From the NCBI RefSeq assembly GCF_019697375.1, contig NZ_JAHCDI010000004.1:3335324-3399323 (forward strand): 64,000 nt of DNA, in the 5' to 3' direction. Of this stretch, positions 1-64,000 are shown piece by piece. The notes under the pieces were generated by a model. It searched no databases and was not told the DNA's origin. It saw nothing but the letters and a program-made list of their open reading frames with translations. How positions within the stretch are numbered: the first letter of the stretch is position 1; the number at the start of each line of letters is the position of its first letter. Source of the stretch: Micromonospora tarapacensis (lineage in GTDB: Bacteria > Actinomycetota > Actinomycetes > Mycobacteriales > Micromonosporaceae). The translations under genes were made by a program, and so were the position numbers.

Positions 1-345
1 GACCAGGCCGGCCTCGGCCTGCTGCCGCAGCGCGCCGCCACCCCACGACTGGAACAGGTCCGGCGGCGACTTCGCCTCGAGGGTGGTCTCCAGCTTCTTC
101 TTGAACGCCTCGACCTCCAGCGGCTGGACATCGACCTTGACGTGGGTGTGTGCGCCCTCGTACTGCTGCGCCATGTCCCCCCAGAGCCCCAGCATCGGCT
201 CGGCGTCCTGGACATGCCACCAGTTGATCGTCTGCGGATCGCCTGTGGCGGCGGTCTCGCCATCCCCACACGCGCCGAGCAGGAGTGCGCCGGTGCCCGC
301 ACCGGCCAGACCCAGCAGCGAGCGGCGGGAGATGTGCGCTGTCAT
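1..345 (-). CDS. ABC transporter sugar-binding lipoprotein (N-terminal part)
   Basis: This is the start of an extracellular solute-binding protein whose remainder lies beyond the window edge; 115 codons are visible. The N-terminus carries SRRSLLGL, a twin-arginine-like motif, then a hydrophobic stretch ending in the lipobox LLGAC (Cys about residue 26), so the mature protein should be a lipid-anchored receptor outside the membrane. The next part (INWWHVQDAEP, then KKKLETTLEAKSPPDLFQSW) is typical of carbohydrate family 1 binding proteins. It is divergent from the GH43 xylosidase and shares a 258-base regulatory gap with it, so xylobiose or other xylo-oligosaccharides are the likely ligand (inferred from context). 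ATG start at 345. Confidence 0.88.
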   Translation of the reverse strand, partial: MTAHISRRSLLGLAGAGTGALLLGACGDGETAATGDPQTINWWHVQDAEPMLGLWGDMAQQYEGAHTHVKVDVQPLEVEAFKKKLETTLEAKSPPDLFQSWGGGALRQQAEAGLV

Positions 346-561
346 GGTTCGTCCCTTCTAGAACGAGTGAGGTTACGGAGTGTCGCCGAACCCGGCGGAA
401 AGCTGCGCAATAGGCCCTGGAAGTTCCAGTTCAGTACCGGTATTTTCAGTGTGATGGCGGGCACGTTACGACGCGTTTGCCTCGACGGTCAAGGGGTGCG
501 GCCGCGAGCCCACTTCGGCCGATACCGCGAGCGCAATCCTGGGCCTTCCGGACCGCACATT

Positions 562-571
562 TTTCCGGAAA
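562..571. promoter_or_regulatory. Palindrome TTTCCGGAAA in divergent promoter region
   Basis: A perfect 10-base palindrome lies 32 bases upstream of the GH43 start and also upstream of the divergent sugar-binding lipoprotein. Related TTCCGGAA-type sites recur in front of the GH10 xylanase. This suggests a shared operator for xylan-use genes; the regulator is not identified in the window. Confidence 0.5.
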
Positions 572-603
572 TAGACCGGGATCGGGATCTGAAGGAGCCG
601 AGA

Positions 604-2226
604 ATGTCGACCGAGATCGCAGACGTGGCCACCACCCGGTCGATCAGCAACCCGGTGCTCACCGGCTTCCACCCGGATCCGTCGATCCTGCGGGTCGATG
701 ACGACTACTACCTCGCGACCTCGACCTTCGAGTGGTATCCGGGGGTGCGGGTGCACCATTCGAAGGACCTGGTGCACTGGCGCGCGCTGGGCGGCATCGT
801 CAGTGGGCGCCGCCTGCTCGACCTGCGTGGTTGCGGCGACTCCAACGGAGTCTGGGCGCCCGACCTCACCTATCACGACGGGTCGTTCCACCTCGTCTAC
901 AGCGACGTGGCCAGTTTTGCCAGCGGCTACTGGGACGCACAGAACTTCCTCACCACCGCGCCGGCGATCACCGGCCCCTGGTCCGACCCGGTACGGCTGC
1001 ACTCGCACGGCTTCGACGCCGCGCTGTTCCACGACGACGACGGCACCAGCTGGCTGCTGGCGATGAGCGCCGACTGGCGTCCGGGCCGGGACCGCTTCGG
1101 CGGCATCGAGATCCAGCAGTACGATCCGGCCGGCCGGCAGCTGGTCGGCGAGTCCCGGATCATCTTCACCGGCACCCCGGTCGGCCTGACCGAGGGGCCG
1201 CACCTCTACCGCCACGACGGCTGGTACTGGCTGGTGACCGCCGAGGGCGGCACCAGCTGGGAGCACCAGGTCACGGTCGCCCGGTCCCGGAACCTGTTCG
1301 GCCCGTACGAGGTCGACCCGGCCGGGCCGCTGCTCACCTCTGTCGGCCGGCCCGACCTCACCCTGCAGAAGGCTGGCCACGGCAGCCTGGTCCGCACCCA
1401 GCACGGCGACTGGTATCTCGCCCACCTGGTGGGCCGCCCCTACACCCCGTTGGGCAACTGCGTCCTCGGCCGGGAGACCGCGTTGCAGAGGGTCGACTGG
1501 TCGCCGGGCGGCTGGCCCAGCATCCCCGGCGGCGTACCGGCCGACGAGATCGCCGCGCCCGGCCTGCCGGACCACCCGTGGCCCGACGAGCCGGCCACCG
1601 ACGACTTCGACGCCCCGGAGCTGGCCAGTTGGTGGTCGACCCTGCGCCGGCCGGCCACCGACGACTGGATCGACCTACGCTCCCGTCCCTCGCACCTGCG
1701 CGTCCACGGTGGCCAGTCACCGGTCGGCAGGCAGACGCCGAGCCTGGTGGCACGGCGGGTCGGTGCGGCACGGTGCTCGCTGGAGACCGCCGTCGAGTTC
1801 GACCCGGGCAACTACCGGCACCTGGCCGGGGTCACCGGCTACTACAACACCCAGAACTGGCACCACCTCTACCTGACCCGCGCCGACGACGGGCGTGCCG
1901 TGCTGGAGCTGCTCAGCTGCGACAGCGGCCGACGCACCGCGTACCCGCAACTCAGCGTCGACACCGGTGGTGCCCGCCGGGTCGGCCTGCGGGTGACCTT
2001 CGACGGCCCGGTGCTGCGGTTCGCCTACGACCTGGGCGCCGGCTGGCAGCAGGTGCCCGTCGAGTTGGACGCCACCATCCTGTCCGACGAGCACGCGGCC
2101 CAGATCATCGACGGCGAACCAGCGGCCTGGGGCTTCACCGGCGCCTTCCTCGGTCTCTGGGTGCAGGATCTCGGCGGCGACGGCCGCTACGCCGACTTCG
2201 CCCACGCCACCTATCTCGAACCCTGA
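604..2226 (+). CDS. Glycoside hydrolase family 43 beta-xylosidase
   Basis: A 540-residue cytoplasmic enzyme without a signal peptide, predicted to release xylose (and possibly arabinose) from imported xylo-oligosaccharides. The N-terminal five-bladed propeller shows the expected GH43 residues: Asp in GFHPDPSIL (general base), Asp in NGVWAPDLTY (pKa modulator) and Glu in GLTEGPHLY (general acid). The last ~200 residues form the beta-sandwich domain usual in XynB-type GH43 enzymes. I chose ATG 604 because AAGGAG lies 6 bases ahead and the protein begins just before the first propeller strand; the open frame continues upstream without conserved sequence. The neighbours are a sugar-binding lipoprotein and a GH10 xylanase, giving a xylan-use cluster. 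Confidence 0.92.
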   Translation: MSTEIADVATTRSISNPVLTGFHPDPSILRVDDDYYLATSTFEWYPGVRVHHSKDLVHWRALGGIVSGRRLLDLRGCGDSNGVWAPDLTYHDGSFHLVYSDVASFASGYWDAQNFLTTAPAITGPWSDPVRLHSHGFDAALFHDDDGTSWLLAMSADWRPGRDRFGGIEIQQYDPAGRQLVGESRIIFTGTPVGLTEGPHLYRHDGWYWLVTAEGGTSWEHQVTVARSRNLFGPYEVDPAGPLLTSVGRPDLTLQKAGHGSLVRTQHGDWYLAHLVGRPYTPLGNCVLGRETALQRVDWSPGGWPSIPGGVPADEIAAPGLPDHPWPDEPATDDFDAPELASWWSTLRRPATDDWIDLRSRPSHLRVHGGQSPVGRQTPSLVARRVGAARCSLETAVEFDPGNYRHLAGVTGYYNTQNWHHLYLTRADDGRAVLELLSCDSGRRTAYPQLSVDTGGARRVGLRVTFDGPVLRFAYDLGAGWQQVPVELDATILSDEHAAQIIDGEPAAWGFTGAFLGLWVQDLGGDGRYADFAHATYLEP

Positions 2227-2693
2227 TCCCACCGGCTGGACCGGCACGCCCGACTCCCGTCGCACCGATCGGCGGCTTCGAGCCCGCCCTGCCGGGCGCC
2301 GTAGGCTCGGCCCGGCTCGGCTGCCCCGGGGCCGCCAGCCCTGCCCGGACCGCCGGCCGCCAGCAGGCCACAGGCTGGCCGGCGCGGTCTGAATTCGGCC
2401 GACGAGGTAACGCCCGGCTGGATCGGATCCGGAAGTTTCCGGTCCCCACTGTGCACGGTGCCAGCAGTGCACACGGCGGGTTTCCGGAAGTATTCGTGGT
2501 TGACTGCGGCCATCGATGGCCCTAACGTTTCGGCCAAGTTACCGATCGCTATCCGGAACATATCGGCGTCCGCTTGCCCGATCCCGAACGCCCGGCCCCG
2601 GCGCCGACCCACCACGTCCAAACCGCTCGGCACCTGACCCGAACCCTGCACTTCATGATCGACATTGGTCGATTGATATGGAAAGGAAGGCAG
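2227..2693. promoter_or_regulatory. Xylanase upstream region with repeated CCGGAA/TTCCGG sites
   Basis: This 467-base gap has no convincing gene. It holds CCGGAA-GT-TTCCGG (2429-2442), TTTCCGGAAG (2481-2490) and TATCCGGAAC (2551-2560). Between the first two lies an inverted repeat TGTGCAC/GTGCACA (2450-2473). The sites resemble the palindrome upstream of the GH43 gene at 562-571, so they are probable operators for a xylan-responsive regulator. The first 170 bases contain only GC-rich hairpin-forming sequence, perhaps the end of the GH43 transcript. Confidence 0.5.
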
Positions 2694-3887
2694 ATGAAGT
2701 TGAGACGGTGGATGTCCGTCGGCGCGGTCGCCGTGGCGACCGTGGCGGCATTGAACACGGTGCCGGCCACCGCCGGCAAGCCGTACGACCCGACCGCGAA
2801 GACGCTGGGCGCGCTCGGCCTGCGCCATGGCCTCCAGATCGGCACCGCGGTCAGCATGGACGCCCTCAACGATGCCGACGACCCGCAGTACCGCAAGATC
2901 GCCGCGACCGAGTTCTCCTCGGTCACCGCCGAGAACGTGATGAAGTGGGAGAGCCTCGAACCCACCCGCGGCACCTACAACTGGGGCCCCGCCGACCAGC
3001 TGGTCGAGTTCGCCAAGCGCAACCGGCAGAGCGTGCGCGGCCACGTCCTGGTGTGGCACAACCAGCTGCCCGAGTGGCTCACCAGCGGCGTCGCCGACGG
3101 CTCCATCAGCAAGCAGGAACTGCGGGAGCTGCTGCGCAAGCACATCACCACCGTGGTCAAGCGCTACAAGGGCAAGGTCTGGCAGTGGGACGTGGTCAAC
3201 GAGGCGGTCAGCGACCCCTGGGACACCCCGCCCACCCTGCACTACAAGGGCTTCTGGGCCGAGAACCTCGGGCCCGGCTACCTCGCCGACGCGTTCCGCT
3301 GGGCCCGCGCCGCCGACCCGAGGGCGCTGCTGTTCTACAACGACTACAACATCGAGGCGTTCGGCTCCGGCGACCCGGCCGACGACAAGACCCAGTTCGT
3401 CTACGACATGGTCAAGCGGCTGCGCGCCCAGGGCGTACCGATCGACGGCGTCGGCGCTCAGGGTCACCTCGGCACCCAGTACGGCAACTTCAACACCTTC
3501 CAGGTGACCGAGGCGCTGAAGAAGTTCACCTCGCTCGGGCTCGCCACCGCGTTCACCGAGGTCGACGTCCGTAGTCAGCTGACCGAGGGCGTCCAGGCCG
3601 GCAACTCCGAGGAGATCAACCCCAGGTTGCAGGCGTCGGCGGCCAACTTCAGCGTGCTGATGAAGGCCTGCCTCGCGGTGCGCAGCTGCCTGTCGTACAC
3701 CGTCTGGGGCTTCAGCGACAACCACTCCTGGGTGCCCGGCTGGTTCGAAGACCCGCCGGAGGGCCTGGCCACCATCTACGACGAGAACTACCAGCCCAAG
3801 CTCGCGTACCACGAGATCAAGTCCGACCTGATCTTCGCCGGTCCGCCGTACGTCCTGCCACGTATCGCGCCCAGGCCCCGCCGCTGA
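2694..3887 (+). CDS. Secreted GH10 endo-1,4-beta-xylanase
   Basis: A 397-residue secreted xylanase. A signal peptide with a short basic start and hydrophobic core ends near residue 27 (ATAG). A single GH10 barrel follows. Diagnostic blocks are ENVMKWE, GHVLVWHNQLPEW, the acid/base Glu in WDVVNEAV (about residue 170) and the nucleophile Glu in FTEVDVR (about residue 289). No carbohydrate-binding module is present, so it is a single-domain enzyme that cuts soluble or exposed xylan outside the cell. I chose ATG 2694 because AAGGAAGG lies just upstream and it directly precedes the signal peptide. The upstream CCGGAA/TTCCGG repeats suggest control shared with the GH43 gene. Confidence 0.94.
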   Translation: MKLRRWMSVGAVAVATVAALNTVPATAGKPYDPTAKTLGALGLRHGLQIGTAVSMDALNDADDPQYRKIAATEFSSVTAENVMKWESLEPTRGTYNWGPADQLVEFAKRNRQSVRGHVLVWHNQLPEWLTSGVADGSISKQELRELLRKHITTVVKRYKGKVWQWDVVNEAVSDPWDTPPTLHYKGFWAENLGPGYLADAFRWARAADPRALLFYNDYNIEAFGSGDPADDKTQFVYDMVKRLRAQGVPIDGVGAQGHLGTQYGNFNTFQVTEALKKFTSLGLATAFTEVDVRSQLTEGVQAGNSEEINPRLQASAANFSVLMKACLAVRSCLSYTVWGFSDNHSWVPGWFEDPPEGLATIYDENYQPKLAYHEIKSDLIFAGPPYVLPRIAPRPRR

Positions 3888-4049
3888 CGCCCCGTCGCGG
3901 AGGGTACTAGACCAACCACCACCACCGGGCCGTGTGGGGCGTCGCCCGCCCACACGGCCCACCCCGCCGCCGGTCCCGCGACCGGCGGCCGGACCGGTAT
4001 CGGCGCCGGCCCGGCGACCCGCCACCCAACCCACCGGAAGGTCCGACCG

Positions 4050-4735
4050 ATGTCGTCAACCACGCACCCCCTGCGCCTCCCGCGTCTCGCCGCGCTCGGG
4101 CCCGGCGCCGGCCCCCACCGGTACGCCCCGTCGAGACGATCGGCACCGACCGCGTCGTCTGCCTCACCTTCGACGACGGGCCGCACCCGACGCACACCAC
4201 GCGCCTGCTCGACGTGCTGGCGGCCCACCAGGTCCGAGCGGTCTTCTTCCTCCAGGGCAACCACGCCATCGAACACCCCGAGGTGGTACGCCGGATCGCC
4301 GCGGCCGGTCACGCGCTGGGCAACCACGGGATGCGGCACGACGACATGGGCACCTGGACCGCCGGCCGGGTCGCCTCGGACCTGCTGGAGACCAACGCGG
4401 TCATCCGGCACGCGGTGCCGCACGCCCGCATCCCCTACTTCCGGGCACCGTACGGCGCCTGGGGTCAGACCCCCACCGTGGCGACCGCACTCGGGATGCG
4501 GCCGATGGGGTGGCGGCTCGCGGTGACCGACTGGGAGCCGCCCGGCACCGAGGAACTTCAGCGGCGGATCACCGACGGCGTCGCGCCGGGCGCGGTGGTG
4601 CTGCTGCACGACGGCGGCGGGGACCGAAGTCAAACCGTCGACGCCGTCGCCCGGGCGATCCCGGCGTTGCGGGCCACCGGCTGGCGTTTCACCCTGCCCG
4701 ACAGCCCCCGAGTCGCCGCCGGCGTCCACGGCTGA
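4050..4735 (+). CDS. Polysaccharide deacetylase (NodB domain), probable frameshift near 4126
   Basis: NodB-type deacetylase: VVCLTFDDGPHPT has the metal-binding Asp pair, ALGNHGMRHDD supplies the first His-containing motif, and YFRAPYGAW and VVLLHDGGG complete the active site. Family members remove acetyl groups from xylan, chitin or peptidoglycan; xylan is suggested by the neighbouring xylanase. ATG 4050 has a GGAAGG ribosome site 8 bases ahead, but it is out of frame with the NodB domain. High GC at third codon positions follows the 4050 frame until the CCCC run at 4126-4129 and then follows the domain frame. One extra C there would join them as ...RYAPVETIGTDR. Read without correction, the domain frame is open from GTG 3932. 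Confidence 0.72.
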
Positions 4736-4817
4736 GCGGCCACCGACGCCACCGCCTACCAGTCGGTGGCACGCTGGACGACCTCACATCGAAAGGATCG
4801 CGTGGGCGGTCAGGATG

Positions 4818-5741
4818 TCAGGATGTGATTGAGAGGCCCAGGTCCTCTACCGTTTCCCAGAGCTGTCGTTCACGATCGGGGTCGTAGGACTCCTTGGACG
4901 AGGAGACTTCCCGGGTGCGGTCGATGTAGGAGCCGGAAGGTGCCGGGATACGCCCGAGCGCGACGTCGGCGAGGTGTCGGCCGGCGTCCTTCTGGCTCGA
5001 TGCCATCGGGGTCAGCGTCATCAGCGGCATGATCCGTCGCCCCACGAACCGGACGGCTGCGCCTGCTTCGCGGCTCAGGCCGGTGCCGGGCACGAACCCG
5101 GGGTTGTAGGCGACGATGTCGACGCCCGGTGGCAGACGCCGTGCGTACTCGTGGATGAGGTATATCGCGGCGAGCTTGCTGGTGGAGTATGCGGTCCCGC
5201 CCGCTGTGACGGTGTTCGGCTTCGGGAACGCGCGGATGCGGGCCAGGCTGGCCGGGTCTTGCCAGGACGGCCCGGGCATCATTCCCGCGTTGTGGCGAAA
5301 GTCGCCGAAGTGAGCGTCGCTGACGGTGAGCACGATCCGGGACGGCGCCTTGAATCGGTCCTGCAGAAGGCGGAGCAGGACGTGATTGGCGAGGACGTTG
5401 ACGGCGAATGTCGCCTCGAACCCGTCCGGGCTCTCCGTTACGTTGTTCGTGTAGAGCAGGCCGGCGTTGCCGACGAATCCACGCAGCGGCGGCAGATCTC
5501 CCGCGTCGAGCCGTTGGATCAGCTCGTCGGCCGCCGCACGGACGCTGCCCAGTGACGACAGGTCCGTCGGGATTGATGTCACGACGCGTCCGCCTCGGCC
5601 GAGATGAGCGGCGAGCTCGGTGCCGGCGGCACCACGGGCCAGGAGCACGAGGTGCGCCTCAGGATCACCGTCGAGGATGCGCTCGACGGCGACACGGCCG
5701 AACCCCCGAGTCGCGCCGGTCATGACAATGGTGTGGGTCAC
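4818..5741 (-). CDS. SDR family NAD(P)-dependent oxidoreductase
   Basis: A 307-residue short-chain dehydrogenase/reductase, longer than the classical ~250. The cofactor site TGATRGFG lies at the N-terminus, GNAG is in FVGNAGLLYT, and the catalytic Tyr and Lys are in TAYSTSKLAAIYL. The shape resembles retinol-dehydrogenase/WW-oxidoreductase-like SDRs, but the substrate cannot be told. GTG start at 5741 has AGGGAG upstream. It is divergent from a TetR-type regulator at 5931, with palindromic sequence between them, so the regulator probably controls this gene. Confidence 0.87.
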   Translation of the reverse strand: MTHTIVMTGATRGFGRVAVERILDGDPEAHLVLLARGAAGTELAAHLGRGGRVVTSIPTDLSSLGSVRAAADELIQRLDAGDLPPLRGFVGNAGLLYTNNVTESPDGFEATFAVNVLANHVLLRLLQDRFKAPSRIVLTVSDAHFGDFRHNAGMMPGPSWQDPASLARIRAFPKPNTVTAGGTAYSTSKLAAIYLIHEYARRLPPGVDIVAYNPGFVPGTGLSREAGAAVRFVGRRIMPLMTLTPMASSQKDAGRHLADVALGRIPAPSGSYIDRTREVSSSKESYDPDRERQLWETVEDLGLSITS

Positions 5742-5840
5742 GGAATTCTCCCTCGTTGAAGACTTGTGGACGTGCCCGGCGCGCCGAAGCCCGACGAGCT
5801 GCCGGTGACGAGGGCGGTCCTGTCATGCCCACCCCTTAAC

Positions 5841-5870
5841 TATGTAACGTAAATTTACTACGTATAGCTA
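5841..5870. promoter_or_regulatory. AT-rich palindromic operator between SDR and tetR genes
   Basis: An AT-rich patch in a very GC-rich context contains the perfect palindrome GTAAATTTAC (5849-5858) and TACGTA (5859-5864), inside a looser repeat with CTAT/ATAG ends. Its place between the divergent SDR and TetR genes suggests the TetR operator and overlapping promoters. Confidence 0.55.
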
Positions 5871-5930
5871 CGGTAGCGTTCCTTTGCTCGATCGTCAACG
5901 GTGCCCCTTTTACGAGATAAAGTAAGCCGC

Positions 5931-6578
5931 ATGTCACCCCGACCCTCCGCCTCCGAACGACTCGACCGCGACGAGGTCCTGTCCACCGCCCTCGCCATCG
6001 CCGACGCCGACGGACTCGACGCCGTCACGCTGCGCCGGGTCGCCGCCGCCTGGAACGTCACACCCATGGCGCTGTACTGGCACTTCAAGGACAAGGACGC
6101 CCTGCTCGACGCGCTGGTCGAACGGATCCTCGGCGAGGTGGACCTGACCGCCGGCGGCACGGCCGACCTGCGTACCGTGATGACGGCCCTGCTGCGGGTC
6201 CTGCGCGCGCACCCCGCCCTCGCCGAGATCACGCCGATCCGCCTCATGCGCACCGACGCCGGCATCGATCTGGCCGAGCGGGTCATCGCCCTGCTGCGCG
6301 GCGAGGGGCACTCACCGGTGGCCGCCGCCCAGCTAAGCATCTTCCTGCTCAACGCGCTGATCGGGTTGGTGATCCGCCAGCCGGGTGACCCCGCCGCCGC
6401 CGACCCGGCCCTGCGGGAGTCCCTGCTCACCGCCAAGCGCGCGCGACTGAAGTCACTCTCCCCGCAGGACTACCCCCACCTGACCGAAACCGCCGACTTC
6501 TTCCTCGGCCTGCCCGACGAGCAGGAGTACTACGAGCGAGGTCTGACCATGCTCATCGACGGGGTACGTCTCACCTGA
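5931..6578 (+). CDS. TetR family transcriptional regulator
   Basis: A 215-residue one-component repressor. The N-terminal helix-turn-helix spans about residues 12-58: VLSTALAIADADGLDAVTLR, then a recognition helix ending in PMALYWHFKDKDALLDAL, a hallmark of the TetR family. The C-terminal half is a ligand-binding domain of the TetR_C type. It is divergent from the SDR gene with a palindromic patch between, so it probably represses that gene and itself. I chose ATG 5931; a GTG ten codons upstream is possible. The ribosome site is weak for either start. Confidence 0.88.
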   Translation: MSPRPSASERLDRDEVLSTALAIADADGLDAVTLRRVAAAWNVTPMALYWHFKDKDALLDALVERILGEVDLTAGGTADLRTVMTALLRVLRAHPALAEITPIRLMRTDAGIDLAERVIALLRGEGHSPVAAAQLSIFLLNALIGLVIRQPGDPAAADPALRESLLTAKRARLKSLSPQDYPHLTETADFFLGLPDEQEYYERGLTMLIDGVRLT

Positions 6579-6719
6579 TCAGCCGAGCACAGGGGACACT
6601 GCGAAGTTGCCGCAAGGACCGTGCCCACTGGACGCGCCCAGGCCTTCAGGCGGCGGCTCGGGCGTGGTCGCGTACTCCGGCGAAGCCGCCCTTGAGCAGA
6701 ACGGTCTATGTCTTTCGGG

Positions 6720-6791
6720 TGGGCGATACTGGGTTTGAACCAGTGACCTCTTCCGTGTCAAGGAAGCGCGCTCCCACTGCGCCAATCGCCC
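6720..6791 (-). tRNA. tRNA-Val (GAC)
   Basis: The reverse strand folds as a 72-base cloverleaf: acceptor GGGCGAT pairs with ATCGCCC, the anticodon stem CTTCC/GGAAG encloses loop TTGACAC (anticodon GAC), and the T loop is GGTTCAAACC. The CCA tail is not encoded. It is identical to the copy at 9788-9859. Confidence 0.95.
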
Positions 6792-6824
6792 GCGACGATC
6801 GCCCCCACAGGTACGGCGATCTCG

Positions 6825-6897
6825 AGCGGACGACGGGATTCGAACCCGCGACCCTCACCTTGGCAAGGTGATGCGCTACCAGCTGCGCTACGTCCGC
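6825..6897 (-). tRNA. tRNA-Gly (GCC)
   Basis: A 73-base cloverleaf on the reverse strand with acceptor GCGGACG/CGTCCGC, anticodon stem TCACC/GGTGA around TTGCCAA (anticodon GCC) and T loop GGTTCGAATCC. It lies 33 bases upstream of the tRNA-Val and is probably cotranscribed with it. A -10-like TAGAGT on the reverse strand (6925-6930) precedes it. The tRNA body is identical to the copy at 9977-10049. Confidence 0.95.
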
Positions 6898-7047
6898 CTG
6901 CCCCGGCTGGCGGGGACGGGGGCTACTCTACCCGACGACAAGATCGCCCGGGCGGCGGCCCCGACGCTGCCGTGATTGCGCCGCTCACCGCCGGGGTACA
7001 GACGTCCCTCGACAGCACACCGCATCCCCTGGACAAAGGAGGCTGTC

Positions 7048-7290
7048 ATGGGTATCGGCACCAGTATCTTCCTGCTGGCGCTCGGCGCCATCCTCACCTT
7101 CGCGGTCAACGCCAGCATCGGCGGGCTCGACCTGGACGTGGTCGGCTGGATCCTGATGGCCGCCGGCGTACTCGGCCTGATCTTGACGACGCTCGTGTGG
7201 GGACGCCGCCGCCAGGCGGTCTCCGGCCCGGAGGAGCCGGTGGAGTACCGCCGGGTCGAGGAACGCCGGGACGCCGGGACGCCGCTGTAA
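7048..7290 (+). CDS. Small DUF6458-type membrane protein
   Basis: An 80-residue protein with two predicted membrane helices (SIFLLALGAILTFAV and VVGWILMAAGVLGLILTTLV) joined by a short loop with GGLDLD, then a charged, Arg/Glu-rich cytoplasmic tail. This arrangement matches the actinobacterial DUF6458 family, whose function is unknown. ATG 7048 has a strong AAGGAGG site. It stands alone between the first tRNA cluster and the convergent monooxygenase gene. Confidence 0.8.
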   Translation: MGIGTSIFLLALGAILTFAVNASIGGLDLDVVGWILMAAGVLGLILTTLVWGRRRQAVSGPEEPVEYRRVEERRDAGTPL

Positions 7291-7361
7291 CCAGCGTGTG
7301 GCGGTCGACTGGGACCACGGTGGCGGTCACCGTCCGGTGACCGCCACCGCCGTCTGCCGGC

Positions 7362-8579
7362 TCAGGACGGCCGGCCAGCCAGCTCCGTGGCGACCGGGGT
7401 GTCCCAGTCGATCCGGTACCGCTGCTCCGGGCCGAGCGTCCGTTCCGGATCGAGGAACGTACGCAACGCCAGCGGCATCATGATCCGCATCATCCGCTTC
7501 GCGACCGGCCCGGCCGTCTTGGTGGAGGTGGTCTGCCGGCCGCGCCGGATGACCTTCTCCACCCGCACCCGGCGCAGCCGCTCGTAGGCGGCGAACGCGG
7601 CCGGCACGTCGGGGCAGTCCCGCAGGCACCGGGACAGTTGCACCGCGCTCTCCACGGCCAGCGACGCGCCCTGGCCGGAGCTGGGCGACGGCGCGTGCAC
7701 CGCGTCACCGACCAGGACCATCCGCCCGGCGTGCCAGCGCGGCACGGAGGGCATGCTCTCGATGGACCCCACGGCGACCAGGTCCTCGGGCTCGGTGTGG
7801 GCCAGCACCTGCCGGGCCGGCACGTCGTCGGCGAACACCGTACGCAGCCGGCGAAGCCACTGCTGCCTCGGGACCTGGTTCGCCCGCGCGTAGCTGACCG
7901 GCTGCCGGTCCGGCACGTTGGCGAACCAGGCGGTCCGGCCGTCGGGCTGCACCCAGTAGCCGAAGAACGCCCGGGAGCCGAAGACGAAGTACATCGCCTC
8001 CGGGTCGGCGTCGGGCACCGCGTACCGGGCGGCGCCGCCGAGGTTGAGCAGCGGCAGCACCTGCGGAGCGGGCGCCTGCGGGTCGATGAGCGTGCGTACC
8101 CGGGACCGGATGCCGTCCGCGCCGATCAGGACGTCGGCGGTGGCGGTGGAGCCGTCGGCGAACCGGGCGAGCACGCCGTCAGGGCTCTGCTCGGCGTCGA
8201 CCAACCGCTTGTCGTACCCAATCCGCACGCCCTGCGCCTGCGCCCGCTCGCGCAGCACCCGAGCCAGGTCGTCGCGCCAGAGCCCGAGCGTCACCGGCTC
8301 GACGGCGACGTGCGGGAACGCTCCGATCCGGCTGCCCCGGCCGTCGGTGACGACCGTGCGCCGCATCGGTAGGCCGACGCCCCGGACGGCCTGCTCGGCG
8401 TCGACGCAGCGCAACGCGGCCAGCCCGTTGGGCGCCACGGTCAGGGTGACGCCTCCATCGGCAGCCGGCGGGTACGCCTCGTGGACCGTGGCCTCGATTC
8501 CCGCGCGGCGCAGCGCCATCGCGGTCACCGGACCGGCGATCCCTCCGCCGATCACCAGCGCCGTTCGGACAGCTGTCAT
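7362..8579 (-). CDS. FAD-dependent monooxygenase (PHBH fold)
   Basis: A 405-residue flavin monooxygenase. The N-terminal Rossmann motif is ALVIGGGIAGPVTAMAL; the middle motif DVLIGADGIRSRVR is the DG motif that contacts FAD and NAD(P)H; GRMVLVGDAVHAPSPSSGQG is the GD motif binding the FAD ribityl chain. All three are typical of p-hydroxybenzoate hydroxylase-type enzymes that hydroxylate aromatic compounds or antibiotics. The substrate is unknown. The start overlaps the stop of the upstream PadR gene by four bases (ATGA), so the two are translationally coupled and probably share regulation by that repressor. Confidence 0.9.
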   Translation of the reverse strand: MTAVRTALVIGGGIAGPVTAMALRRAGIEATVHEAYPPAADGGVTLTVAPNGLAALRCVDAEQAVRGVGLPMRRTVVTDGRGSRIGAFPHVAVEPVTLGLWRDDLARVLRERAQAQGVRIGYDKRLVDAEQSPDGVLARFADGSTATADVLIGADGIRSRVRTLIDPQAPAPQVLPLLNLGGAARYAVPDADPEAMYFVFGSRAFFGYWVQPDGRTAWFANVPDRQPVSYARANQVPRQQWLRRLRTVFADDVPARQVLAHTEPEDLVAVGSIESMPSVPRWHAGRMVLVGDAVHAPSPSSGQGASLAVESAVQLSRCLRDCPDVPAAFAAYERLRRVRVEKVIRRGRQTTSTKTAGPVAKRMMRIMMPLALRTFLDPERTLGPEQRYRIDWDTPVATELAGRPS

Positions 8580-9172
8580 GTGCGACCCCCCATGGTCTCC
8601 TGCCAGGACTGTGCGTAGTCCGGCTGCTTGAGTGATTCGACGAGTTCGGCGACGAACCGGCGCTCCGCCTCCAGCAACGCGAGCGCGTACTGCTCCTCGA
8701 CCAGGAAGATCCACGCGACGCCGTCGGCACGGGCGTCGTCCATGGTCGTTCGGGTCTCCTCGATCCGGCCGGCCAGCGCCGCGCTGCGGCGCCGGAGCAC
8801 CTCGACGGCCTCGTCGGGCGGGAGCAGGCTGAGCAGCGACAGGGCGACGGCGAAGTGCGGATGCTCCTCGCGTGGCTGGGCCAGCAGGGAGCGCAGCCAG
8901 TCGTGCACCTCGTGCCGGCCCTCGTCGGTGATCGCGTAGACGGTGCGTTCCGGGCGGGCGCTGTCCCGGACCGTCTCCTGCGCGGCGACGAAGCCGGCCC
9001 GGGTGAGCTGCTCGATGACCATGTAGAGCGAGCTGCGGGTGTAGCGGATGTGCCGGTCCTTGCCGGTCTGCTTCAGCCGCCGGCCCAGCTCGTAGGGGTG
9101 CATCGGCTCCCACAGCAGCCAGGCCAGCACGGCCAGGGCGAGCGGGTTGGGCACCCTCCGACGACGCTCCAC
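8576..9172 (-). CDS. PadR family transcriptional regulator
   Basis: A 198-residue regulator with a PadR winged helix at residues ~10-85 (LAWLLWEPMHPYELGRRL, SSLYMVIEQLTRAGFV, TVYAITDEGRHEVHDWL) and a C-terminal helical dimerization part of the Vir-like type. GTG 9172 has AAGGGAG ahead of it. It is first in a two-gene operon with the FAD monooxygenase, fitting a local repressor released by an aromatic substrate or drug. Repeated GGATCGACTAT elements lie directly upstream. Confidence 0.88.
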   Translation of the reverse strand: MERRRRVPNPLALAVLAWLLWEPMHPYELGRRLKQTGKDRHIRYTRSSLYMVIEQLTRAGFVAAQETVRDSARPERTVYAITDEGRHEVHDWLRSLLAQPREEHPHFAVALSLLSLLPPDEAVEVLRRRSAALAGRIEETRTTMDDARADGVAWIFLVEEQYALALLEAERRFVAELVESLKQPDYAQSWQETMGGRT

Positions 9173-9184
9173 GACGACTCCCTT

Positions 9185-9216
9185 TAGTCAGGATCGACTA
9201 TGCGGGATCGACTATA
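9185..9216 (-). promoter_or_regulatory. Tandem GGATCGACTAT repeats upstream of padR
   Basis: The 11-base element GGATCGACTAT occurs at 9191-9201 and again at 9205-9215, offset by 14 bases. TAGTC at 9185-9189 also makes an inverted repeat with GACTA. Their position just upstream of the padR ribosome site suggests an autoregulatory operator. Confidence 0.5.
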
Positions 9217-9387
9217 CGGGTGTCAAGGCCGAGGGCCGACCCGGGGACACGGGTCCGAGGGCCTGGCCGGGGCCAGCGGCACCATCAGCCGGGAGTCTCC
9301 CCGGGCGCGGGCACGATGATGAAAGGATCAGCAGCGTCCACCACTCACCAGCGTGCCCGACCGTCCGGACTCACGAGGAGGTCCCCG

Positions 9388-9720
9388 ATGCCGGAGGCCA
9401 CGAGCACACCCGAGATCATCCGTCGGTACTTCGAGTTGGCGTCCCAACCGGACGCTGAGCCGTACTTCGCGCTCTTCGCCGACGACGCCGTCGTCGAGGA
9501 CGAGGACAGGACGCACGTCGGCCTCGACGCGATCCGGGCCTGGCGTGCCGATGTGCCGCTGGTGACGTACGAGATCACCGACGTCGAGCAGACCGGAGTC
9601 GGTACGGTCGTGACGGCCACCATCAGCGGCGACTTCCCCGGCAGCCCGGTGGCCGGCCTGCGATTCCGCTTCGAGGACTACGACGACCGGCACATCCGCC
9701 GGCTCCGCATCGCGCCCTGA
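9388..9720 (+). CDS. SnoaL/NTF2-like domain protein
   Basis: A 110-residue single-domain protein of the nuclear transport factor 2-like fold: an N-terminal helix (IIRRYFELA) followed by the family signature YFALFADDAVVEDEDRTHVG, then LDAIRAW and a curved sheet ending FEDYDDRHIRRLRI. Such proteins include SnoaL-type cyclases, ketosteroid isomerases and many of unknown role; no catalytic residue can be assigned. ATG 9388 has GAGGAGG seven bases ahead. A strong hairpin follows the gene. Confidence 0.83.
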   Translation: MPEATSTPEIIRRYFELASQPDAEPYFALFADDAVVEDEDRTHVGLDAIRAWRADVPLVTYEITDVEQTGVGTVVTATISGDFPGSPVAGLRFRFEDYDDRHIRRLRIAP

Positions 9721-9730
9721 TCGTGGAAAC

Positions 9731-9769
9731 AGCGCGAAGGCCCGGCTCGTCGAGCCGGGCCTTCGCGCT
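9731..9769. terminator. Perfect-stem hairpin terminator
   Basis: Two 19-base arms pair perfectly around a central T, with AGCGCGAAGG at the left end of the stem. It lies between the NTF2-like gene and the tRNA-Val arriving from the other strand, so it can stop transcription from both sides. No strong T run follows, as is common in high-GC actinomycetes. Confidence 0.75.
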
Positions 9770-9787
9770 ACCAGATCCATCTTGCGG

Positions 9788-9859
9788 TGGGCGATACTGG
9801 GTTTGAACCAGTGACCTCTTCCGTGTCAAGGAAGCGCGCTCCCACTGCGCCAATCGCCC
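9788..9859 (-). tRNA. tRNA-Val (GAC), second copy
   Basis: Same 72-base gene as at 6720-6791, with anticodon GAC in loop TTGACAC. It is the last member of a Gly-Cys-Val cluster transcribed from right to left. Confidence 0.95.
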
Positions 9860-9871
9860 TTGCTATTACCG

Positions 9872-9942
9872 AGGTGGGGACGGGATTTGAACCCGCGTAC
9901 ACGGCTTTGCAGGCCGTTGCCTCGCCTCTCGGCCACCCCACC
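9872..9942 (-). tRNA. tRNA-Cys (GCA)
   Basis: A 71-base cloverleaf on the reverse strand: acceptor GGTGGGG/CCCCACC, anticodon stem ACGGC/GCCGT around CTGCAAA (anticodon GCA), T loop GGTTCAAATCC. The middle gene of the Gly-Cys-Val cluster and the only member without a second copy in the window. Confidence 0.95.
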
Positions 9943-9976
9943 GAGGTTGCCCCCGTCACGCGTGGCGGCAGCTCCG

Positions 9977-10049
9977 AGCGGACGACGGGATTCGAACCCG
10001 CGACCCTCACCTTGGCAAGGTGATGCGCTACCAGCTGCGCTACGTCCGC
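9977..10049 (-). tRNA. tRNA-Gly (GCC), second copy
   Basis: Identical in sequence to the tRNA-Gly at 6825-6897; anticodon GCC in loop TTGCCAA. First gene of the Gly-Cys-Val cluster, directly behind a promoter at 10081-10110. Confidence 0.95.
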
Positions 10050-10080
10050 ACGCCCCCGATGAACCGGGTGACGGATGAGA

Positions 10081-10110
10081 ACTCTAGCCGAGCGGTCGAA
10101 CGGTTGCCAA
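10081..10110 (-). promoter_or_regulatory. Promoter of the tRNA-Gly-Cys-Val cluster
   Basis: On the reverse strand TTGGCA (10105-10110) is followed after 18 bases by TAGAGT (10081-10086), a good housekeeping-sigma pair ending about 30 bases before the tRNA-Gly. Confidence 0.6.
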
Positions 10111-10331
10111 ATCGGGTTCCCATCCCGGCGCGCCCGAAATCACCCCCAGTCAGCTTCCTAGGGGGGTGGGCTACCGCCTCGGGTGGCGCCGGTCCCGGGC
10201 CGATGAAAAAGCGCCGGTGAGCAGCGCAGCGGGGTGGAACTTGGCCGCCGAGCAACTGTCCGTCTTCCGACTGTCGCAAGCCGGATCAACCGGGCCTTGG
10301 TAACCGGCCGTGTCCGTTTCGATGGGCTACG

Positions 10332-10943
10332 GTGACGGGCGTGACGAGACGTGCGGCCGAGATCCGCCTGGATGCCCTGCTGCGCACCGCATGTGACGTG
10401 ATCGTGCAGCGCGGGTTGGCCAACACCCGCACCGCGGACGTGGCGCAGGCCGCCGGCGTGAGCCAGGCGCTGGTCTTCTACCACTTCGCCACCAAGGAAC
10501 GGCTGCTCGCGCAGGCCTTCGCGTACGCCGTCGAGCAGGATCTGGCCCGGCTCGACGCGGTCACCCGCTCCAGCGCCCCGCCACTGACCAAGCTCCGACG
10601 GATCCTGCGGCTCTACACTCCCGCCGGGCGCCCCACCTCCTGGTCCATGTGGATCGACGGATGGGCCGAGTCGCTGCGTACCCCCGAACTGGAGAAGGTC
10701 TCCCGCAAGCTGGACCTGCGCTGGCGGCAGGACCTCGCCACGGTGATCTCCGACGGCGTCCGCGAGGGCGTCTTCGAGTGCGCCGACCCGGCCGGCGCGG
10801 CCTGGCGGATCAGCGCCGTGATGGATGGGCTGGCCGTGCAGCTCGCGGTGCACGACCGGGTGATCTCCCGCCGGCAGTTCGCCGACTGGGTGCGCCTGGT
10901 GACCGCGCGCGAGCTGGGCCTCGACCCCGCCCAACTGGACTAG
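10332..10943 (+). CDS. TetR family transcriptional regulator
   Basis: A 203-residue repressor. The N-terminal HTH includes IRLDALLRTACDVIVQRGL, TADVAQAAGVSQALVFYHF and TKERLLAQAF. The C-terminal part (WIDGWAESLRTPELEKVSRK, then MDGLAVQLAVHD) is of the BetI-like TetR_C_6 type. The start is uncertain: GTG 10332 and GTG 10341 are equally plausible and neither has a clear ribosome site, so translation may be leaderless. The next gene follows by 59 bases on the same strand. Confidence 0.87.
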   Translation: MTGVTRRAAEIRLDALLRTACDVIVQRGLANTRTADVAQAAGVSQALVFYHFATKERLLAQAFAYAVEQDLARLDAVTRSSAPPLTKLRRILRLYTPAGRPTSWSMWIDGWAESLRTPELEKVSRKLDLRWRQDLATVISDGVREGVFECADPAGAAWRISAVMDGLAVQLAVHDRVISRRQFADWVRLVTARELGLDPAQLD

Positions 10944-11002
10944 GGCCGGCGGCGTTGCCGGAACCGGTCGCCGCCCACGCCGGTGCCGGGAACAATGGCG
11001 GC

Positions 11003-11578
11003 ATGGACCTGACGGAGACATACCGGCGCAGTCTGGCCGAGTTCACCGACCGGGTGGAACAGGTCCGCCCCGGACAGTGGTCGGCACCCACCCCCTGCCC
11101 CGGCTGGGACGTCCGCAGACTGGTCAACCACGTGGTCAGCGAGGAACGCTGGAGCGTGCCCCTGCTCGCCGGGCGCACCATCGAGCAGGTCGGCGACCGG
11201 TACGACGGCGACCAGCTCGGCACCGACCCGATCGAGGCCGCCCGCGCGGCCGCGGCGCAGGCCGAGCTGGCCGCCACCCATCCCGGCGCCCTCGATCGGA
11301 CCGTGCACCTCTCGGCCGGCGAGACGCCCGCCAAGGAATACCTGCACCAACTGCTGGCCGAACACCTCGTGCACGGCTGGGACCTGTCCGTGGCGATCGG
11401 CGTCGACCCCACGATGGACGCCGACGCGGTCACCGAGGCCGCCCGCTGGTTCGCCCGCCACGTCGGCGACTACCGGCGCGGCGGCCTGGTCGAACCCGAG
11501 GTCGGTGTGGCCACCGGGGCCGGCGAGCAGGACCGGCTCATCGCCGTCTTCGGTCGCGACCCCGACTGGGCGCCGTAG
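11003..11578 (+). CDS. TIGR03086 family DinB-like metal-binding protein
   Basis: A 191-residue four-helix-bundle protein of the DinB/maleylpyruvate isomerase N-terminal type. PTPCPGWDVRRLVNHVVSEE at residues ~31-50 and LLAEHLVHGWDLSVAIG at ~117-133 carry the His residues that bind a divalent metal in this family. Related proteins are mycothiol-dependent transferases or isomerases; the substrate is unknown here. It follows the TetR gene on the same strand and may be its target. Confidence 0.85.
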   Translation: MDLTETYRRSLAEFTDRVEQVRPGQWSAPTPCPGWDVRRLVNHVVSEERWSVPLLAGRTIEQVGDRYDGDQLGTDPIEAARAAAAQAELAATHPGALDRTVHLSAGETPAKEYLHQLLAEHLVHGWDLSVAIGVDPTMDADAVTEAARWFARHVGDYRRGGLVEPEVGVATGAGEQDRLIAVFGRDPDWAP

Positions 11579-11620
11579 CCACTGACGAGCCGGGCCGGGC
11601 CCGCCGGGGCCTGGGTCACC

Positions 11621-12535
11621 TCAGGTAGCCGCCGTCGCGGGGTACCGTCCGCCACCGGCTCCGCGGGCCGGGCCGCCGCGGCCGTTCCCATCGACCGGCG
11701 GCGGGAACGGCGCCGGCGGCGTCGACCGGCGGCTCGGGCTCCGGGTCAGGTGCCGCAGCCGCAGCAACAGACCGGCACCGAGGAACAGCAGCAGGCCACC
11801 GAGCAGGAAGGCCGCCTCGGTCAGGCCGAGCCCCCCGTTGCGCGACACCCGGCTGCCGGACGCGCCCGTGGCCGGCGGATCGGCCGCACCACCGGCATAC
11901 CCCGCGTCGTCGGCGAGGTCGCTCTCCTCATCCGTCGGATCGACCGTCGGCACCTCGACCGGTTCCTCGGTCGGGTCCACCGTCGGCACCTCCGAAGGGG
12001 TCGGTGCCGCCGTCGTGGGTCGGGCCGCCGCGCCCCGGGCCGCCACCTCGCGGGTCGCCGTCTGGCGGGACAACAGCCGCAGGTTCCGGTCGTACGCCTC
12101 GACCGCGAGGCTGACCCGGCCCTGGCCGGCATCCTCGTCGAACGCGATCCGGTACTGGGCGGTCACCGTGCGTCCCGGGCAGAGGGTGCCCGGATCCAGC
12201 TGGCGGTCGGTCAGCCGCACCACGTCACCTTCGGTCCGGGCCCGGACCGGGAACGAACCGGTCTCCTCGATCCGATCCACCCGCACCTGGTCCAGCCGCA
12301 GACCCTGCACACCCAGCACCATCGACCAGCGGACCTTGATGCAGCCGCCCTGGTCGGAGCGGGACACCACGGCGGACACCGTCTCCACCCGCCCGCCGGC
12401 GGTGAACTGGCCCGGCAGTCCGCTGAGTTCGGTGGCGAACGCCGCGTGCGCGGGTGCCGCCATGGCGAGGTCCACCCCGGTGAGACACGCCAGCGTCACC
12501 CCGATCCGTAGCGTGTTGCGCCACAGCCTCTTCAC
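11621..12535 (-). CDS. Secreted, C-terminally membrane-anchored protein of unknown function
   Basis: A 304-residue exported protein I cannot assign to a known function. It has a signal peptide (RIGVTLACLTGVDLAMAAPA, cleavage near residue 31), an extracellular beta-rich domain of ~140 residues (LCPGRTVTAQYRIAF), and a Pro/Thr/Glu-rich stalk with the repeat EVPTVDPTEEPVEVPTVDPT. A single membrane helix (LLGGLLLFLGAGLLL) and a basic tail follow. The anchor resembles LPXTG-like sorting ends but there is no LPXTG, so it is probably a membrane-anchored surface protein. GTG 12535 has GGGAGG ahead. It is divergent from the methyltransferase gene. Confidence 0.75.
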   Translation of the reverse strand: MKRLWRNTLRIGVTLACLTGVDLAMAAPAHAAFATELSGLPGQFTAGGRVETVSAVVSRSDQGGCIKVRWSMVLGVQGLRLDQVRVDRIEETGSFPVRARTEGDVVRLTDRQLDPGTLCPGRTVTAQYRIAFDEDAGQGRVSLAVEAYDRNLRLLSRQTATREVAARGAAARPTTAAPTPSEVPTVDPTEEPVEVPTVDPTDEESDLADDAGYAGGAADPPATGASGSRVSRNGGLGLTEAAFLLGGLLLFLGAGLLLRLRHLTRSPSRRSTPPAPFPPPVDGNGRGGPARGAGGGRYPATAAT

Positions 12536-12696
12536 GATCCCGCCTCCCGTTGGTCGCCTCCATTGGCAACGCTAGGAGCGGTCAGGACCAGCCGGTAGAC
12601 GGGCGTGTTCGCACGGACCGGCAAGCAAGATGCCCGTTTTCACGCACGGTATTGAACCGGTCACGGCCCACCCGCGACACGCCACTGCGGGTCACG

Positions 12697-13380
12697 GTGG
12701 ACAATCGGCCGGTGTCCGCGCTCTCCACCGCCTTCGTCCGGTTGCACGCCCGCCTCGCGCCCGTCGCCTTCGTACCCGAGGTGCGGCTGCACCAGGCGGA
12801 CGAACCGATCGGGTTGTGGGAGCTGACCGAGGGCGAGTTCCGCAGCGACCGGCCGCCCCCGTTCTGGGCCTTCGCCTGGGCCGGCGGGCAGGCCCTGGCC
12901 CGTCACGTCACCGACCATCCGCAGTTGGTCGCCGGCCGCCGGGTGCTCGACCTGGCCGCCGGCTCCGGGCTGGTGGCCATCGCCGCCGCCCGGGCCGGCG
13001 CGAGCGCCGTCCGCGCGGTGGAGGTCGACGAGCTCGCCGTCGCGGCGGTCGCACTCAACGCCGAGGCCAACGGGGTACGCGTCGACGCCGAACTCGGCGA
13101 CATCCTCGACGGCGACGCGGGCGACGCCCAGGTCGTCCTCGCCGGCGACGTGTTCTACAGCGCGGCGATGGCCAACCGGGTGCTGCGGTTCCTGCTACGC
13201 GCCGCCCGCTCCGGGGCGTCGGTGCTGGTCGGCGACCCCGGGCGGGCATTCCTGCCGCGGGACCGGTTCGACGAACTCGCCCGCTACGACGTGCCGGTCA
13301 GCGAGGCGTTGGAGAGCGTCCGGGTGAAGCGCACCACGGTGTGGCGGCTGCGCGCGGGGCGGCCGAAGCCACCCGGCTAG
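12697..13380 (+). CDS. Class I SAM-dependent methyltransferase (ETFB/Nnt1-like)
   Basis: A 227-residue methyltransferase. Motif I is VLDLAAGSGLVAIAAA, the acidic ribose-binding residue lies in AVEVDELAVAA, and VVLAGDVFY is the motif typical of the nicotinamide N-methyltransferase/ETF-beta lysine methyltransferase group. The N-terminal FWAFAWAGGQALARH (a Pro/Trp-rich lid) supports that group, which includes protein lysine methyltransferases. The start is uncertain: GTG 12697 or GTG 12712, both without strong ribosome sites. Confidence 0.82.
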   Translation: MDNRPVSALSTAFVRLHARLAPVAFVPEVRLHQADEPIGLWELTEGEFRSDRPPPFWAFAWAGGQALARHVTDHPQLVAGRRVLDLAAGSGLVAIAAARAGASAVRAVEVDELAVAAVALNAEANGVRVDAELGDILDGDAGDAQVVLAGDVFYSAAMANRVLRFLLRAARSGASVLVGDPGRAFLPRDRFDELARYDVPVSEALESVRVKRTTVWRLRAGRPKPPG

Positions 13381-13389
13381 CGTGACGCC

Positions 13390-14583
13390 GTGCTGTTCCG
13401 CAGCTGGGAGCAGGCCCCGCAGGCAACCGAGGGCGCCGGGGCCGGCAGCGGCGTGCTCCGGTGGCCCGGCGTGGCCCGCGTCGCCGACCACGTGGGCGTC
13501 GAGCACCTGCTGGTGACCCGGCACGCGCTGGTGCGGCGGGTGCTCACCGACCCGGCGACGTTCCGGCCGGACAACGCCCTGGACGCGGTCACCCCGATGC
13601 CGGTGGCCGCGCTGCGGGTGCTCGCCGCCCACCGGTTCCGGCTGCCGCCGACGCTGGCCAACAACGGCGGCGCCGGCCACCCCGGGATCCGGGCGCTGGT
13701 CGCCGAGGCCCTGCACCCGACGCGGGTGGCCGCCCAGCGGGACTGGCTGGCCGGGCTGGTCCGGCAACGGGTCGCCGGGCTGACCGCCACGCTGGACGCG
13801 GGCGACCCGGTGGACCTGCACGCCCACCTCGCCGCCGACCTGCCGCTGCTGGTCCTGGCCCGGCTGGTCGAACTGCCCGACGCTCCCGTGGCGGCGGTCA
13901 AGGACTTCGCCCACGCGGCGCTGGAGCTGTTCTGGGCTCCCCTGGACACCGACCGGCAGCAGACCCTCGCCACCGAGGTGGGCCGGTTCCACCGGGTGCT
14001 GCGGGAGTTCGCGGCCGGCGGCGGCGGGCTGGCCGGGTCGCTGCGGGCCGCCGGGCACCCGCCGGACGTGGTGGTCGGCGCGCTGTTCTTCCTGCTGGTC
14101 GCCGGGCAGGAGACCACGTCGCAGTTCCTCACCCTGCTGATGCACCGGCTGGTCGGCGAGCCGGCGGTGCTCGCCGGGCTGCGCGACGGGTCGGTCTCCG
14201 TCGGCGACGTGGTCGAGGAGGGGCTGCGGCTGGAGCCACCCGTCGTCACCTGGCGGCGGGTCGCCGCCGTCGACACCACGCTGGGCGGGACGCCGGTGGC
14301 GGCGGGCACCAGTGTGGTGCTGTGGCTGGCCCGAGCCGGCCGGGATCCGGCGGTGGTGGAATCGCCGGACGAGTTCCGGCCGGGGCAGCCCGGCTCGCGC
14401 CGGCACCTCGCCTTCGGGGCTGGCGCGCACCGCTGCGTCGGCGACCAACTCGCCCGGATGGAGGCGGCCACGGTGGTGGCGGAGACCGCTCCGCTGCTGG
14501 CCGGGGTGCACGTGGTGCGCCCGCCACGTTGCCCGGACAACCTCACCTTCCGGATGCCCGACGCCTTCGTCGTCCGCCGCTGA
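13390..14583 (+). CDS. Cytochrome P450
   Basis: A 397-residue bacterial class I P450. The I-helix oxygen-activation site is LLVAGQETTS, the ExxR motif is in VEEGLRLEPP, and the heme-binding loop FGAGAHRCVGDQLAR carries the cysteine ligand. No redox partner gene is adjacent, so it depends on ferredoxins coded elsewhere. The GTG start at 13390 lies 10 bases after the methyltransferase stop. It is convergent with bioD, 27 bases away. A BioI-like role in making pimeloyl precursors can be imagined but is not supported by any diagnostic residue. Confidence 0.92.
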   Translation: MLFRSWEQAPQATEGAGAGSGVLRWPGVARVADHVGVEHLLVTRHALVRRVLTDPATFRPDNALDAVTPMPVAALRVLAAHRFRLPPTLANNGGAGHPGIRALVAEALHPTRVAAQRDWLAGLVRQRVAGLTATLDAGDPVDLHAHLAADLPLLVLARLVELPDAPVAAVKDFAHAALELFWAPLDTDRQQTLATEVGRFHRVLREFAAGGGGLAGSLRAAGHPPDVVVGALFFLLVAGQETTSQFLTLLMHRLVGEPAVLAGLRDGSVSVGDVVEEGLRLEPPVVTWRRVAAVDTTLGGTPVAAGTSVVLWLARAGRDPAVVESPDEFRPGQPGSRRHLAFGAGAHRCVGDQLARMEAATVVAETAPLLAGVHVVRPPRCPDNLTFRMPDAFVVRR

Positions 14584-14610
14584 CATCGCCCGCCCAGCCG
14601 GCCCGGAAGG

Positions 14611-15339
14611 TCAGCTGATCTCGTCGGCCCAGGAGCGCCAGTCGTCCAGCACGCCGTACAGCGCCGGGGTCAGCCAGCCCGGCGCGGACCGCCGGAACAC
14701 CCCCGGGTCCATCGCACCGGCACCGTCCGGCAGCACGCCGAGCAGGTTCGGCAGCAGGTCGCTGAGATTGGCCCAGTGCACCAGCTCGGGTTCGGCCGGC
14801 CAGGCGCCGATCACCACGCCGGCCGGCACGGCCCGCCGGTCCAGGGCCTCCAGGGTGAGCGCGGTGTGGTTGAGGGTGCCGAGCCCGGCACGCGCCACCA
14901 CCACCGCGGGCGCGCCCAGCGACACGGCCAGGTCGGCCACCGTCCACGCCTCACCCGACGGCCGCAGCCCCATCGGTACGAGCAGCCCGCCGGCCCCCTC
15001 GACCAGCACCAGGTCGTGCTTGTCGGCCTCCTCGCGGACGGCGTCGACGGCGGTGTACAGCTCCAACGGCGGTAGTTCGGCGACCCGGGCGGCGGCCAGC
15101 GGGGCGAGCGGGTCGGGAAAGCTGGACAGCGTACGCCCGGTCATCGGGGCGGCCAGCCGGATGACCGTCTCGACGTCGCCGGGCGCGCCGGTGGCCGTAC
15201 CCGTCTGGCCCGGTTTGACCACCGCGACCCGCAACCCCGCCGCCTGCGCGGCGGCGGCTATCGCCGCGGTCACCACGGTCTTGCCGACCTCGGTGTCGGT
15301 CCCGGTGACCAGCACCGGTCCCCGCCACTGATCCGTCAT
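14611..15339 (-). CDS. bioD: Dethiobiotin synthetase
   Basis: Converts 7,8-diaminopelargonic acid, CO2 and ATP to dethiobiotin. The P-loop GTDTEVGKT lies at the N-terminus, VVKPGQTG carries the switch Lys, and VEGAGGLLVPM is the family signature. The length of 242 residues is usual. I chose ATG 15339 because it overlaps the bioF stop as ATGA when bioF is read in its restored frame; an in-frame ATG three codons upstream is possible. It is the last gene of a bioF-bioD operon opposite bioB. Confidence 0.94.
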   Translation of the reverse strand: MTDQWRGPVLVTGTDTEVGKTVVTAAIAAAAQAAGLRVAVVKPGQTGTATGAPGDVETVIRLAAPMTGRTLSSFPDPLAPLAAARVAELPPLELYTAVDAVREEADKHDLVLVEGAGGLLVPMGLRPSGEAWTVADLAVSLGAPAVVVARAGLGTLNHTALTLEALDRRAVPAGVVIGAWPAEPELVHWANLSDLLPNLLGVLPDGAGAMDPGVFRRSAPGWLTPALYGVLDDWRSWADEIS

Positions 15340-16471
15340 GGGGCACATTCCACGATGACCTCCAGGGCCCGTTCGAACTCGGCCCTCGGCACCCCGGCAC
15401 TGATGGTCAGCCTCAGCCGGGACCGGCTGTCCGGGGTGGAGGGCGGGCGGAAGCAGCCCACCGCCACCGCCCGGTCCCGGCAGGCGGCGGCCCAGGCGGT
15501 CGCCGCCTCGGGACCGGGGCGGTGACCGAGACGACGGCGGCGTCGGGGGCGGGGACGTCGAGGCCGGCGGCGCGCAGCCGGCGCACCGCGACGGCCGCCC
15601 GCTCGGTCAGGTCGGCCCGCAGGTCGTCACCGCGGCGGGCCAGTTCCACGGCGGCGTGCACCCCGGCGGCCACCGCGGGCGGCAGGGCCGTGTCGTAGAT
15701 GAACGTCCGCCCGGTCTCCACCAGGTGCCGGACGAACTCGGCCGGACCCGCCACCACTCCACCCGCGCCGCCGAGCGCCTTGGACAGGGTGGCGGTGACC
15801 ACCACGTCCGGCTCGCCGGCCAGCCCGGCGGCGGCCACCGCGCCGGCCCCGGCCGGGCCGGTTACCCCGAGCGCGTGGGCGTCGTCGACCAGCAGCAGCG
15901 CGCCGTGCCGGCGGGCGATCGTGTGCAGCCGCACCAGCGGCGCCAGGTCACCGTCGACGGAGAAGATCGACTCGGTGACCACGACCGCCGGGCGGCCCGG
16001 CGCGGCGGCCAGCGCCGCCGCGACCGCGTCGACGTCGGCGTGCGGGGTAACCACGGTCTCCGCGCCGGAGATGCGGCAGCCGTCGATCAGCGAGGCGTGG
16101 TTGTGCGCGTCGGAGACCAGCAGCGTGCGGGGGCGCACCAAGGCCCGGACCGCACCGACGTTGGCCAGGTACCCGGAGGAGAACACCAGCGCCCGGTCGG
16201 TGCCGAGCCACCCGGCGAGCGCGTCCTCCAACGCGTGGTGGGCGTCGGTGGAGCCACGGACCAGCCGCGATCCGGTGGCCCCCAGCCCGTACGCGGACAA
16301 CGCCCCGGCCGCGGCGGCGACCACCTCGGGATGCCTGGCCAGGCCGAGGTAGTCGTTGCCGGCCAGGTCGACCACCTGGTCGGCGGCGGCGCGCGGATGC
16401 AGCCGGCGGGTCAGTCCCGCCTTCGCCCGCAGCTCGGCGCGGCGGTCGAGCGCCGCCAGCCAGTCCGCCAC
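15336..16471 (-). pseudogene. bioF: 8-amino-7-oxononanoate synthase, one-base frameshift near 15518
   Basis: A PLP-dependent synthase joining pimeloyl thioester and L-alanine, the first ring-building step of biotin synthesis. The fold-type I hallmarks are intact: [39 protein letters not shown] (cofactor-ring Asp) and TLSKALGGAGG (Schiff-base Lys). After VVSVTAP, near residue 320, the frame is lost. One more G in the GGGG run at 15516-15519 restores the C-terminus through WAAACRDRAVAVGCFRPP and LRLTISAGVPRAEFERALEV, ending with a TGA that overlaps the bioD ATG. This ending strongly implies the gene is, or recently was, intact. GTG 16471 is preferred over GTG 16477 by its spacing from AAGG. Confidence 0.9.
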
Positions 16472-16649
16472 CGCCACGTCCCTTCCCCGCCGGTTCCCGC
16501 CCGTCAGGCGCTTCCGCCGGGCGAAGTTACCACCCGCCCGGCCTCCCCGGCGTGGCGCGGTGCGGCTCGCCGCGCCACCCCGACCCGGGTCCGGGCCCGC
16601 CGCCCGCGCTCGTTTCCCGCCCGGAAAGTGGCCTTGTAGGGTACGTGCC

Positions 16650-17645
16650 ATGCCAGAGATCCTCGACCAGGCCCGGGACCAGGTGCTGCACAACGGCGTC
16701 GGTCTCGACGAGGCCGGTGTCCTCGCCGTGCTGAACCTGCCCGACGAGCATCTTCCCGCCGCCCTCCAACTCGCCCACGAGGTGCGGATGCGCTGGTGTG
16801 GCCCGGAGGTCGAGGTCGAGGGCATCGTCTCGCTGAAGACCGGCGGCTGCCCGGAGGACTGCCACTTCTGCTCACAGTCCGGCCTGTTCACCTCGCCGGT
16901 GCGGTCGGTCTGGCTGGACATCCCCTCGCTGGTCGAGGCGGCCAAGCAGACCGCCGCGACCGGGGCCACCGAGTTCTGCATCGTGGCGGCGGTGCGCGGT
17001 CCGGACGACCGGCTGATGAAGCAGCTACGCGAGGGCGTCGCCGCGATCAGGGCGGAGGTCGACATCCAGGTGGCCGCCTCGCTGGGCATGCTCACCCAGC
17101 AGCAGGTCGACGAGCTGGTGGCGATGGGCGTACACCGCTACAACCACAACCTGGAGACCTGCCGGTCACACTTCCCGAACGTGGTCACCACGCACTCGTG
17201 GGAGGAGCGCTGGGAGACCCTGCGGATGGTCCGGGAATCCGGCATGGAGGTCTGCTGCGGCGGCATCCTCGGCCTCGGCGAGACGCTGCGGCAGCGGGCG
17301 GAGTTCGCCGCGCAGCTGGCCGAACTGGACCCGCACGAGGTGCCGCTGAACTTCCTCAACCCCCGCCCCGGCACCCCGCTCGGCGACCAGCCGGTGGTCG
17401 AGGGCAAGGACGCGCTGCGGGCCATCGCCGCGTTCCGGCTGGCCATGCCGCGCACCATCCTGCGGTACGCGGGCGGCCGGGAGCTGACCCTGGGTGACCT
17501 CGGCACCCGGGACGGCCTGCTCGGTGGCATCAATGCCGTGATCGTCGGCAACTACCTCACCACGCTGGGTCGCCCGGCGACCGACGACCTCGACCTGCTG
17601 AACGAGCTGAAGATGCCGGTCAAGGCGCTCTCGGCGACCCTGTGA
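16650..17645 (+). CDS. bioB: Biotin synthase (radical SAM)
   Basis: Inserts sulfur into dethiobiotin in the last step of biotin synthesis. The radical-SAM 4Fe-4S motif is [10 protein letters not shown]. Other family blocks are [22 protein letters not shown] (ligands of the auxiliary cluster), GGILGLGET and [12 protein letters not shown]. The 331-residue length is typical. ATG 16650 lies in a 178-base divergent region opposite bioF. Only a weak ribosome site is seen. The stop overlaps the start of a bsaP-type gene (GTGA). Confidence 0.96.
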
Positions 17646-17842
17646 GGCCGGCCGTGGCAGGTCAGACCTGGTGCGACCGGTGCGGGGAAGCAGCGGCGTC
17701 CGGCGCACACGAGGAGTGTGCGGCGGCCCGGGCCCTGGAGCCACCCCGATACTGCGCCCGGTGCCGGCGTCGGATGAAGGTGCAGGTACTGCCGGTCGGC
17801 TGGTCGGCGAGCTGCGTCGAGCACGGCGAGCTTCGGAGTTGA
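17642..17842 (+). CDS. bsaP: Biotin synthase auxiliary protein BsaP-like
   Basis: A 66-residue cysteine-rich protein whose GTG overlaps the bioB stop by four bases. Four CxxC or single-Cys sites ([30 protein letters not shown]) suit binding of an iron-sulfur cluster or zinc. Size, Cys pattern and overlap with bioB match BsaP, the actinobacterial factor that supports biotin synthase activity, probably by maintaining its auxiliary cluster. The alternative start GTG 17654 would remove four residues. Confidence 0.82.
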
Positions 17843-17913
17843 GCGGCGGCTGCGCGGCAGGGCGGTGACCCTACGACCTGACGCCCGCCCCCGACACCAC
17901 CACACTCCGCTCC

Positions 17914-18035
17914 CTTTGCTCTGCTTCAACCGACGCAACACTCACAGAACGTGTCGGCAATCGTCGCCTGCTCGGCCGCAGGCCGGCACGGAGTTCCTGT
18001 TCAAGCGCTGTTGCGTGGATTGAAGCAGAGCAAAG
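17914..18035. repeat. Dispersed 122-bp element with long terminal inverted repeats, copy A
   Basis: Left arm 17914-17940 (CTTTGCTCTGCTTCAACC, then GACGCAACA) pairs with right arm 18009-18035 with two mismatches over 27 bases. A flank CGTGCGGGGTGG (18036-18047) follows the right arm. A second element with the same arms, flank and length lies at 25532-25652, while the ~70-base centres differ. It fills most of the 314-base gap between bsaP and the GH9 gene; the rest (17843-17913, 18048-18156) shows no gene, only a small GACCGG/CCGGTC hairpin near 18134. Confidence 0.8.
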
Positions 18036-18156
18036 CGTGCGGGGTGGTTCAGGGGCGGGTGCCGCCCATGTCACGGAGGGTGAGACATCGCTCTCCGTGG
18101 TCAGCCTGCCGGGCGGCACCATAGCCACAGTTTGACCGGGTGAACCGGTCGTCGGG

Positions 18157-21057
<2,901 letters not shown>

Positions 21058-21060
21058 TCA

Positions 21061-21083
21061 CCGCCCTCCGCACCGGAGGGCGG
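21061..21083. terminator. Second hairpin next to the ACT/GNAT gene end
   Basis: CCGCCCTCCG and CGGAGGGCGG form a perfect 10-base stem with loop CAC, 19 bases past the ACT/GNAT stop on the reverse strand. With the hairpin at 21021-21057 it makes a tandem terminator. Confidence 0.7.
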
Positions 21084-21101
21084 TCGTCTGTCACCCCGGC
21101 C

Positions 21102-22169
21102 TCAGCCGGGGCTCTCCGCGGGCGCCGGCACCTCGGCGATCAGCGGCACGGTCATGGTCATGGTCAACAGGGAGTCGTCCCGCTCGACCGCGATCGGTCG
21201 GGACAGTCGCCGCAGCGTACGCAGCATCGGCGCGTTGTCCGCCTGGACGTGCAGCACCATCGCCGCGTAGCCGGCCGACTCGGCCTGCCGAGTCAGCCGC
21301 CGCAGCAGGGTCGAGCCGAGCCCGCGCCGCTGCCAGTCGTCGCGTACCAGCAGCGCCAGCTCGGCCTCGTCGCCCTCGGCGAGCAGGTTCGCCATCGCGA
21401 CGACCGACTCCGCCGCCCCGCCGGAGCCGGTCGTCGCGGCGACCAGGGTGAGCCCACGGGCCGGCTCCAGCAGCCGACGCAGCCGGGCCGGGGAGGGCTG
21501 GGCAGCGCCGCCCAGGTAGCGACGCTGGCGGCTGCGCGCCGAGCAGGCCTGGTGCAGTTCGACCACCGCCGTCAGGTCGTCCGCGACGGCGGGGCGTACG
21601 GTCAGCTCGGCGCCGTCCGGCAGGACCACGGTGACCTGCTCGCCCGCGCGCCGGGCCGCGGTGGCGCCCAGCTCCAGCAGCGCCTGTGCCCGTGCGTACT
21701 CGGCCGGCGTGAAGCTCGGCGCGACACGGTGCAGAGCGTACGAACCGCCGTTCGGGTCGGCCAGCAGCATCGTCGCGCCGTCGATCCCCGGTCGGGCCGC
21801 GGCCGGCGCGGGTCGCCAGGTCACCTCGTCGGCACCGAGCAGGGCACGCAACACCTCCCCGGTCGCGTCCGGGTCGTGGACCAGTCGGGTCGCCAGCCCG
21901 AGCACCCGGGTCGGCTGGTCGGCCAGGCCACGCGCTTCGCTGCGCGCCACCCAGCACTCCCGCCCCCGCCCCCGCTCGACGGCGGCGATGAGATCCGGCT
22001 CGTCGATCGTGTCCGGCGCATCGACGAGGAAGTCGTCGACGGCACCGTGCTCGGTGGTGTGCACCTGCACGGTGAGGATGTTGACTCCGCGCAACGCGAG
22101 GCTCGCCGTGAGGACCGACAGGTAGCCCGGCCGGTCGTCCACGGTGGCCCGGATCCGCCACAGCGTCAT
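21102..22169 (-). CDS. ACT domain and GNAT acetyltransferase fusion protein
   Basis: A 355-residue protein. The N-terminal ~80 residues (WRIRATVDDRPGYLSVLTAS, GVNILTVQVHT) form an ACT domain of the kind that senses amino acids. A middle region of ~100 residues is unassigned. The C-terminal ~150 residues form a GNAT domain with AELALLVRDDWQRRGLG, containing the acetyl-CoA loop, and ESAGYAAMVLHVQADNAPM. This suggests ligand-controlled acetylation of an unknown protein or metabolite. ATG 22169 has GGGAGG upstream. The preceding gene, 105 bases away on the same strand, is also an ACT protein, so the two probably work together. Confidence 0.82.
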   Translation of the reverse strand: MTLWRIRATVDDRPGYLSVLTASLALRGVNILTVQVHTTEHGAVDDFLVDAPDTIDEPDLIAAVERGRGRECWVARSEARGLADQPTRVLGLATRLVHDPDATGEVLRALLGADEVTWRPAPAAARPGIDGATMLLADPNGGSYALHRVAPSFTPAEYARAQALLELGATAARRAGEQVTVVLPDGAELTVRPAVADDLTAVVELHQACSARSRQRRYLGGAAQPSPARLRRLLEPARGLTLVAATTGSGGAAESVVAMANLLAEGDEAELALLVRDDWQRRGLGSTLLRRLTRQAESAGYAAMVLHVQADNAPMLRTLRRLSRPIAVERDDSLLTMTMTVPLIAEVPAPAESPG

Positions 22170-22274
22170 CGTTGCCTCCCTTCCCGTGCCACCCTCGCCT
22201 GCGGCTGTTGCCAGCCGGTTGCCCAACCGTGTCCGGCCGCGACCGGCCCTGCGGTCTGCGTCACAGCCGGCGGG

Positions 22275-22979
22275 TCACGGGTTGGTGCTGATCGACGGGG
22301 TGCCGACCAGATCCAGCCGGTCGCCGAGAATGACCGCGCTGGCCCGGACCAGTTGGGCCAGCCGGTCGACCTCGGTGGAGTGGAACGAGGCCGGGGAGAG
22401 GGTCTCGCCGTGCTCGCGGGAGACCACCATGACCAGCCCGGCCCGACCGAACGGGGCGACCGCGAAGTGGCCGCCGTCGGGCATGGTCATCGACCGGGCC
22501 CGCAGCGGTGTCACCTCCGGCAGCTGCGGCGGTACGGGCGTACGCCAACTGGCGTGCCCCACCGTCGCCCCGCCGCCACCGCCGGTGCGTGACGCCCAGT
22601 CGACCGGCACCATCGCCGCCACCGCCCAGTCGGCGGCGAGCAGGCCGGGCACCGCGTCGACCAGGGTGGCCAGCCCGTCGGCCGGGTTGGCGGCGACCTG
22701 CGCCAGCAGTTCGGCGTCCTGGCCGGTGGTGGTGGGCGCGCCGATCGCCCGCCACACCCCGTCCACCCGCACCCCGGGGATCGCCGCCAGGCCGGCCAGC
22801 AGGCGTTCCACCCGGGCGGCACCCGGCCACACCACGGTGAAGTCGTCGACCGCCCGCCCGCCGAGGCGTTCCAGCACGACCACCTGGACGATGTCCGCGC
22901 CCGACACCCCGAGTGTCCGCGCCACCTGGCCGAGCGTGCCTGGACGGTCCGGCAGGGTGACTCGAACGCGCAACAACAT
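22275..22979 (-). CDS. ACT domain protein with C-terminal GAF-like region
   Basis: A 234-residue protein starting with an ACT domain (LLRVRVTLPDRPGTLGQVAR, SGADIVQVVVLERLGG). The C-terminal ~130 residues (LGDRLDLVGT at the end, and GGHFAVAPFGRAGLVMVVSR) look like a small GAF-type sensory fold; this part is a weak call. ATG 22979 has GGAGGGG 7 bases ahead. It is upstream of the ACT/GNAT gene and probably in one operon with it. No DNA-binding or catalytic motif is visible. Confidence 0.78.
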   Translation of the reverse strand: MLLRVRVTLPDRPGTLGQVARTLGVSGADIVQVVVLERLGGRAVDDFTVVWPGAARVERLLAGLAAIPGVRVDGVWRAIGAPTTTGQDAELLAQVAANPADGLATLVDAVPGLLAADWAVAAMVPVDWASRTGGGGGATVGHASWRTPVPPQLPEVTPLRARSMTMPDGGHFAVAPFGRAGLVMVVSREHGETLSPASFHSTEVDRLAQLVRASAVILGDRLDLVGTPSISTNP

Positions 22980-23092
22980 CTCAAACCCCTCCGCTCGGCG
23001 GGCCGACGCGGTGGCCGGCAGGCTGGTCACAGCCTGACAGTTGACCATTTCGTCCCTGTTGCGGCGGCATGTCCCGAGGGTCAAACCTGACC

Positions 23093-23121
23093 TTGACAAC
23101 CCGCCCGAGCTGCCATGAACT
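23093..23121 (+). promoter_or_regulatory. Probable leaderless promoter of the kinase/ACAD operon
   Basis: TTGACA (23093-23098), a 17-base spacer and TGAACT (23116-23121) place the expected transcription start on the A of ATG 23128. This explains why no ribosome site is seen before that gene. Confidence 0.55.
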
Positions 23122-23127
23122 GTGCGG

Positions 23128-24201
23128 ATGACCGATCCGGCCGAGGGCACGACCGCTTCCGCCACCGGCTCCCCCGCCGGTCTGGATCTTGATCGGCTCC
23201 GCGGCCACCTGGCCCGGCACCGGCCCGATCTGGCCGCCGGGCCGCTGCGGGCCGAGCTGATCGCCGGCGGCCGGTCGAACCTGACCTACCTGGTCCGGGC
23301 CGGCGGGCAGGAGCTGGTGCTGCGCCGCCCGCCGCTCGGGCACGTGCTGGCCACCGCGCACGACATGACCCGCGAGTTCCGGGTGATCTCGGCCTTGGCG
23401 CCGACCGCCGTGCCGGTGCCCCGGGCCGTGCTGCTGTGCCCGGACGCCGACGTGCTCGGTGCCCCGTTCTACCTGATGGAGCGGGTCACCGGTGAGGTGC
23501 TCCGCGACCGCGCCCGGACCGACCAGCTCACCGCCGAGCAGCGGTACGGGCTGGTCATGGCGATGATGGACACCCTCGCGGCACTGCACGCGGTCGAGCC
23601 GGCGGCGGTCGGTCTGGCGGATTTCGGCCGACCGGAGGGCTACCTCGCCCGGCAGGTCCGCCGCTGGGCCGCCCAGCTGGACCGCTCCCGGAGCCGACCG
23701 CTGCCCGGCATCGACGAGCTGCGCGACCGACTCGCCGCCACCGCGCCCGAGGGGGCGAACGCGGGCCGCGTGGTACACGGCGACTACCGGCTGGACAACC
23801 TGCTCGCCACGGTCGACCCGGTGGCGGTGACGGCGGTGCTCGACTGGGAGATGGCCACCCTCGGCGACCCGCTGGCCGACCTCGGGCTGCTGCTGACGTA
23901 CTGGGAGGTGCTCGGCGACCGCGACGGCGCCGACGGCAACCCGGTCGCCGACGGACTCGGCCCGCGCGCCGGCTTCCCCGGCGGGGCCGAGTTGATCGAG
24001 AGGTACGCGGCCCGCAGCGACGTCGACGTCGGACCGTTGCACTGGCACGTGGCGCTGGGCTGCTTCAAACTCGCCGTGATCTGCGAGGGCATCCACTACC
24101 GGCACACCCTCGGGCAGACCCTCGGCGCGGGGTTCGGCACCATCGGCGACATGGTGGCCCCACTTGTCGACCACGGTCTGACCGCGGCAAGGGAGGCGTG
24201 A
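23128..24201 (+). CDS. APH-like phosphotransferase paired with acyl-CoA dehydrogenase
   Basis: A 357-residue kinase of the aminoglycoside phosphotransferase/choline kinase fold. [10 protein letters not shown] is the nucleotide loop, VLRRPPLGH contains the ATP-binding Lys-equivalent segment, [13 protein letters not shown] is the catalytic loop and [17 protein letters not shown] binds the metal. This subgroup is fused to an acyl-CoA dehydrogenase in mammalian ACAD10/ACAD11. Here the two are adjacent genes overlapping by one base (TGATG). It probably phosphorylates a hydroxyacyl-CoA for the partner enzyme (inferred). Not expected to confer antibiotic resistance. Confidence 0.86.
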
Positions 24202-25421
24202 TGGACTTCGCGTACGACGCCCGGACCGAGCAGTTGCGCGGGGAACTCGCGGAGTTCCTGGAGCAGCACGTCTACCCGGCCGAGGCGGTGCACGCCGCCC
24301 AGGTGGCCGCCGCCGGTGACCCGTGGGCCCGCCCGCCGGTCATGACCGAGCTGAAGGCCGAGGCGCGCCGGCGCGGCCTGTGGAACCTCTTCCTGCCCGA
24401 CCCGCGCCACGGTGCCGGGCTCACCAACCTCCAGTACGCTCCGCTGGCCGAGTTGACCGGGCGCAGCCCGCACCTCGCCCCGGAGGCGCTCAACTGCGCG
24501 GCGCCGGACACCGGCAACATGGAGCTGCTCGCCGAGTTCGGCTCCCCCGCCCAGCAACAGCGGTGGCTGGCGCCACTGCTAGCCGGGGAGATCCGCTCCG
24601 CGTTCTGCATGACCGAACCGGAGGTCGCCTCCTCGGACGCGACGAACATCGCCACGTCGATCCGTCGCGACGGCGGCCACTACGTGATCGACGGCCGCAA
24701 GTGGTGGTCCTCCGGGGCGATGGACCCGGCCTGCGAACTCCTCATCGTGATGGGCAAGACCGACCCGGACGCCGACCGGCACAAGCAGCAGAGCATGATC
24801 CTGGTTCCGCGGGACACCCCGGGGGTCACGGTCCGCCGGGGGATGACGGTCTTCGGCTACGGCGACGCCCCGCACGGCGGGCACGCCGAGGTCGACTTCC
24901 ATGGCGTACAGGTGCCGGCGGAGAATCTGGTCGGCGCCGAGGGCAGCGGTTTCGCCATCGCCCAGGCGCGGCTCGGCCCCGGCCGGATCCACCACTGCAT
25001 GCGCCTGGTCGGGATGGCCGAGCGAGCCCTGGAACTGCTCTGCCGGCGGGCCGCCGAGCGGGTCGCCTTCGGCCGCCCGCTCGCCGAGCAGGGCGTGGTA
25101 CGCGAGTGGATCGCCGAGTCCCGGGTCCGCATCGAACAGACCCGACTGCTGGTGCTCAAGACGGCCTGGCTGATGGACACCGTCGGCAACAAGGGCGCAC
25201 ACACCGAGATCCAGGCCATCAAGATCGCCACACCGGCGATGGCCGAGTGGGTGATCGACAGGGCGATCCAGACCCACGGTGCTGCCGGGGTCAGCCAGGA
25301 CACCCCGCTGGCCGCACTCTGGGCGCAGGCTCGCACGCTCCGCCTCGCCGACGGTCCCGACGAGGTGCACCGGGCCAGCCTCGCCAAGCGCGAGCTGCGC
25401 CGCTGGGCCAGCTCCCCCTGA
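24201..25421 (+). CDS. Acyl-CoA dehydrogenase (ACAD10/11-like)
   Basis: A 406-residue flavoprotein. The N-terminal helical domain is followed by [16 protein letters not shown] (FAD/substrate loop), [12 protein letters not shown], and a C-terminal helical part with [26 protein letters not shown] and [11 protein letters not shown]. This pattern is typical of the ACAD10/11 branch. It shares one base with the phosphotransferase stop, and AAGGGAGG lies ahead of ATG 24201. Together they probably degrade 4-hydroxy or branched acids, by analogy with the eukaryotic fusion. Confidence 0.93.
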
Positions 25422-25830
25422 CCACCCGCCGCACCGCTGGCCCTGCCCCAAGGTGGCGCGTCGGCCGTGGCGCACGCCCGGATGTCACATTCGGTATTCG
25501 TCGACCGGCCCCACCCAATCGCAGTCATGTCCTTTGCTCTGCTTCAACCCACGCATCGGTCACACTCAGTAGCGACCAACGGCCGGCAGCAAAACTCGCT
25601 GCCCACATCACCGCTGCTCGGGAGCTGGTGCGTGGGTTGAAGCAGAGCAAAGCGTGCGGGGTGGACATGGCGATACGGGCGAGATGGTCACGCAGCGTCA
25701 GAACCGCGGGGAGTTACCGGCAGGTGGCATCGTGCCGCGCCGGCTCGTTGACCGGCTCGGCGCCGCTGGCCGCCGCCGCTGGCCGCCGCCGCTGGCCGCC
25801 GCGGGAGGCGGGGCGATCCGGGTGCGGAGA
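25422..25830. other. Intergenic region with repeat copy B and GC-rich tandem sequence
   Basis: This 409-base stretch between the convergent ACAD and cebR genes has no credible gene. It holds the dispersed inverted-repeat element at 25532-25652 and, near 25764-25805, imperfect GCCGCCGCTGG tandem repeats. Confidence 0.6.
25532..25652. repeat. Dispersed 121-bp element with long terminal inverted repeats, copy B
   Basis: Left arm 25532-25555 and right arm 25629-25652 are perfect 24-base inverted repeats (CTTTGCTCTGCTTCAACC, then CACGCA). The right arm is followed by CGTGCGGGGTGG (25653-25664), as in copy A at 17914-18035. The ~73-base centre is unlike that of copy A. No coding frame spans it. 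Confidence 0.82.
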
Positions 25831-26876
25831 TCAGGCGGAGGCGCGCTCGACGAGCTGGGTGTCCAGGACGATGTGTGGCGCGGGAATCTCGTCGCCGCGG
25901 ATCCGGTCGACCAGCAGCCGCGCCATCTGCCGGCCCATCTCCTCCACCGGCTGGAACACCGACGTCAGCGGTGGGTCCGCCTGCCGGGCGATCGGCGCGT
26001 CGTCGAAGCCGACGACGGCCACGTCCTGCGGCACCCGTCGGCCGGCCTCGCGCAGCGTCCGCAACGCGCCGAAGGCCATCAGGTCGGCGGCGACGAACAC
26101 CGCGTCCAGGTCGGGGCAGCGGTCCAGCAGTTGCCGCATGGCCCGCACCCCGCTCTCCTCGCTGAAGTCGCCGTACGCGATCAGATCGACGTTGACGCCG
26201 AACCCGGCGGTGCACACTGCGTCCCGGTAGCCGGACAACCGGGCCAGCCCGGCGCCCATGTCCTGCGGGCCGGCGATGGTGGCGATGCGCCGCCGCCCCG
26301 GCTGGCGAGGTGCTCCACCGCCTGCCGCGCCCCGCCGGCGTTGTCGACGTCGACGAACGAGGCGGGCTGGGCGTCGGGGTGCAGCATCCGCGCGGGCCGG
26401 CCGCCGAGCACCATCGGCAGGCCGCGCTCCTCCAGCAGGGTGGGCAGCGGATCGGAGTCGTGCAGCGACAGCAGCAACACCCCGTCGACGTGCTGGTTGG
26501 TCAGGTGGTGCTCGACCCGTTCCCGTTCCAGCGGTGACTGCGCCATGGCCAGCCAGAGCTGCAACGGCGTCTCCAGCAGGGCCGAGCTGATCCCGCGGAC
26601 GATGCCGGCGAAGAACGGCTCGGCGAAGAGCCGGTCACCGGACTCGCTGACCACCAGCGCCACCGAGTCGGTCCGCTGGGTGACCAGCGCCCGGGCGGCC
26701 CGGTTCGGCACGTAGCCCAGCTCCGCGATGGCCTGCTGGACGGCGGCGCGGGCCTCCGGACTCACCTGGGGAGAGCCGTTGACCACGCGGGAGACCGTGC
26801 CGCGGCCGACACCGGCGCGGGCGGCGACCGCGTCGAGGGTCGGGCGCCCGAGCGACCGGGTGCGCTGCGTTGTCAT
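25831..26876 (-). pseudogene. cebR: LacI family repressor CebR-like, one-base frameshift near 26297
   Basis: A LacI/GalR regulator of ~348 residues. The N-terminal HTH is PTLDAVAARAGVGRGTVSRV with hinge VSPEARAAVQQAIAELGYVP; the sugar-binding core has VDGVLLLSLHD, FVAADLMAFGAL and VAVVGFDDAPIA. After HLASRG the frame changes. One more G or C in the CCCC/GGGG run at 26296-26299 restores GRRRIATIAGPQDMGAG, a standard LacI block, so the two halves are one gene. It lies downstream of bglC in the ceb cluster. CebR boxes occur at cebE and the GH9 gene, so it is the likely cellobiose-responsive repressor. ATG start at 26876. Confidence 0.85.
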
Positions 26877-26896
26877 CGTCTGCTCCTCCGACGTCA

Positions 26897-26937
26897 GGCG
26901 GCCCCGGCACCTGCTCCAGGGTCGGTGCCGGGCCGCC
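26897..26937 (-). terminator. Hairpin between bglC and cebR
   Basis: GGCGGCCCCGGCAC and GTGCCGGGCCGCC pair with one bulged C around a 14-base loop, just past the bglC stop. It may end or attenuate the ceb transcript before cebR, giving the repressor its own level of expression. Confidence 0.5.
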
Positions 26938-26958
26938 CGCTACTGGCTGGCCATCGCC

Positions 26959-28388
<1,430 letters not shown>

Positions 28389-28392
<4 letters not shown>

Positions 28393-29231
28393 GACTTGAC
28401 TGCACCTTCCATGATCCCGCCGATGATCTGGCGGCCGAACAGGAGAAAGACGAGCACCAGCGGGATGGTGCCGACCGCCGTGGCGGCGAAGACCTGGGAG
28501 TAGTCGGTGTAGTACGCGTACGACAGGAAGGAGAGCGAGACCTGCAGGGTCGGGTTCTCCGGGGAGAGGATCGCGTACGGCCAGAGGAAGGAGTTCCAGG
28601 TCTCCATGAACGTCAGCAACCCGAGCACGCCGGCCGCCGGCCGCAGCGCGGGCAGCACGATGTTCCAGTAGATCCGGAAGGTGCTGGCCCCGTCGACCCG
28701 GCCGGCCTCGATCAGCTCGTCCGAGATCGCCTGACTGGCGTACTGCCGCATCATGAACACGCCGAAGGCGCTGACCAGGAACGGCACGGTGACCGCGTAG
28801 AGAGTGTCGTACCAGTCCAGCGACTGCATCATGCTCCAGAGCGGGATGAGGCCCATCTGGGTCGGGATCATCATGGTGACGATGATCGCCAGCAGCAGCA
28901 CGTTGCGACCGCGGAAGCGCAGCTTCGCGAAGGCGAAGCCGGCCAGGGAGCCGGTAAGCACCACCGACACGGTGACCACCGAGGAGACGATGATCGAGTT
29001 CATCAGGCCCTTGAGGAAGTTGGCCGCGTCGTTGTCGAGCACCCGGCCGAAGTTGTCGCCGAACGCGCCGCCGGGGGTCATCGGCGGCGGCACGTCGTTG
29101 ATGGACTCCAGGCTGCGGGTCCCGATCACGATCATGTAGTAGAAGGGGTAGATCGACAGCAGCGCCGCCAGGACGAGCGCCATGTAGGTGAGTGGACTGG
29201 TGCGCCACAGGCGCCTTGAAGCCGAGGTCAT
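28389..29231 (-). CDS. cebG: Cello-oligosaccharide ABC transporter permease CebG
   Basis: A 280-residue MalG-type permease with six predicted membrane helices. The EAA loop that docks the ATPase is [20 protein letters not shown]. It begins 10 bases after cebF and its stop overlaps bglC. The transport ATPase is not in this cluster; in streptomycetes the shared MsiK ATPase serves this role. ATG 29231. Confidence 0.9.
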
Positions 29232-29241
29232 CGATCTTTCC

Positions 29242-30210
29242 TCACTTGGCCGCGCGGCGGACGAGTACGAAGTTGATCAGCGACACGAAGACGATGATCA
29301 TGAAGATCGCCCAGGCCACCGCTGCCCCGTAACCTGCGGTGCTCAGGTTGTAGATGCCCTTCTCGTACATGTACATGGCGAGGGTCTGGTACTCCCGCTG
29401 GTTGCCGCCGATGATGCTGCCGTTGGCGAAGAGCAGCGGCTCGGTGAAGAGCTGCATGCCGCCGATCGTGGAGAGGATGACCACGAAGATGAAGGTGGGC
29501 TTGAGCATCGGCAGGGTGATCTGCCAGAACTGCCGCCACGGGCTGGCCCCGTCGATCGCGGCCGCCTCGTACAGATCCTTCGGGATGGCCTGCATGCCGG
29601 CGAGCAGGATCAGGGTGTTGTAGCCGGTCCACCGCCAGTTGACCATCGTGGCGATCGCGGTCCAGGAACTCCACTCCTGTGCGCGCCAGTCGATCTGGTC
29701 CACGCCGACGAGGTTGAGCAGCCAGTTGAACAGGCCGAAGTCGCGCTGGAACAGCATGCCGAAGACGATCGCGACGGCGGCCACCGAGACCACGTTCGGC
29801 ACGAAGATGGCCAACCGGAAGAAGGTCTTGGCGCGCAGCAGGGTCTGGTTGAGCAGGTTCGCCAGGAACAGCGCCATCAGCAGCTGCGGGATGGTCGACA
29901 GGGCGAAGATGCCGAACGTGTTGATCAGCGCGTTCCAGAAGTAGTCGTCGGAGATCAACTCGGTGTAGTTGTCGAACCCGATGAACGTGTGCTCGCCGAC
30001 CATGTCCCAGTCGTGCAACGACATCCAGGCGGTGCGCAGCATCGGGTACAACCCGAAGGCCCCGAAGATCAGGAAGAACGGCGCGATGTAGAGGTACGGC
30101 GAGTACTTGATGTCCAGGCGGTTGAGGAAGTACCTCCGGCGGCGCCGGGAGGCGACGTCGGGAGGTGGCGGTGCTGCTGGCGGCGGCGCCGTGGTGGCCG
30201 AAAGGCTCAT
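29242..30210 (-). CDS. cebF: Cello-oligosaccharide ABC transporter permease CebF
   Basis: A 322-residue MalF-type permease. After a Pro/Ala-rich and then Arg-rich cytoplasmic start, six membrane helices follow (SPYLYIAPFFLIFGAFGLYP is the first). The EAA loop is LYEAAAIDGASPWRQFWQIT. It pairs with CebG to form the membrane channel for CebE-delivered cellobiose. The 192-base gap to cebE contains a stem-loop that may lower expression of the permeases relative to the binding protein. Confidence 0.9.
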   Translation of the reverse strand: MSLSATTAPPPAAPPPPDVASRRRRRYFLNRLDIKYSPYLYIAPFFLIFGAFGLYPMLRTAWMSLHDWDMVGEHTFIGFDNYTELISDDYFWNALINTFGIFALSTIPQLLMALFLANLLNQTLLRAKTFFRLAIFVPNVVSVAAVAIVFGMLFQRDFGLFNWLLNLVGVDQIDWRAQEWSSWTAIATMVNWRWTGYNTLILLAGMQAIPKDLYEAAAIDGASPWRQFWQITLPMLKPTFIFVVILSTIGGMQLFTEPLLFANGSIIGGNQREYQTLAMYMYEKGIYNLSTAGYGAAVAWAIFMIIVFVSLINFVLVRRAAK

Positions 30211-30357
30211 GACGACACTCCGCTGCGCTCCGTGCCGCCACGAGGCACCAGGGCACTGATGTGATGGTTCGCTCGCTTACGCTCGCTCATGAGAAGTTCC
30301 TTTTTCCGGCGAGGCCCGGGGGCCCTCGCGCAGGGTGCTACGCGGAGGGGACCGACC

Positions 30358-30388
30358 GGTGGCGTTCGGGTAGTCCCCGAACGCCACC
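30358..30388 (-). terminator. Stem-loop after cebE (probable attenuator)
   Basis: GGTGGCGTTCGGG and CCCGAACGCCACC form a perfect 13-base stem with a 5-base loop, 15 bases downstream of the cebE stop. Such structures often protect binding-protein mRNA or partly stop transcription ahead of permease genes. Confidence 0.6.
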
Positions 30389-30402
30389 GGAAGGGGAATC
30401 AA

Positions 30403-31689
30403 TCAGAAGGCACCCTGAGTCGTTGCGTCCGTGGTGAACTGCTTCCAGGCCTCGTCCTTACTGGCCTGCCCGTTCTCGAACGCCCGCATCGCCGGCTCGA
30501 ACGCGTTCTCCTTCACCGCCTGGTGCTTCGGGCCGAGGTGGATCGGCTCGATCTGGGCGACGCTCTCGCCGAAGATCTTGCCGGTCGGCGCGTTGCTGAA
30601 GTACTCGTTGGTGTAGCTGAGGAAGGCCTCGTTCTTCAGCGCCTCCAGGTTGGTGGGCAGCGGGCCCTTGGCCTTGAAGGCCTCCACCTGGCTGGTGGCG
30701 TTGGTCAGGAACTGGGCGAGCTTCGCCGCCTCCTCCGGGTACTTGCTCTGCTCCGGCACGGCCAGCCACGAGCCGCCCCAGTTGCCGCCGCCGCCCGGCA
30801 CGGCCGCCACGTCCCACTTGCCCTTGTTCTCCTCACCGGAGTTGTCCGCGACGATGCCGAGCATCCAGGACGGGCAGAAGGTGGCCGCGAAGGTGCCCTG
30901 CTTGAAGCCGCCGGACCACTCGGGCGACCAGGTGGACGCCTTGGCGGAGATGTCGGCCATCGAGGTGGCGGTCTCCCAGGCGGCCTTCACCGCGGGGCTG
31001 GAGTCCGCGATGATGTTGTTCTCCTTGTCGTAGAACAGGTCGGCGCCCTGCTGGAACAGCACGCCGTTGGAGACGGCGGTGATCGAGTCGACGAAGGCCT
31101 TGCCGGTGGCCTGCTTGTACTTCTGGCCGGCCTGGTGGAAGCCGTTCCATTCCGGCCAGAGCGCCGACACCTGGTCCCGCTCGGTGGGCAGGCCGGCCGC
31201 CGCGAACAGGTCCTTGCGGTAGCAGACCGCGAGGCTGCCGACGTCGGTCGGCAGGCCGATCAGCCGACCGTCCGGCGCCTTGCCCAGCTCCCACTTCCAG
31301 GGCAGGTAGTCGTCGGAGATCTCGGAGGAGACCAGCGGAGCAAGGTCGGCCCAGTTGCGCGGGTTGGCCTTGAACTCGTTGAGAATGCCCTCTTCCAGGG
31401 CGGTCACGTCGGCCGCGCCCTTGCCGGTGGCGAGGTAACGGACCAGCTTGGGCCGGTACTCGCCGAGCTGCGCGGTCTTGCGCAGCTCGACCTTGATGCC
31501 GGTCTGCTGCTCGTACTGCTTGACGAGCTCGTCGTAGCCCATCTCGCCGAAGGTGTCGACGACCAGCTTGTCGGGCTTCTCGCCCTCAGCCGGCGTGTCG
31601 TCGTTGCCGCAAGCCGCGAGCCCGCCGATGGCGGTGATCGCGGCCAGGGCGGCTGCCGCCATGCGGGTACGCCGCGTGGTGAGGTTCAT
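30403..31689 (-). CDS. cebE: Cello-oligosaccharide-binding lipoprotein CebE
   Basis: A 428-residue ABC solute-binding protein. A signal peptide ends in lipobox LAAC (Cys about residue 27). The mature part has the family 1 fold: VTALEEGILNEFKANP, PDGRLIGLPTDVGSLAVCYR, WLAVPEQSKYPEEAAKLAQF. The gene order cebE-cebF-cebG-bglC and the two CebR boxes upstream identify the ligand as cellobiose or cellotriose with good confidence. ATG 31689 has AGAGGGG ahead. Confidence 0.92.
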   Translation of the reverse strand: MNLTTRRTRMAAAALAAITAIGGLAACGNDDTPAEGEKPDKLVVDTFGEMGYDELVKQYEQQTGIKVELRKTAQLGEYRPKLVRYLATGKGAADVTALEEGILNEFKANPRNWADLAPLVSSEISDDYLPWKWELGKAPDGRLIGLPTDVGSLAVCYRKDLFAAAGLPTERDQVSALWPEWNGFHQAGQKYKQATGKAFVDSITAVSNGVLFQQGADLFYDKENNIIADSSPAVKAAWETATSMADISAKASTWSPEWSGGFKQGTFAATFCPSWMLGIVADNSGEENKGKWDVAAVPGGGGNWGGSWLAVPEQSKYPEEAAKLAQFLTNATSQVEAFKAKGPLPTNLEALKNEAFLSYTNEYFSNAPTGKIFGESVAQIEPIHLGPKHQAVKENAFEPAMRAFENGQASKDEAWKQFTTDATTQGAF

Positions 31690-31812
31690 CCTGACCCCTC
31701 TTTCGATGGTGAGGCTGGTTTACGTGTGGTGGGGGGTGCCGCAGCGCTGCCGACACCGACTCGGTCAGCCGGCATCGGCGTCCCATCAGGCGAAATTGTG
31801 ATCCACGCCTCT

Positions 31813-31826
31813 TGGGAACGCTCCCA
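31813..31826. promoter_or_regulatory. CebR box 1 upstream of cebE
   Basis: TGGGAACGCTCCCA differs by one base from the perfect CebR palindrome TGGGAGCGCTCCCA. It lies 124 bases upstream of the cebE ATG. Confidence 0.8.
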
Positions 31827-31865
31827 TGAGATTGCCGGCAGGTGTCAGGAGTGTCAATAGGCCGC

Positions 31866-31879
31866 TGGGAGCGTTCCCA
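31866..31879. promoter_or_regulatory. CebR box 2 upstream of cebE
   Basis: TGGGAGCGTTCCCA differs by one base from the CebR consensus. It lies 53 bases (about five helical turns) from box 1, which would suit looping or cooperative binding by a LacI-type tetramer or two dimers. Confidence 0.78.
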
Positions 31880-31945
31880 GATCGTTACCGCGAAAATGGT
31901 TTGAATCGTGGTACGACTGCCTTGCCGAACCGGCTCAGGCCGGGG

Positions 31946-32491
31946 TCAGCAGAAGCGACGCAACAGCGTGTCGGCCCGACTCGCGTCGAAGGCCGCCGGG
32001 TCGAAGTCGGCGCCCACCCAGCCTCGCATCGACCGGTGCTCCGGGTGATCCGGGTCGGCGAGGGCGGCGAGGAGCATCCGGTAGCCCTGCGGCCCACCGA
32101 CGTCCTCCGGCGGGCAGGCCCGCTCCCCGTCGAGGCAACTGGGGCAGCGCTCGTCCACCTCGGCGGTGCGGGCGTCCTCGACCAGCAGGTCGTGCTCCCA
32201 CCAGTCACCGAAGTCGTACAGGTAGTGGAACCGGCTCCCCTTGCCGACGACCGCGTCCAGCCGGACCTCCAGTTCGTCGTGCAGGGCCAGCTCGCCGTCG
32301 GGGTCGGGCTCGCCGTACTGCACACCGTCGATCTCGAACGAGTGCAGGTGGCAGTCGCGCCAACCCATCGCGTGCTGCACCACCCGGTGGACCCGGTCCA
32401 GGGTGTAGCCGCCGGGCACCAGCACCCGGCGCCAGATCGCCGGACGGACCCCGGACAGGGAGATCCTCAGCTCGAAGATCTGACGCGGCAT
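31946..32491 (-). CDS. Plasmid pRiA4b ORF-3 family protein
   Basis: A 181-residue protein of the pRiA4b ORF-3-like family, unknown in function but common in plasmids and chromosomes. Family blocks are PAIWRRVLVPGGYTLDRVH, GWRDCHLHSFEI, FHYLYDFGDWWEHDLLV and CPPEDVGGPQGY; the Cys pairs (CPSCLDGERACPPED) may bind zinc. I chose ATG 32491, with GGGAGG about 9 bases ahead; an upstream in-frame ATG at 32515 lacks a ribosome site. The cebE promoter lies beyond its 3' end. Confidence 0.87.
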   Translation of the reverse strand: MPRQIFELRISLSGVRPAIWRRVLVPGGYTLDRVHRVVQHAMGWRDCHLHSFEIDGVQYGEPDPDGELALHDELEVRLDAVVGKGSRFHYLYDFGDWWEHDLLVEDARTAEVDERCPSCLDGERACPPEDVGGPQGYRMLLAALADPDHPEHRSMRGWVGADFDPAAFDASRADTLLRRFC

Positions 32492-32642
32492 GGGTGTCCC
32501 ATCCTCCCTCGGCATAGGCTGCGAGCATGATCTGCCGAGCGTGCCGGACGCGACGGCACGACGACTGCCCGGGCCGGAACTGGTGCGACTGCCAGCACCG
32601 TACCCCCCGACCCACCCCGGTCGTCACCGGTCCGGCCGGCGA

Positions 32643-33389
32643 ATGAGCGTCGGACTTCCGATTTCCGAACTCTGGCCGGACCCGTCACCCGAACCGGTCG
32701 ACGACGACACGCTCATCCGCCGCTACGGCCGCGCCGATCTCCCGCACCTGCGAATGAACTTCGTGACCAGCGTCGACGGCGCGGTCAGTGTCGACGGCTA
32801 CTCCGCCGGACTGTCCGGGAAGCCCGACAAGCGGGTCTTCGGGCTGCTGCGGATGCTCTGCGACGCGCTCCTGGTGGCGGCCGGCACGCTGCGCCACGAG
32901 GGATACCGGGCGGTCCGTCTCGACGAGCGGCGCCGGGCGTGGCGGCGCGCGCACGGGCTGGCCGAGTACCCGACGCTCGTGGTGGTCTCCGGCACCGCGA
33001 ACCTCGACCCGGCCCAGGCGGCCTTCGCCGACGCACCGGTCCGCCCGGTGGTGCTCACCCGCCACGGCACGTCCGCACCGCCCGGCCTGGCCGCCGTCGC
33101 CGACCTGGTGCGCTGCGGCGACGACCGGGTCGACCTGGTCGCCGGCCTCACCGAACTGCGCCGGCGCGGGCTCGGCCAGGTGCTCTGCGAGGGCGGCCCG
33201 CGGCTGTTCGGTGCGCTCACCGCCGCCGACCTGGTGGACGAGGTCTGCCTCTCGGTCGCCCCGCTGCTCGCCGGTGCCGGCCCCGGCCGGATCACCGCCG
33301 GCGACCCCAGCCCGGCCCGTGGCCTGCCGCTGCGTCACGTACTGCTCGCCGGCGACGGCACCCTGCTGCTGCGCTACGCCCGACGCTGA
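32643..33389 (+). CDS. Pyrimidine reductase family protein (RibD C-terminal domain)
   Basis: A 248-residue protein with the RibD C-terminal/dihydrofolate reductase-like fold: MNFVTSVDGAVSVDG, DALLVAAGTLRHEGY, VLCEGGPRLFGALTAADLVD. It resembles the 5-amino-6-(5-phosphoribosylamino)uracil reductase of riboflavin synthesis but lacks the deaminase domain. Stand-alone actinobacterial members may serve riboflavin or deazaflavin-related routes; no other such genes are nearby. ATG 32643 is chosen for homology-like content, and longer in-frame GTG starts are possible. Confidence 0.85.
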   Translation: MSVGLPISELWPDPSPEPVDDDTLIRRYGRADLPHLRMNFVTSVDGAVSVDGYSAGLSGKPDKRVFGLLRMLCDALLVAAGTLRHEGYRAVRLDERRRAWRRAHGLAEYPTLVVVSGTANLDPAQAAFADAPVRPVVLTRHGTSAPPGLAAVADLVRCGDDRVDLVAGLTELRRRGLGQVLCEGGPRLFGALTAADLVDEVCLSVAPLLAGAGPGRITAGDPSPARGLPLRHVLLAGDGTLLLRYARR

Positions 33390-33487
33390 CCGGCCCACCG
33401 GCGGTCGAGTTGACCGAATCAGGCGCGTGACGGCCGGACCGCTCACTACCGTCAACCCTGGTCGGCGGCGGCCGGAGGGGCGGGGCA

Positions 33488-35767
33488 TTGGCGCACGAGG
33501 TGGTCGAACTGAGAATCCACGGGGTCTCCGGCGCCTCCGCCGAGGCGCTGTTGGACCACCCGGTCGTGATCCGGGTGGCGGGCGACGGCAACGCCGGCTT
33601 CTACCGGCCCCGCCCCGGCTTCGGCATCAGCGACCGGCCGCAGGCGCTGCGGGTGGAGGCGTACCGCTGGGGCTCGCTGACCGCCGGCAGTGCCGTGCGT
33701 ACCCTGTCGCTGCTGTTCCTGCTGCCGTTCATGCTGATCAACCTCGCCGTCTGGACCCGCCCGGCGACCGGCGGGGCGGGCGGCCTGATCGGCCCGCTGT
33801 GCCGGCTGCTGGCCGCCACCCTGACCGCCGCGTTCGTGCTCTCCGTCGTGGGCGTGACCGTCGACATCATCGGTTGGCAGTGCGTTCCCTACGAACCCTG
33901 CCTGGCCGGGCGTGGCTACCTGTCATGGCTGGCCGACCTGCCCCTCGGGCCACGCCTGGCCCTGCTCGCGCTGGTGCCGATCGCCGCGCTGCGGCTGCTC
34001 TGGTGGCTCGGGAAGCGCTCCGCCCGGGTGTTCGAGGCGTTTCCGGCCGCCCGGGGGCAGGACCGCACCCGCGGTGGGGAGGACCGCGTCGACGCTCCCG
34101 GCTTCTGGAACGACGCCCTCGTGGTGCACCGGCTACGCGCCATCCACATCGCGGTCGGGCTCGGGGTGCTCGACGCGAGCCTGCTCGCCGCGCTCATCCA
34201 CGTCCATCCGACACCGGTCGCGTACCTGCTCTTCGGCGCCGCCTCGATCCTGCTGGCGGCCTGTGTCGTGCTGCTGAGCCGGCCCGCGCGGTCCACACCG
34301 GACGGCCCGGGACGGGGGCCGGTCGACCTGCGCGGCATCCGGCCGCTGCGGGTGGCCGCCATCGTGCTCACCCTGCTGGCCCTCGGCTACAGCGCGGCAC
34401 CCCTGGAACCGGAACCGCCGCACGGGCAGCTGCCCGGCTACGAGGCGACGGTGGCCGGACTGGTCGCGGTCCAGGCCGCCCTGCTCGTCGCCCTCGTCGC
34501 CGCCACCCTGCACGAGCGCCGGCGCAGCTCGACCGCCGGCAGGTCCTGGCTGGGCGGCCTCGCCACCCCGATGCTCGCCGCCGCGGCGACCGCCGCCGCC
34601 TACGGCTTCGCCGCCGCGCTCGTCTACCGCGTCGCCGACCTGCTCGACCGGGGGGACATCCCGAATCCGGACCGGCCGGACCGGGCCGGCGCGCCACCAC
34701 TGGAGCCGCCGGTCTCCTACCGTTGGGCCGCCCTCGCCGGCCTGGTGACGGTCCTGGTCGTGGCCGCGGCGGTGCTCTGGCGGATCGCGGTGACCCGGCG
34801 GCGGCGCCGCCGGCTGGCCGAGATGATCGTCCGGCGTGACTTTCCCGACCCGCCGCCGGAGGCCGTGCCCCGGCGCGTCGTCGTCCGGGAGATCGTCGCC
34901 CGGGCCGCGATCGCCGAGCACCTGCGGCCGATCTTCGCCGTGTTCCTGGTGCTGTCGCTGCTCGGCGTCACCACCGTCGCGTTCGACCTGGTCGGCATCG
35001 GCCCGTCGGAGCTGAGCAGGCGGCTGGCCGGCACCGACGGCACGGCGGCCCGGGGCCTGGCCCTCGCGACCGACGTCGGCGTGTACGTCATCGGCCTGGT
35101 CGCGCTCGGGATCGTCGTGCTGGGGTTGCTCTCCTACCGTTCCGACGAGACCCGGCGCACCGTGGCGGCGATCTGGGACCTGGGCACCTTCTGGCCGCGT
35201 ACGGTGCACCCGTTCGCGCCGCCCTGCTACGCCGAGCGGGCGGTGCCGGAACTCGCCAAGCGGGTCAGCGCGCTCACCGCCCACGGTGGGGTGATCATCT
35301 CCGGGCACAGTCACGGCTCGGTGCTCGCCGCCGCCACCCTGCTCCAGTTGCCGGCCCAGGTGCTGCCCCGGGTGGCGTTGCTGACCCACGGCAGCCCGCT
35401 GCACCGGATCTACGCGCGGATCTGCCCGGCGTTCTTCGGCGATCCGACCCTGCACGAGGTGGGCGACCGGATCGGCTGGCGGTGGGTGAACCTGTGGCGG
35501 GACACCGACTCGATCGGCGGCCCCCTCTTCTCCGCACACCGCCCCGGACAGCCGCCCCAGGTCAAGGGGCCGGCCGGCACCGTCGACCGGCGGCTGCGCG
35601 ACCCGCGCGGGATCGTCGTGCCGCCCGACGACACGGTCCCGCCGCCGGTCGACCGGCACTGGCCGTACCACACCGACGAGGGGTACGAGGCGGCGGTGCG
35701 CGAACTGGTCGGGCGGCTGGACGCGGCCGAATCGGGCTCGGCGCCGGCGCCGCCGCCCGGTCGGTGA
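33488..35767 (+). CDS. Large multi-pass membrane protein with split serine-hydrolase-like domain
   Basis: A 759-residue protein without a recognised name. The N-terminus VVELRIHGVSGASAEALLD looks like the first strand and oxyanion turn of an alpha/beta hydrolase. About eleven membrane helices follow (residues ~70-560). The C-terminus holds GGVIISGHSHGSVLAAATLL, a GxSxG nucleophile elbow with Ser near residue 607, then WRDTDSIGGP and HWPYHTDEGY as candidates for acid and His. A hydrolase fold split by a membrane domain would place the active site in the cytoplasm by the membrane. TTG 33488 has GGAGGGG about 8 bases ahead. Substrate unknown; lipid or cell-envelope ester is a guess. Confidence 0.78.
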   Translation: MAHEVVELRIHGVSGASAEALLDHPVVIRVAGDGNAGFYRPRPGFGISDRPQALRVEAYRWGSLTAGSAVRTLSLLFLLPFMLINLAVWTRPATGGAGGLIGPLCRLLAATLTAAFVLSVVGVTVDIIGWQCVPYEPCLAGRGYLSWLADLPLGPRLALLALVPIAALRLLWWLGKRSARVFEAFPAARGQDRTRGGEDRVDAPGFWNDALVVHRLRAIHIAVGLGVLDASLLAALIHVHPTPVAYLLFGAASILLAACVVLLSRPARSTPDGPGRGPVDLRGIRPLRVAAIVLTLLALGYSAAPLEPEPPHGQLPGYEATVAGLVAVQAALLVALVAATLHERRRSSTAGRSWLGGLATPMLAAAATAAAYGFAAALVYRVADLLDRGDIPNPDRPDRAGAPPLEPPVSYRWAALAGLVTVLVVAAAVLWRIAVTRRRRRRLAEMIVRRDFPDPPPEAVPRRVVVREIVARAAIAEHLRPIFAVFLVLSLLGVTTVAFDLVGIGPSELSRRLAGTDGTAARGLALATDVGVYVIGLVALGIVVLGLLSYRSDETRRTVAAIWDLGTFWPRTVHPFAPPCYAERAVPELAKRVSALTAHGGVIISGHSHGSVLAAATLLQLPAQVLPRVALLTHGSPLHRIYARICPAFFGDPTLHEVGDRIGWRWVNLWRDTDSIGGPLFSAHRPGQPPQVKGPAGTVDRRLRDPRGIVVPPDDTVPPPVDRHWPYHTDEGYEAAVRELVGRLDAAESGSAPAPPPGR

Positions 35768-35964
35768 CCCGCCGACACCGACGTCGGGCGGCGACACGGG
35801 CGCCCGAACCGGCGGCACGCGCCGTCAGGGCACCGTCGCCGTACGCGGTCGGCGTGCCGTCGTGGCGTGCGCTACGCCGCGTCGCGTGGCGGCCTGTCGT
35901 ACTCCTCCGGCAGGATGCAGGGCGTGTGTGCCGACCGCGACGACCAGCCGACCGGAGCTGCCCG

Positions 35965-37713
35965 ATGACTGACGAGGGATTCGACGGCCCGGGCGAGGGG
36001 GTGGGCCGGGTGCTGGGCACCGCCGACGCCACTCCCCTGCAGTTCTGGACGGCGGTCTCCCCCGGCAGCTACCTCCAGCTCGACGACGTGGTGGTGACCC
36101 GGCGGGAGCTGCCCGACCGGGAGCCGGTGACCATCGCCGGAGTGGTCACCCAGGTCCGCGCCCGGCACGAGGGCGCCCAGTTCGACTCCGACGTCTTCGC
36201 CATCGCCGACGGCACCCTGCCGGCGCAGGTGCAGGAGGCGGCCGAGATCACCACCACCCGGGTCGATCCGGAGTTGTACGTGCCCCCGCAGCCCGGTGCG
36301 GTGGTGCACCGCGCCGAGGGCGACGCCCGCGCCCGGGCCCTGCACTTCGACCGGATGGAACGCCGCATCCCGATGGGCACGGGCCGCGACGGGGTGCCGG
36401 TCTATCTCAACGCCGACTTCCTCGACGGCACCCGCGGCGCGCACGTCTCCATCTCCGGCATCTCCGGAGTGGCCACCAAGACCAGCTTCGCCACCTTTTT
36501 GCTCTACTCGGTGTTCCGCTCCGGCCAGCTCGGCGGTGACGCGGTCAACGCCAAGGCGCTGATCTTCAACGTCAAGGGCGAGGACCTCCTCTTCCTCGAC
36601 CACCCGAACACCCGGCTCGACGACGCCACCCGGGCCGCGTACGCCCGGCTCGGCCTGACCGCCGACGCCTTCCCCGACCTGCGGGTCTACGCCCCGCCCC
36701 GGGTCGGCGACTCGTCCGGCACCCCCGACGTGCACAGCCGACTCACCGGGGTGGACAGCTTCTACTGGACGCTCACCGAGTTCTGCGCGAACCGACTCCT
36801 GCCGTACGTCTTCGCCGATGCCGACGACGAACGCCAGCAGTACACGATGGTGGTCCACTCGGTCACCGCCCACCTGGCCCGCCACGCCCAGCCCGCCGAC
36901 GGCGGTGTCAGCATCGACGGCACCCGTCTCGGCACCTACGCCGACCTGGTCGACCACGTCGTCGAGCAGCTCAGCGACGACGAGACCCGGGGTGACTGGG
37001 CGGGCAGCGCGGTCGGCCTGGGCACGGTCAACGCCTTCGCGCGGCGCCTCATCGGCAGCAAGAAGGACCTGTCCCGGCTGATCCGCGGCGACCTGGCCAG
37101 CCGGCGCCCGCACTCGATCAACACCGCGGAGTCGGCCCAGGTCACCGTCGTCGACCTGCACAACCTGCCGGATCGCGCGCAGCGCTTCGTGGTCGGCGTG
37201 ACGCTGAAGACCGAGTTCGACAACAAGGAGAAGCAGGGCGCCAAGCCGCTGCTGTTCGTGGTGCTCGACGAGCTGAACAAGTACGCCCCCCGGGAGGGCT
37301 CCTCCCCGATCAAGGAGGTGCTGCTGGACATCGCCGAGCGGGGCCGTTCACTCGGGGTGATCCTCATCGGCGCGCAGCAGACCGCCAGCGAGGTGGAGCG
37401 GCGCATCGTCACCAACTCGGCGATCCGCGTGGTCGGCCGGCTCGACCCGGCCGAGGCGTCCCGTCCCGAGTACGGTTTCCTCCCCCCGGCGCAGCGGCAG
37501 CGTGCCCTGCTGGCCAGGCCGGGCACGATGTTCGTCAACCAGCCCGACATTCCCATCCCGCTCTGCCTGGAGTTCCCGTTCCCGGCCTGGGCGACCCGGT
37601 TCTCCGAGGCGGGGGCCGCGCCGTCGCAGACCCTGCGCTCGATCACCCAGTCCGCCGACCCGTTCGCGGTGGTGGGGTCGGGCGGCGGCGCCGACGACGA
37701 CATCCCGTTCTGA
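35965..37713 (+). CDS. herA: HerA-type ATPase/DNA translocase
   Basis: A 582-residue HerA/FtsK-superfamily ATPase. An N-terminal beta-barrel-like part (PLQFWTAVSPGSYLQLDDVV, TIAGVVTQVRARHEGAQF) matches the HAS-barrel. GISGVATKTSFATF is a degenerate Walker A, LLFVVLDELNKYAP is Walker B, and GRSLGVILIGAQQTASEVER plus VVGRLDPAEASRPEYG are the sensor and arginine-finger region. Archaeal HerA forms hexamers that thread DNA for the NurA nuclease. Here it heads an operon with sbcD, sbcC and a NurA-like gene. ATG 35965. Confidence 0.86.
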   Translation: MTDEGFDGPGEGVGRVLGTADATPLQFWTAVSPGSYLQLDDVVVTRRELPDREPVTIAGVVTQVRARHEGAQFDSDVFAIADGTLPAQVQEAAEITTTRVDPELYVPPQPGAVVHRAEGDARARALHFDRMERRIPMGTGRDGVPVYLNADFLDGTRGAHVSISGISGVATKTSFATFLLYSVFRSGQLGGDAVNAKALIFNVKGEDLLFLDHPNTRLDDATRAAYARLGLTADAFPDLRVYAPPRVGDSSGTPDVHSRLTGVDSFYWTLTEFCANRLLPYVFADADDERQQYTMVVHSVTAHLARHAQPADGGVSIDGTRLGTYADLVDHVVEQLSDDETRGDWAGSAVGLGTVNAFARRLIGSKKDLSRLIRGDLASRRPHSINTAESAQVTVVDLHNLPDRAQRFVVGVTLKTEFDNKEKQGAKPLLFVVLDELNKYAPREGSSPIKEVLLDIAERGRSLGVILIGAQQTASEVERRIVTNSAIRVVGRLDPAEASRPEYGFLPPAQRQRALLARPGTMFVNQPDIPIPLCLEFPFPAWATRFSEAGAAPSQTLRSITQSADPFAVVGSGGGADDDIPF

Positions 37714-37743
37714 GCCCGCAGTCGTGAACGAAAGGCCGGCACA

Positions 37744-38892
37744 GTGAAAATCCTGCACACCTCGGACTGGCACGTGGGCAAGGTGCTCAAGGGACAGTCA
37801 CGGGCCGAGGAGCACAAGCAGGTGCTGGCCGGGGTCATCGAGATCGCCCAGCGAGAGCGGCCCGACCTGGTTCTCATCGCCGGCGACCTCTACGACACCG
37901 CCGCGCCGACCCCGGAGGCGACCCGCCTGGTCACCCGGGCGCTGACCGCGCTGCGGCGCACCGGCGCGGACGTGGTGGCCATCGGCGGCAACCACGACAA
38001 CGGGCCGGCCCTGGACGCGTTGCGGCCGTGGGCGGAGGCCGCCGGTGTCACCCTGCGCGGCGGGGTCCGCGAGGATCCGGCCGAGCACGTCGTCGACGGC
38101 GCCACCGCCGGCGGGGAACGCTGGCGGCTGGCCGCGTTGCCGTTCCTGTCCCAGCGGTACGCCGTCCGCGCGGTGGAGATGTACGAGCTGACCGCCGCCG
38201 AGACCAACCAGACGTACGCCGACCACCTGGGCCGCATCCTCACCCGGCTGACCGAGGGTTTCACCGAGCCCGACCGGGTGCACCTGGTCACCGCCCACCT
38301 GACCGTGGTCGGGGCGGCCACCGGCGGCGGCGAACGGGACGCGCACACCGTCCTGGGTTACGCGGTGCCCGCCTCGGTCTTCCCGGGCACCGCGCACTAC
38401 GTGGCGCTCGGCCACCTGCACCGTGCCCAGCGGGTGCAGGGGCCGTGCCCGATCCGCTACAGCGGTGCGCCGCTCGCGGTGGATTTCGGCGAGCAGGAGA
38501 ACGTGCCGTCGGTGACCCTGGTCGAGGTCACCGCCACCACGGCGGCGCGGGTCCGAGAGGAGCCGGTGACCGCGGCGAGGACGCTGCGCACGGTACGCGG
38601 CACGCTGGCCCAGCTCGCCGAGATCGCCCCACCGGAGGGCTGGCTGCGGGTGTACGTCCGCGAGCAGCCCCGCGCCGGGCTGCGCGAGGAGGTGCAGCAG
38701 CTGCTCCCGGGCGCCTTGGAGATCCGGATCGACCCGGAGCTGGTGCCGGCGCCCGGCAGCGGCACCCGGGTCGCCCAGCGTTCCGGCCGCTCACCCCGCC
38801 AGCTGTTCGCCGACTACCTGGACAGCCGGGGCCACGCCGACGACGGGGTGCAGGAACTCTTCGACGAGCTGGTCGAGGAGGTCGATCACTGA
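37744..38892 (+). CDS. sbcD: Nuclease SbcCD subunit D (Mre11 family)
   Basis: A 382-residue metallophosphatase-type nuclease. Phosphoesterase motifs are in order: HTSDWHVGK, LIAGDLYDTAAP, AIGGNHDNGPA, VTAHLTVVGA and ALGHLHRAQRV, providing the two-Mn site. It trims DNA ends and opens hairpins with SbcC. GTG 37744 has AAAGG ahead and starts 30 bases after herA; its stop overlaps sbcC by one base. Confidence 0.94.
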   Translation: MKILHTSDWHVGKVLKGQSRAEEHKQVLAGVIEIAQRERPDLVLIAGDLYDTAAPTPEATRLVTRALTALRRTGADVVAIGGNHDNGPALDALRPWAEAAGVTLRGGVREDPAEHVVDGATAGGERWRLAALPFLSQRYAVRAVEMYELTAAETNQTYADHLGRILTRLTEGFTEPDRVHLVTAHLTVVGAATGGGERDAHTVLGYAVPASVFPGTAHYVALGHLHRAQRVQGPCPIRYSGAPLAVDFGEQENVPSVTLVEVTATTAARVREEPVTAARTLRTVRGTLAQLAEIAPPEGWLRVYVREQPRAGLREEVQQLLPGALEIRIDPELVPAPGSGTRVAQRSGRSPRQLFADYLDSRGHADDGVQELFDELVEEVDH

Positions 38893-41366
38893 TGCGGCCG
38901 ATTCGGTTGGACATGGCCGGCTTCACCGTCTTCCGCGACGAGACCACCGTCGACTTCACCGACGCCGACTTCTTCGCCCTGGTCGGGCCCACCGGTTCGG
39001 GCAAGTCGACAGTGCTCGACGCGATCTGCTTCGCCCTCTACGGCACCGTGCCGCGCTGGGGCGGTGCACGCGGGCTGGGCAACGCCCTCGCCCCGTCGAC
39101 CACGGAGGCACGGGTCCGGCTGGTTTTCGAGTCCGGCGGCGCCCGCTACGTCGCGACCCGGGTGGTCCGCCGGGACAGCCGGGGCAACGCCAAGACCGCC
39201 GGGGCCGGGCTACAGCTGATGCCGGCCGGCTTCGACGCCGGCAAGCTGGACACCGGGCTCAGCCCGGAGGATCTCGGCGAGGTGGTGGCCGGTACTCCGG
39301 CCGAGATGGACGCCGCCGTGCTGGAGGCGGTCGGCCTGCCGTACGAGCAGTTCACCAGCTGTGTGGTGCTGCCGCAGGGGCAGTTCGCCGACTTCCTGCA
39401 CGCCCGGCCCGCCACCCGGCAGCAGATCCTGGTGAACCTGCTCGGTCTCGGCGTCTACGAGCAGGTGCAGCAGCGGGCCACCGCGCGGGCCGGTCAGGCG
39501 CAGGCGAAGCTGGAGGCGGTCGACCAGCTGCTCGCCGGGCTCGCCGACACCGACGACGCCACGCTGGAGCGCGCCACCGGCCAGGTCGAGCGGATGGGCA
39601 GGCTGGCCGAGGCGGTCACCGCCGCCGTACCGGAACTGGAGGCCGCGCGGACGACCGCGCGGGAGGCGAGTGCCGCGCTGGCCGCGCTCGACGCCGAGCT
39701 GGGCGTGCTGGCCGAGGTCCGGGCACCGGACGGGGTGGCCGAGGTGGCCCGGGCGGTCGCCGCCGCGCAAGCCGGTCACGAGGCGGCGGCGGGCGCGGTG
39801 TCGCTGGCCGAGGAGCGCGAGGAGAAGCTGCGCGGGGAGCTGACCGCCGCGGGCGACGAGAGCGCGCTGCGGTTGCTGCTGCGGGCGTACGCCGATCGGG
39901 AACGGCTGGCCGCCCAGGCCGACGGGGTGCGGGCCGTGGTGGAGGCGGCCGGCACCGAGCATGGCGCGGCGGTGCGGGCGCTGGCCGAGGCGCGGCGGGT
40001 GGCCGAGCGGGCCGAGGAGGAGTTGGCGGCGGCGTTCCGGGCCCACGAGGAGGCGAAGGCCGCCGACCAGGCGGCGGCGCTGCGGGCGCACCTGTCCGAC
40101 GGCGACGCCTGCCCGGTCTGCGAGCAGACCGTCGTCCGGGTGCCGGCGATGCCGGCCGATTCGGCGGTGGCCCGGGCGGTGGCGGCCGGCAAGGCCGCCC
40201 GGGCGGCGAACGAGGCCGCCGGGCGGACGGTGGCCGAACGCGACACGGCCGCCCGGGAGCTGGACCGGGTGCTGCTGCGCGCCCGCGCCGAACACGACGG
40301 GATCCGGGCCCGGCTGGCCGAGTTGGACGAGCGCCTCGCCGGGGCGGCCACCGCGGAGGCGCTGCGGGCGACGCTGGCCGAGCAGGCGCGGCTGCGGCGG
40401 GAGTTGGACGAGGCGACCGCGGCGGTCCGCGGCGGCCGGGATGCCGCGCGCCGGGCCCGGGGTGCGGTGGACGCGGCGCAGGAGCGGCTGCGGGTGGCGT
40501 GGCGGCGCTTCGACGGCGCCCGCGACGCGGTGGCCCGGTTCGGGCCGCCGGCCGCCGACCGGGACGACGTGGCCGCCGCCTGGGCCACGTTGGCCGGCTG
40601 GGCACAGGCTCAGGCGCAGCACCGCCGGTCGGAGCGGGCCGGGTTGGCCACGGCGGTGGCCGAGGCCGAGGCGGTGGCCGGTGCGGCGACGGACCGCATC
40701 GCCGGCATCTTCACCGAGGCGGGCCTGCCGGCCCCCGACGACCCGGTCCGCGCCGCCACGGTGGCGCTGGAGCGGGCCGAGGCCGAGCGTCGCCGGCTGG
40801 TGGAGCGGCGGGAGCAGGCCGGGCAGTTGCGTGGCCAGCGGGCCGAGCACGAACACCGGGCGCAGGTGGCCCGGGCGTTGGCCGGGCACCTGCGGGCCAA
40901 CAACTTCGAGCGGTGGCTGCTGGCCGAGGCGCTGGATCTGCTGGTCGACGGCGCGTCGGGGATCCTTCGGGAGCTGTCCGGCGGCCAGTACGACCTGGTC
41001 CACGACAAGGGCGAGTTCTTCGTGGTCGACCACCACGACGCCGGGCTCCGGCGCGGGGTGCGCACGCTCTCCGGCGGCGAGACGTTCCAGGCGTCCCTGG
41101 CGCTGGCGCTGGCGCTCTCCGAACAGCTGGCCGGGATGTCCACCACCGCCGCCAGCCTGGAGTCGATCGTGCTGGACGAGGGCTTCGGCACCCTCGACGC
41201 GGCCACCCTGGACACGGTCGCCGCCACCCTAGAAAATCTGGCCGCCCGGGGCGACCGGATGGTCGGCGTGGTCACCCACGTGCCGGCGCTGGCCGAGCGC
41301 ATCCCGGTGCGTTTCGAGGTACGCAAGGACGCCCGCTCGGCCCGCGTCGAACGGACCGGCCGGTGA
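38892..41366 (+). CDS. sbcC: Nuclease SbcCD subunit C (Rad50 family)
   Basis: An 824-residue SMC-like ATPase. Walker A LVGPTGSGKSTVLDAI is at the N-terminus; long Ala/Glu/Arg-rich coiled coils flank the zinc hook GDACPVCEQTV near residue 406. The signature TLSGGETFQASLALALA and Walker B LESIVLDEGFGTLD are at the C-terminus. It is shorter than E. coli SbcC, with shorter coils, as is usual in actinobacteria. ATG 38892 shares one base with the sbcD stop. Confidence 0.95.
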   Translation: MRPIRLDMAGFTVFRDETTVDFTDADFFALVGPTGSGKSTVLDAICFALYGTVPRWGGARGLGNALAPSTTEARVRLVFESGGARYVATRVVRRDSRGNAKTAGAGLQLMPAGFDAGKLDTGLSPEDLGEVVAGTPAEMDAAVLEAVGLPYEQFTSCVVLPQGQFADFLHARPATRQQILVNLLGLGVYEQVQQRATARAGQAQAKLEAVDQLLAGLADTDDATLERATGQVERMGRLAEAVTAAVPELEAARTTAREASAALAALDAELGVLAEVRAPDGVAEVARAVAAAQAGHEAAAGAVSLAEEREEKLRGELTAAGDESALRLLLRAYADRERLAAQADGVRAVVEAAGTEHGAAVRALAEARRVAERAEEELAAAFRAHEEAKAADQAAALRAHLSDGDACPVCEQTVVRVPAMPADSAVARAVAAGKAARAANEAAGRTVAERDTAARELDRVLLRARAEHDGIRARLAELDERLAGAATAEALRATLAEQARLRRELDEATAAVRGGRDAARRARGAVDAAQERLRVAWRRFDGARDAVARFGPPAADRDDVAAAWATLAGWAQAQAQHRRSERAGLATAVAEAEAVAGAATDRIAGIFTEAGLPAPDDPVRAATVALERAEAERRRLVERREQAGQLRGQRAEHEHRAQVARALAGHLRANNFERWLLAEALDLLVDGASGILRELSGGQYDLVHDKGEFFVVDHHDAGLRRGVRTLSGGETFQASLALALALSEQLAGMSTTAASLESIVLDEGFGTLDAATLDTVAATLENLAARGDRMVGVVTHVPALAERIPVRFEVRKDARSARVERTGR

Positions 41367-41421
41367 GCGCGAGGGGTACGCCACGGCGGAGCCCCACCGC
41401 CGCGGACGGAGGATCGGCCCG

Positions 41422-42372
41422 GTGACGTTCTTCGTCGACGCCTGGGACCCGGCCTACGGGGCGTCGTTCGAGGCGTCGCCGGGTGGTCCGGCGACGCCGA
41501 GCAGCGCGCAGGTGGAGGCCGAGCACGAGCTGCCGGCGGTGGACTGGCGGGCCATCGCTCCCCGTCCGGGGGTGCAGGCCCCCGGGGTGGTGCTGCTGGT
41601 CGACGGGGTGCGCCGGATCGACGCCAGCGTCTGGACGGCCGAGGAGGACGGCGGCTCGTTCCCCGGCCTGGCCGCCTCCTACGCCGCCGGCGTGGTGCAC
41701 TGCGACCTGGAGCGCGGTGCCGCGCAACTGGCCGGCGCCACGGTGGAGCGGGGGCTGTTCACGGCCAGCCCGTCGGCGACCGACGTGGTGGCCGGCAACA
41801 TCCGCTACCCGGTGCGCCGGGTCAGCGGCAGCGGCGAGTTGGCCAAGCTGCCGGCCGCCGTACAGGGGCCGCTGACCGCCCTGGAGGTGGCGGTCTCGGC
41901 GGCCGCCCGTACCGACGGCGACCTGCTGGTGGTGGACGGGCCGTTGCGCAACCGGCGGCAGCTGCCGCGCACGCTGGGTTACGTCAAGACCCAGCACAGC
42001 CAGTACCTCGATGCCCGGCTCACCACGGTGGTCACCGGGCTCGCGCCGGGTCACCGCTCACCGGTGTTCCGGCTCGGCACCGCCTGGGGCGGCTGGTCGT
42101 GGTATCTGCGGCTGCCGGTGGCGCCGGGGGCGCCCTGGGCGGGGATCGTCCGGCTGGAGTGTTCGGCCGATCTGGAGATCGCCGAGGCGGTGCGCCTGGC
42201 CGACCTGTCGCTGGTCACCCTGCCCCGGTTCGCCTCCACCCCGTACAAGGACCCGCGGGCGCCGCAGAACCTGGTCCCGATCGCCGGGCTGGAGCGGCTG
42301 CTGCGCTCCCGGCTGGGCGACGCGCGGCTGCTGCACCGCGCGCTGGCCGCCGCCGCGCGGGCCGGCCGCTGA
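41422..42372 (+). CDS. nurA: NurA-like nuclease
   Basis: A 316-residue protein with the motif layout of NurA, the 5'-3' nuclease partner of HerA. GVVLLVDGVRRIDAS gives the first catalytic Asp on an RNase H-like strand, DGDLLVVDGPLRNRR the second DGPL motif, and LGYVKTQHSQYL the conserved G-x-V-K segment; PRFASTPYKDPRAPQNLVPI near the C-terminus matches the region holding the last metal ligand. The gene follows sbcC by 55 bases with GGAGG ahead of GTG 41422. The operon with herA, sbcD and sbcC strongly supports the call, which rests on motifs only. Confidence 0.8.
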   Translation: MTFFVDAWDPAYGASFEASPGGPATPSSAQVEAEHELPAVDWRAIAPRPGVQAPGVVLLVDGVRRIDASVWTAEEDGGSFPGLAASYAAGVVHCDLERGAAQLAGATVERGLFTASPSATDVVAGNIRYPVRRVSGSGELAKLPAAVQGPLTALEVAVSAAARTDGDLLVVDGPLRNRRQLPRTLGYVKTQHSQYLDARLTTVVTGLAPGHRSPVFRLGTAWGGWSWYLRLPVAPGAPWAGIVRLECSADLEIAEAVRLADLSLVTLPRFASTPYKDPRAPQNLVPIAGLERLLRSRLGDARLLHRALAAAARAGR

Positions 42373-43229
42373 TGGGCCGGCGGCGCGACGCCGACCGGAT
42401 CGCCGAGCAGGTCGACACGGGGCGTGCGGAGCTGGTGCCCGACCCGGACCGGCCCGGGTCGTGGACGCTGCTGCTGGACGGCGCGCCGCAGTCGCATGTG
42501 GACCTGACCGACCCGACCCACCTGGAGTTCGAGTACGTCCGCCGGCTGGCCGCCGCGATCGACCTGGCCGCACCGGCCGGCGCGCCGCTGCGGGTGCTGC
42601 ACCTGGGCGGCGGCGCGCTGACCCTTCCCCGGTACGTCGCCGCCACCCGTCCGGGCTCGACGCAGCGGGTGGTCGAGGTGGACGGCGCGCTTGTCGACCT
42701 GGTCCGGCGGGCGTTGCCGTGGCGGCCCGACCCGCGGCTGAAGGTGCGGGTGGCCGAGGCCCGGGCGGCGCTGGCCGCGTCCCGGGACGCCAGCTACGAC
42801 CTGGTGGTCGCCGACGTCTTCGCCGGTGCCCGGACACCGGCCCGGCTGACCTCGGTGGAGTACGCCGCCGAGGCGGCCCGGGTGCTGCGTCCGGCGGGCT
42901 GGTATCTCGCCAACATCGCCGACGGCCCACCGCTGCGGCACGCCCGGGGGCAGGTCGCCACCGTGCGGACCGTGTTGTCCCAGGCGTGCCTGGTCTCCGA
43001 CGCCGCCGTGCTGCGCGGCCGGCGCTTCGGCAACCTGGTGCTGGTCGCCGGCCGCCGGCCGCCGCCGGTGGCGGAGCTGAGCCGCCGCGCCGCCGGTGAC
43101 TGGTTCCCGGGCCGGGTGCTCGCCGGCCCGGAGCTGGACCGGTTCACCGGCGGCGCCCCGGTGGTGCACGACGGTGACGCCACCGACTCGACGCCGCCTC
43201 CGCCGGGGATTTTTTCCGTCCGGCGTTGA
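42372..43229 (+). CDS. Spermidine synthase-like methyltransferase-fold protein
   Basis: A 285-residue protein with a Rossmann fold like spermidine synthase: THLEFEYVRRLAAAIDL, VLHLGGGALTLPRYVA (SAM-type glycine loop), RVVEVDGALVDLVRRALP and YDLVVADVFAGARTP (the conserved acidic turn). It lacks the full polyamine pocket, so a methyltransferase or unrelated role is equally likely. Its ATG shares one base with the NurA stop, which ties it to the DNA-processing operon; whether it serves that system is unknown. Confidence 0.8.
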   Translation: MGRRRDADRIAEQVDTGRAELVPDPDRPGSWTLLLDGAPQSHVDLTDPTHLEFEYVRRLAAAIDLAAPAGAPLRVLHLGGGALTLPRYVAATRPGSTQRVVEVDGALVDLVRRALPWRPDPRLKVRVAEARAALAASRDASYDLVVADVFAGARTPARLTSVEYAAEAARVLRPAGWYLANIADGPPLRHARGQVATVRTVLSQACLVSDAAVLRGRRFGNLVLVAGRRPPPVAELSRRAAGDWFPGRVLAGPELDRFTGGAPVVHDGDATDSTPPPPGIFSVRR

Positions 43230-43445
43230 TCCGTCCGGTGCCGGCCGTCCGTACCACTCGGCAGCCATGCCCGTGGGGGACGGCTTTCTGTCCGTGGACA
43301 TCCGGAGGTCTGCATGCACGCACTGGCGGTCGGTTGGCAGGGCGACCGGGTGCGGGTGGACTGGATGTCCGCCCGGTCCCAGTCCCGGCCGACCACGTCC
43401 ACCCGCGGGGTCGACTCGCGTCCGGCGGCTCGCCAGAATAGCCCG

Positions 43446-44006
43446 GTGACGCCGCGACCCGCCTCTGGCCGCCACCAGGCCTCGACCACCGAGGCAGCCC
43501 ACTCCGACCAGTTGGTCCGCACGCTCTACGCCGAGCATGCCGGGCCGCTGCTGATGTTCGTCATGCGGCTGACCGGTGGCGACCGGCAGCGGGCCGAGGA
43601 CATCGTCCAGGAGACGCTGCTGCGCGCCTGGCGCAACGCCCACCGGCTGGGCACGCAGGGACAGGGGTCGCTACGGCCCTGGCTGGTGACGGTGGCGCGA
43701 CGGATCGCCATCGACGAGCACCGCAGCGAACAGGCCCGCCCGGCCGAGACGTACGACCGGGATCTGACCGCGTTCGCCGAGTCGGACAGCACCGACCGGG
43801 TGCTGCGTTCGATGACGGTCGCGGACGCGCTGCGAACGTTGACTCAGTCGCACCGGGAGATCCTGGTGGCGACGTACTTCCGGGGCCGGACGGTGCCGGA
43901 GGCGGCCGAGGAACTCGGCCTGCCACTGGGCACCGCGAAGTCGCGGGTCTACTACGCGCTGCGCGCGCTGCGCACAGCTCTGCAGGAGAGGGGGGTGACG
44001 GAATGA
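43446..44006 (+). CDS. ECF sigma factor
   Basis: A 186-residue group IV sigma factor. Region 2 is LYAEHAGPLLMFVMRLTGG with DIVQETLLRAWRNAH; region 4 is LTQSHREILVATYFRGRTVP and LPLGTAKSRVYYALRALR, whose GTAKSR precedes the -35-reading helix. The stop overlaps the anti-sigma start (ATGA), the classical arrangement for cotranscribed sigma and anti-sigma. I chose GTG 43446; an ATG at 43314 would add 44 low-complexity residues. Confidence 0.9.
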   Translation: MTPRPASGRHQASTTEAAHSDQLVRTLYAEHAGPLLMFVMRLTGGDRQRAEDIVQETLLRAWRNAHRLGTQGQGSLRPWLVTVARRIAIDEHRSEQARPAETYDRDLTAFAESDSTDRVLRSMTVADALRTLTQSHREILVATYFRGRTVPEAAEELGLPLGTAKSRVYYALRALRTALQERGVTE

Positions 44007-44785
44007 GCCGGGTTGACCACATGGACGTCGCCGCGTACGCGCTCGGCGTGCTGGGCGAGCAGGACATGGAGCGGTTCGAGGAACACCTCGCGACCTGCTG
44101 GGCCTGCGCCGCCGAGCTGGAGACGATGGTGCCGGTGGTCGGGCTGCTCTCCGACGTCGACGAGGAGTCGATCACGGCGTTGGAGCAGACCCACTCGTCG
44201 AATCCGGTCCTGCTGGATCGGACGCTCGTCGCGCTGCGTACGCAGCGCCGGCGGGCACGGTTCCGGCAGGTTCTCGCGACCGCGGCGGCCGTGGTGGTCT
44301 TCGGTGGGCTGACCGGTGTCGGGTTCGCCAGCCTGAGCGACACCGGCAACCCGCCGGGCTTCCAGGCCGGGCCGGACGCGAGCGCGCCGGTGGATCAGCC
44401 GACCAACCCGGGCAACCCCAGCGGTCCGAACGTGGGCGGCAACGAGCAGGAGGGTGACCAGGTCGACGTCACCGACCCGGACACCGGGGTCACGGCGACG
44501 TTCTTCCTCATCTCGAAGGACTTCGGCACCAAGATGGACTTCAGCCTCGGCCGGCTGCCGGGGCCGCGCACCTGCCGGCTGGTCGTGGTGCGGGCCGACG
44601 GATCCACCGAGATCCTCTCCACCTGGTCGGTGCCCGAGGGCGGCTACGGCACCAACGCCAACCCGCAGTTGCTGGCCCTCTCGGCGACCACGTCGACGAA
44701 GCTGGACGACATCACGCACTTCGAGGTGCAGGAGGTGGACACCAAGGGTGCCACCGACACGCTGGTGACCGTCCCGGTGGCCTGA
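44003..44785 (+). CDS. Zinc-binding anti-sigma factor
   Basis: A 260-residue membrane anti-sigma factor. The N-terminal ZAS domain has HLATCWACAAE (HxxxCxxC zinc site); one membrane helix lies at ~90-110 (VLATAAAVVVFGGLTGVGFA). An extracellular part follows with a Pro/Asn/Gly-rich stalk and a globular domain (FFLISKDFGTKMDFSLGRL). It should hold the sigma factor until an outside or redox signal arrives. ATG 44003 overlaps the sigma stop. A strong hairpin follows. Confidence 0.88.
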   Translation: MSRVDHMDVAAYALGVLGEQDMERFEEHLATCWACAAELETMVPVVGLLSDVDEESITALEQTHSSNPVLLDRTLVALRTQRRRARFRQVLATAAAVVVFGGLTGVGFASLSDTGNPPGFQAGPDASAPVDQPTNPGNPSGPNVGGNEQEGDQVDVTDPDTGVTATFFLISKDFGTKMDFSLGRLPGPRTCRLVVVRADGSTEILSTWSVPEGGYGTNANPQLLALSATTSTKLDDITHFEVQEVDTKGATDTLVTVPVA

Positions 44786-44801
44786 CCGCACCGCGACGAA
44801 G

Positions 44802-44832
44802 GAAGGCCCGCCTCGCCCCGAGGCGGGCCTTC
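44802..44832. terminator. Terminator after the sigma/anti-sigma operon
   Basis: GAAGGCCCGCCTCG and CGAGGCGGGCCTTC form a perfect 14-base stem with loop CCC, 17 bases after the anti-sigma stop. Confidence 0.8.
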
Positions 44833-44984
44833 GCCGTCGCCGGCCGGAGCGGAGTACGGACTCCCACGAACAGAGGCCGCGGACGGTTCAACGGATCGAT
44901 GTGAGCTTAGCCACCGTTTCGGGTTCAACCTTGACAGCGCTTGTCCCGTACTTCCCGGTGACTGTCAAGCATGAGGAGGGGCAC

Positions 44985-45647
44985 GTGGCACAGATGAAGC
45001 GGACCGTCATCGCCGTGAGCGCCATGGTCGCACTTACGGCCTGCGCTCCCGCGGGCTACGACGGATCTGACTCCGGCGCGGCCGAGCCGGTCGCCGTCGC
45101 CGCGGCCGAGCCCACCGTGACCGCGGACCCGGAGGCCAGCGCGGAACCGGGTGCCTCGGCATCACCGGGCGCGGAGGCCGAGAACGACGTCCCCCTGCCC
45201 GACGGTGCCGAGCTGACCGAGAGCCTGACCGGCAAGAAGTTCCCCCGGATGGGCAGCGCCGTGGTCAACCAGGACGGGTTCATCCTGTACCGCTTCGACC
45301 GCGACACCAACGACCCGCCGTCGTCCAACTGCGAGGACGAGTGCGCCGAGGTGTGGCCGCCGGCGCTGACCGACGGCAACCCGGACCTGAAGGGCGTCTC
45401 CGACGACGCGGTGGGCACCATCACCCGCGAGGACGGCACCCGCCAGATCACCCTCGACGGTTGGCCGCTCTACACCTACATCGGTGACAAGAAGGCGGGC
45501 CAGTGGAAGGGCCAGGGCGTCGGCGGCACCTGGTTCGTGGTCAACCCCGACGGCAGCAAGAACCTGGAGTGCCTGCCCAAGGGCACCCCGAAGGCCGTCG
45601 CCCCGCCGTCGGAGTCCGAGTCGAGCGACTCCGACTACAGCTACTGA
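44985..45647 (+). CDS. COG4315-type secreted lipoprotein
   Basis: A 220-residue lipoprotein. The signal peptide ends in lipobox LTAC (Cys 20). An Ala/Glu/Pro-rich linker comes next, then two repeats of the secreted COG4315 lipoprotein domain: LYRFDRDTNDPPSSNCED with CAEVWPPALT, and ITLDGWPLYTYIGDKKAGQW with GTWFVVNPDG. Homologues lie near ECF sigma factors and in stress or metal clusters; the function is unknown. GTG 44985 has GAGGAGGGG ahead. An inverted repeat CTTGACAG/CTGTCAAG spans the promoter (44930-44969), and the sigma factor upstream may direct it. Confidence 0.83.
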   Translation: MAQMKRTVIAVSAMVALTACAPAGYDGSDSGAAEPVAVAAAEPTVTADPEASAEPGASASPGAEAENDVPLPDGAELTESLTGKKFPRMGSAVVNQDGFILYRFDRDTNDPPSSNCEDECAEVWPPALTDGNPDLKGVSDDAVGTITREDGTRQITLDGWPLYTYIGDKKAGQWKGQGVGGTWFVVNPDGSKNLECLPKGTPKAVAPPSESESSDSDYSY

Positions 45648-45768
45648 TCCGTCGATCCACCGCTGGCCGGTCGCCGCCCCGGAGGGCCGCGACCGGCCAG
45701 CGCCGTCTCCGGCGACACGACCGGCCGCGGCGCGCCGGTGACCGGCCGCGTGGCAGAGTGTGGCGGTG

Positions 45769-46680
45769 ATGTCGACCGAGCCGGGTGCCGGCCGGGTGCT
45801 TCGGCCGCCGCCGAGCTACCGCCTGGTCCCGTCGGTGCGCCCGCTCACCTTCAGCTCGTACGACCCCTGCGCGCGGATCGTCGCGGGCGTCCTGTGGTGC
45901 GCGGCGCGCACGCCCGACGGACCGGCCACCCTCACCCTGCGGCCGGCGGCCGGCGACCTGGTCGCCGAGGGTACGGCCCGGGCGCCGGCTGGGTGGTGGA
46001 GCGGGCCGACGCGGTGGCCGGGCTGCGGGACGACCTGACCGGGTTCGCGGACGTCGCGGCGACGCATCCCGTGGTGGCCCGGCTGGCGGCGGCCCACCAG
46101 GGGCTGCGGATGCCGGCCACCGGGCTGGTCTTCCCCCGGGTGCTGCGGGCCGTCCTGGAGCAGAAGGTCACCGGCAAGGAGGCCTACCGGGGGTACGCGG
46201 CGATCGTCCGCCACTTCGCCGAGCCGGCCCCGGGGCCGATGCGCCTGTTGCTGCCCCCGAACCGGCGGCGGTGGCCGCCGCCGGCTACTGGGTCTTCCAC
46301 CCGTTCGGGGTCGAGCAGCGCCGCGCCGAGACGCTGCGCCGGGCCGCCCGGATGGCCGACCGGTTGGCGCGGTGCGGCGACTCCGCCGAGGCCACCCGCC
46401 TGCTGCGGTCGATCCCCGGCGTCGGGCCGTGGACCGCCGCCGAGGTGGTGCGGGTCGCCCACGGCGACCCGGACGCGGTAAGCGTCGGCGACTACCACGT
46501 ACCGAACACGGTCGCCTGGGCCCTGGCCGGCGAGGCGCGTGGCGACGACGCCCGGATGCTGGAACTGCTGGAGCCGTTCCGGGGCCACCGGGGCCGGGTC
46601 TGCCGGCTGCTGGAGGCCGCCGGCATCCAGGCCCCCGCTACGGCCCCCGCGCCCCCATCCGCTCCTTCGCCCACTTCTGA
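45769..46680 (+). pseudogene. AlkA-like DNA-3-methyladenine glycosylase with three frameshifts
   Basis: Coding signal passes through three frames. Segment 1 (from ATG 45769, LVPSVRPLTFSSYDPCARIV) gives way near 45970 to segment 2 (RADAVAGLRDDLTGFADVAA, RVLRAVLEQKVTGKEAYRGY). Near 46232 segment 3 begins (YWVFHPFGVEQRRAETLRRA), with the helix-hairpin-helix LLRSIPGVGPWTAAEV and catalytic Asp in SVGDYHVPNTVAW. Near 46634 the frame changes once more to end PRYGPRAPIRSFAHF. This is a complete AlkA-type base-excision glycosylase of about 300 residues if one base is added at each break. All breaks sit in or beside G/C runs. Confidence 0.82.
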
Positions 46681-46709
46681 CCGGCCCGCCACCGGGCGGC
46701 AACCGGATC

Positions 46710-46922
46710 TCAGGCGGCCTCGCGCAGGTCGGCCAGGCTCACCGGGGTACGCCGCAGCAGCAGCGCCGCCAGCTCGGTCACCGAGCCGACCTCGCCGAGC
46801 ACGTCCTTGCCCCCGCCGAAGCGACCGGGATAGCGGTGGACCAGCCGGTAGACGTACCGACCGCGGATCAGTTCCACGCTGACCCGCCACCGTCCGCAGC
46901 ACCCGCACACCAACTCCGGCAT
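46710..46922 (-). CDS. Small hypothetical protein with CxCC motif
   Basis: A 70-residue protein of unknown function. It opens with ELVCGCCGRWRVSVELI, a possible metal site, then YVYRLVHRYPGRFGGGKDV and a Leu-rich helix LAALLLRRTPVSLADLREA. Codon use is host-like. ATG 46922 has only a weak ribosome site (GCGGG). It is convergent with the glycosylase gene and divergent from the DNA ligase gene. Confidence 0.55.
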   Translation of the reverse strand: MPELVCGCCGRWRVSVELIRGRYVYRLVHRYPGRFGGGKDVLGEVGSVTELAALLLRRTPVSLADLREAA

Positions 46923-47058
46923 CCCGCGAAAATAGCTCTGACCTGCTGTTTTGCGATCCGCCCAGGCAGGACGTGCGTGCCGTGGGGCGGACACGCCGCC
47001 CACCACGCGGCGGTGATCCGTCTCACCGCTGTCGGTGCCGTCTGGTTGACTGGTCGCC

Positions 47059-48159
47059 GTGGACCTGCCGATCAACCCGCCGGTGGAGCCGATGCTCGCC
47101 CGCAGCGTCGCGTCGCTCCCCACCGGGCCGGGCATGACCTACGAGCCCAAGTGGGACGGCTTCCGCTGCATCGTCTTCCGCGACGGTGACGAGGTGGAGC
47201 TGGCCAGCCGGGGCGGCAAGATGATGACCCGCTACTTTCCCGAGGTGGTGGAGCAGGCCCGCCGGCAGCTGCCGCCGCGCTGCGTGGTCGACGGCGAGCT
47301 GATCGTGATCCGCCGCGACGGCCCGGACGGGCAGCCCCGGCTCGACTTCGAGCTGCTGGCCCAGCGCATCCACCCGGCCGCCTCCCGGGTGAAGCTGCTC
47401 GCCGAGACCACCGCCGCCGACTTCGTCGCCTTCGACCTGCTCGCGCTCGACGGCGAGAGCCTGCTCGACGCGCCGTACCCGACCCGCCGCGCCCGGCTGG
47501 AGGAGGCGCTGGCCGGGGTGCGCCCGCCGGTGCACGTCACCCAGATCACCACCGACGCCGACACCGCGCGCCGCTGGTTCGACGTCTTCGAGGGCGCCGG
47601 GCTGGACGGGCTGATCGCCAAGCCGGCCGACCTGCCGTACGAGCCGGGCAAGCGGCTCATGTTCAAGGTCAAGCACGCCCGGACCGCCGACGTGGTGGTG
47701 GCCGGGTTCCGCTGGCACAAGTCCGGCCCGGTGGTCGGCTCGCTGCTGCTCGGGCTCTACGACGACGCCGGGCTGCTGCACCACGTCGGGGTGAGCGCCT
47801 CGTTCACCATGGCCCGCCGGTCGGAGCTGCTGGAGGAGCTGGCCCCCTACCGCGACGCCGGGGCGGAGCATCCGTGGGTGCACGGCGACCACGAGCGCGG
47901 CCAGCGGATCCCGGGTGGGGTGAGCCGGTGGACCGGCACGAAGAACCTGGAATGGGAGCCGCTGCGCCCGCAGCTGGTGGTCGAGGTGGCGTACGACGCG
48001 ATGGAGGGTGACCGGTTCCGGCACACCGCGCGGTTCGTCCGCTGGCGACCCGACCGCGACCCGCCCTCCTGCCGATACGATCAACTCGACCGGCCGGTCC
48101 GGTTCGACGTGGACCAGGTCCTGCGGGGCGACCCGGCGGTGCCGGCCGGGTCCGCGTAG
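47059..48159 (+). CDS. ligC: ATP-dependent DNA ligase (LigC-like)
   Basis: A 366-residue single-polypeptide ligase. The adenylation motif is EPKWDGFRC with the nucleotidyl Lys; further motifs are ASRGGKMMTRYFPEV, CVVDGELIVIR, DFVAFDLLALDGE, GLDGLIAKPAD and MFKVKHARTADVVV. The C-terminal OB fold ends near RFVRWRPDRDPPSCRYDQL. Size and content match mycobacterial LigC, which repairs short gaps and acts beside LigD in end joining. GTG 47059. Confidence 0.9.
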   Translation: MDLPINPPVEPMLARSVASLPTGPGMTYEPKWDGFRCIVFRDGDEVELASRGGKMMTRYFPEVVEQARRQLPPRCVVDGELIVIRRDGPDGQPRLDFELLAQRIHPAASRVKLLAETTAADFVAFDLLALDGESLLDAPYPTRRARLEEALAGVRPPVHVTQITTDADTARRWFDVFEGAGLDGLIAKPADLPYEPGKRLMFKVKHARTADVVVAGFRWHKSGPVVGSLLLGLYDDAGLLHHVGVSASFTMARRSELLEELAPYRDAGAEHPWVHGDHERGQRIPGGVSRWTGTKNLEWEPLRPQLVVEVAYDAMEGDRFRHTARFVRWRPDRDPPSCRYDQLDRPVRFDVDQVLRGDPAVPAGSA

Positions 48160-48192
48160 CGTGGCCGTCGACCCGATCACGGAGGCTCGTTC

Positions 48193-49782
48193 GTGACCCG
48201 TACTTCCGACCGGATCCGCCGTGCCCGGCTCACCGTGGCCGGCCTGGCCGCCGCCGTGGTGGTCGCCGCCGGCTGCACCCTGCCGGCGTTCGCGCCGCGC
48301 ACCGACGTCGAGGGCGACGTCGAGGCCGCGGCGCCCGGGACGGAGCCGACCTGGCGGGCCTGCCCGGAGGTGCCCGACGAGGTGGTCGGGCGCGGCGCGC
48401 CGGACATCCGGTACGAATGCGCCCGCGTCCAGGTGCCCCAGGACTGGGCCGGCGGCAGCGGCGCCACGGCCGGCCCCGGCGCCGGCGAGACCTTCGAGAT
48501 CGCACTGATCCGGGCCCGCTCCACCAACCAGCGCGACCGGATCGGCTCCCTGCTGGTCAACCCGGGCGGGCCGGGCGGCTCGGGCGTCGACACCGCGGTC
48601 TACCTGTCCTTCGGCGAGCAGTTCGGCGGCCTGCCCGACCGCATCCTGGAACGCTTCGACATCGTCGGGTTCGACCCGCGCGGGGTGGCCCGGTCCAGCC
48701 CGGTCGAGTGCATCCCGGATGCCGACCTCGACGCCGCCTTCGGCTACGACCCCGACCCGGAGAGCCAGCAGTCGTTCGACGATTTCGTGGCGCTCAACCG
48801 GCGGATCGGCCAGGGCTGCGGCGACAAGTACGGCGACCAGCTACCGCTGTACGGCACCGAGCAGGCCGCCCGCGACATGGACGCGATCCGCGCGGCCGTC
48901 GGCGACGAAAAGTTGACCTACCTCGGCTACTCCTACGGCACCCTGCTCGGCGCCACCTACGCCCAGCTGTTCCCGCAGCGGGTGCGGGCGCTGGTGCTCG
49001 ACGGTGCGGTCGACCCCCGCCAGGGGCTGATCGAGGGCTCGGAGAGCCAGGCCAGGGGCTTCGAGCGGGCCTTCGACAACTTCACCCGCTGGTGCGCGGC
49101 CAACCCCGCCCGCTGCCCGATCGCGCCGGACGCCCGGGCGGCGGTGACCTCCGCCATCGACAAGGCCAACGCCTCCCCGGTCCGCGCCGCCGACGGCCGC
49201 GAGGCCACCGCCGGCTGGGTCTTCTACGCGATCGTCTCCTCGCTGTACTCCGAACCCGGCTGGCAGCAACTCGCCCAGGCCATCGACCGGCTCGGCGAGG
49301 GCAACCCCGACGACGTGTTCCGCCTCGCCGACGCCTATACCGAACGCGACGACAGCGGCAACTACACCAACCTCTTCGACGCGAACCTGACCATCAACTG
49401 CGCCGACGAGGAGGAACGCCCCGACCTGGCGCGGATCCGCCAGCTCCAGTCCCAGTGGCGCGGGCAGTACCCCCTGTTCGGCGCGCCGCTCGCCGCCGGC
49501 CTGGTCTCCTGCACCGAATGGCCGGGCGGCAGCGACCCCTACCCCACCGGCCGCGCCGACGGCGCCCCGCCGATCCTGGTCGTCGGCACCACCGGCGACC
49601 CCGCCACCCCGTACGAGCAGACCCCCGCGCTGGCCGAGATGCTCGGCGTCGGCCAGGTGCTCACCTGGGAGGGCGAGGGCCACACCGCCTACCCGCAGAC
49701 CGCCTGCATCACCGAGGCCGTCGACGCCTACCTGATCGACCTGACCGTGCCGACCGACGGCAAGCGCTGCCCGGCGGGCTAG
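48193..49782 (+). CDS. Secreted alpha/beta hydrolase (tripeptidyl aminopeptidase-like lipoprotein)
   Basis: A 529-residue exported hydrolase. The signal sequence ends VVVAAGC (lipobox Cys ~28). SLLVNPGGPGGSGVD forms the oxyanion region; the nucleophile Ser is in TYLGYSYGTLLGATYAQLFP; the TAP-like C-terminal domain has PILVVGTTGDPATPYEQ (Asp) and WEGEGHTAYPQTACI (His). This matches the SCO-type tripeptidyl aminopeptidases that cut N-terminal tripeptides from secreted proteins. It starts 33 bases after the ligase stop, with AGGCTCG-type weak spacing at GTG 48193. Confidence 0.9.
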   Translation: MTRTSDRIRRARLTVAGLAAAVVVAAGCTLPAFAPRTDVEGDVEAAAPGTEPTWRACPEVPDEVVGRGAPDIRYECARVQVPQDWAGGSGATAGPGAGETFEIALIRARSTNQRDRIGSLLVNPGGPGGSGVDTAVYLSFGEQFGGLPDRILERFDIVGFDPRGVARSSPVECIPDADLDAAFGYDPDPESQQSFDDFVALNRRIGQGCGDKYGDQLPLYGTEQAARDMDAIRAAVGDEKLTYLGYSYGTLLGATYAQLFPQRVRALVLDGAVDPRQGLIEGSESQARGFERAFDNFTRWCAANPARCPIAPDARAAVTSAIDKANASPVRAADGREATAGWVFYAIVSSLYSEPGWQQLAQAIDRLGEGNPDDVFRLADAYTERDDSGNYTNLFDANLTINCADEEERPDLARIRQLQSQWRGQYPLFGAPLAAGLVSCTEWPGGSDPYPTGRADGAPPILVVGTTGDPATPYEQTPALAEMLGVGQVLTWEGEGHTAYPQTACITEAVDAYLIDLTVPTDGKRCPAG

Positions 49783-49794
49783 GCTGTTCGTACA

Positions 49795-50885
49795 TCAGGG
49801 TTGATCGGCAGTGAGCGCAGCGATCGCAGACCTTGCCTCCGGCATCTCGAACAGTTCCTCCAGGACCTGGGGATAGCTGACACCCTGCGCGACCCGGCCA
49901 CGCACTAGTTCAAAGGCCGCCCTAACGCCCGGTGAGGCGACCGGTGGGCGGGCCGGGACGGTGAGCGATTCTGCAGTGGACGGAGACAGCAGAGAGCCGG
50001 CGCGACCAACGAGTCGGCTTATCAGGTCAGCGTAGGAGAGGCCGTACCGGTCAAGTATGGGCCGGGAGCTGTGCAACTCCGCCGGCTCAGAAATCTCGCT
50101 CAGGGCCAACTGACGGGGGATCGAGGCTGCGGCGAGCACGATGTGCTCGAACTGAACATCGGTAGACCCCTCGCGGACGGCCTGCCGGCTCCCCTCGTTC
50201 TCAAGTGTCAGGAGCAGGCCGGAACTCGGCCCGTCGACCTTCCTCGAAATCACGTTAATGGGCCACATCAAAAGGCGGCTTACCATGTTCACGGGTAGGA
50301 GTCCCGTCGACTCCAACGAATCGACAGCAGGCGCCCAGGGGCGCTTACCCTGGAATGGCTTCAGGCGGCCGACCTCCGATAACAGGTCACTGCGGTTGAC
50401 GCCACTGCGCGTCAACAGAGCATTCGCCGTCGTCTCCTCGCTCACGAGAAGCGCGAGCAGCACTTCGCGGTCGCCGACCCATGGAAGTTCCCGCTCCGCG
50501 GACATTGATCGCGCATCGGCCAGAACCTGCACGGCTCCTGCCGTCCACGCGGGCAACACCGCGGACTGTCCACCAATCAGGAAGTCCGACCCGTCGCGGA
50601 CAACCTCGCGAAGGAGGGCACGAGCCCCATACAGGGAAAGTGGCTCTGCATGCCCAGACTCCCCCTTTTGTCGAACCTCCGATCCTCCAATGCCCGACCA
50701 TCCGACTTCAGGACGGTGTCGAGTGAACGAATCTCACCCCTCATCCTCCGACAATATTCAAGCAGCAGGTCACCGGATCCGACAGATAGTTTCCCGCCAT
50801 GGGCCGCCCTTTTGAACGCCGGCGTAAGAATCGCCATAACCGTCCACGACGAGTAGTCGAAGACGTCCACCTGAAGGCCACCCAC
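49795..50885 (-). pseudogene. Clp N-domain-repeat-like protein, one-base frameshift near 50666
   Basis: I do not recognise a named family. The first frame (from GTG 50885, or GTG 50870) reads SWTVMAILTPAFKRAAHGGK and SGDLLLEYCRRMRGEI. After ALEDRRFDKRG the signal jumps to a second frame, which runs EVRQKGESGHAEPL, GARALLREVVRDGSDFLIGG and AGAVQVLADARSMSAERELP, to the stop at 49795. One extra C in the CCCCC run (50661-50665) or T in the adjacent TTTT run joins them into a ~363-residue protein. AVQVLADARS...REVLLALLVSE and QFEHIVLAAASIPRQLA echo the alpha-helical repeat of ClpA/ClpC N-domains (helix, then a short H/V-LLLALL-type helix). No ATPase motif is present. Codons are richer in A/T than in neighbouring genes. 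Confidence 0.6.
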
Positions 50886-51026
50886 AAGACCTCAACTTCC
50901 ATCGATCTGTGCATAGTTACTTCGCTAGAAACAACCCCACCACGCAATATCGCCGCCTACGGCATCCAAAAAAAAACGATGGTCAAATCAGGCACAGAAG
51001 AACAACGCCGAAGCCGTGGGTGCGGA
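50886..51026. other. Low-GC intergenic patch with A9 tract
   Basis: About 140 bases of unusually AT-rich sequence for this genome, including a run of nine A residues near 50969. No gene is visible. It probably holds the promoter of the Clp-repeat gene and marks foreign or remodelled DNA. Confidence 0.5.
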
Positions 51027-51179
51027 TCAGTTCATACAGGGGGTGAGCATGCCGTCGATCAGCGTTTCCAGCTCGTCCTGGTAGCGCTCCGTGGTCGAGG
51101 AGCCACAGGCGAACAGTTCGGCCAGCACGTCCGGTGGCAGGTTGTGCCGCAGCACGACCGCGAACCTGATCTCAGCCAC
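51027..51179 (-). CDS. 50-residue ORF or gene remnant, in frame behind a TAG stop
   Basis: From GTG 51179 the reverse strand reads EIRFAVVLRHNLPPDVLAEL, CGSSTTERYQDELETLIDGM and ends LTPCMN. Its codons are strongly host-like (C/G third positions), unlike the flanking accessory genes. It is in the same frame as the upstream gene and separated from its TAG stop (51201-51203) by only seven codons. It may be a small gene or the C-terminal scrap of a native gene interrupted by the island. No family is recognised. Confidence 0.4.
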   Translation of the reverse strand: MAEIRFAVVLRHNLPPDVLAELFACGSSTTERYQDELETLIDGMLTPCMN

Positions 51180-51200
51180 AGCCGCAGAGCCCGAAGGAAA

Positions 51201-52142
51201 CTACTCGCTACGGCCGCCCCCTGACATCAGGTTGATGCCCTGCGCCTCCGCCACTTGCTCGGCGCGACGAATGATCTCATCGATTTCGCGTTCGTAGAGC
51301 CCGAGATCCTCGACGGCCTGCACGAACCCAAGCACCTTCACCTGAATCGCTAGTTCCAGATCCACTTCCCCGTATGCGGCGGCATCCTCCCCAAGGACGC
51401 CCTCGATTATCGAAGTGGCGGTCGACCGGTCCAACAGTGGGTCTTGCGAAGCGGCGACTACTCTGCCGACGAAACCGGCAACCATCTCGACAGTCCGACC
51501 GCGATGAAAGCGTTGCCTGACTGCGATTTCAAACGCAGCGTCGACCACTGCGGCGATCGCGTCGTTCGACTGCTCACGCGGCGACGTAGCCACCCACTCA
51601 TGATCATAGCCAGCCATAGCTTCCAACGTCTGACCGATCACCGACCTCGGTTGACTGCCGGCAGCATCGCCGCCGCCTTTGGTGGCGGCACCTTCACGTG
51701 TCGCACGCCGAGATCGTCCAATCTTACGGCGCCAACGATCCAGCCGCTTCTCCGCAGCCCTGACCAACTCTGCCGTATCCCATTCAGACAGACACGCTGT
51801 CCGCACTAAATCGTCAAGAATGGGTAGAACCAGTAGTCGCTCACGCCGACGAAGGTCAAGTGGATGGGCTGCCCCCAGAGCCAGATCAACAAGCGCCGCA
51901 ACGACATGCGGCGCGACGGGGGAAGTCCCCTGCCTCATCAGGACGGCTGAAACATAGCTTCGCGCCGCCTCGGCACCGGTGTCTTGAGCAAACATTCGCC
52001 GCATCGCGACAATCCACGCCTGATAGATCAACTCGGATGCCGAGGCAGGGTGGACCATCAGGCGCAACGTACGTCCCAGATCCTGATCGATCAGATACTG
52101 CCACACACGCCTTCCGGCACCCGTCACCGGCGCCAGGGTCAC
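51201..52142 (-). CDS. Helix-rich protein of unknown function in the Clp-repeat island
   Basis: A 313-residue protein (from GTG 52142, with GGGAGG 8 bases ahead; GTG 52163 is an alternative) that I do not recognise. It is almost entirely helical: YLIDQDLGRTLRLMVHPASA, ELIYQAWIVAMRRMFAQDTG, VLPILDDLVRTACLSEWDTA, then a basic stretch ([20 protein letters not shown]), and VDAAFEIAVRQRFHRGRTVE toward the end. No signal peptide, membrane segment or catalytic motif is visible. It lies between two Clp-repeat-like genes and is divergent from one of them, so it may be the third member of one system. Codon use is less GC-biased than that of housekeeping neighbours. Confidence 0.65.
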   Translation of the reverse strand: MTLAPVTGAGRRVWQYLIDQDLGRTLRLMVHPASASELIYQAWIVAMRRMFAQDTGAEAARSYVSAVLMRQGTSPVAPHVVAALVDLALGAAHPLDLRRRERLLVLPILDDLVRTACLSEWDTAELVRAAEKRLDRWRRKIGRSRRATREGAATKGGGDAAGSQPRSVIGQTLEAMAGYDHEWVATSPREQSNDAIAAVVDAAFEIAVRQRFHRGRTVEMVAGFVGRVVAASQDPLLDRSTATSIIEGVLGEDAAAYGEVDLELAIQVKVLGFVQAVEDLGLYEREIDEIIRRAEQVAEAQGINLMSGGGRSE

Positions 52143-52610
52143 CTCTCCGGCCTCCCGTACCACCGCCTCGCCACCTCCGCGCCCATCTTTGCCGCACGCT
52201 TTGCTAGCACCAAGACTCCCAAGAAGCCTATAGAGGCTCCACGAAGGTTGATGGGGGTCGGCTGACGCCGCCGGTCTGTCCAGGGTGGACCATGGACTGA
52301 GGGTGCCCGTGGCCATGGTTGAGGATATGTCCGGTGGCGCTGCGCCACCACCCGGCGCACCCGAGGCCACCTCGGCCCCCGGCAACTTCGCTGAGCCCGT
52401 ATCACGCGGTGCGGAATGCAAGGAAGAGTTACCGGGAGGCCGGCGGCGGCTACGCCGCGCACCGCAAGCCCGTACCCTATCGCGGCAAGCATCGACACGC
52501 TCCGCAGCACCGAGGTCAATACAACCCGAATCGGGCCACCGGGATTTTGTTTCGGCAGACGGCGGCGAGGGTGGGAGCCGGAGGACGTAGCCCATAGAAC
52601 GGAGGCGGCC
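52143..52610. other. Divergent 468-base intergenic region
   Basis: Lies between the divergent unknown gene (51201-52142) and the Clp-repeat gene at 52611. A plus-strand frame at 52319-52597 reads RNARKSYREAGGGYAAHRKP and KHRHAPQHRGQYNPNRATG, basic and without a known match; it could be a small gene but the evidence is weak. The rest presumably carries two promoters. Confidence 0.4.
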
Positions 52611-53750
52611 ATGTCCACCGCGATCGGTGGAGGCACGTATTCGGTGCTGCGCCGAGCTGGGCGCGAGGCGGCGCGTCTGAAGAAGACGAGCATCGGCGTC
52701 GACGACGTGCTCTTCGGCATGCTGGGGCGTTATCCGCGGCTGCGGATGGCGGTCCCGGTCCGGCCGCAGCCGCAGCGTAGCGAGGAGCCGCGCGAGCCAT
52801 CCGATGACTTTGAGTTGTCGGTGGAGCTGATGCTTGAGGTGGTTCGGGCGATGCGGGAGGCGTACTGGCGGTCTTTCGGCTGGCCAGGCCCGGCGCGGGA
52901 CCGGTTTGCGGAGGCGCCCGGCTGGGAGCCTTCTGCGGTGGCGGTGTTACGGCTTGCCGCTCATCTTGCGGTGCTGCGTCGGGCATCGTGCGTGGGCAGC
53001 CACCACTTGCTTGAGGCGCTGTTGGAAGGCCCGGGCCGGCACGCTCACGAGTATATTGCGCTGGATCGATTCTTGGCTGGTCGGCTGGATGATGTGGTGG
53101 CCCGGCTGTGGCCGGAGGGTGACCGGGAATCGCCCCGGCCGGGGATTGCCGGGCCGTTGCGGGAGATCGGGGTCCTTGGCCGGGAGCCTGGCAGGAGGAC
53201 AGGCCAGTTGAAGAGGCGCCTGGCTGTCTCGGCCAGTCGGCTGTTCGCCGAGACCACGCCGGCATTGAGCTGGCTGGAGGTGGAGGCGGTCGCCGAGACG
53301 GTCCGGCTCGGGCACGACCGCACGTCGCCGGCGCATCTGATCATGGGGGTGCTCGTGCTCGAAGAGGAGATGCAGGCCGGCGACCTTCGGCCCGCCTCGC
53401 CGTCCGATATAGCGAACGAGGTCCTGCTCGGCCGTTTCGGAGCGGCCCGGCAGGACGCCAGCCTTGTGACAGCAACGACGAGCTATGGCGCGGAGATAGC
53501 TGGACCGCGTCCGAAGCGGTCATGGCAGACCGACCGGAGAAACCCGCCGTGGACGGTGGCGGCTGCCCGGATCGCCGAGCGGGCCCGGGAACTAAGCACA
53601 CTCGGGGCGCGGGTGCCGGCAGGAAGCGCTCATCTGGTGTACGCCGCCGTCACCGACTCTGATGCAGGTGGCCGACAGTTGCTCTCTGATTTGGGCGTCG
53701 ATCCTTCAGCCGTTCGCGGCTTGGCCGCCGATCGCCTCGGACTGACTTGA
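52611..53750 (+). CDS. Tandem Clp N-domain-like repeat protein without ATPase
   Basis: A 379-residue protein that appears to consist of repeated ClpA/ClpC N-domain-type units. The units are VLRRAGREAARLKKTSIGVD-DVLFGML (residues ~10-40), AVLRLAAHLAVLRRASCVGS-HHLLEALLEG (~110-140), VEAVAETVRLGHDRTSPAHL-IMGVLVLE (~220-250) and AARIAERARELSTLGARVPA-GSAHLVYAAV (~320-350). Each shows a helix, a small-residue turn, and an H-L-L/V-type second helix. The last unit ends LLSDLGVDPSAVRGLAADRL, as in Clp N-domains. No Walker motifs occur, so it cannot be an unfoldase itself. It may bind substrates or act as an adaptor. ATG 52611 has GGAGG 5 bases ahead. Confidence 0.68.
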   Translation: MSTAIGGGTYSVLRRAGREAARLKKTSIGVDDVLFGMLGRYPRLRMAVPVRPQPQRSEEPREPSDDFELSVELMLEVVRAMREAYWRSFGWPGPARDRFAEAPGWEPSAVAVLRLAAHLAVLRRASCVGSHHLLEALLEGPGRHAHEYIALDRFLAGRLDDVVARLWPEGDRESPRPGIAGPLREIGVLGREPGRRTGQLKRRLAVSASRLFAETTPALSWLEVEAVAETVRLGHDRTSPAHLIMGVLVLEEEMQAGDLRPASPSDIANEVLLGRFGAARQDASLVTATTSYGAEIAGPRPKRSWQTDRRNPPWTVAAARIAERARELSTLGARVPAGSAHLVYAAVTDSDAGGRQLLSDLGVDPSAVRGLAADRLGLT

Positions 53751-53906
53751 CACCAGCACAAGCCGCAAAGCCCGTCGGTCGAAGTAGGCTCCGAAGGCAC
53801 CAGCCGAGTGATCAAGACCGTCGTCCGCGACGCCTACGCCTCCGCAACCCCGTCAACCAGGAACCACGCACCCGCTGCGCCAGCACCCGCTGCGCCCGGG
53901 GCCACC

Positions 53907-54680
53907 TCAGCCCCGCCAATCTCGTTGAGCCCCAGGGGGAAGGGGCGCCGCCCGACCAGGGCGGTGGTCGGGTTCGGTGCGGGTGGCAGCCCCTTCCCCT
54001 TCCAACGCTCCGGGAGGGTAGAGGCGTACAAACCGGGTGACGGTGTCGCGGTCACCCTCCACGCGTACGGTGCCGGCGCGTTCGGCGTCCGCGAGCGGCA
54101 GGCCGCCGAAGAGCACCTCGCTCCAGACCGTCGACTCGGCGGTCACGGTCGCCGCCGGGTTGCCGGCGGCACCGGGCTGGACGTCCAGCAGTCGGTCGAC
54201 GGCGGCCAGCTGGTATTCGCGTACCGGTGGGTTGGTCTGGCGGGCGTCGTACAGGCGCAGGGTGGTCGGCGGCAGGTGGTCGGGGGCCGGCGGCGCCATG
54301 GTGCGCATGGCCAGGATCGCGGCGTCGGGGGTCATGCCACCGCTGGTGCGCGGATCCCGGCCGGACGAGTACCACCGGCCGAGCGCCGCGAGCACCGACT
54401 CCAGCCCACGACCCCACTCGGTGACGACGTACGCGCGGGTGCGCGCCAGGTCGGGCAGGGTCACCTGCTCGACGACGCCGGCCTGCCGCAGCGATCTGAG
54501 CCGGTCACTGAGGACCGCCGGAGTGATGCCACGAACGGCCTCCTGTAGGTCGGCGAAGCGTTTGGGGCCGAGGAGCAGTTCACGGACGACGATGAGCGTC
54601 CACCGGTCACCCACCAGGTCGAGGGCGTTGGCCGCCCGGCAGGCGTCGCCGTGCTGCGCGTAGGTCAACTTGGCAGGCAA
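53907..54680 (-). CDS. HxlR family regulator with C-terminal SCP2-like domain
   Basis: A 257-residue regulator. The winged helix (~10-105) has LDLVGDRWTLIVVRELLLGP, RFADLQEAVRGITPAVLSDR and LRSLRQAGVVEQVTLPD, typical of HxlR. The second half (VREYQLAAVDRLLDVQPGAA, VTAESTVWSEVLFGGLPLAD) resembles a sterol-carrier-like ligand domain, as in many actinobacterial members. Starts with TTG 54680; ribosome site weak. It is divergent from the DUF899 gene and probably controls it. The last ~25 residues are low complexity. Confidence 0.85.
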   Translation of the reverse strand: MPAKLTYAQHGDACRAANALDLVGDRWTLIVVRELLLGPKRFADLQEAVRGITPAVLSDRLRSLRQAGVVEQVTLPDLARTRAYVVTEWGRGLESVLAALGRWYSSGRDPRTSGGMTPDAAILAMRTMAPPAPDHLPPTTLRLYDARQTNPPVREYQLAAVDRLLDVQPGAAGNPAATVTAESTVWSEVLFGGLPLADAERAGTVRVEGDRDTVTRFVRLYPPGALEGEGAATRTEPDHRPGRAAPLPPGAQRDWRG

Positions 54681-54730
54681 TCAGTCTCTACTTTCTTCAC
54701 ACGAGCAGTAGCTATGTTTAAGATAGCGGA

Positions 54731-55453
54731 ATGCGGAGTACCGACACACACCCAGCGCCCCCCATGGTCGACCGCGACACGTGGCTTCGTGAGCGGAACG
54801 CCCTACTCGCACGGGAGAAGGCACACACCCGTGAGGGTGACGCCATCGCCGCCGCCCGCCGCCGCCTTCCGATGACCGGGATCGACCCGGTCAAGCTGGT
54901 CGGCGAGCACGGCCCGATCTCGTTGCTCGACGTCTTCGACGGGCAAGACCAACTCGTGGTCTACAAGCACATGTGGCACCTCGGCAAGCCGTTCGAGGAA
55001 CAGTGCGAAGGCTGCACCCTGAGTATCTGGAACTTCCACGAGGCAAGCTACCTGGCGGCACGGGGCATCAGGTTCGCAGTCTTCAGCGAGGGCCCGTACG
55101 AGGAGATCGCACCGTTCCGCGAGTTCATGGGCTACACCCACCCGTGGTACTCGACCCATGGCATCGACGACCCCGCCGTCGCCGGAGGCGGCGACATCGC
55201 ATGCTATCTGCGCCGAGACGACCGGATATTCCTCACCTACGAGACGACCGGCCGCGGCGTCGAGGCGATCATGGGCTCACTCAAGCTGCTCGACATGACC
55301 GCCTACGGACGCCAGGAGGTCTGGGAGGACTCCCCCGACGGCTGGCCACAGGACCCGACCAGCTGGTGGCGCAGAGACGGCCGCCCGGTAGCCCAGTGGT
55401 CCCGCCCCGGCGCGACACCAGTCCGGCCACCGGAGCAACACCACTGCCACTGA
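54731..55453 (+). CDS. DUF899 thioredoxin-like protein
   Basis: A 240-residue member of the DUF899 family, which has a thioredoxin-like fold. Family blocks are VDRDTWLRERNALLAREKAH, LLDVFDGQDQLVVYKHMWH, EEQCEGCTLSIWNFHEASYL (Cys pair in CEGC at the redox position) and FREFMGYTHPWYSTHG. Such proteins are thought to be redox or detoxification related, with no proven reaction. It is divergent from an HxlR gene. ATG 54731 without a clear ribosome site; a TATGTTTAAGAT AT-rich promoter patch is just upstream. Confidence 0.88.
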   Translation: MRSTDTHPAPPMVDRDTWLRERNALLAREKAHTREGDAIAAARRRLPMTGIDPVKLVGEHGPISLLDVFDGQDQLVVYKHMWHLGKPFEEQCEGCTLSIWNFHEASYLAARGIRFAVFSEGPYEEIAPFREFMGYTHPWYSTHGIDDPAVAGGGDIACYLRRDDRIFLTYETTGRGVEAIMGSLKLLDMTAYGRQEVWEDSPDGWPQDPTSWWRRDGRPVAQWSRPGATPVRPPEQHHCH

Positions 55454-55593
55454 AGCCTGCCGGAGCGTCCGCTCGACCAGTGCGCGCGCCGGGGCGCGGA
55501 GGTCGCGGTGATCGACAACCTGGACGGCTTCCGCGCCGGCTGACCGGGCACTCTCCCGCGCATCGGTTCGCGCCGCTGTGGGACGCTCACGGG

Positions 55594-56046
55594 ATGAGTG
55601 AGGTGATCTTCCGCGAGGCGGTCCAGGCGGACCTGCCGGCCGTGCTCGACCTGCTCGCCGACGACGTGTTGGGGCGTGCCCGCGACGTCGGGGAGGTCGA
55701 CGCCACGTACGAGAAGGCGTTCGCCGACATCACCGCCGACCCGCGCAACCACCTCGTCGTCGCCGAGTTCTGTGGCGAACTGGTGGGCTGCATGCAGCTC
55801 ACCTACATTCCCGGGCTCGGCCGGCACGGTAGCGAGCGGCTGCTGGTCGAGTCGGTCCGGGTCCGCTCCGACCAGCGTGGTCGAGGGCTGGGGCGGCAGA
55901 TGATGACCTGGGCGATCGAGCGGGCCCGGCAGCGCGGCTGCGGCCTGGTGCAGCTCACCACCGACAAGAGCCGGCACGACGCGCACCGCTTCTATCTCGG
56001 CCTGGGCTTCGTCGCCAGCCACGAGGGCATGAAGCTCAGCCTCTGA
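55594..56046 (+). CDS. GNAT family N-acetyltransferase
   Basis: A 150-residue single-domain acetyltransferase: IFREAVQADLPAVLDLLADD, LVGCMQLTYIPGLGRHGSER, the acetyl-CoA loop VRSDQRGRGLGRQMMTW, and YLGLGFVASHEGMKLSL at the end. The substrate is unknown; similar small GNATs act on antibiotics, polyamines or protein N-termini. ATG 55594. Its 3' end overlaps the convergent hypothetical gene by 11 bases. Confidence 0.88.
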   Translation: MSEVIFREAVQADLPAVLDLLADDVLGRARDVGEVDATYEKAFADITADPRNHLVVAEFCGELVGCMQLTYIPGLGRHGSERLLVESVRVRSDQRGRGLGRQMMTWAIERARQRGCGLVQLTTDKSRHDAHRFYLGLGFVASHEGMKLSL

Positions 56047-56362
56047 CGCCGTCACCTGCCGACGGCTCCGCCAGCCGGGGGCGCCCCACCTCGCAGCCGA
56101 GAACGGTGGCCCAGAAACCGGTAAGCGTCGACAGGCTCGACCCGTGGACCATGCTCCGGGTGGCGTTGCGGATCATCCAGAAGTCTCCGCCGGGCAGCAC
56201 CATCGCCCAACCGGCCGGGCCACCGCCGCCCTCTCCCACGAGCACCAGCAGTTCCGGCCTGCTGTCGACGTCGATCTCGGGCAGGTCCTCGACCGTCACG
56301 GACCACCGCTCCTGCTCCCCGAATCCCCTGCCGCCCCACCTCACCAGATCAATTGTCGTCAC
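56036..56362 (-). CDS. Hypothetical protein
   Basis: A 108-residue protein of unknown function, from GTG 56362: IDLVRWGGRGFGEQERWSVT, PEIDVDSRPELLVLVGEGGG, WAMVLPGGDFWMIRNATRSM. Codon bias favours C/G at third positions, supporting real coding. It resembles small immunity- or scaffold-like actinobacterial hypotheticals only in size. Convergent with the GNAT gene and divergent from the XRE gene. Confidence 0.55.
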   Translation of the reverse strand: MTTIDLVRWGGRGFGEQERWSVTVEDLPEIDVDSRPELLVLVGEGGGGPAGWAMVLPGGDFWMIRNATRSMVHGSSLSTLTGFWATVLGCEVGRPRLAEPSAGDGVRG

Positions 56363-56475
56363 CGTGCGGGAAGCGTGCGGGAGTGTCGGCAGTGGATGCA
56401 AGGCTCCGCGTGAGACAGTCATCCAGCGACACGTCAATAAGCCGATGAGACCTCAATTTCCTCGGAGCGGAGCCG

Positions 56476-57375
56476 ATGATGCGTCAGGATGAGACAACCG
56501 GCGGAGGCGTGACCGAGACAGGATCGACCGTGCCGCGACGTGAACTCGGCCGGCTGCTCCGACAGACCCGGGAACAGGCCGGCATCGGGCTGGAGGCAGC
56601 CGCTTCGGATCTCGAATGGTCCCGGGCCAAGATGTACCGCGTCGAGGCTGGTCAGGCTCCGATCCGCGCCCTGGACGTCGAGCAGATGTGCCGCCTCTAC
56701 GGTGCCGTACCCGAGATGTCCGAGGTGCTTGTCAGTCTCGCCAAGGAATCCAAGAGCAAAGGCTGGTACCACGCCTACGGCGAGGTGATCCCCCGGTGGT
56801 TCCAGCTGTACGTGGGACTCGAATCCGCCGCCAACCGCATCCGCTCCTACGAACAGAGCTTGATTCCCGGGCTTCTACAAACTCCTGAGTACACGGCAGA
56901 GGTCGCGCGGTGCCGACCGGGCATCACCGATGGCGAGGTGGCGAAGCTCGTTGAGTTGCGGCTGGAACGTCAACGTATCCTCACGAGACGGCGACCGGCC
57001 GCGCCAATGCTGGACGTAATTTTGGACGAGGGTCTGCTCCACAGAAGCCTGCCTGGCATCTCTCGGCAGATCGCCAAGCTGATAGAGGCCGGCGAGGCAC
57101 CGAACGTCTCCGTCAGAATCGCTCCGCTCAATGGCAAGCTCAATCGTGCCGCCGTCGCCGGCAGTTTCGTCATCCTGGACTTTCCCGTCAAGGGTGCCCG
57201 ATCAGCCGAGCCGACCACGGTCTACAACGAAAGCCTCTCCGGCGCACTCTACCTTGATCGTCGGGACGAGGTCCGGGCATACGCCGAGGTGTGGAACCAG
57301 CTCAGCGCAGCGGCGCTGAGCACCGAGGAATCACGCACGCTCCTGCGTCGAATCATGGAGAGGCATCATGAGTGA
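56476..57375 (+). CDS. XRE-family regulator with DUF5753
   Basis: A 299-residue protein. The N-terminal HTH (~20-75) reads LGRLLRQTREQAGIGLEAAA and SDLEWSRAKMYRVEAGQAPI; the remaining ~190 residues are DUF5753 (YEQSLIPGLLQTPEYTAEVA, VRIAPLNGKLNRAAVAGSFV, TTVYNESLSGALYLDRRDEV). Such regulators are always paired with a short DUF397 gene in streptomycetes and relatives, where some affect development. ATG 56476 has GGAG upstream. Overlaps the DUF397 gene by 8 bases. Confidence 0.92.
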   Translation: MMRQDETTGGGVTETGSTVPRRELGRLLRQTREQAGIGLEAAASDLEWSRAKMYRVEAGQAPIRALDVEQMCRLYGAVPEMSEVLVSLAKESKSKGWYHAYGEVIPRWFQLYVGLESAANRIRSYEQSLIPGLLQTPEYTAEVARCRPGITDGEVAKLVELRLERQRILTRRRPAAPMLDVILDEGLLHRSLPGISRQIAKLIEAGEAPNVSVRIAPLNGKLNRAAVAGSFVILDFPVKGARSAEPTTVYNESLSGALYLDRRDEVRAYAEVWNQLSAAALSTEESRTLLRRIMERHHE

Positions 57376-57565
57376 TCTGAGCGGTTTGACCTGGCGCAAA
57401 GCCAGCCACAGCAGCGACCAGGGCAACTGCGTCGAGGTGGCGGGCGGTCTTGCGGGCGTGGTGGGGGTGCGGGACAGCAAGGACGTCGCCGGCCCGGCCC
57501 TGATCTTCGGCGCGTACCAGTGGCGGGCTTTTGTCCAGACCCTCAAGAGCAACCGCCCCGCGTAG
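57368..57565 (+). CDS. DUF397 protein
   Basis: A 65-residue DUF397 protein: LTWRKASHSSDQGNCVEVAG, VGVRDSKDVAGPALIFGAYQ and WRAFVQTLKSN, matching the family closely. It overlaps the end of the XRE/DUF5753 gene by 8 bases. The pair is believed to act together, perhaps as regulator and antagonist. Confidence 0.92.
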   Translation: MSDLSGLTWRKASHSSDQGNCVEVAGGLAGVVGVRDSKDVAGPALIFGAYQWRAFVQTLKSNRPA

Positions 57566-57574
57566 CCCGGCCGG

Positions 57575-58600
57575 TCAGCGGGGGCGGTCGCGGTCCTTGG
57601 ACGGCTGGACCCGCTTCGGTTCGCCGGGCATCTTCGGGTGGTCCGGCGGGTAGGGCAGGTCGCCCTCGCCGGCCGCGGCGTCCCGCTCGGCCCACTCCAG
57701 CAGCGGGGTGATGTCCCACCCGGTCTCGTCGATGCCGGCGTGCGGGTCACCCCGCTGCGCCAGCCGCTGCGGCACGGTACGCAGGTCGAAGTCGTCCGGG
57801 TCGACGTCGGGCAGCTCGTCCCAGGTGACCGGGGTGGAGACGGTGGCCCGGGCGTTGGCCCGCAGCGAGTACGCGCAGGCGATCGTGCGGTCGCGGGCCA
57901 TCTGGTTGTAGTCCACGAAGACCCGCTCGCCGCGTTCCTCCTTCCACCAGGCGGTGGTGACCAGTTCGGGGCGGCGGCGGGCCAGCTCCCGGGCCAGCGC
58001 GATGGTGGCCCGGCGCACCTCCACAAACGTCCAGCGGGGTTGGATGCGCAGGTAGACGTGCACGCCCCGGCCACCGGAGGTCTTCGGCCAGCCGCTCACG
58101 CCCAGCTCGTCGAGGATCGCGCGCAGCTCGGAGGCGGCCGTCGCGGCGTGCGCGAAGTCGGTGCCGGGTTGCGGGTCCAGGTCGATGCGCAGCTCGTCGG
58201 GGTGGTCGACGTCGGCGGCGCGCACCGGCCACGGGTGGAAGACCACCGTGCCCATCTGCGCGGCCCAGGCGACGTGGGCCAGGTCCGCCGGGCAGAGCTC
58301 CGCGGCCTTACGCCCGCTGGGGAAGCTGATCTCCGCGGTACGCACCCATGGGGGCACGCCCCGGGTGGGCACCCGCTTCTGAAAGAACATCTCCCCCTCG
58401 ATGCCGTCGGGGAAGCGTTGCAGGGTCGTCGGCCGGTCACGCAGGGAGCGCATGATGCCGTCGCCGACGCTGACGTAGTAGTGGAAGACGTCGGCCTTGG
58501 TGAAGCCGCGCCCCGGAAAGATCACGCGATCCGGGCTCGACAACCGTACGGTGTGCCCGGCCACCTCGATCTCCTCGGCCGCGGCTTTCGTGCCTGCCAT
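57575..58600 (-). CDS. ligD: LigD-type polymerase (NHEJ primase-polymerase domain)
   Basis: A 341-residue stand-alone POL domain of the archaeo-eukaryotic primase type. VRLSSPDRVIFPGRGFTKAD, QRFPDGIEGEMFFQKRVP, WPVRAADVDHPDELRIDLDP (catalytic Asp pair) and VSGWPKTSGGRGVHVYLRI are diagnostic. It lacks the ligase and phosphoesterase domains of full LigD, as in actinobacteria with split genes. It would fill gaps and add nucleotides at double-strand breaks. ATG 58600. No Ku gene is seen nearby. Confidence 0.92.
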   Translation of the reverse strand: MAGTKAAAEEIEVAGHTVRLSSPDRVIFPGRGFTKADVFHYYVSVGDGIMRSLRDRPTTLQRFPDGIEGEMFFQKRVPTRGVPPWVRTAEISFPSGRKAAELCPADLAHVAWAAQMGTVVFHPWPVRAADVDHPDELRIDLDPQPGTDFAHAATAASELRAILDELGVSGWPKTSGGRGVHVYLRIQPRWTFVEVRRATIALARELARRRPELVTTAWWKEERGERVFVDYNQMARDRTIACAYSLRANARATVSTPVTWDELPDVDPDDFDLRTVPQRLAQRGDPHAGIDETGWDITPLLEWAERDAAAGEGDLPYPPDHPKMPGEPKRVQPSKDRDRPR

Positions 58601-58647
58601 TGCGCGACCATATGCGATGGGTCCGACCTTCGACGTACCGTTGAGCC

Positions 58648-59058
58648 GTGAGTCTTCCTGACAGCGAACTGCCCCGCACCGAGGACGAGTGGCGGGTCCG
58701 GCTCAGCCCCGACGAGTTCCGGGTGCTGCGCGAGCACGGCACCGAGCCGGCCTGGACCGGCGAGTACGTCGAGACCAAGACGCCCGGCATGTACCGGTGT
58801 CGGGCCTGCGGCGTTGAGTTGTATCCGAGCGACACCAAGTTCGACTCGCACTGCGGCTGGCCCAGCTTCGACGACGCCATCCCCGGTGCGATCCGGGAGA
58901 TCGAGGACAACTCCCTCGGCATGGCGCGCACCGAGATCCGCTGCGCCCGCTGCGACAGTCACCTCGGGCACGTGTTCCGCGGCGAGCACTTCACCGCGAA
59001 GGACACCCGCCACTGCGTGAACTCCCTCTCGATCCGCCTGGACCCCGGCGCCGCCTGA
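58648..59058 (+). CDS. msrB: Peptide-methionine (R)-S-oxide reductase
   Basis: A 136-residue MsrB that repairs methionine-R-sulfoxide in proteins. Zinc Cys pairs are in YRCRACGVEL and IRCARCDSHL, the substrate block is FDSHCGWPSFDDAI, and the resolving/catalytic Cys is in DTRHCVNSLSIRL. GTG 58648. Divergent from the LigD polymerase gene. Confidence 0.95.
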   Translation: MSLPDSELPRTEDEWRVRLSPDEFRVLREHGTEPAWTGEYVETKTPGMYRCRACGVELYPSDTKFDSHCGWPSFDDAIPGAIREIEDNSLGMARTEIRCARCDSHLGHVFRGEHFTAKDTRHCVNSLSIRLDPGAA

Positions 59059-59091
59059 GAGTCGGCGAAAACCCCGAGGGCCGGCGTACCC

Positions 59092-59712
59092 CTAGGCCGC
59101 CGGACGGGCGGCCATCAGGGCGACCTGGGCGGTACGTGACTGCTCGACGCGGCGCGCCAGGTCGCGCACCCGCTCGTCGGTGCCGGCCGCCAGGTGCGCC
59201 CGGGCCAGGTCGGCCGCCGCCTGCTGGTGGGCGCTGAGCACCTCGATCAGCACCGCGTCGACCTGGGCCGCCGGGGCGTCGCGCAACCGTGCGAGCTGGT
59301 CCGGGCCGGCCCCGTGCCCGGCGTGGTCGTCGGCGCGGGCGCTGCGCCCGGCCTGCGTCAACCAGGTCCGCGCGGTCTCCAGTTCGTCGGCCTCGGTTAC
59401 CTCGACGGCGGCGACCAGGGTCCGCAGGTCACCGTCGGTCAGCCGGTCCCTGACCAGCCGGACGATCTGGAGAGTCTGCTCGGTGTGCCCGGCCATCATC
59501 GACAGGAACAGCAGGTCGATGCCGGTCATGTCGGTGGCGGCGGCCGGCGCGACACCGGAGGCGGCAGCCGGTGCCGGAGTGACGGCGGCCGGTGCGCGGT
59601 CCGCGGGCGCACCTGCGCAGCCCGCGGCGAGCAGCGCGGCAAGCAGCGCGGACAGCCGGCGTACCGCCGGGTGGGGGCTGTGGGCCGGCGGGAGGGTGGC
59701 CGGGCCGGCCAC
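59092..59712 (-). CDS. DUF305 lipoprotein
   Basis: A 206-residue secreted protein with signal peptide LSALLAALLAAGC (lipobox Cys ~32) and a DUF305 helical domain: LLFLSMMAGHTEQTLQIVRL (ferritin-like MMxxH pattern), DELETARTWLTQAGR and VLIEVLSAHQQAAADLARAH. DUF305 proteins are often linked to metal handling. The only canonical start, GTG 59712, lies inside the LPMO terminator hairpin, with GGGAGG directly touching it, so initiation may be weak or further downstream. Confidence 0.82.
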   Translation of the reverse strand: MAGPATLPPAHSPHPAVRRLSALLAALLAAGCAGAPADRAPAAVTPAPAAASGVAPAAATDMTGIDLLFLSMMAGHTEQTLQIVRLVRDRLTDGDLRTLVAAVEVTEADELETARTWLTQAGRSARADDHAGHGAGPDQLARLRDAPAAQVDAVLIEVLSAHQQAAADLARAHLAAGTDERVRDLARRVEQSRTAQVALMAARPAA

Positions 59713-59720
59713 CCTCCCGC
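59688..59720. terminator. Terminator of the chitin-type LPMO gene
   Basis: Sixteen-base arms beginning GCGGGAGGGTGGCCGG pair perfectly around one G. It begins 4 bases after the LPMO stop on the reverse strand and overlaps the DUF305 start. Confidence 0.75.
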
Positions 59721-59723
59721 TGG

Positions 59724-60470
59724 TCAGACCTGGCTCCACAGCGCCGGTACGTTCGGCGGTTCCCAGCCGGCGAGGGCGGTGTGCGCCTGCCGGCAGCGGT
59801 AGGTGCGACCACCGTAGGTGACCTGGTCGCCGACGGCGTACGCGCGCCCGGCGGCCCAGGTGCCGCCGGCCGGCGGGTTGGTGGTCGGTGAAACCGTCGG
59901 GGTGGGCGACGGCGACGGCGGATTGGTCGGGCTCGGGCTGGGCGTCGGATTGCCGCCGCCACCGCCGATCTGCAGGTCGACGCAGGAGTAGAAGGCGTTG
60001 GCGGTGTCCGAGATGTTCCACACGGCCAGCAGCTTCTGCCGGCCCGAGTAGCCGGACAGGTTGACGGTGTGCGAGACGGTCGGGCCGGGCTGGCGCCCGC
60101 CGCCGCTGAACACCGCCACCCGGCTGTTGCCGATGAAGTACTCCCAGTCCCGGGTGGCGTGCATGGCCGTGTTGACCCAGGTGAACGTGACGGTGCTGCC
60201 GACCGAGGTGGCCGGCCAGCCACGGTTGTCGTCGTTGAGGACGGCGAAGTGCGAGATGTTGGCGTGGCAGTTGCGCAGCCCCTTGGGGCCCTCGACGCTC
60301 TGCGGCTCCCACCTGATCTGTCCGCAGTCGGGGACGCGGTTCTGGGCGCAGAGCGCCTGGCGGCTGGGCGGCGACGAGACGTAGCCGTGGGCCTGGGCCG
60401 GGGTGGCGACGGCCAGGGTGGAGACCATGGCGCCCGCTGCGACGAGCGGAAGGGTGATTCTTCGGCGCAT
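59724..60470 (-). CDS. AA10 lytic polysaccharide monooxygenase with CBM5/12 (chitin type)
   Basis: A 248-residue secreted copper enzyme that oxidatively cuts crystalline chitin (or cellulose). Signal cleavage after PAQA exposes His 28 (HGYVSSPPSRQALCAQN), which with the second His in FTWVNTAMHATRDWEYF forms the copper brace. A Pro/Thr/Ser-rich linker follows and a C-terminal chitin-binding module (WAAGRAYAVGDQVTYGGRTY, AGWEPPNVPALW). This binding module favours chitin as substrate. ATG 60470 has AAGGAG 9 bases ahead. Confidence 0.94.
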   Translation of the reverse strand: MRRRITLPLVAAGAMVSTLAVATPAQAHGYVSSPPSRQALCAQNRVPDCGQIRWEPQSVEGPKGLRNCHANISHFAVLNDDNRGWPATSVGSTVTFTWVNTAMHATRDWEYFIGNSRVAVFSGGGRQPGPTVSHTVNLSGYSGRQKLLAVWNISDTANAFYSCVDLQIGGGGGNPTPSPSPTNPPSPSPTPTVSPTTNPPAGGTWAAGRAYAVGDQVTYGGRTYRCRQAHTALAGWEPPNVPALWSQV

Positions 60471-60671
60471 GACGGCAGCTCCTTGTCGGCTTGTTGCCTG
60501 GTGAGGTGCCACCAACATAATTTAAACCTTGTTAACAGTAAAGACCCTCATCGATAAAACGGGCGGGTTGGCCGGGTCTCCCCGACCGGCCGACCTGACC
60601 GGATTCCGCCACCCTCACCCCGCGCCATGGAGCAAGATGGGGCAAATAACCAATATTTGGAGGTACTTGTC

Positions 60672-60932
60672 GTGGCAACGTGCGAGGTATGCGGCAACGA
60701 CTACTGGTTGGCGTTCGAGGTGCGTACGGTCAGCGGCGACGTGCACACCTTCGACTCCTTCGAGTGCGCCGCGCACAGGTTGGCGCCCATCTGCGAGCAC
60801 TGCCAGGTCAGGATCATCGGGCACGGGGTGGAGGTGTCCGGCCGCTTCTTCTGTTGCGGGCACTGCGCCCGCGCCGTGGAAACCGAGCAGGGCAGCCAGA
60901 TCCGCGACGCCGTCGGCGCCCGCCCCGCCTGA
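60672..60932 (+). CDS. Small Cys-rich metallothionein-like or zinc-ribbon protein
   Basis: An 86-residue protein with three Cys clusters: TCEVCGNDYWLAFEV, FECAAHRLAPICEHCQVRII and FFCCGHCARAVETEQ. Four or more Cys pairs suggest a zinc ribbon or prokaryotic metallothionein; no family is certain. GTG 60672 has GGAGG 9 bases ahead. It lies between the two LPMO genes but has no evident link to them. Confidence 0.72.
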   Translation: MATCEVCGNDYWLAFEVRTVSGDVHTFDSFECAAHRLAPICEHCQVRIIGHGVEVSGRFFCCGHCARAVETEQGSQIRDAVGARPA

Positions 60933-60980
60933 CCACCCCACCCGGCGGCCCACTCACCCCCCGCGCCATAACCTGGCGGG

Positions 60981-61421
60981 ATGCCGAGCACCGAACTGCG
61001 GGTCGCCCGCTTCGCCGACCTCGACGCCCGAACCTTCCACGACCTGGTACGCCTGCGCGTCGACGTGTTCGTGGTCGAGCAGGAGTGTGCGTACCCGGAG
61101 ATCGACGGGCGGGACGTCGAGCCCGGCACCCGCCATGTCTGGCTGGCCCACGACGGCGCTCCGGTCGCGTACCTGCGGATCCTGGCCGAACCCGACGGGT
61201 CCGCCAGGATCGGGCGGGTGGTGGTGGCGCCGACGGCCCGCAGCGCCGGGCACGCGGGACGGCTGATGACGGCGGCCCTCGCCGAGATCGGCGACCGGCC
61301 GTGCGTGCTGGACGCGCAGTCGCATCTGGTCGACTTCTACACCCGGCACGGCTTCACGGTCAGCGGGCCGGAGTACGTCGAGGACGGCATCCCGCACATC
61401 CCGATGCACCGACCGCGCTGA
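60981..61421 (+). CDS. elaA: ElaA-like GNAT acetyltransferase
   Basis: A 146-residue GNAT of the ElaA type: TFHDLVRLRVDVFVVEQECA, PEIDGRDVEPGTRHVWLAHD, IGRVVVAPTARSAGHAGRLM, FYTRHGFTVSGPEYVEDGIP. The VFVVEQECAYPEIDG block is diagnostic. The physiological substrate is unknown. ATG 60981, 48 bases after the Cys-rich gene. Confidence 0.88.
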   Translation: MPSTELRVARFADLDARTFHDLVRLRVDVFVVEQECAYPEIDGRDVEPGTRHVWLAHDGAPVAYLRILAEPDGSARIGRVVVAPTARSAGHAGRLMTAALAEIGDRPCVLDAQSHLVDFYTRHGFTVSGPEYVEDGIPHIPMHRPR

Positions 61422-61600
61422 CACCGGCACCCGCTGACCGCGCCGCGACCGGCGACGACTCACCGCATTGACGGATGACGATGGTTTGTGCCATTCTTCC
61501 GGCCAGAGACAGCGTAGCGGGGCCGCGCTGACGACGCGGGAGGGGCAACTCCCGAGCGTCCGGGCATGTCGAGATCCGACGACTCCCCTGGGGGCCCTCC

Positions 61601-62716
61601 ATGTCCAATTTGCTCAGATCATCGCGCGCACTGTGGCTGCTGGCCATCGCGGCCGTCGCCCTGTTGCTACTCACCACCGCGCTGACGAACCCCGTCTCCG
61701 CGCACGGCGCCACGGTCAACCCCGGTTCCCGCGCCTACGGCTGCTGGGAGCGCTGGGGTGGTGACCACATGAACCCGCAGATGGCCACCGAGGACCCGAT
61801 GTGTTGGCAGGCCTGGCAGGCCAACCCGAACGCCATGTGGAACTGGAACGGCCAACTCCGCGAGGGGGTGGGCGGCAACCACCAGGCGGCCGTACCGAAC
61901 GGCCAGCTCTGCTCGGGCGGGCGTGCCGAGGGAGGTCGCTACAACGCCCTCGACACGCTGGGTGCCTGGCGGACCACCCCGGTCCCCAACAGCTTCCAGT
62001 TGAAGTTCTTCGACCAGGCCAGCCACGGTGCCGACTACCTCCGGGTGTACGCGACCCGGCAGGGTGTGGACACGCTTACCAAGCCACTGGCCTGGTCCGA
62101 CCTGGAACTGGTCGGCCAGATCGGCTACACGCCGGCGTCGCAGTGGCAACGGGAGGTCGACGGGGTGTCGATCCAGGTTCCGGTGAACGCGCCCGGCCGC
62201 ACCGGCCGGCACATCATCTTCACCGTCTGGCAGGCCAGCCACTTCGACCAGTCGTACTACCACTGCAGCGACGTGCAGTTCGGTGGCGGCACCACCCCAC
62301 CGACCACCACCCCACCGACCACCACGCCGCCCACGACCACGCCGCCGACCACCACGCCACCCACCACCACCCCACCGACCACTACCCCGCCCACCACCAA
62401 CCCGCCGCCGGCGGGTGCCTGCTCGGCGACGTACCGGGTCACCTCGACCTGGTCCGGTGGGTTCCAGGGTGAGGTGCAGGTGACCGCCGGCAGCGCGGCC
62501 ATCCGTGGCTGGCGGGTGACCTGGACGTACGCCAACGGCCAACAGGTCAGCCAGGCGTGGAACGCCACCGTGACCTCCAGCGGTTCCACGGTGACCGCCA
62601 CAAATGTCAGCTACAACGGCAGCCTCGGAGCCGGAGCCAGCACCGGCTTCGGCTTCCTGGCCTCGACCGGTGGCACCAACAGCACACCGACGCTGACCTG
62701 CTCAGCGACCTCCTGA
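61601..62716 (+). CDS. AA10 lytic polysaccharide monooxygenase with CBM2 (cellulose type)
   Basis: A 371-residue secreted LPMO. Cleavage after PVSA exposes His 35 (HGATVNPGSRAYGCWERWGG). The core includes FDQASHGADYLRV and FTVWQASHFDQSYYHCSDVQ with the second copper His and axial residues. A linker of six TTTPP repeats joins it to a CBM2 (CSATYRVTSTWSGGFQGEVQ, YNGSLGAGASTGFGF). Size and the RAYGCWERWGGDHM block place it with cellulose-active AA10 enzymes. ATG 61601. It probably assists the GH9 cellulase. Confidence 0.95.
   Translation: MSNLLRSSRALWLLAIAAVALLLLTTALTNPVSAHGATVNPGSRAYGCWERWGGDHMNPQMATEDPMCWQAWQANPNAMWNWNGQLREGVGGNHQAAVPNGQLCSGGRAEGGRYNALDTLGAWRTTPVPNSFQLKFFDQASHGADYLRVYATRQGVDTLTKPLAWSDLELVGQIGYTPASQWQREVDGVSIQVPVNAPGRTGRHIIFTVWQASHFDQSYYHCSDVQFGGGTTPPTTTPPTTTPPTTTPPTTTPPTTTPPTTTPPTTNPPPAGACSATYRVTSTWSGGFQGEVQVTAGSAAIRGWRVTWTYANGQQVSQAWNATVTSSGSTVTATNVSYNGSLGAGASTGFGFLASTGGTNSTPTLTCSATS
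62291..62409 (+). repeat. Coding tandem repeat for the LPMO linker
   Basis: A 15-base unit (ACC ACC ACC CCA CCG with synonymous changes) repeats about seven times and codes for TTTPP in the linker between AA10 and CBM2. Copy number may vary between strains. Confidence 0.85.
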
Positions 62717-62758
62717 CCCCGGCCGGGGCCGCGCCGGACTCCTCAGGCGCGGCCCCCG

Positions 62759-62872
62759 CCCGGCTCAGCGCACCGCCCGGTTCGGCGCCCCGCCCGCCCG
62801 GCTCAGCGCCCCGCCCGCCCGGCTCAGCGCCCCGCCCGGCCAGCTCAGCGCCCCGCCCGGTTCGGCGCACCG
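62759..62872. repeat. 21-bp GC-rich tandem repeat between LPMO and hemQ
   Basis: CCGGCTCAGCGCCCCGCCCG-type units recur about four times in the space between the convergent LPMO and hemQ genes. No gene is visible there. Confidence 0.7.
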
Positions 62873-62895
62873 GGCGTCGTGCCGGCCCGACCGGC

Positions 62896-63597
62896 TCAGG
62901 CGAGGGCGGCGACGATGTCGGCGATCGAGCGGCGGCGGCCGGTGTAGAACGGCACCTCCTCGCGGACGTGCAGCCGGGCCCGGGACGCGCGCAGGTCACG
63001 CATCAGGTCGACGATCCGGTGCAGTTCGTCGGCCTCGAAGGCGAGCATCCACTCGTAGTCGCCGAGCGCGAACGAGGCGACCGTGTTGGCGCGTACGTCC
63101 GGGTAGCCCCGGGCCATCTTGCCGTGCTCGGCCAGCAACTCCCGCCGTTCGGCGTCCGGCAGCAGGTACCAGTCGTAGGAGCGGACGAACGGGTAGACGC
63201 AGAGGTAGGAGCGGGCCTGTTCACCGGCGAGGAACGCCGGGATGTGGCTCTTGTTGAACTCGGCCGGCCGGTGCAGCGCCATCTGCGACCAGACCGGGGT
63301 CATCGCCCGACCCAGCGTGGTCCGCCGGAACCGCAGGTACGCGTCCTGCAGGTCGTCGCTGGACGACGAGTGCCACCAGATCATCAGGTCGGCGTCGGCG
63401 CGCAGGCCGGACACGTCGTAGGTGCCGCGCACCACGACGTCCTTGTCGGCCAGCTCCTCGATCAGGGACTCGACCTCGCCGGTGACGTTGTCCCGCAGTG
63501 ACGGCAGCGGCGCGCTGACCCGGAACACCGACCACATGGTGTAGCGGATCGTGTCGTTGAGTTCCTTCAGTCTGGCGGCGTTGCTCTGCTCGGTCAT
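62896..63597 (-). CDS. hemQ: Coproheme decarboxylase HemQ
   Basis: A 233-residue chlorite-dismutase-family protein that finishes the coproporphyrin-dependent heme route. Family blocks are [54 protein letters not shown] (proximal-His region), [19 protein letters not shown] and [23 protein letters not shown] 63597 overlaps the hemY stop (ATGA), so the last two pathway enzymes are translationally coupled. Confidence 0.94.
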
Positions 63598-64000
63598 CTC
63601 CCCGGTCCCTCCAGTGCTGTGATGATCTCCTCGGCCGCGGTCTCGCCGGAGCGGACGCAGACCGGGATGCCGACCCCGTCGTAGCCGGCGCCGGCCAGCC
63701 GCAGCGTCGGATGCGCCGCCCGCAGCGCCGTACGCGCGCCGGCCACCCGGTCGAGGTGACCGGGGGTGTACTGCGGCAGCGCCCCGCCCCACCGCTGCAC
63801 GTGCCCGTCGACCGCCGCGGGCAGCGGCCCGTCGAGCACCGCCGACAGTTCCCGGTGCACGGTGGCGGCGAGGTCCTCGTCGGGGCGCTGGAGCTGGTCC
63901 TCCTCGCCGTACCGGCCGACCGAGGCGCGCACCAGGGCCAGCCCGTCGCGCCGGCGCAGGTGGCCCCACTTGGTGGTGAAGAAGGTGGCCGCCTTGATCA
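63594..64000 (-). CDS. hemY: Coproporphyrinogen III oxidase HemY/CgoX (C-terminal part)
   Basis: The last ~135 codons of the FAD-dependent oxidase of the coproporphyrin heme route; the rest lies beyond the window. [40 protein letters not shown] and [20 protein letters not shown] are typical of its C-terminal FAD and substrate regions. Its stop overlaps the hemQ start. Confidence 0.9.

Follow-up and report, generated by a model that had tools for sequence, protein, structure and literature searches.

Candidate orphan immunity genes with tandem Clp N-domains at a chromosomal site of RHS toxin loci in Micromonospora

Three genes on a G+C-poor island in the genome of Micromonospora tarapacensis are quite probably immunity genes for RHS-type polymorphic toxins that persist as orphans, and would have accumulated at a chromosomal site of RHS toxin-immunity exchange among strains of the genus. 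A family of immunity proteins built from tandem Clp N-domains (Clp-N) would include genes 1 and 3, whereas gene 2 would belong to a second, unrelated helical immunity family, in which one domain is present twice. The patchy occurrence of these genes, their low G+C content, and the broken state of gene 1 speak for this reading. The window, by which we mean the whole stretch of 64,000 nucleotides that was analyzed, belongs to a genome of 6.9 Mb, and the best-matching named proteins are from Micromonospora and its kin. The features of the island and its flanks are as follows (window coordinates):

48193..49782, plus strand: left flank, gene for a TAP-like alpha/beta hydrolase, the marker of the insertion site
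49783..53906, no strand: G+C-poor accessory island between the TAP-like hydrolase gene and the hxlR gene
49795..50559, minus strand: downstream part of gene 1 (254 codons), candidate orphan immunity gene in a broken copy; the product is a diverged protein of Clp-N repeats
50577..50885, minus strand: upstream part of gene 1, in a different frame, matching the N-terminal part of intact relatives
51201..52142, minus strand: gene 2 (313 aa), candidate immunity gene; an unknown helical domain occurs twice in tandem
52611..53750, plus strand: gene 3 (379 aa), candidate orphan immunity gene; a tandem pair of Clp N-domains (about residues 1-175 and 212-379), no ATPase
53907..54680, minus strand: right flank, gene for an HxlR-type regulator

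Gene 3 has a Clp N-domain fold. The protein matches PF02861 at 21.1 bits (cut-off 20.7), as do its relatives at loci L099 (36.5 bits) and L085 (41.4 bits), and its structural matches begin at residues 1-3 and again at residue 212. There is no GxxxxGK[ST] or hhhhDE pattern (Walker motifs) in the three frames tested and no AAA domain detectable by Pfam, and these proteins are not Hsp100/Clp unfoldases (ClpA/B/C); the preliminary description was right about Clp-N repeats without an ATPase. Nor is gene 3 a ClpC2: ClpC2 has a size of about 250 aa and one Clp N-domain, unlike gene 3, which has 379 aa and two Clp N-domains and lacks the N-terminal dimerizing and DNA-binding part. The window's genome encodes a separate ClpC2-type gene (242 aa, C4:3765321; type judged by eye). 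ClpT1 and ClpT2 are plant plastid proteins that are accessory to the Clp protease, and we know of no link between them and toxins. The Arabidopsis ClpT1/ClpT2 structures (PDB 4y0b, 4y0c) match one Clp N-domain only.

Gene 1, which had been described as a single protein, is in fact split over two frames (49795-50559 and 50577-50885). Its downstream part taken alone scores 18.6 bits against Clp_N (PF02861), below the cut-off; alignments to seven relatives of 252-383 aa cover 99-100% of the query at 61-80% identity. For the upstream part, 75-78 residues align at 54-56% identity to the relatives at L099, L100, and L132. The longer relatives of gene 1 (343-383 aa) belong to the family of gene 3 but have diverged, with ~20-22% identity to gene 3, and both are found with one profile. 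Short gene 1 relatives are also present in the database (n = 4; 252, 254, 206, and 157 aa).

Gene 2 has no match in Pfam, NCBIfam, or PADLOC, and its predicted structure is all helix, although weak (pLDDT 65), with no convincing fold on fold comparison; the initial view of it as an unknown helical gene stands. A domain profile built from 11 single-domain relatives (~142 aa) matches gene 2 twice, at residues 34-135 (iE 2.2e-5) and 193-299 (iE 1e-13), in searches of a small set with filters off. Two domain matches are found in all seven of the long gene 2 members, the first half being weak (iE 0.0003-0.015) in five. Single-domain relatives occur in a repeated cluster (L076 7481-9183, L090 7854-9194, L093 7836-9179, and also L075 and L077), alongside a small protein of coiled appearance and a putative DUF6244 protein of 224-236 aa; this cluster is possibly another toxin-immunity type.

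In RHS toxins, the cytotoxic tip is freed by a HINT module. Some relatives of the island genes, as opposed to the genes in the window, occupy the position typical of an immunity gene, directly behind such a toxin. The searches covered genomes of the family (200), the genus (160), and the class (296), as well as one named collection. A Clp-N family match of at least 60 bits to a broad profile defined 38 loci in the retrieved regions, with duplicates counted once; ClpC2-type proteins were left out, as were L195 (49 bits), L196 (ClpC2-type), L144 (no match), and eighteen weak places (E 2.5e-6 or worse). At seven of the 38 loci (L074, L085, L086, L088, L096, L127, and L145) the Clp-N gene lies directly 3' of an RHS open reading frame on the same strand. 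These RHS frames have 1210-3153 codons in six cases, L088 being a 199-codon C-terminal fragment, and five of the seven contain PT-HINT. The gap to the Clp-N gene is -4 to +30 nt at five loci; for L074 and L127 there is an apparent overlap with the toxin end, based on the longest Clp-N frame. No RHS gene is directly upstream at 29 of the 38 loci, many of which hold distant members amid ordinary genes, and two further loci are cut off by a contig edge. Among 200 genomes, none has more than 13 PT-HINT matches (RHS genes without HINT fall outside this count), so a random gene would be expected behind a toxin well under 1% of the time. The binomial probability of seven in 38 at a rate of 0.4% is 1.9e-10, or 1.7e-5 if only four tip classes are independent.

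At L074 the toxin is followed by Clp-N, a small gene in two copies, a single-domain gene 2 relative, and Clp-N again, so that homologues of the island genes do occur as neighbors outside the window. The small genes at this locus (7503-8565) are a tandem pair from a family of 136-164 aa with no Pfam match. At L096 (Actinoplanes solisilvae), the Clp-N gene is flanked on one side by a 2347-codon RHS toxin and on the other by a second RHS/HINT cassette, whose tip is different. The succession of toxin, immunity gene, and then a second RHS/HINT cassette with another tip is a layout described for loci of this kind. A gene 2 relative also takes this position: at L083 (genome G091), it shares 7 nt with the end of the gene for an RHS/HINT toxin. 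Another, at L129 (G261), is 3.2 kb behind an RHS/HINT toxin and separated from it by an Imm32 gene (48.7 bits). The L083 toxin is split over two overlapping frames (8405-14202) and is therefore broken or misassembled. Two of the four long gene 2 loci with known surroundings, the window included, are near an RHS toxin, and the two toxin tips beside gene 2 relatives are mutually dissimilar. A distant Clp-N gene at L136 (6875-11071) is upstream of a row of small genes rather than an RHS toxin, and the last genes of this row are a nuclease-looking one, unmatched in Pfam, and a SUKH-4 gene (32.4 bits).

The Clp-N genes also go with a particular class of toxin tip, as is expected of immunity proteins (YxGxH tips, by a motif set afterwards). 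At least two Y-x-[G/P]-x-H motifs are present in all five tips of PT-HINT toxins that precede Clp-N and in none of 35 other tips (p about 1.5e-6, kinship ignored). The tip sample was made up of the 30 best-scoring PT-HINT loci, which is not a random choice, and seven others; two tips in it have no recognized HINT end, one of these being the L083 toxin again. The Clp-N-linked HINT tips have 109-125 residues and two to four copies of the motif, fall into at least three sequence types, and have no Pfam match beyond the HINT domain. Because the motif was defined post hoc from the tips themselves, three of the five tips are mutually homologous, and the RHS genes before Clp-N at L088 and L127 have neither HINT nor the motif, the five-of-five figure should not be overread. 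These two RHS genes (L088 6171-6770, a fragment, and L127 2960-9253) have a hydrophobic, basic tip. With the L086 tip (114 aa) as query, clear matches were found in two of 200 genomes, the source and one other, both beside Clp-N, and no match was found in the window's genome; two weak matches were rejected. Such co-occurrence of tip and Clp-N is the pattern expected from toxin-immunity pairing. The one PT-HINT match in the window's genome is in an RHS toxin elsewhere on the chromosome (L243 1909-9790; G000:C4 about 5.508-5.516 Mb), which has an unrelated tip and a neighboring 216-codon frame that overlaps the toxin end.

The site of the island is one that it shares with toxin loci. The island, with the order gene 1 (minus), gene 2 (minus), gene 3 (plus), has a GC of 0.645 vs. 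0.723 ± 0.025, and its GC3 is 0.64-0.77, compared with 0.97 for the two genes upstream and 0.84-0.85 for the two genes downstream, in agreement with the accessory island first suggested. The TAP-like hydrolase gene was found in all 160 genus genomes searched, and the best 30 of these 160 hydrolase loci were surveyed, with 12 kb more retrieved for 16. The hxlR gene is directly behind the hydrolase gene in six of the 30 (L163, L165, L168, L169, L174, and L175), and in G259 the site is empty, with 44 bp between the hydrolase match and the hxlR match. In four other Micromonospora genomes (G191, G274, G263, and G177), the site is occupied by an RHS toxin of 2222-2344 aa, oriented with its 3' end facing the hydrolase gene. 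At three of these four sites, the gene that separates toxin and hydrolase is homologous (76, 60, and 93% identity) to a gene in the island of M. gifhornensis; at the fourth, in G177, a transposase-like gene intervenes. The remaining 12 of the 16 extended loci have neither a toxin nor island-type genes close by.

Immunity-type genes are found at the same site in further strains. In M. gifhornensis, relatives of genes 3 and 1 and a SUKH-4 gene (58.8 bits) accompany homologues of three genes that elsewhere stand behind the site toxins, with no toxin seen in the stretch examined; this island has the make-up of a polyimmunity locus, in which unlike immunity genes stand in a row, without a toxin, and vary among strains. 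M. lutea has neighboring relatives of genes 1 and 3, G254 has a gene 1 relative only, and G302 has a gene 3 fragment, so that island content varies among these strains and the window. The G302 site (L124 8478-10408) includes a 430-aa ATPase-looking gene and the fragment of the gene 3 relative. There is no toxin in the window, and tblastn with four toxins detected no RHS remnant (best E in the island 0.22). The window is thus a further state of a shuffling site, in which the toxin is absent and immunity-type genes are retained, one of them broken. The polyimmunity status of the window's own three genes would rest on the families to which they belong.

The Clp-N proteins and the gene 2 product are likely to bind toxin tips, to neutralize them, and, as orphans, to protect against the toxins of neighbors. 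In the simplest mechanism, a cytosolic immunity protein would directly bind the C-terminal tip released by HINT and block it, and the Clp N-domain may serve merely as a good binding scaffold; we consider such plain blocking slightly better than an even chance. The earlier guess at a decoy or a defence function thus pointed in the right direction, although the findings lead to polymorphic-toxin immunity and not to protein quality control.

Two other mechanisms would serve the same immunity role. The tips might attack or jam the ClpC N-domain, with the Clp-N repeat proteins acting as copies of the target that soak up the toxin. Both this decoy mechanism and the fuller proposal, that RHS toxins with Y-x-[G/P]-x-H tips kill via binding to the ClpC N-domain and that their immunity proteins are duplicated-domain decoys kept as orphans, appear unlikely. 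ClpC2, which is partly homologous to ClpC1 and has the Clp N-domain fold, shields mycobacteria from cyclomarin A, dimerizes via its N-terminal domain, and represses its own promoter; it has been termed a "molecular sponge" for cyclomarin A and possibly for other ClpC1-targeting toxins (PMC10030653). This precedent favors decoys, as do the duplicated ClpC N-domain fold of the Clp-N repeat proteins and the unusual motif common to the tips. However, gene 3 has only 16-18% identity to ClpC N-domains in most of its 20 best structural matches and its alignments to the ClpC of the window's genome are weak, so conservation of the target surface is not evident, and there is no sign of any tip binding ClpC. 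This low identity makes close mimicry by the Clp-N proteins less likely.

Somewhat less probable still is an adaptor role, in which a Clp-N repeat protein would bind the tip and deliver it to ClpC/ClpP, giving immunity through proteolysis. ClpC binds its substrates and adaptors through the Clp N-domain, and MecA-ClpC and phospho-arginine structures are among the structural matches of gene 3, in keeping with this role; but in the systems known to us, the N-domain is on the unfoldase side and not on the adaptor.

Position behind a toxin is not in itself proof of neutralization, because a chaperone would occupy the same place, and the location of the relatives is equally compatible with accessory or chaperone genes that assist the folding or export of an RHS toxin. 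We nevertheless regard such a function as improbable, since these genes occur beside a known immunity type where no toxin is present (M. gifhornensis, with SUKH-4) as well as behind a toxin that is accompanied by Imm32, and since they are linked to a class of tip rather than to the common RHS/HINT body. Least probable of all is the three-gene sensor, signaling, or protein quality-control system originally envisaged, to which the low G+C island, the Clp-N fold, and the divergent arrangement would lend themselves, but which is opposed by the broken gene 1, the placement of relatives behind toxin genes, the lack of a PADLOC match among six proteins scanned, and the presence of all three families in only one of 160 genus genomes, that of the window (gene 3 family, four genomes at E <= 1e-100; gene 1 family, four at E <= 1e-100; gene 2 family, three at E <= 1e-80). 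What survives of the proposed association is that relatives of genes 1 and 3 adjoin in M. lutea and share one island in M. gifhornensis, without an obligate trio.

The proposed immunity to RHS-type toxins has parallels in known systems. Polymorphic-toxin immunity proteins based on interaction repeats (Imm-Ank, Imm-LRR, and Imm-HEAT) and polyimmunity loci are described in the accessible part of Zhang et al. (2012, PMC3482391). The genes reported here resemble the former in lying, in their relatives, directly behind an RHS/HINT toxin gene and in having a protein-binding scaffold, and the latter in forming strain-variable arrays with SUKH and other immunity genes; they differ from Imm-Ank, Imm-LRR, and Imm-HEAT, as presented there, in that the scaffold is the Clp N-domain. 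The terms "ClpA" and "Clp-N" are absent from the first 300,000 of the 357,715 characters of that article (PMC3482391). Mycobacterial ClpC2 has the Clp N-domain fold in common with gene 3, and its protection consists in binding a harmful molecule, according to the accessible part of PMC10030653. ClpN repeats fused to vWA proteins occur in FtsH ternary conflict systems (Kaur et al. 2020, PMC7159879), which likewise place Clp-N repeats outside an unfoldase and in bacterial conflict; unlike the ClpN-vWA systems in the accessible part of that article, Clp-N genes of the window type stand alone, and their relatives are behind RHS toxins. Among the top matches in the open-licence literature we found no Clp-N-based immunity family, the nearest being the ClpN-vWA fusions of PMC7159879; this is weak evidence of absence. 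Immunity proteins and polyimmunity loci are already known, and the Clp-N scaffold is the apparent novelty.

If the immunity reading is true, part of the unexplained group of "Clp protease N-terminal domain-containing proteins" would be a toxin immunity family, and a class of tips with no Pfam match beyond HINT would gain a predicted partner. It would also provide a test of whether bacteria use the substrate-binding domain of their own unfoldase as a shield against protein toxins, by analogy with mycobacterial ClpC2 and cyclomarin A as described in the accessible part of PMC10030653. The Micromonospora site would then be a natural record of the mutual replacement of toxin loci and orphan immunity genes.
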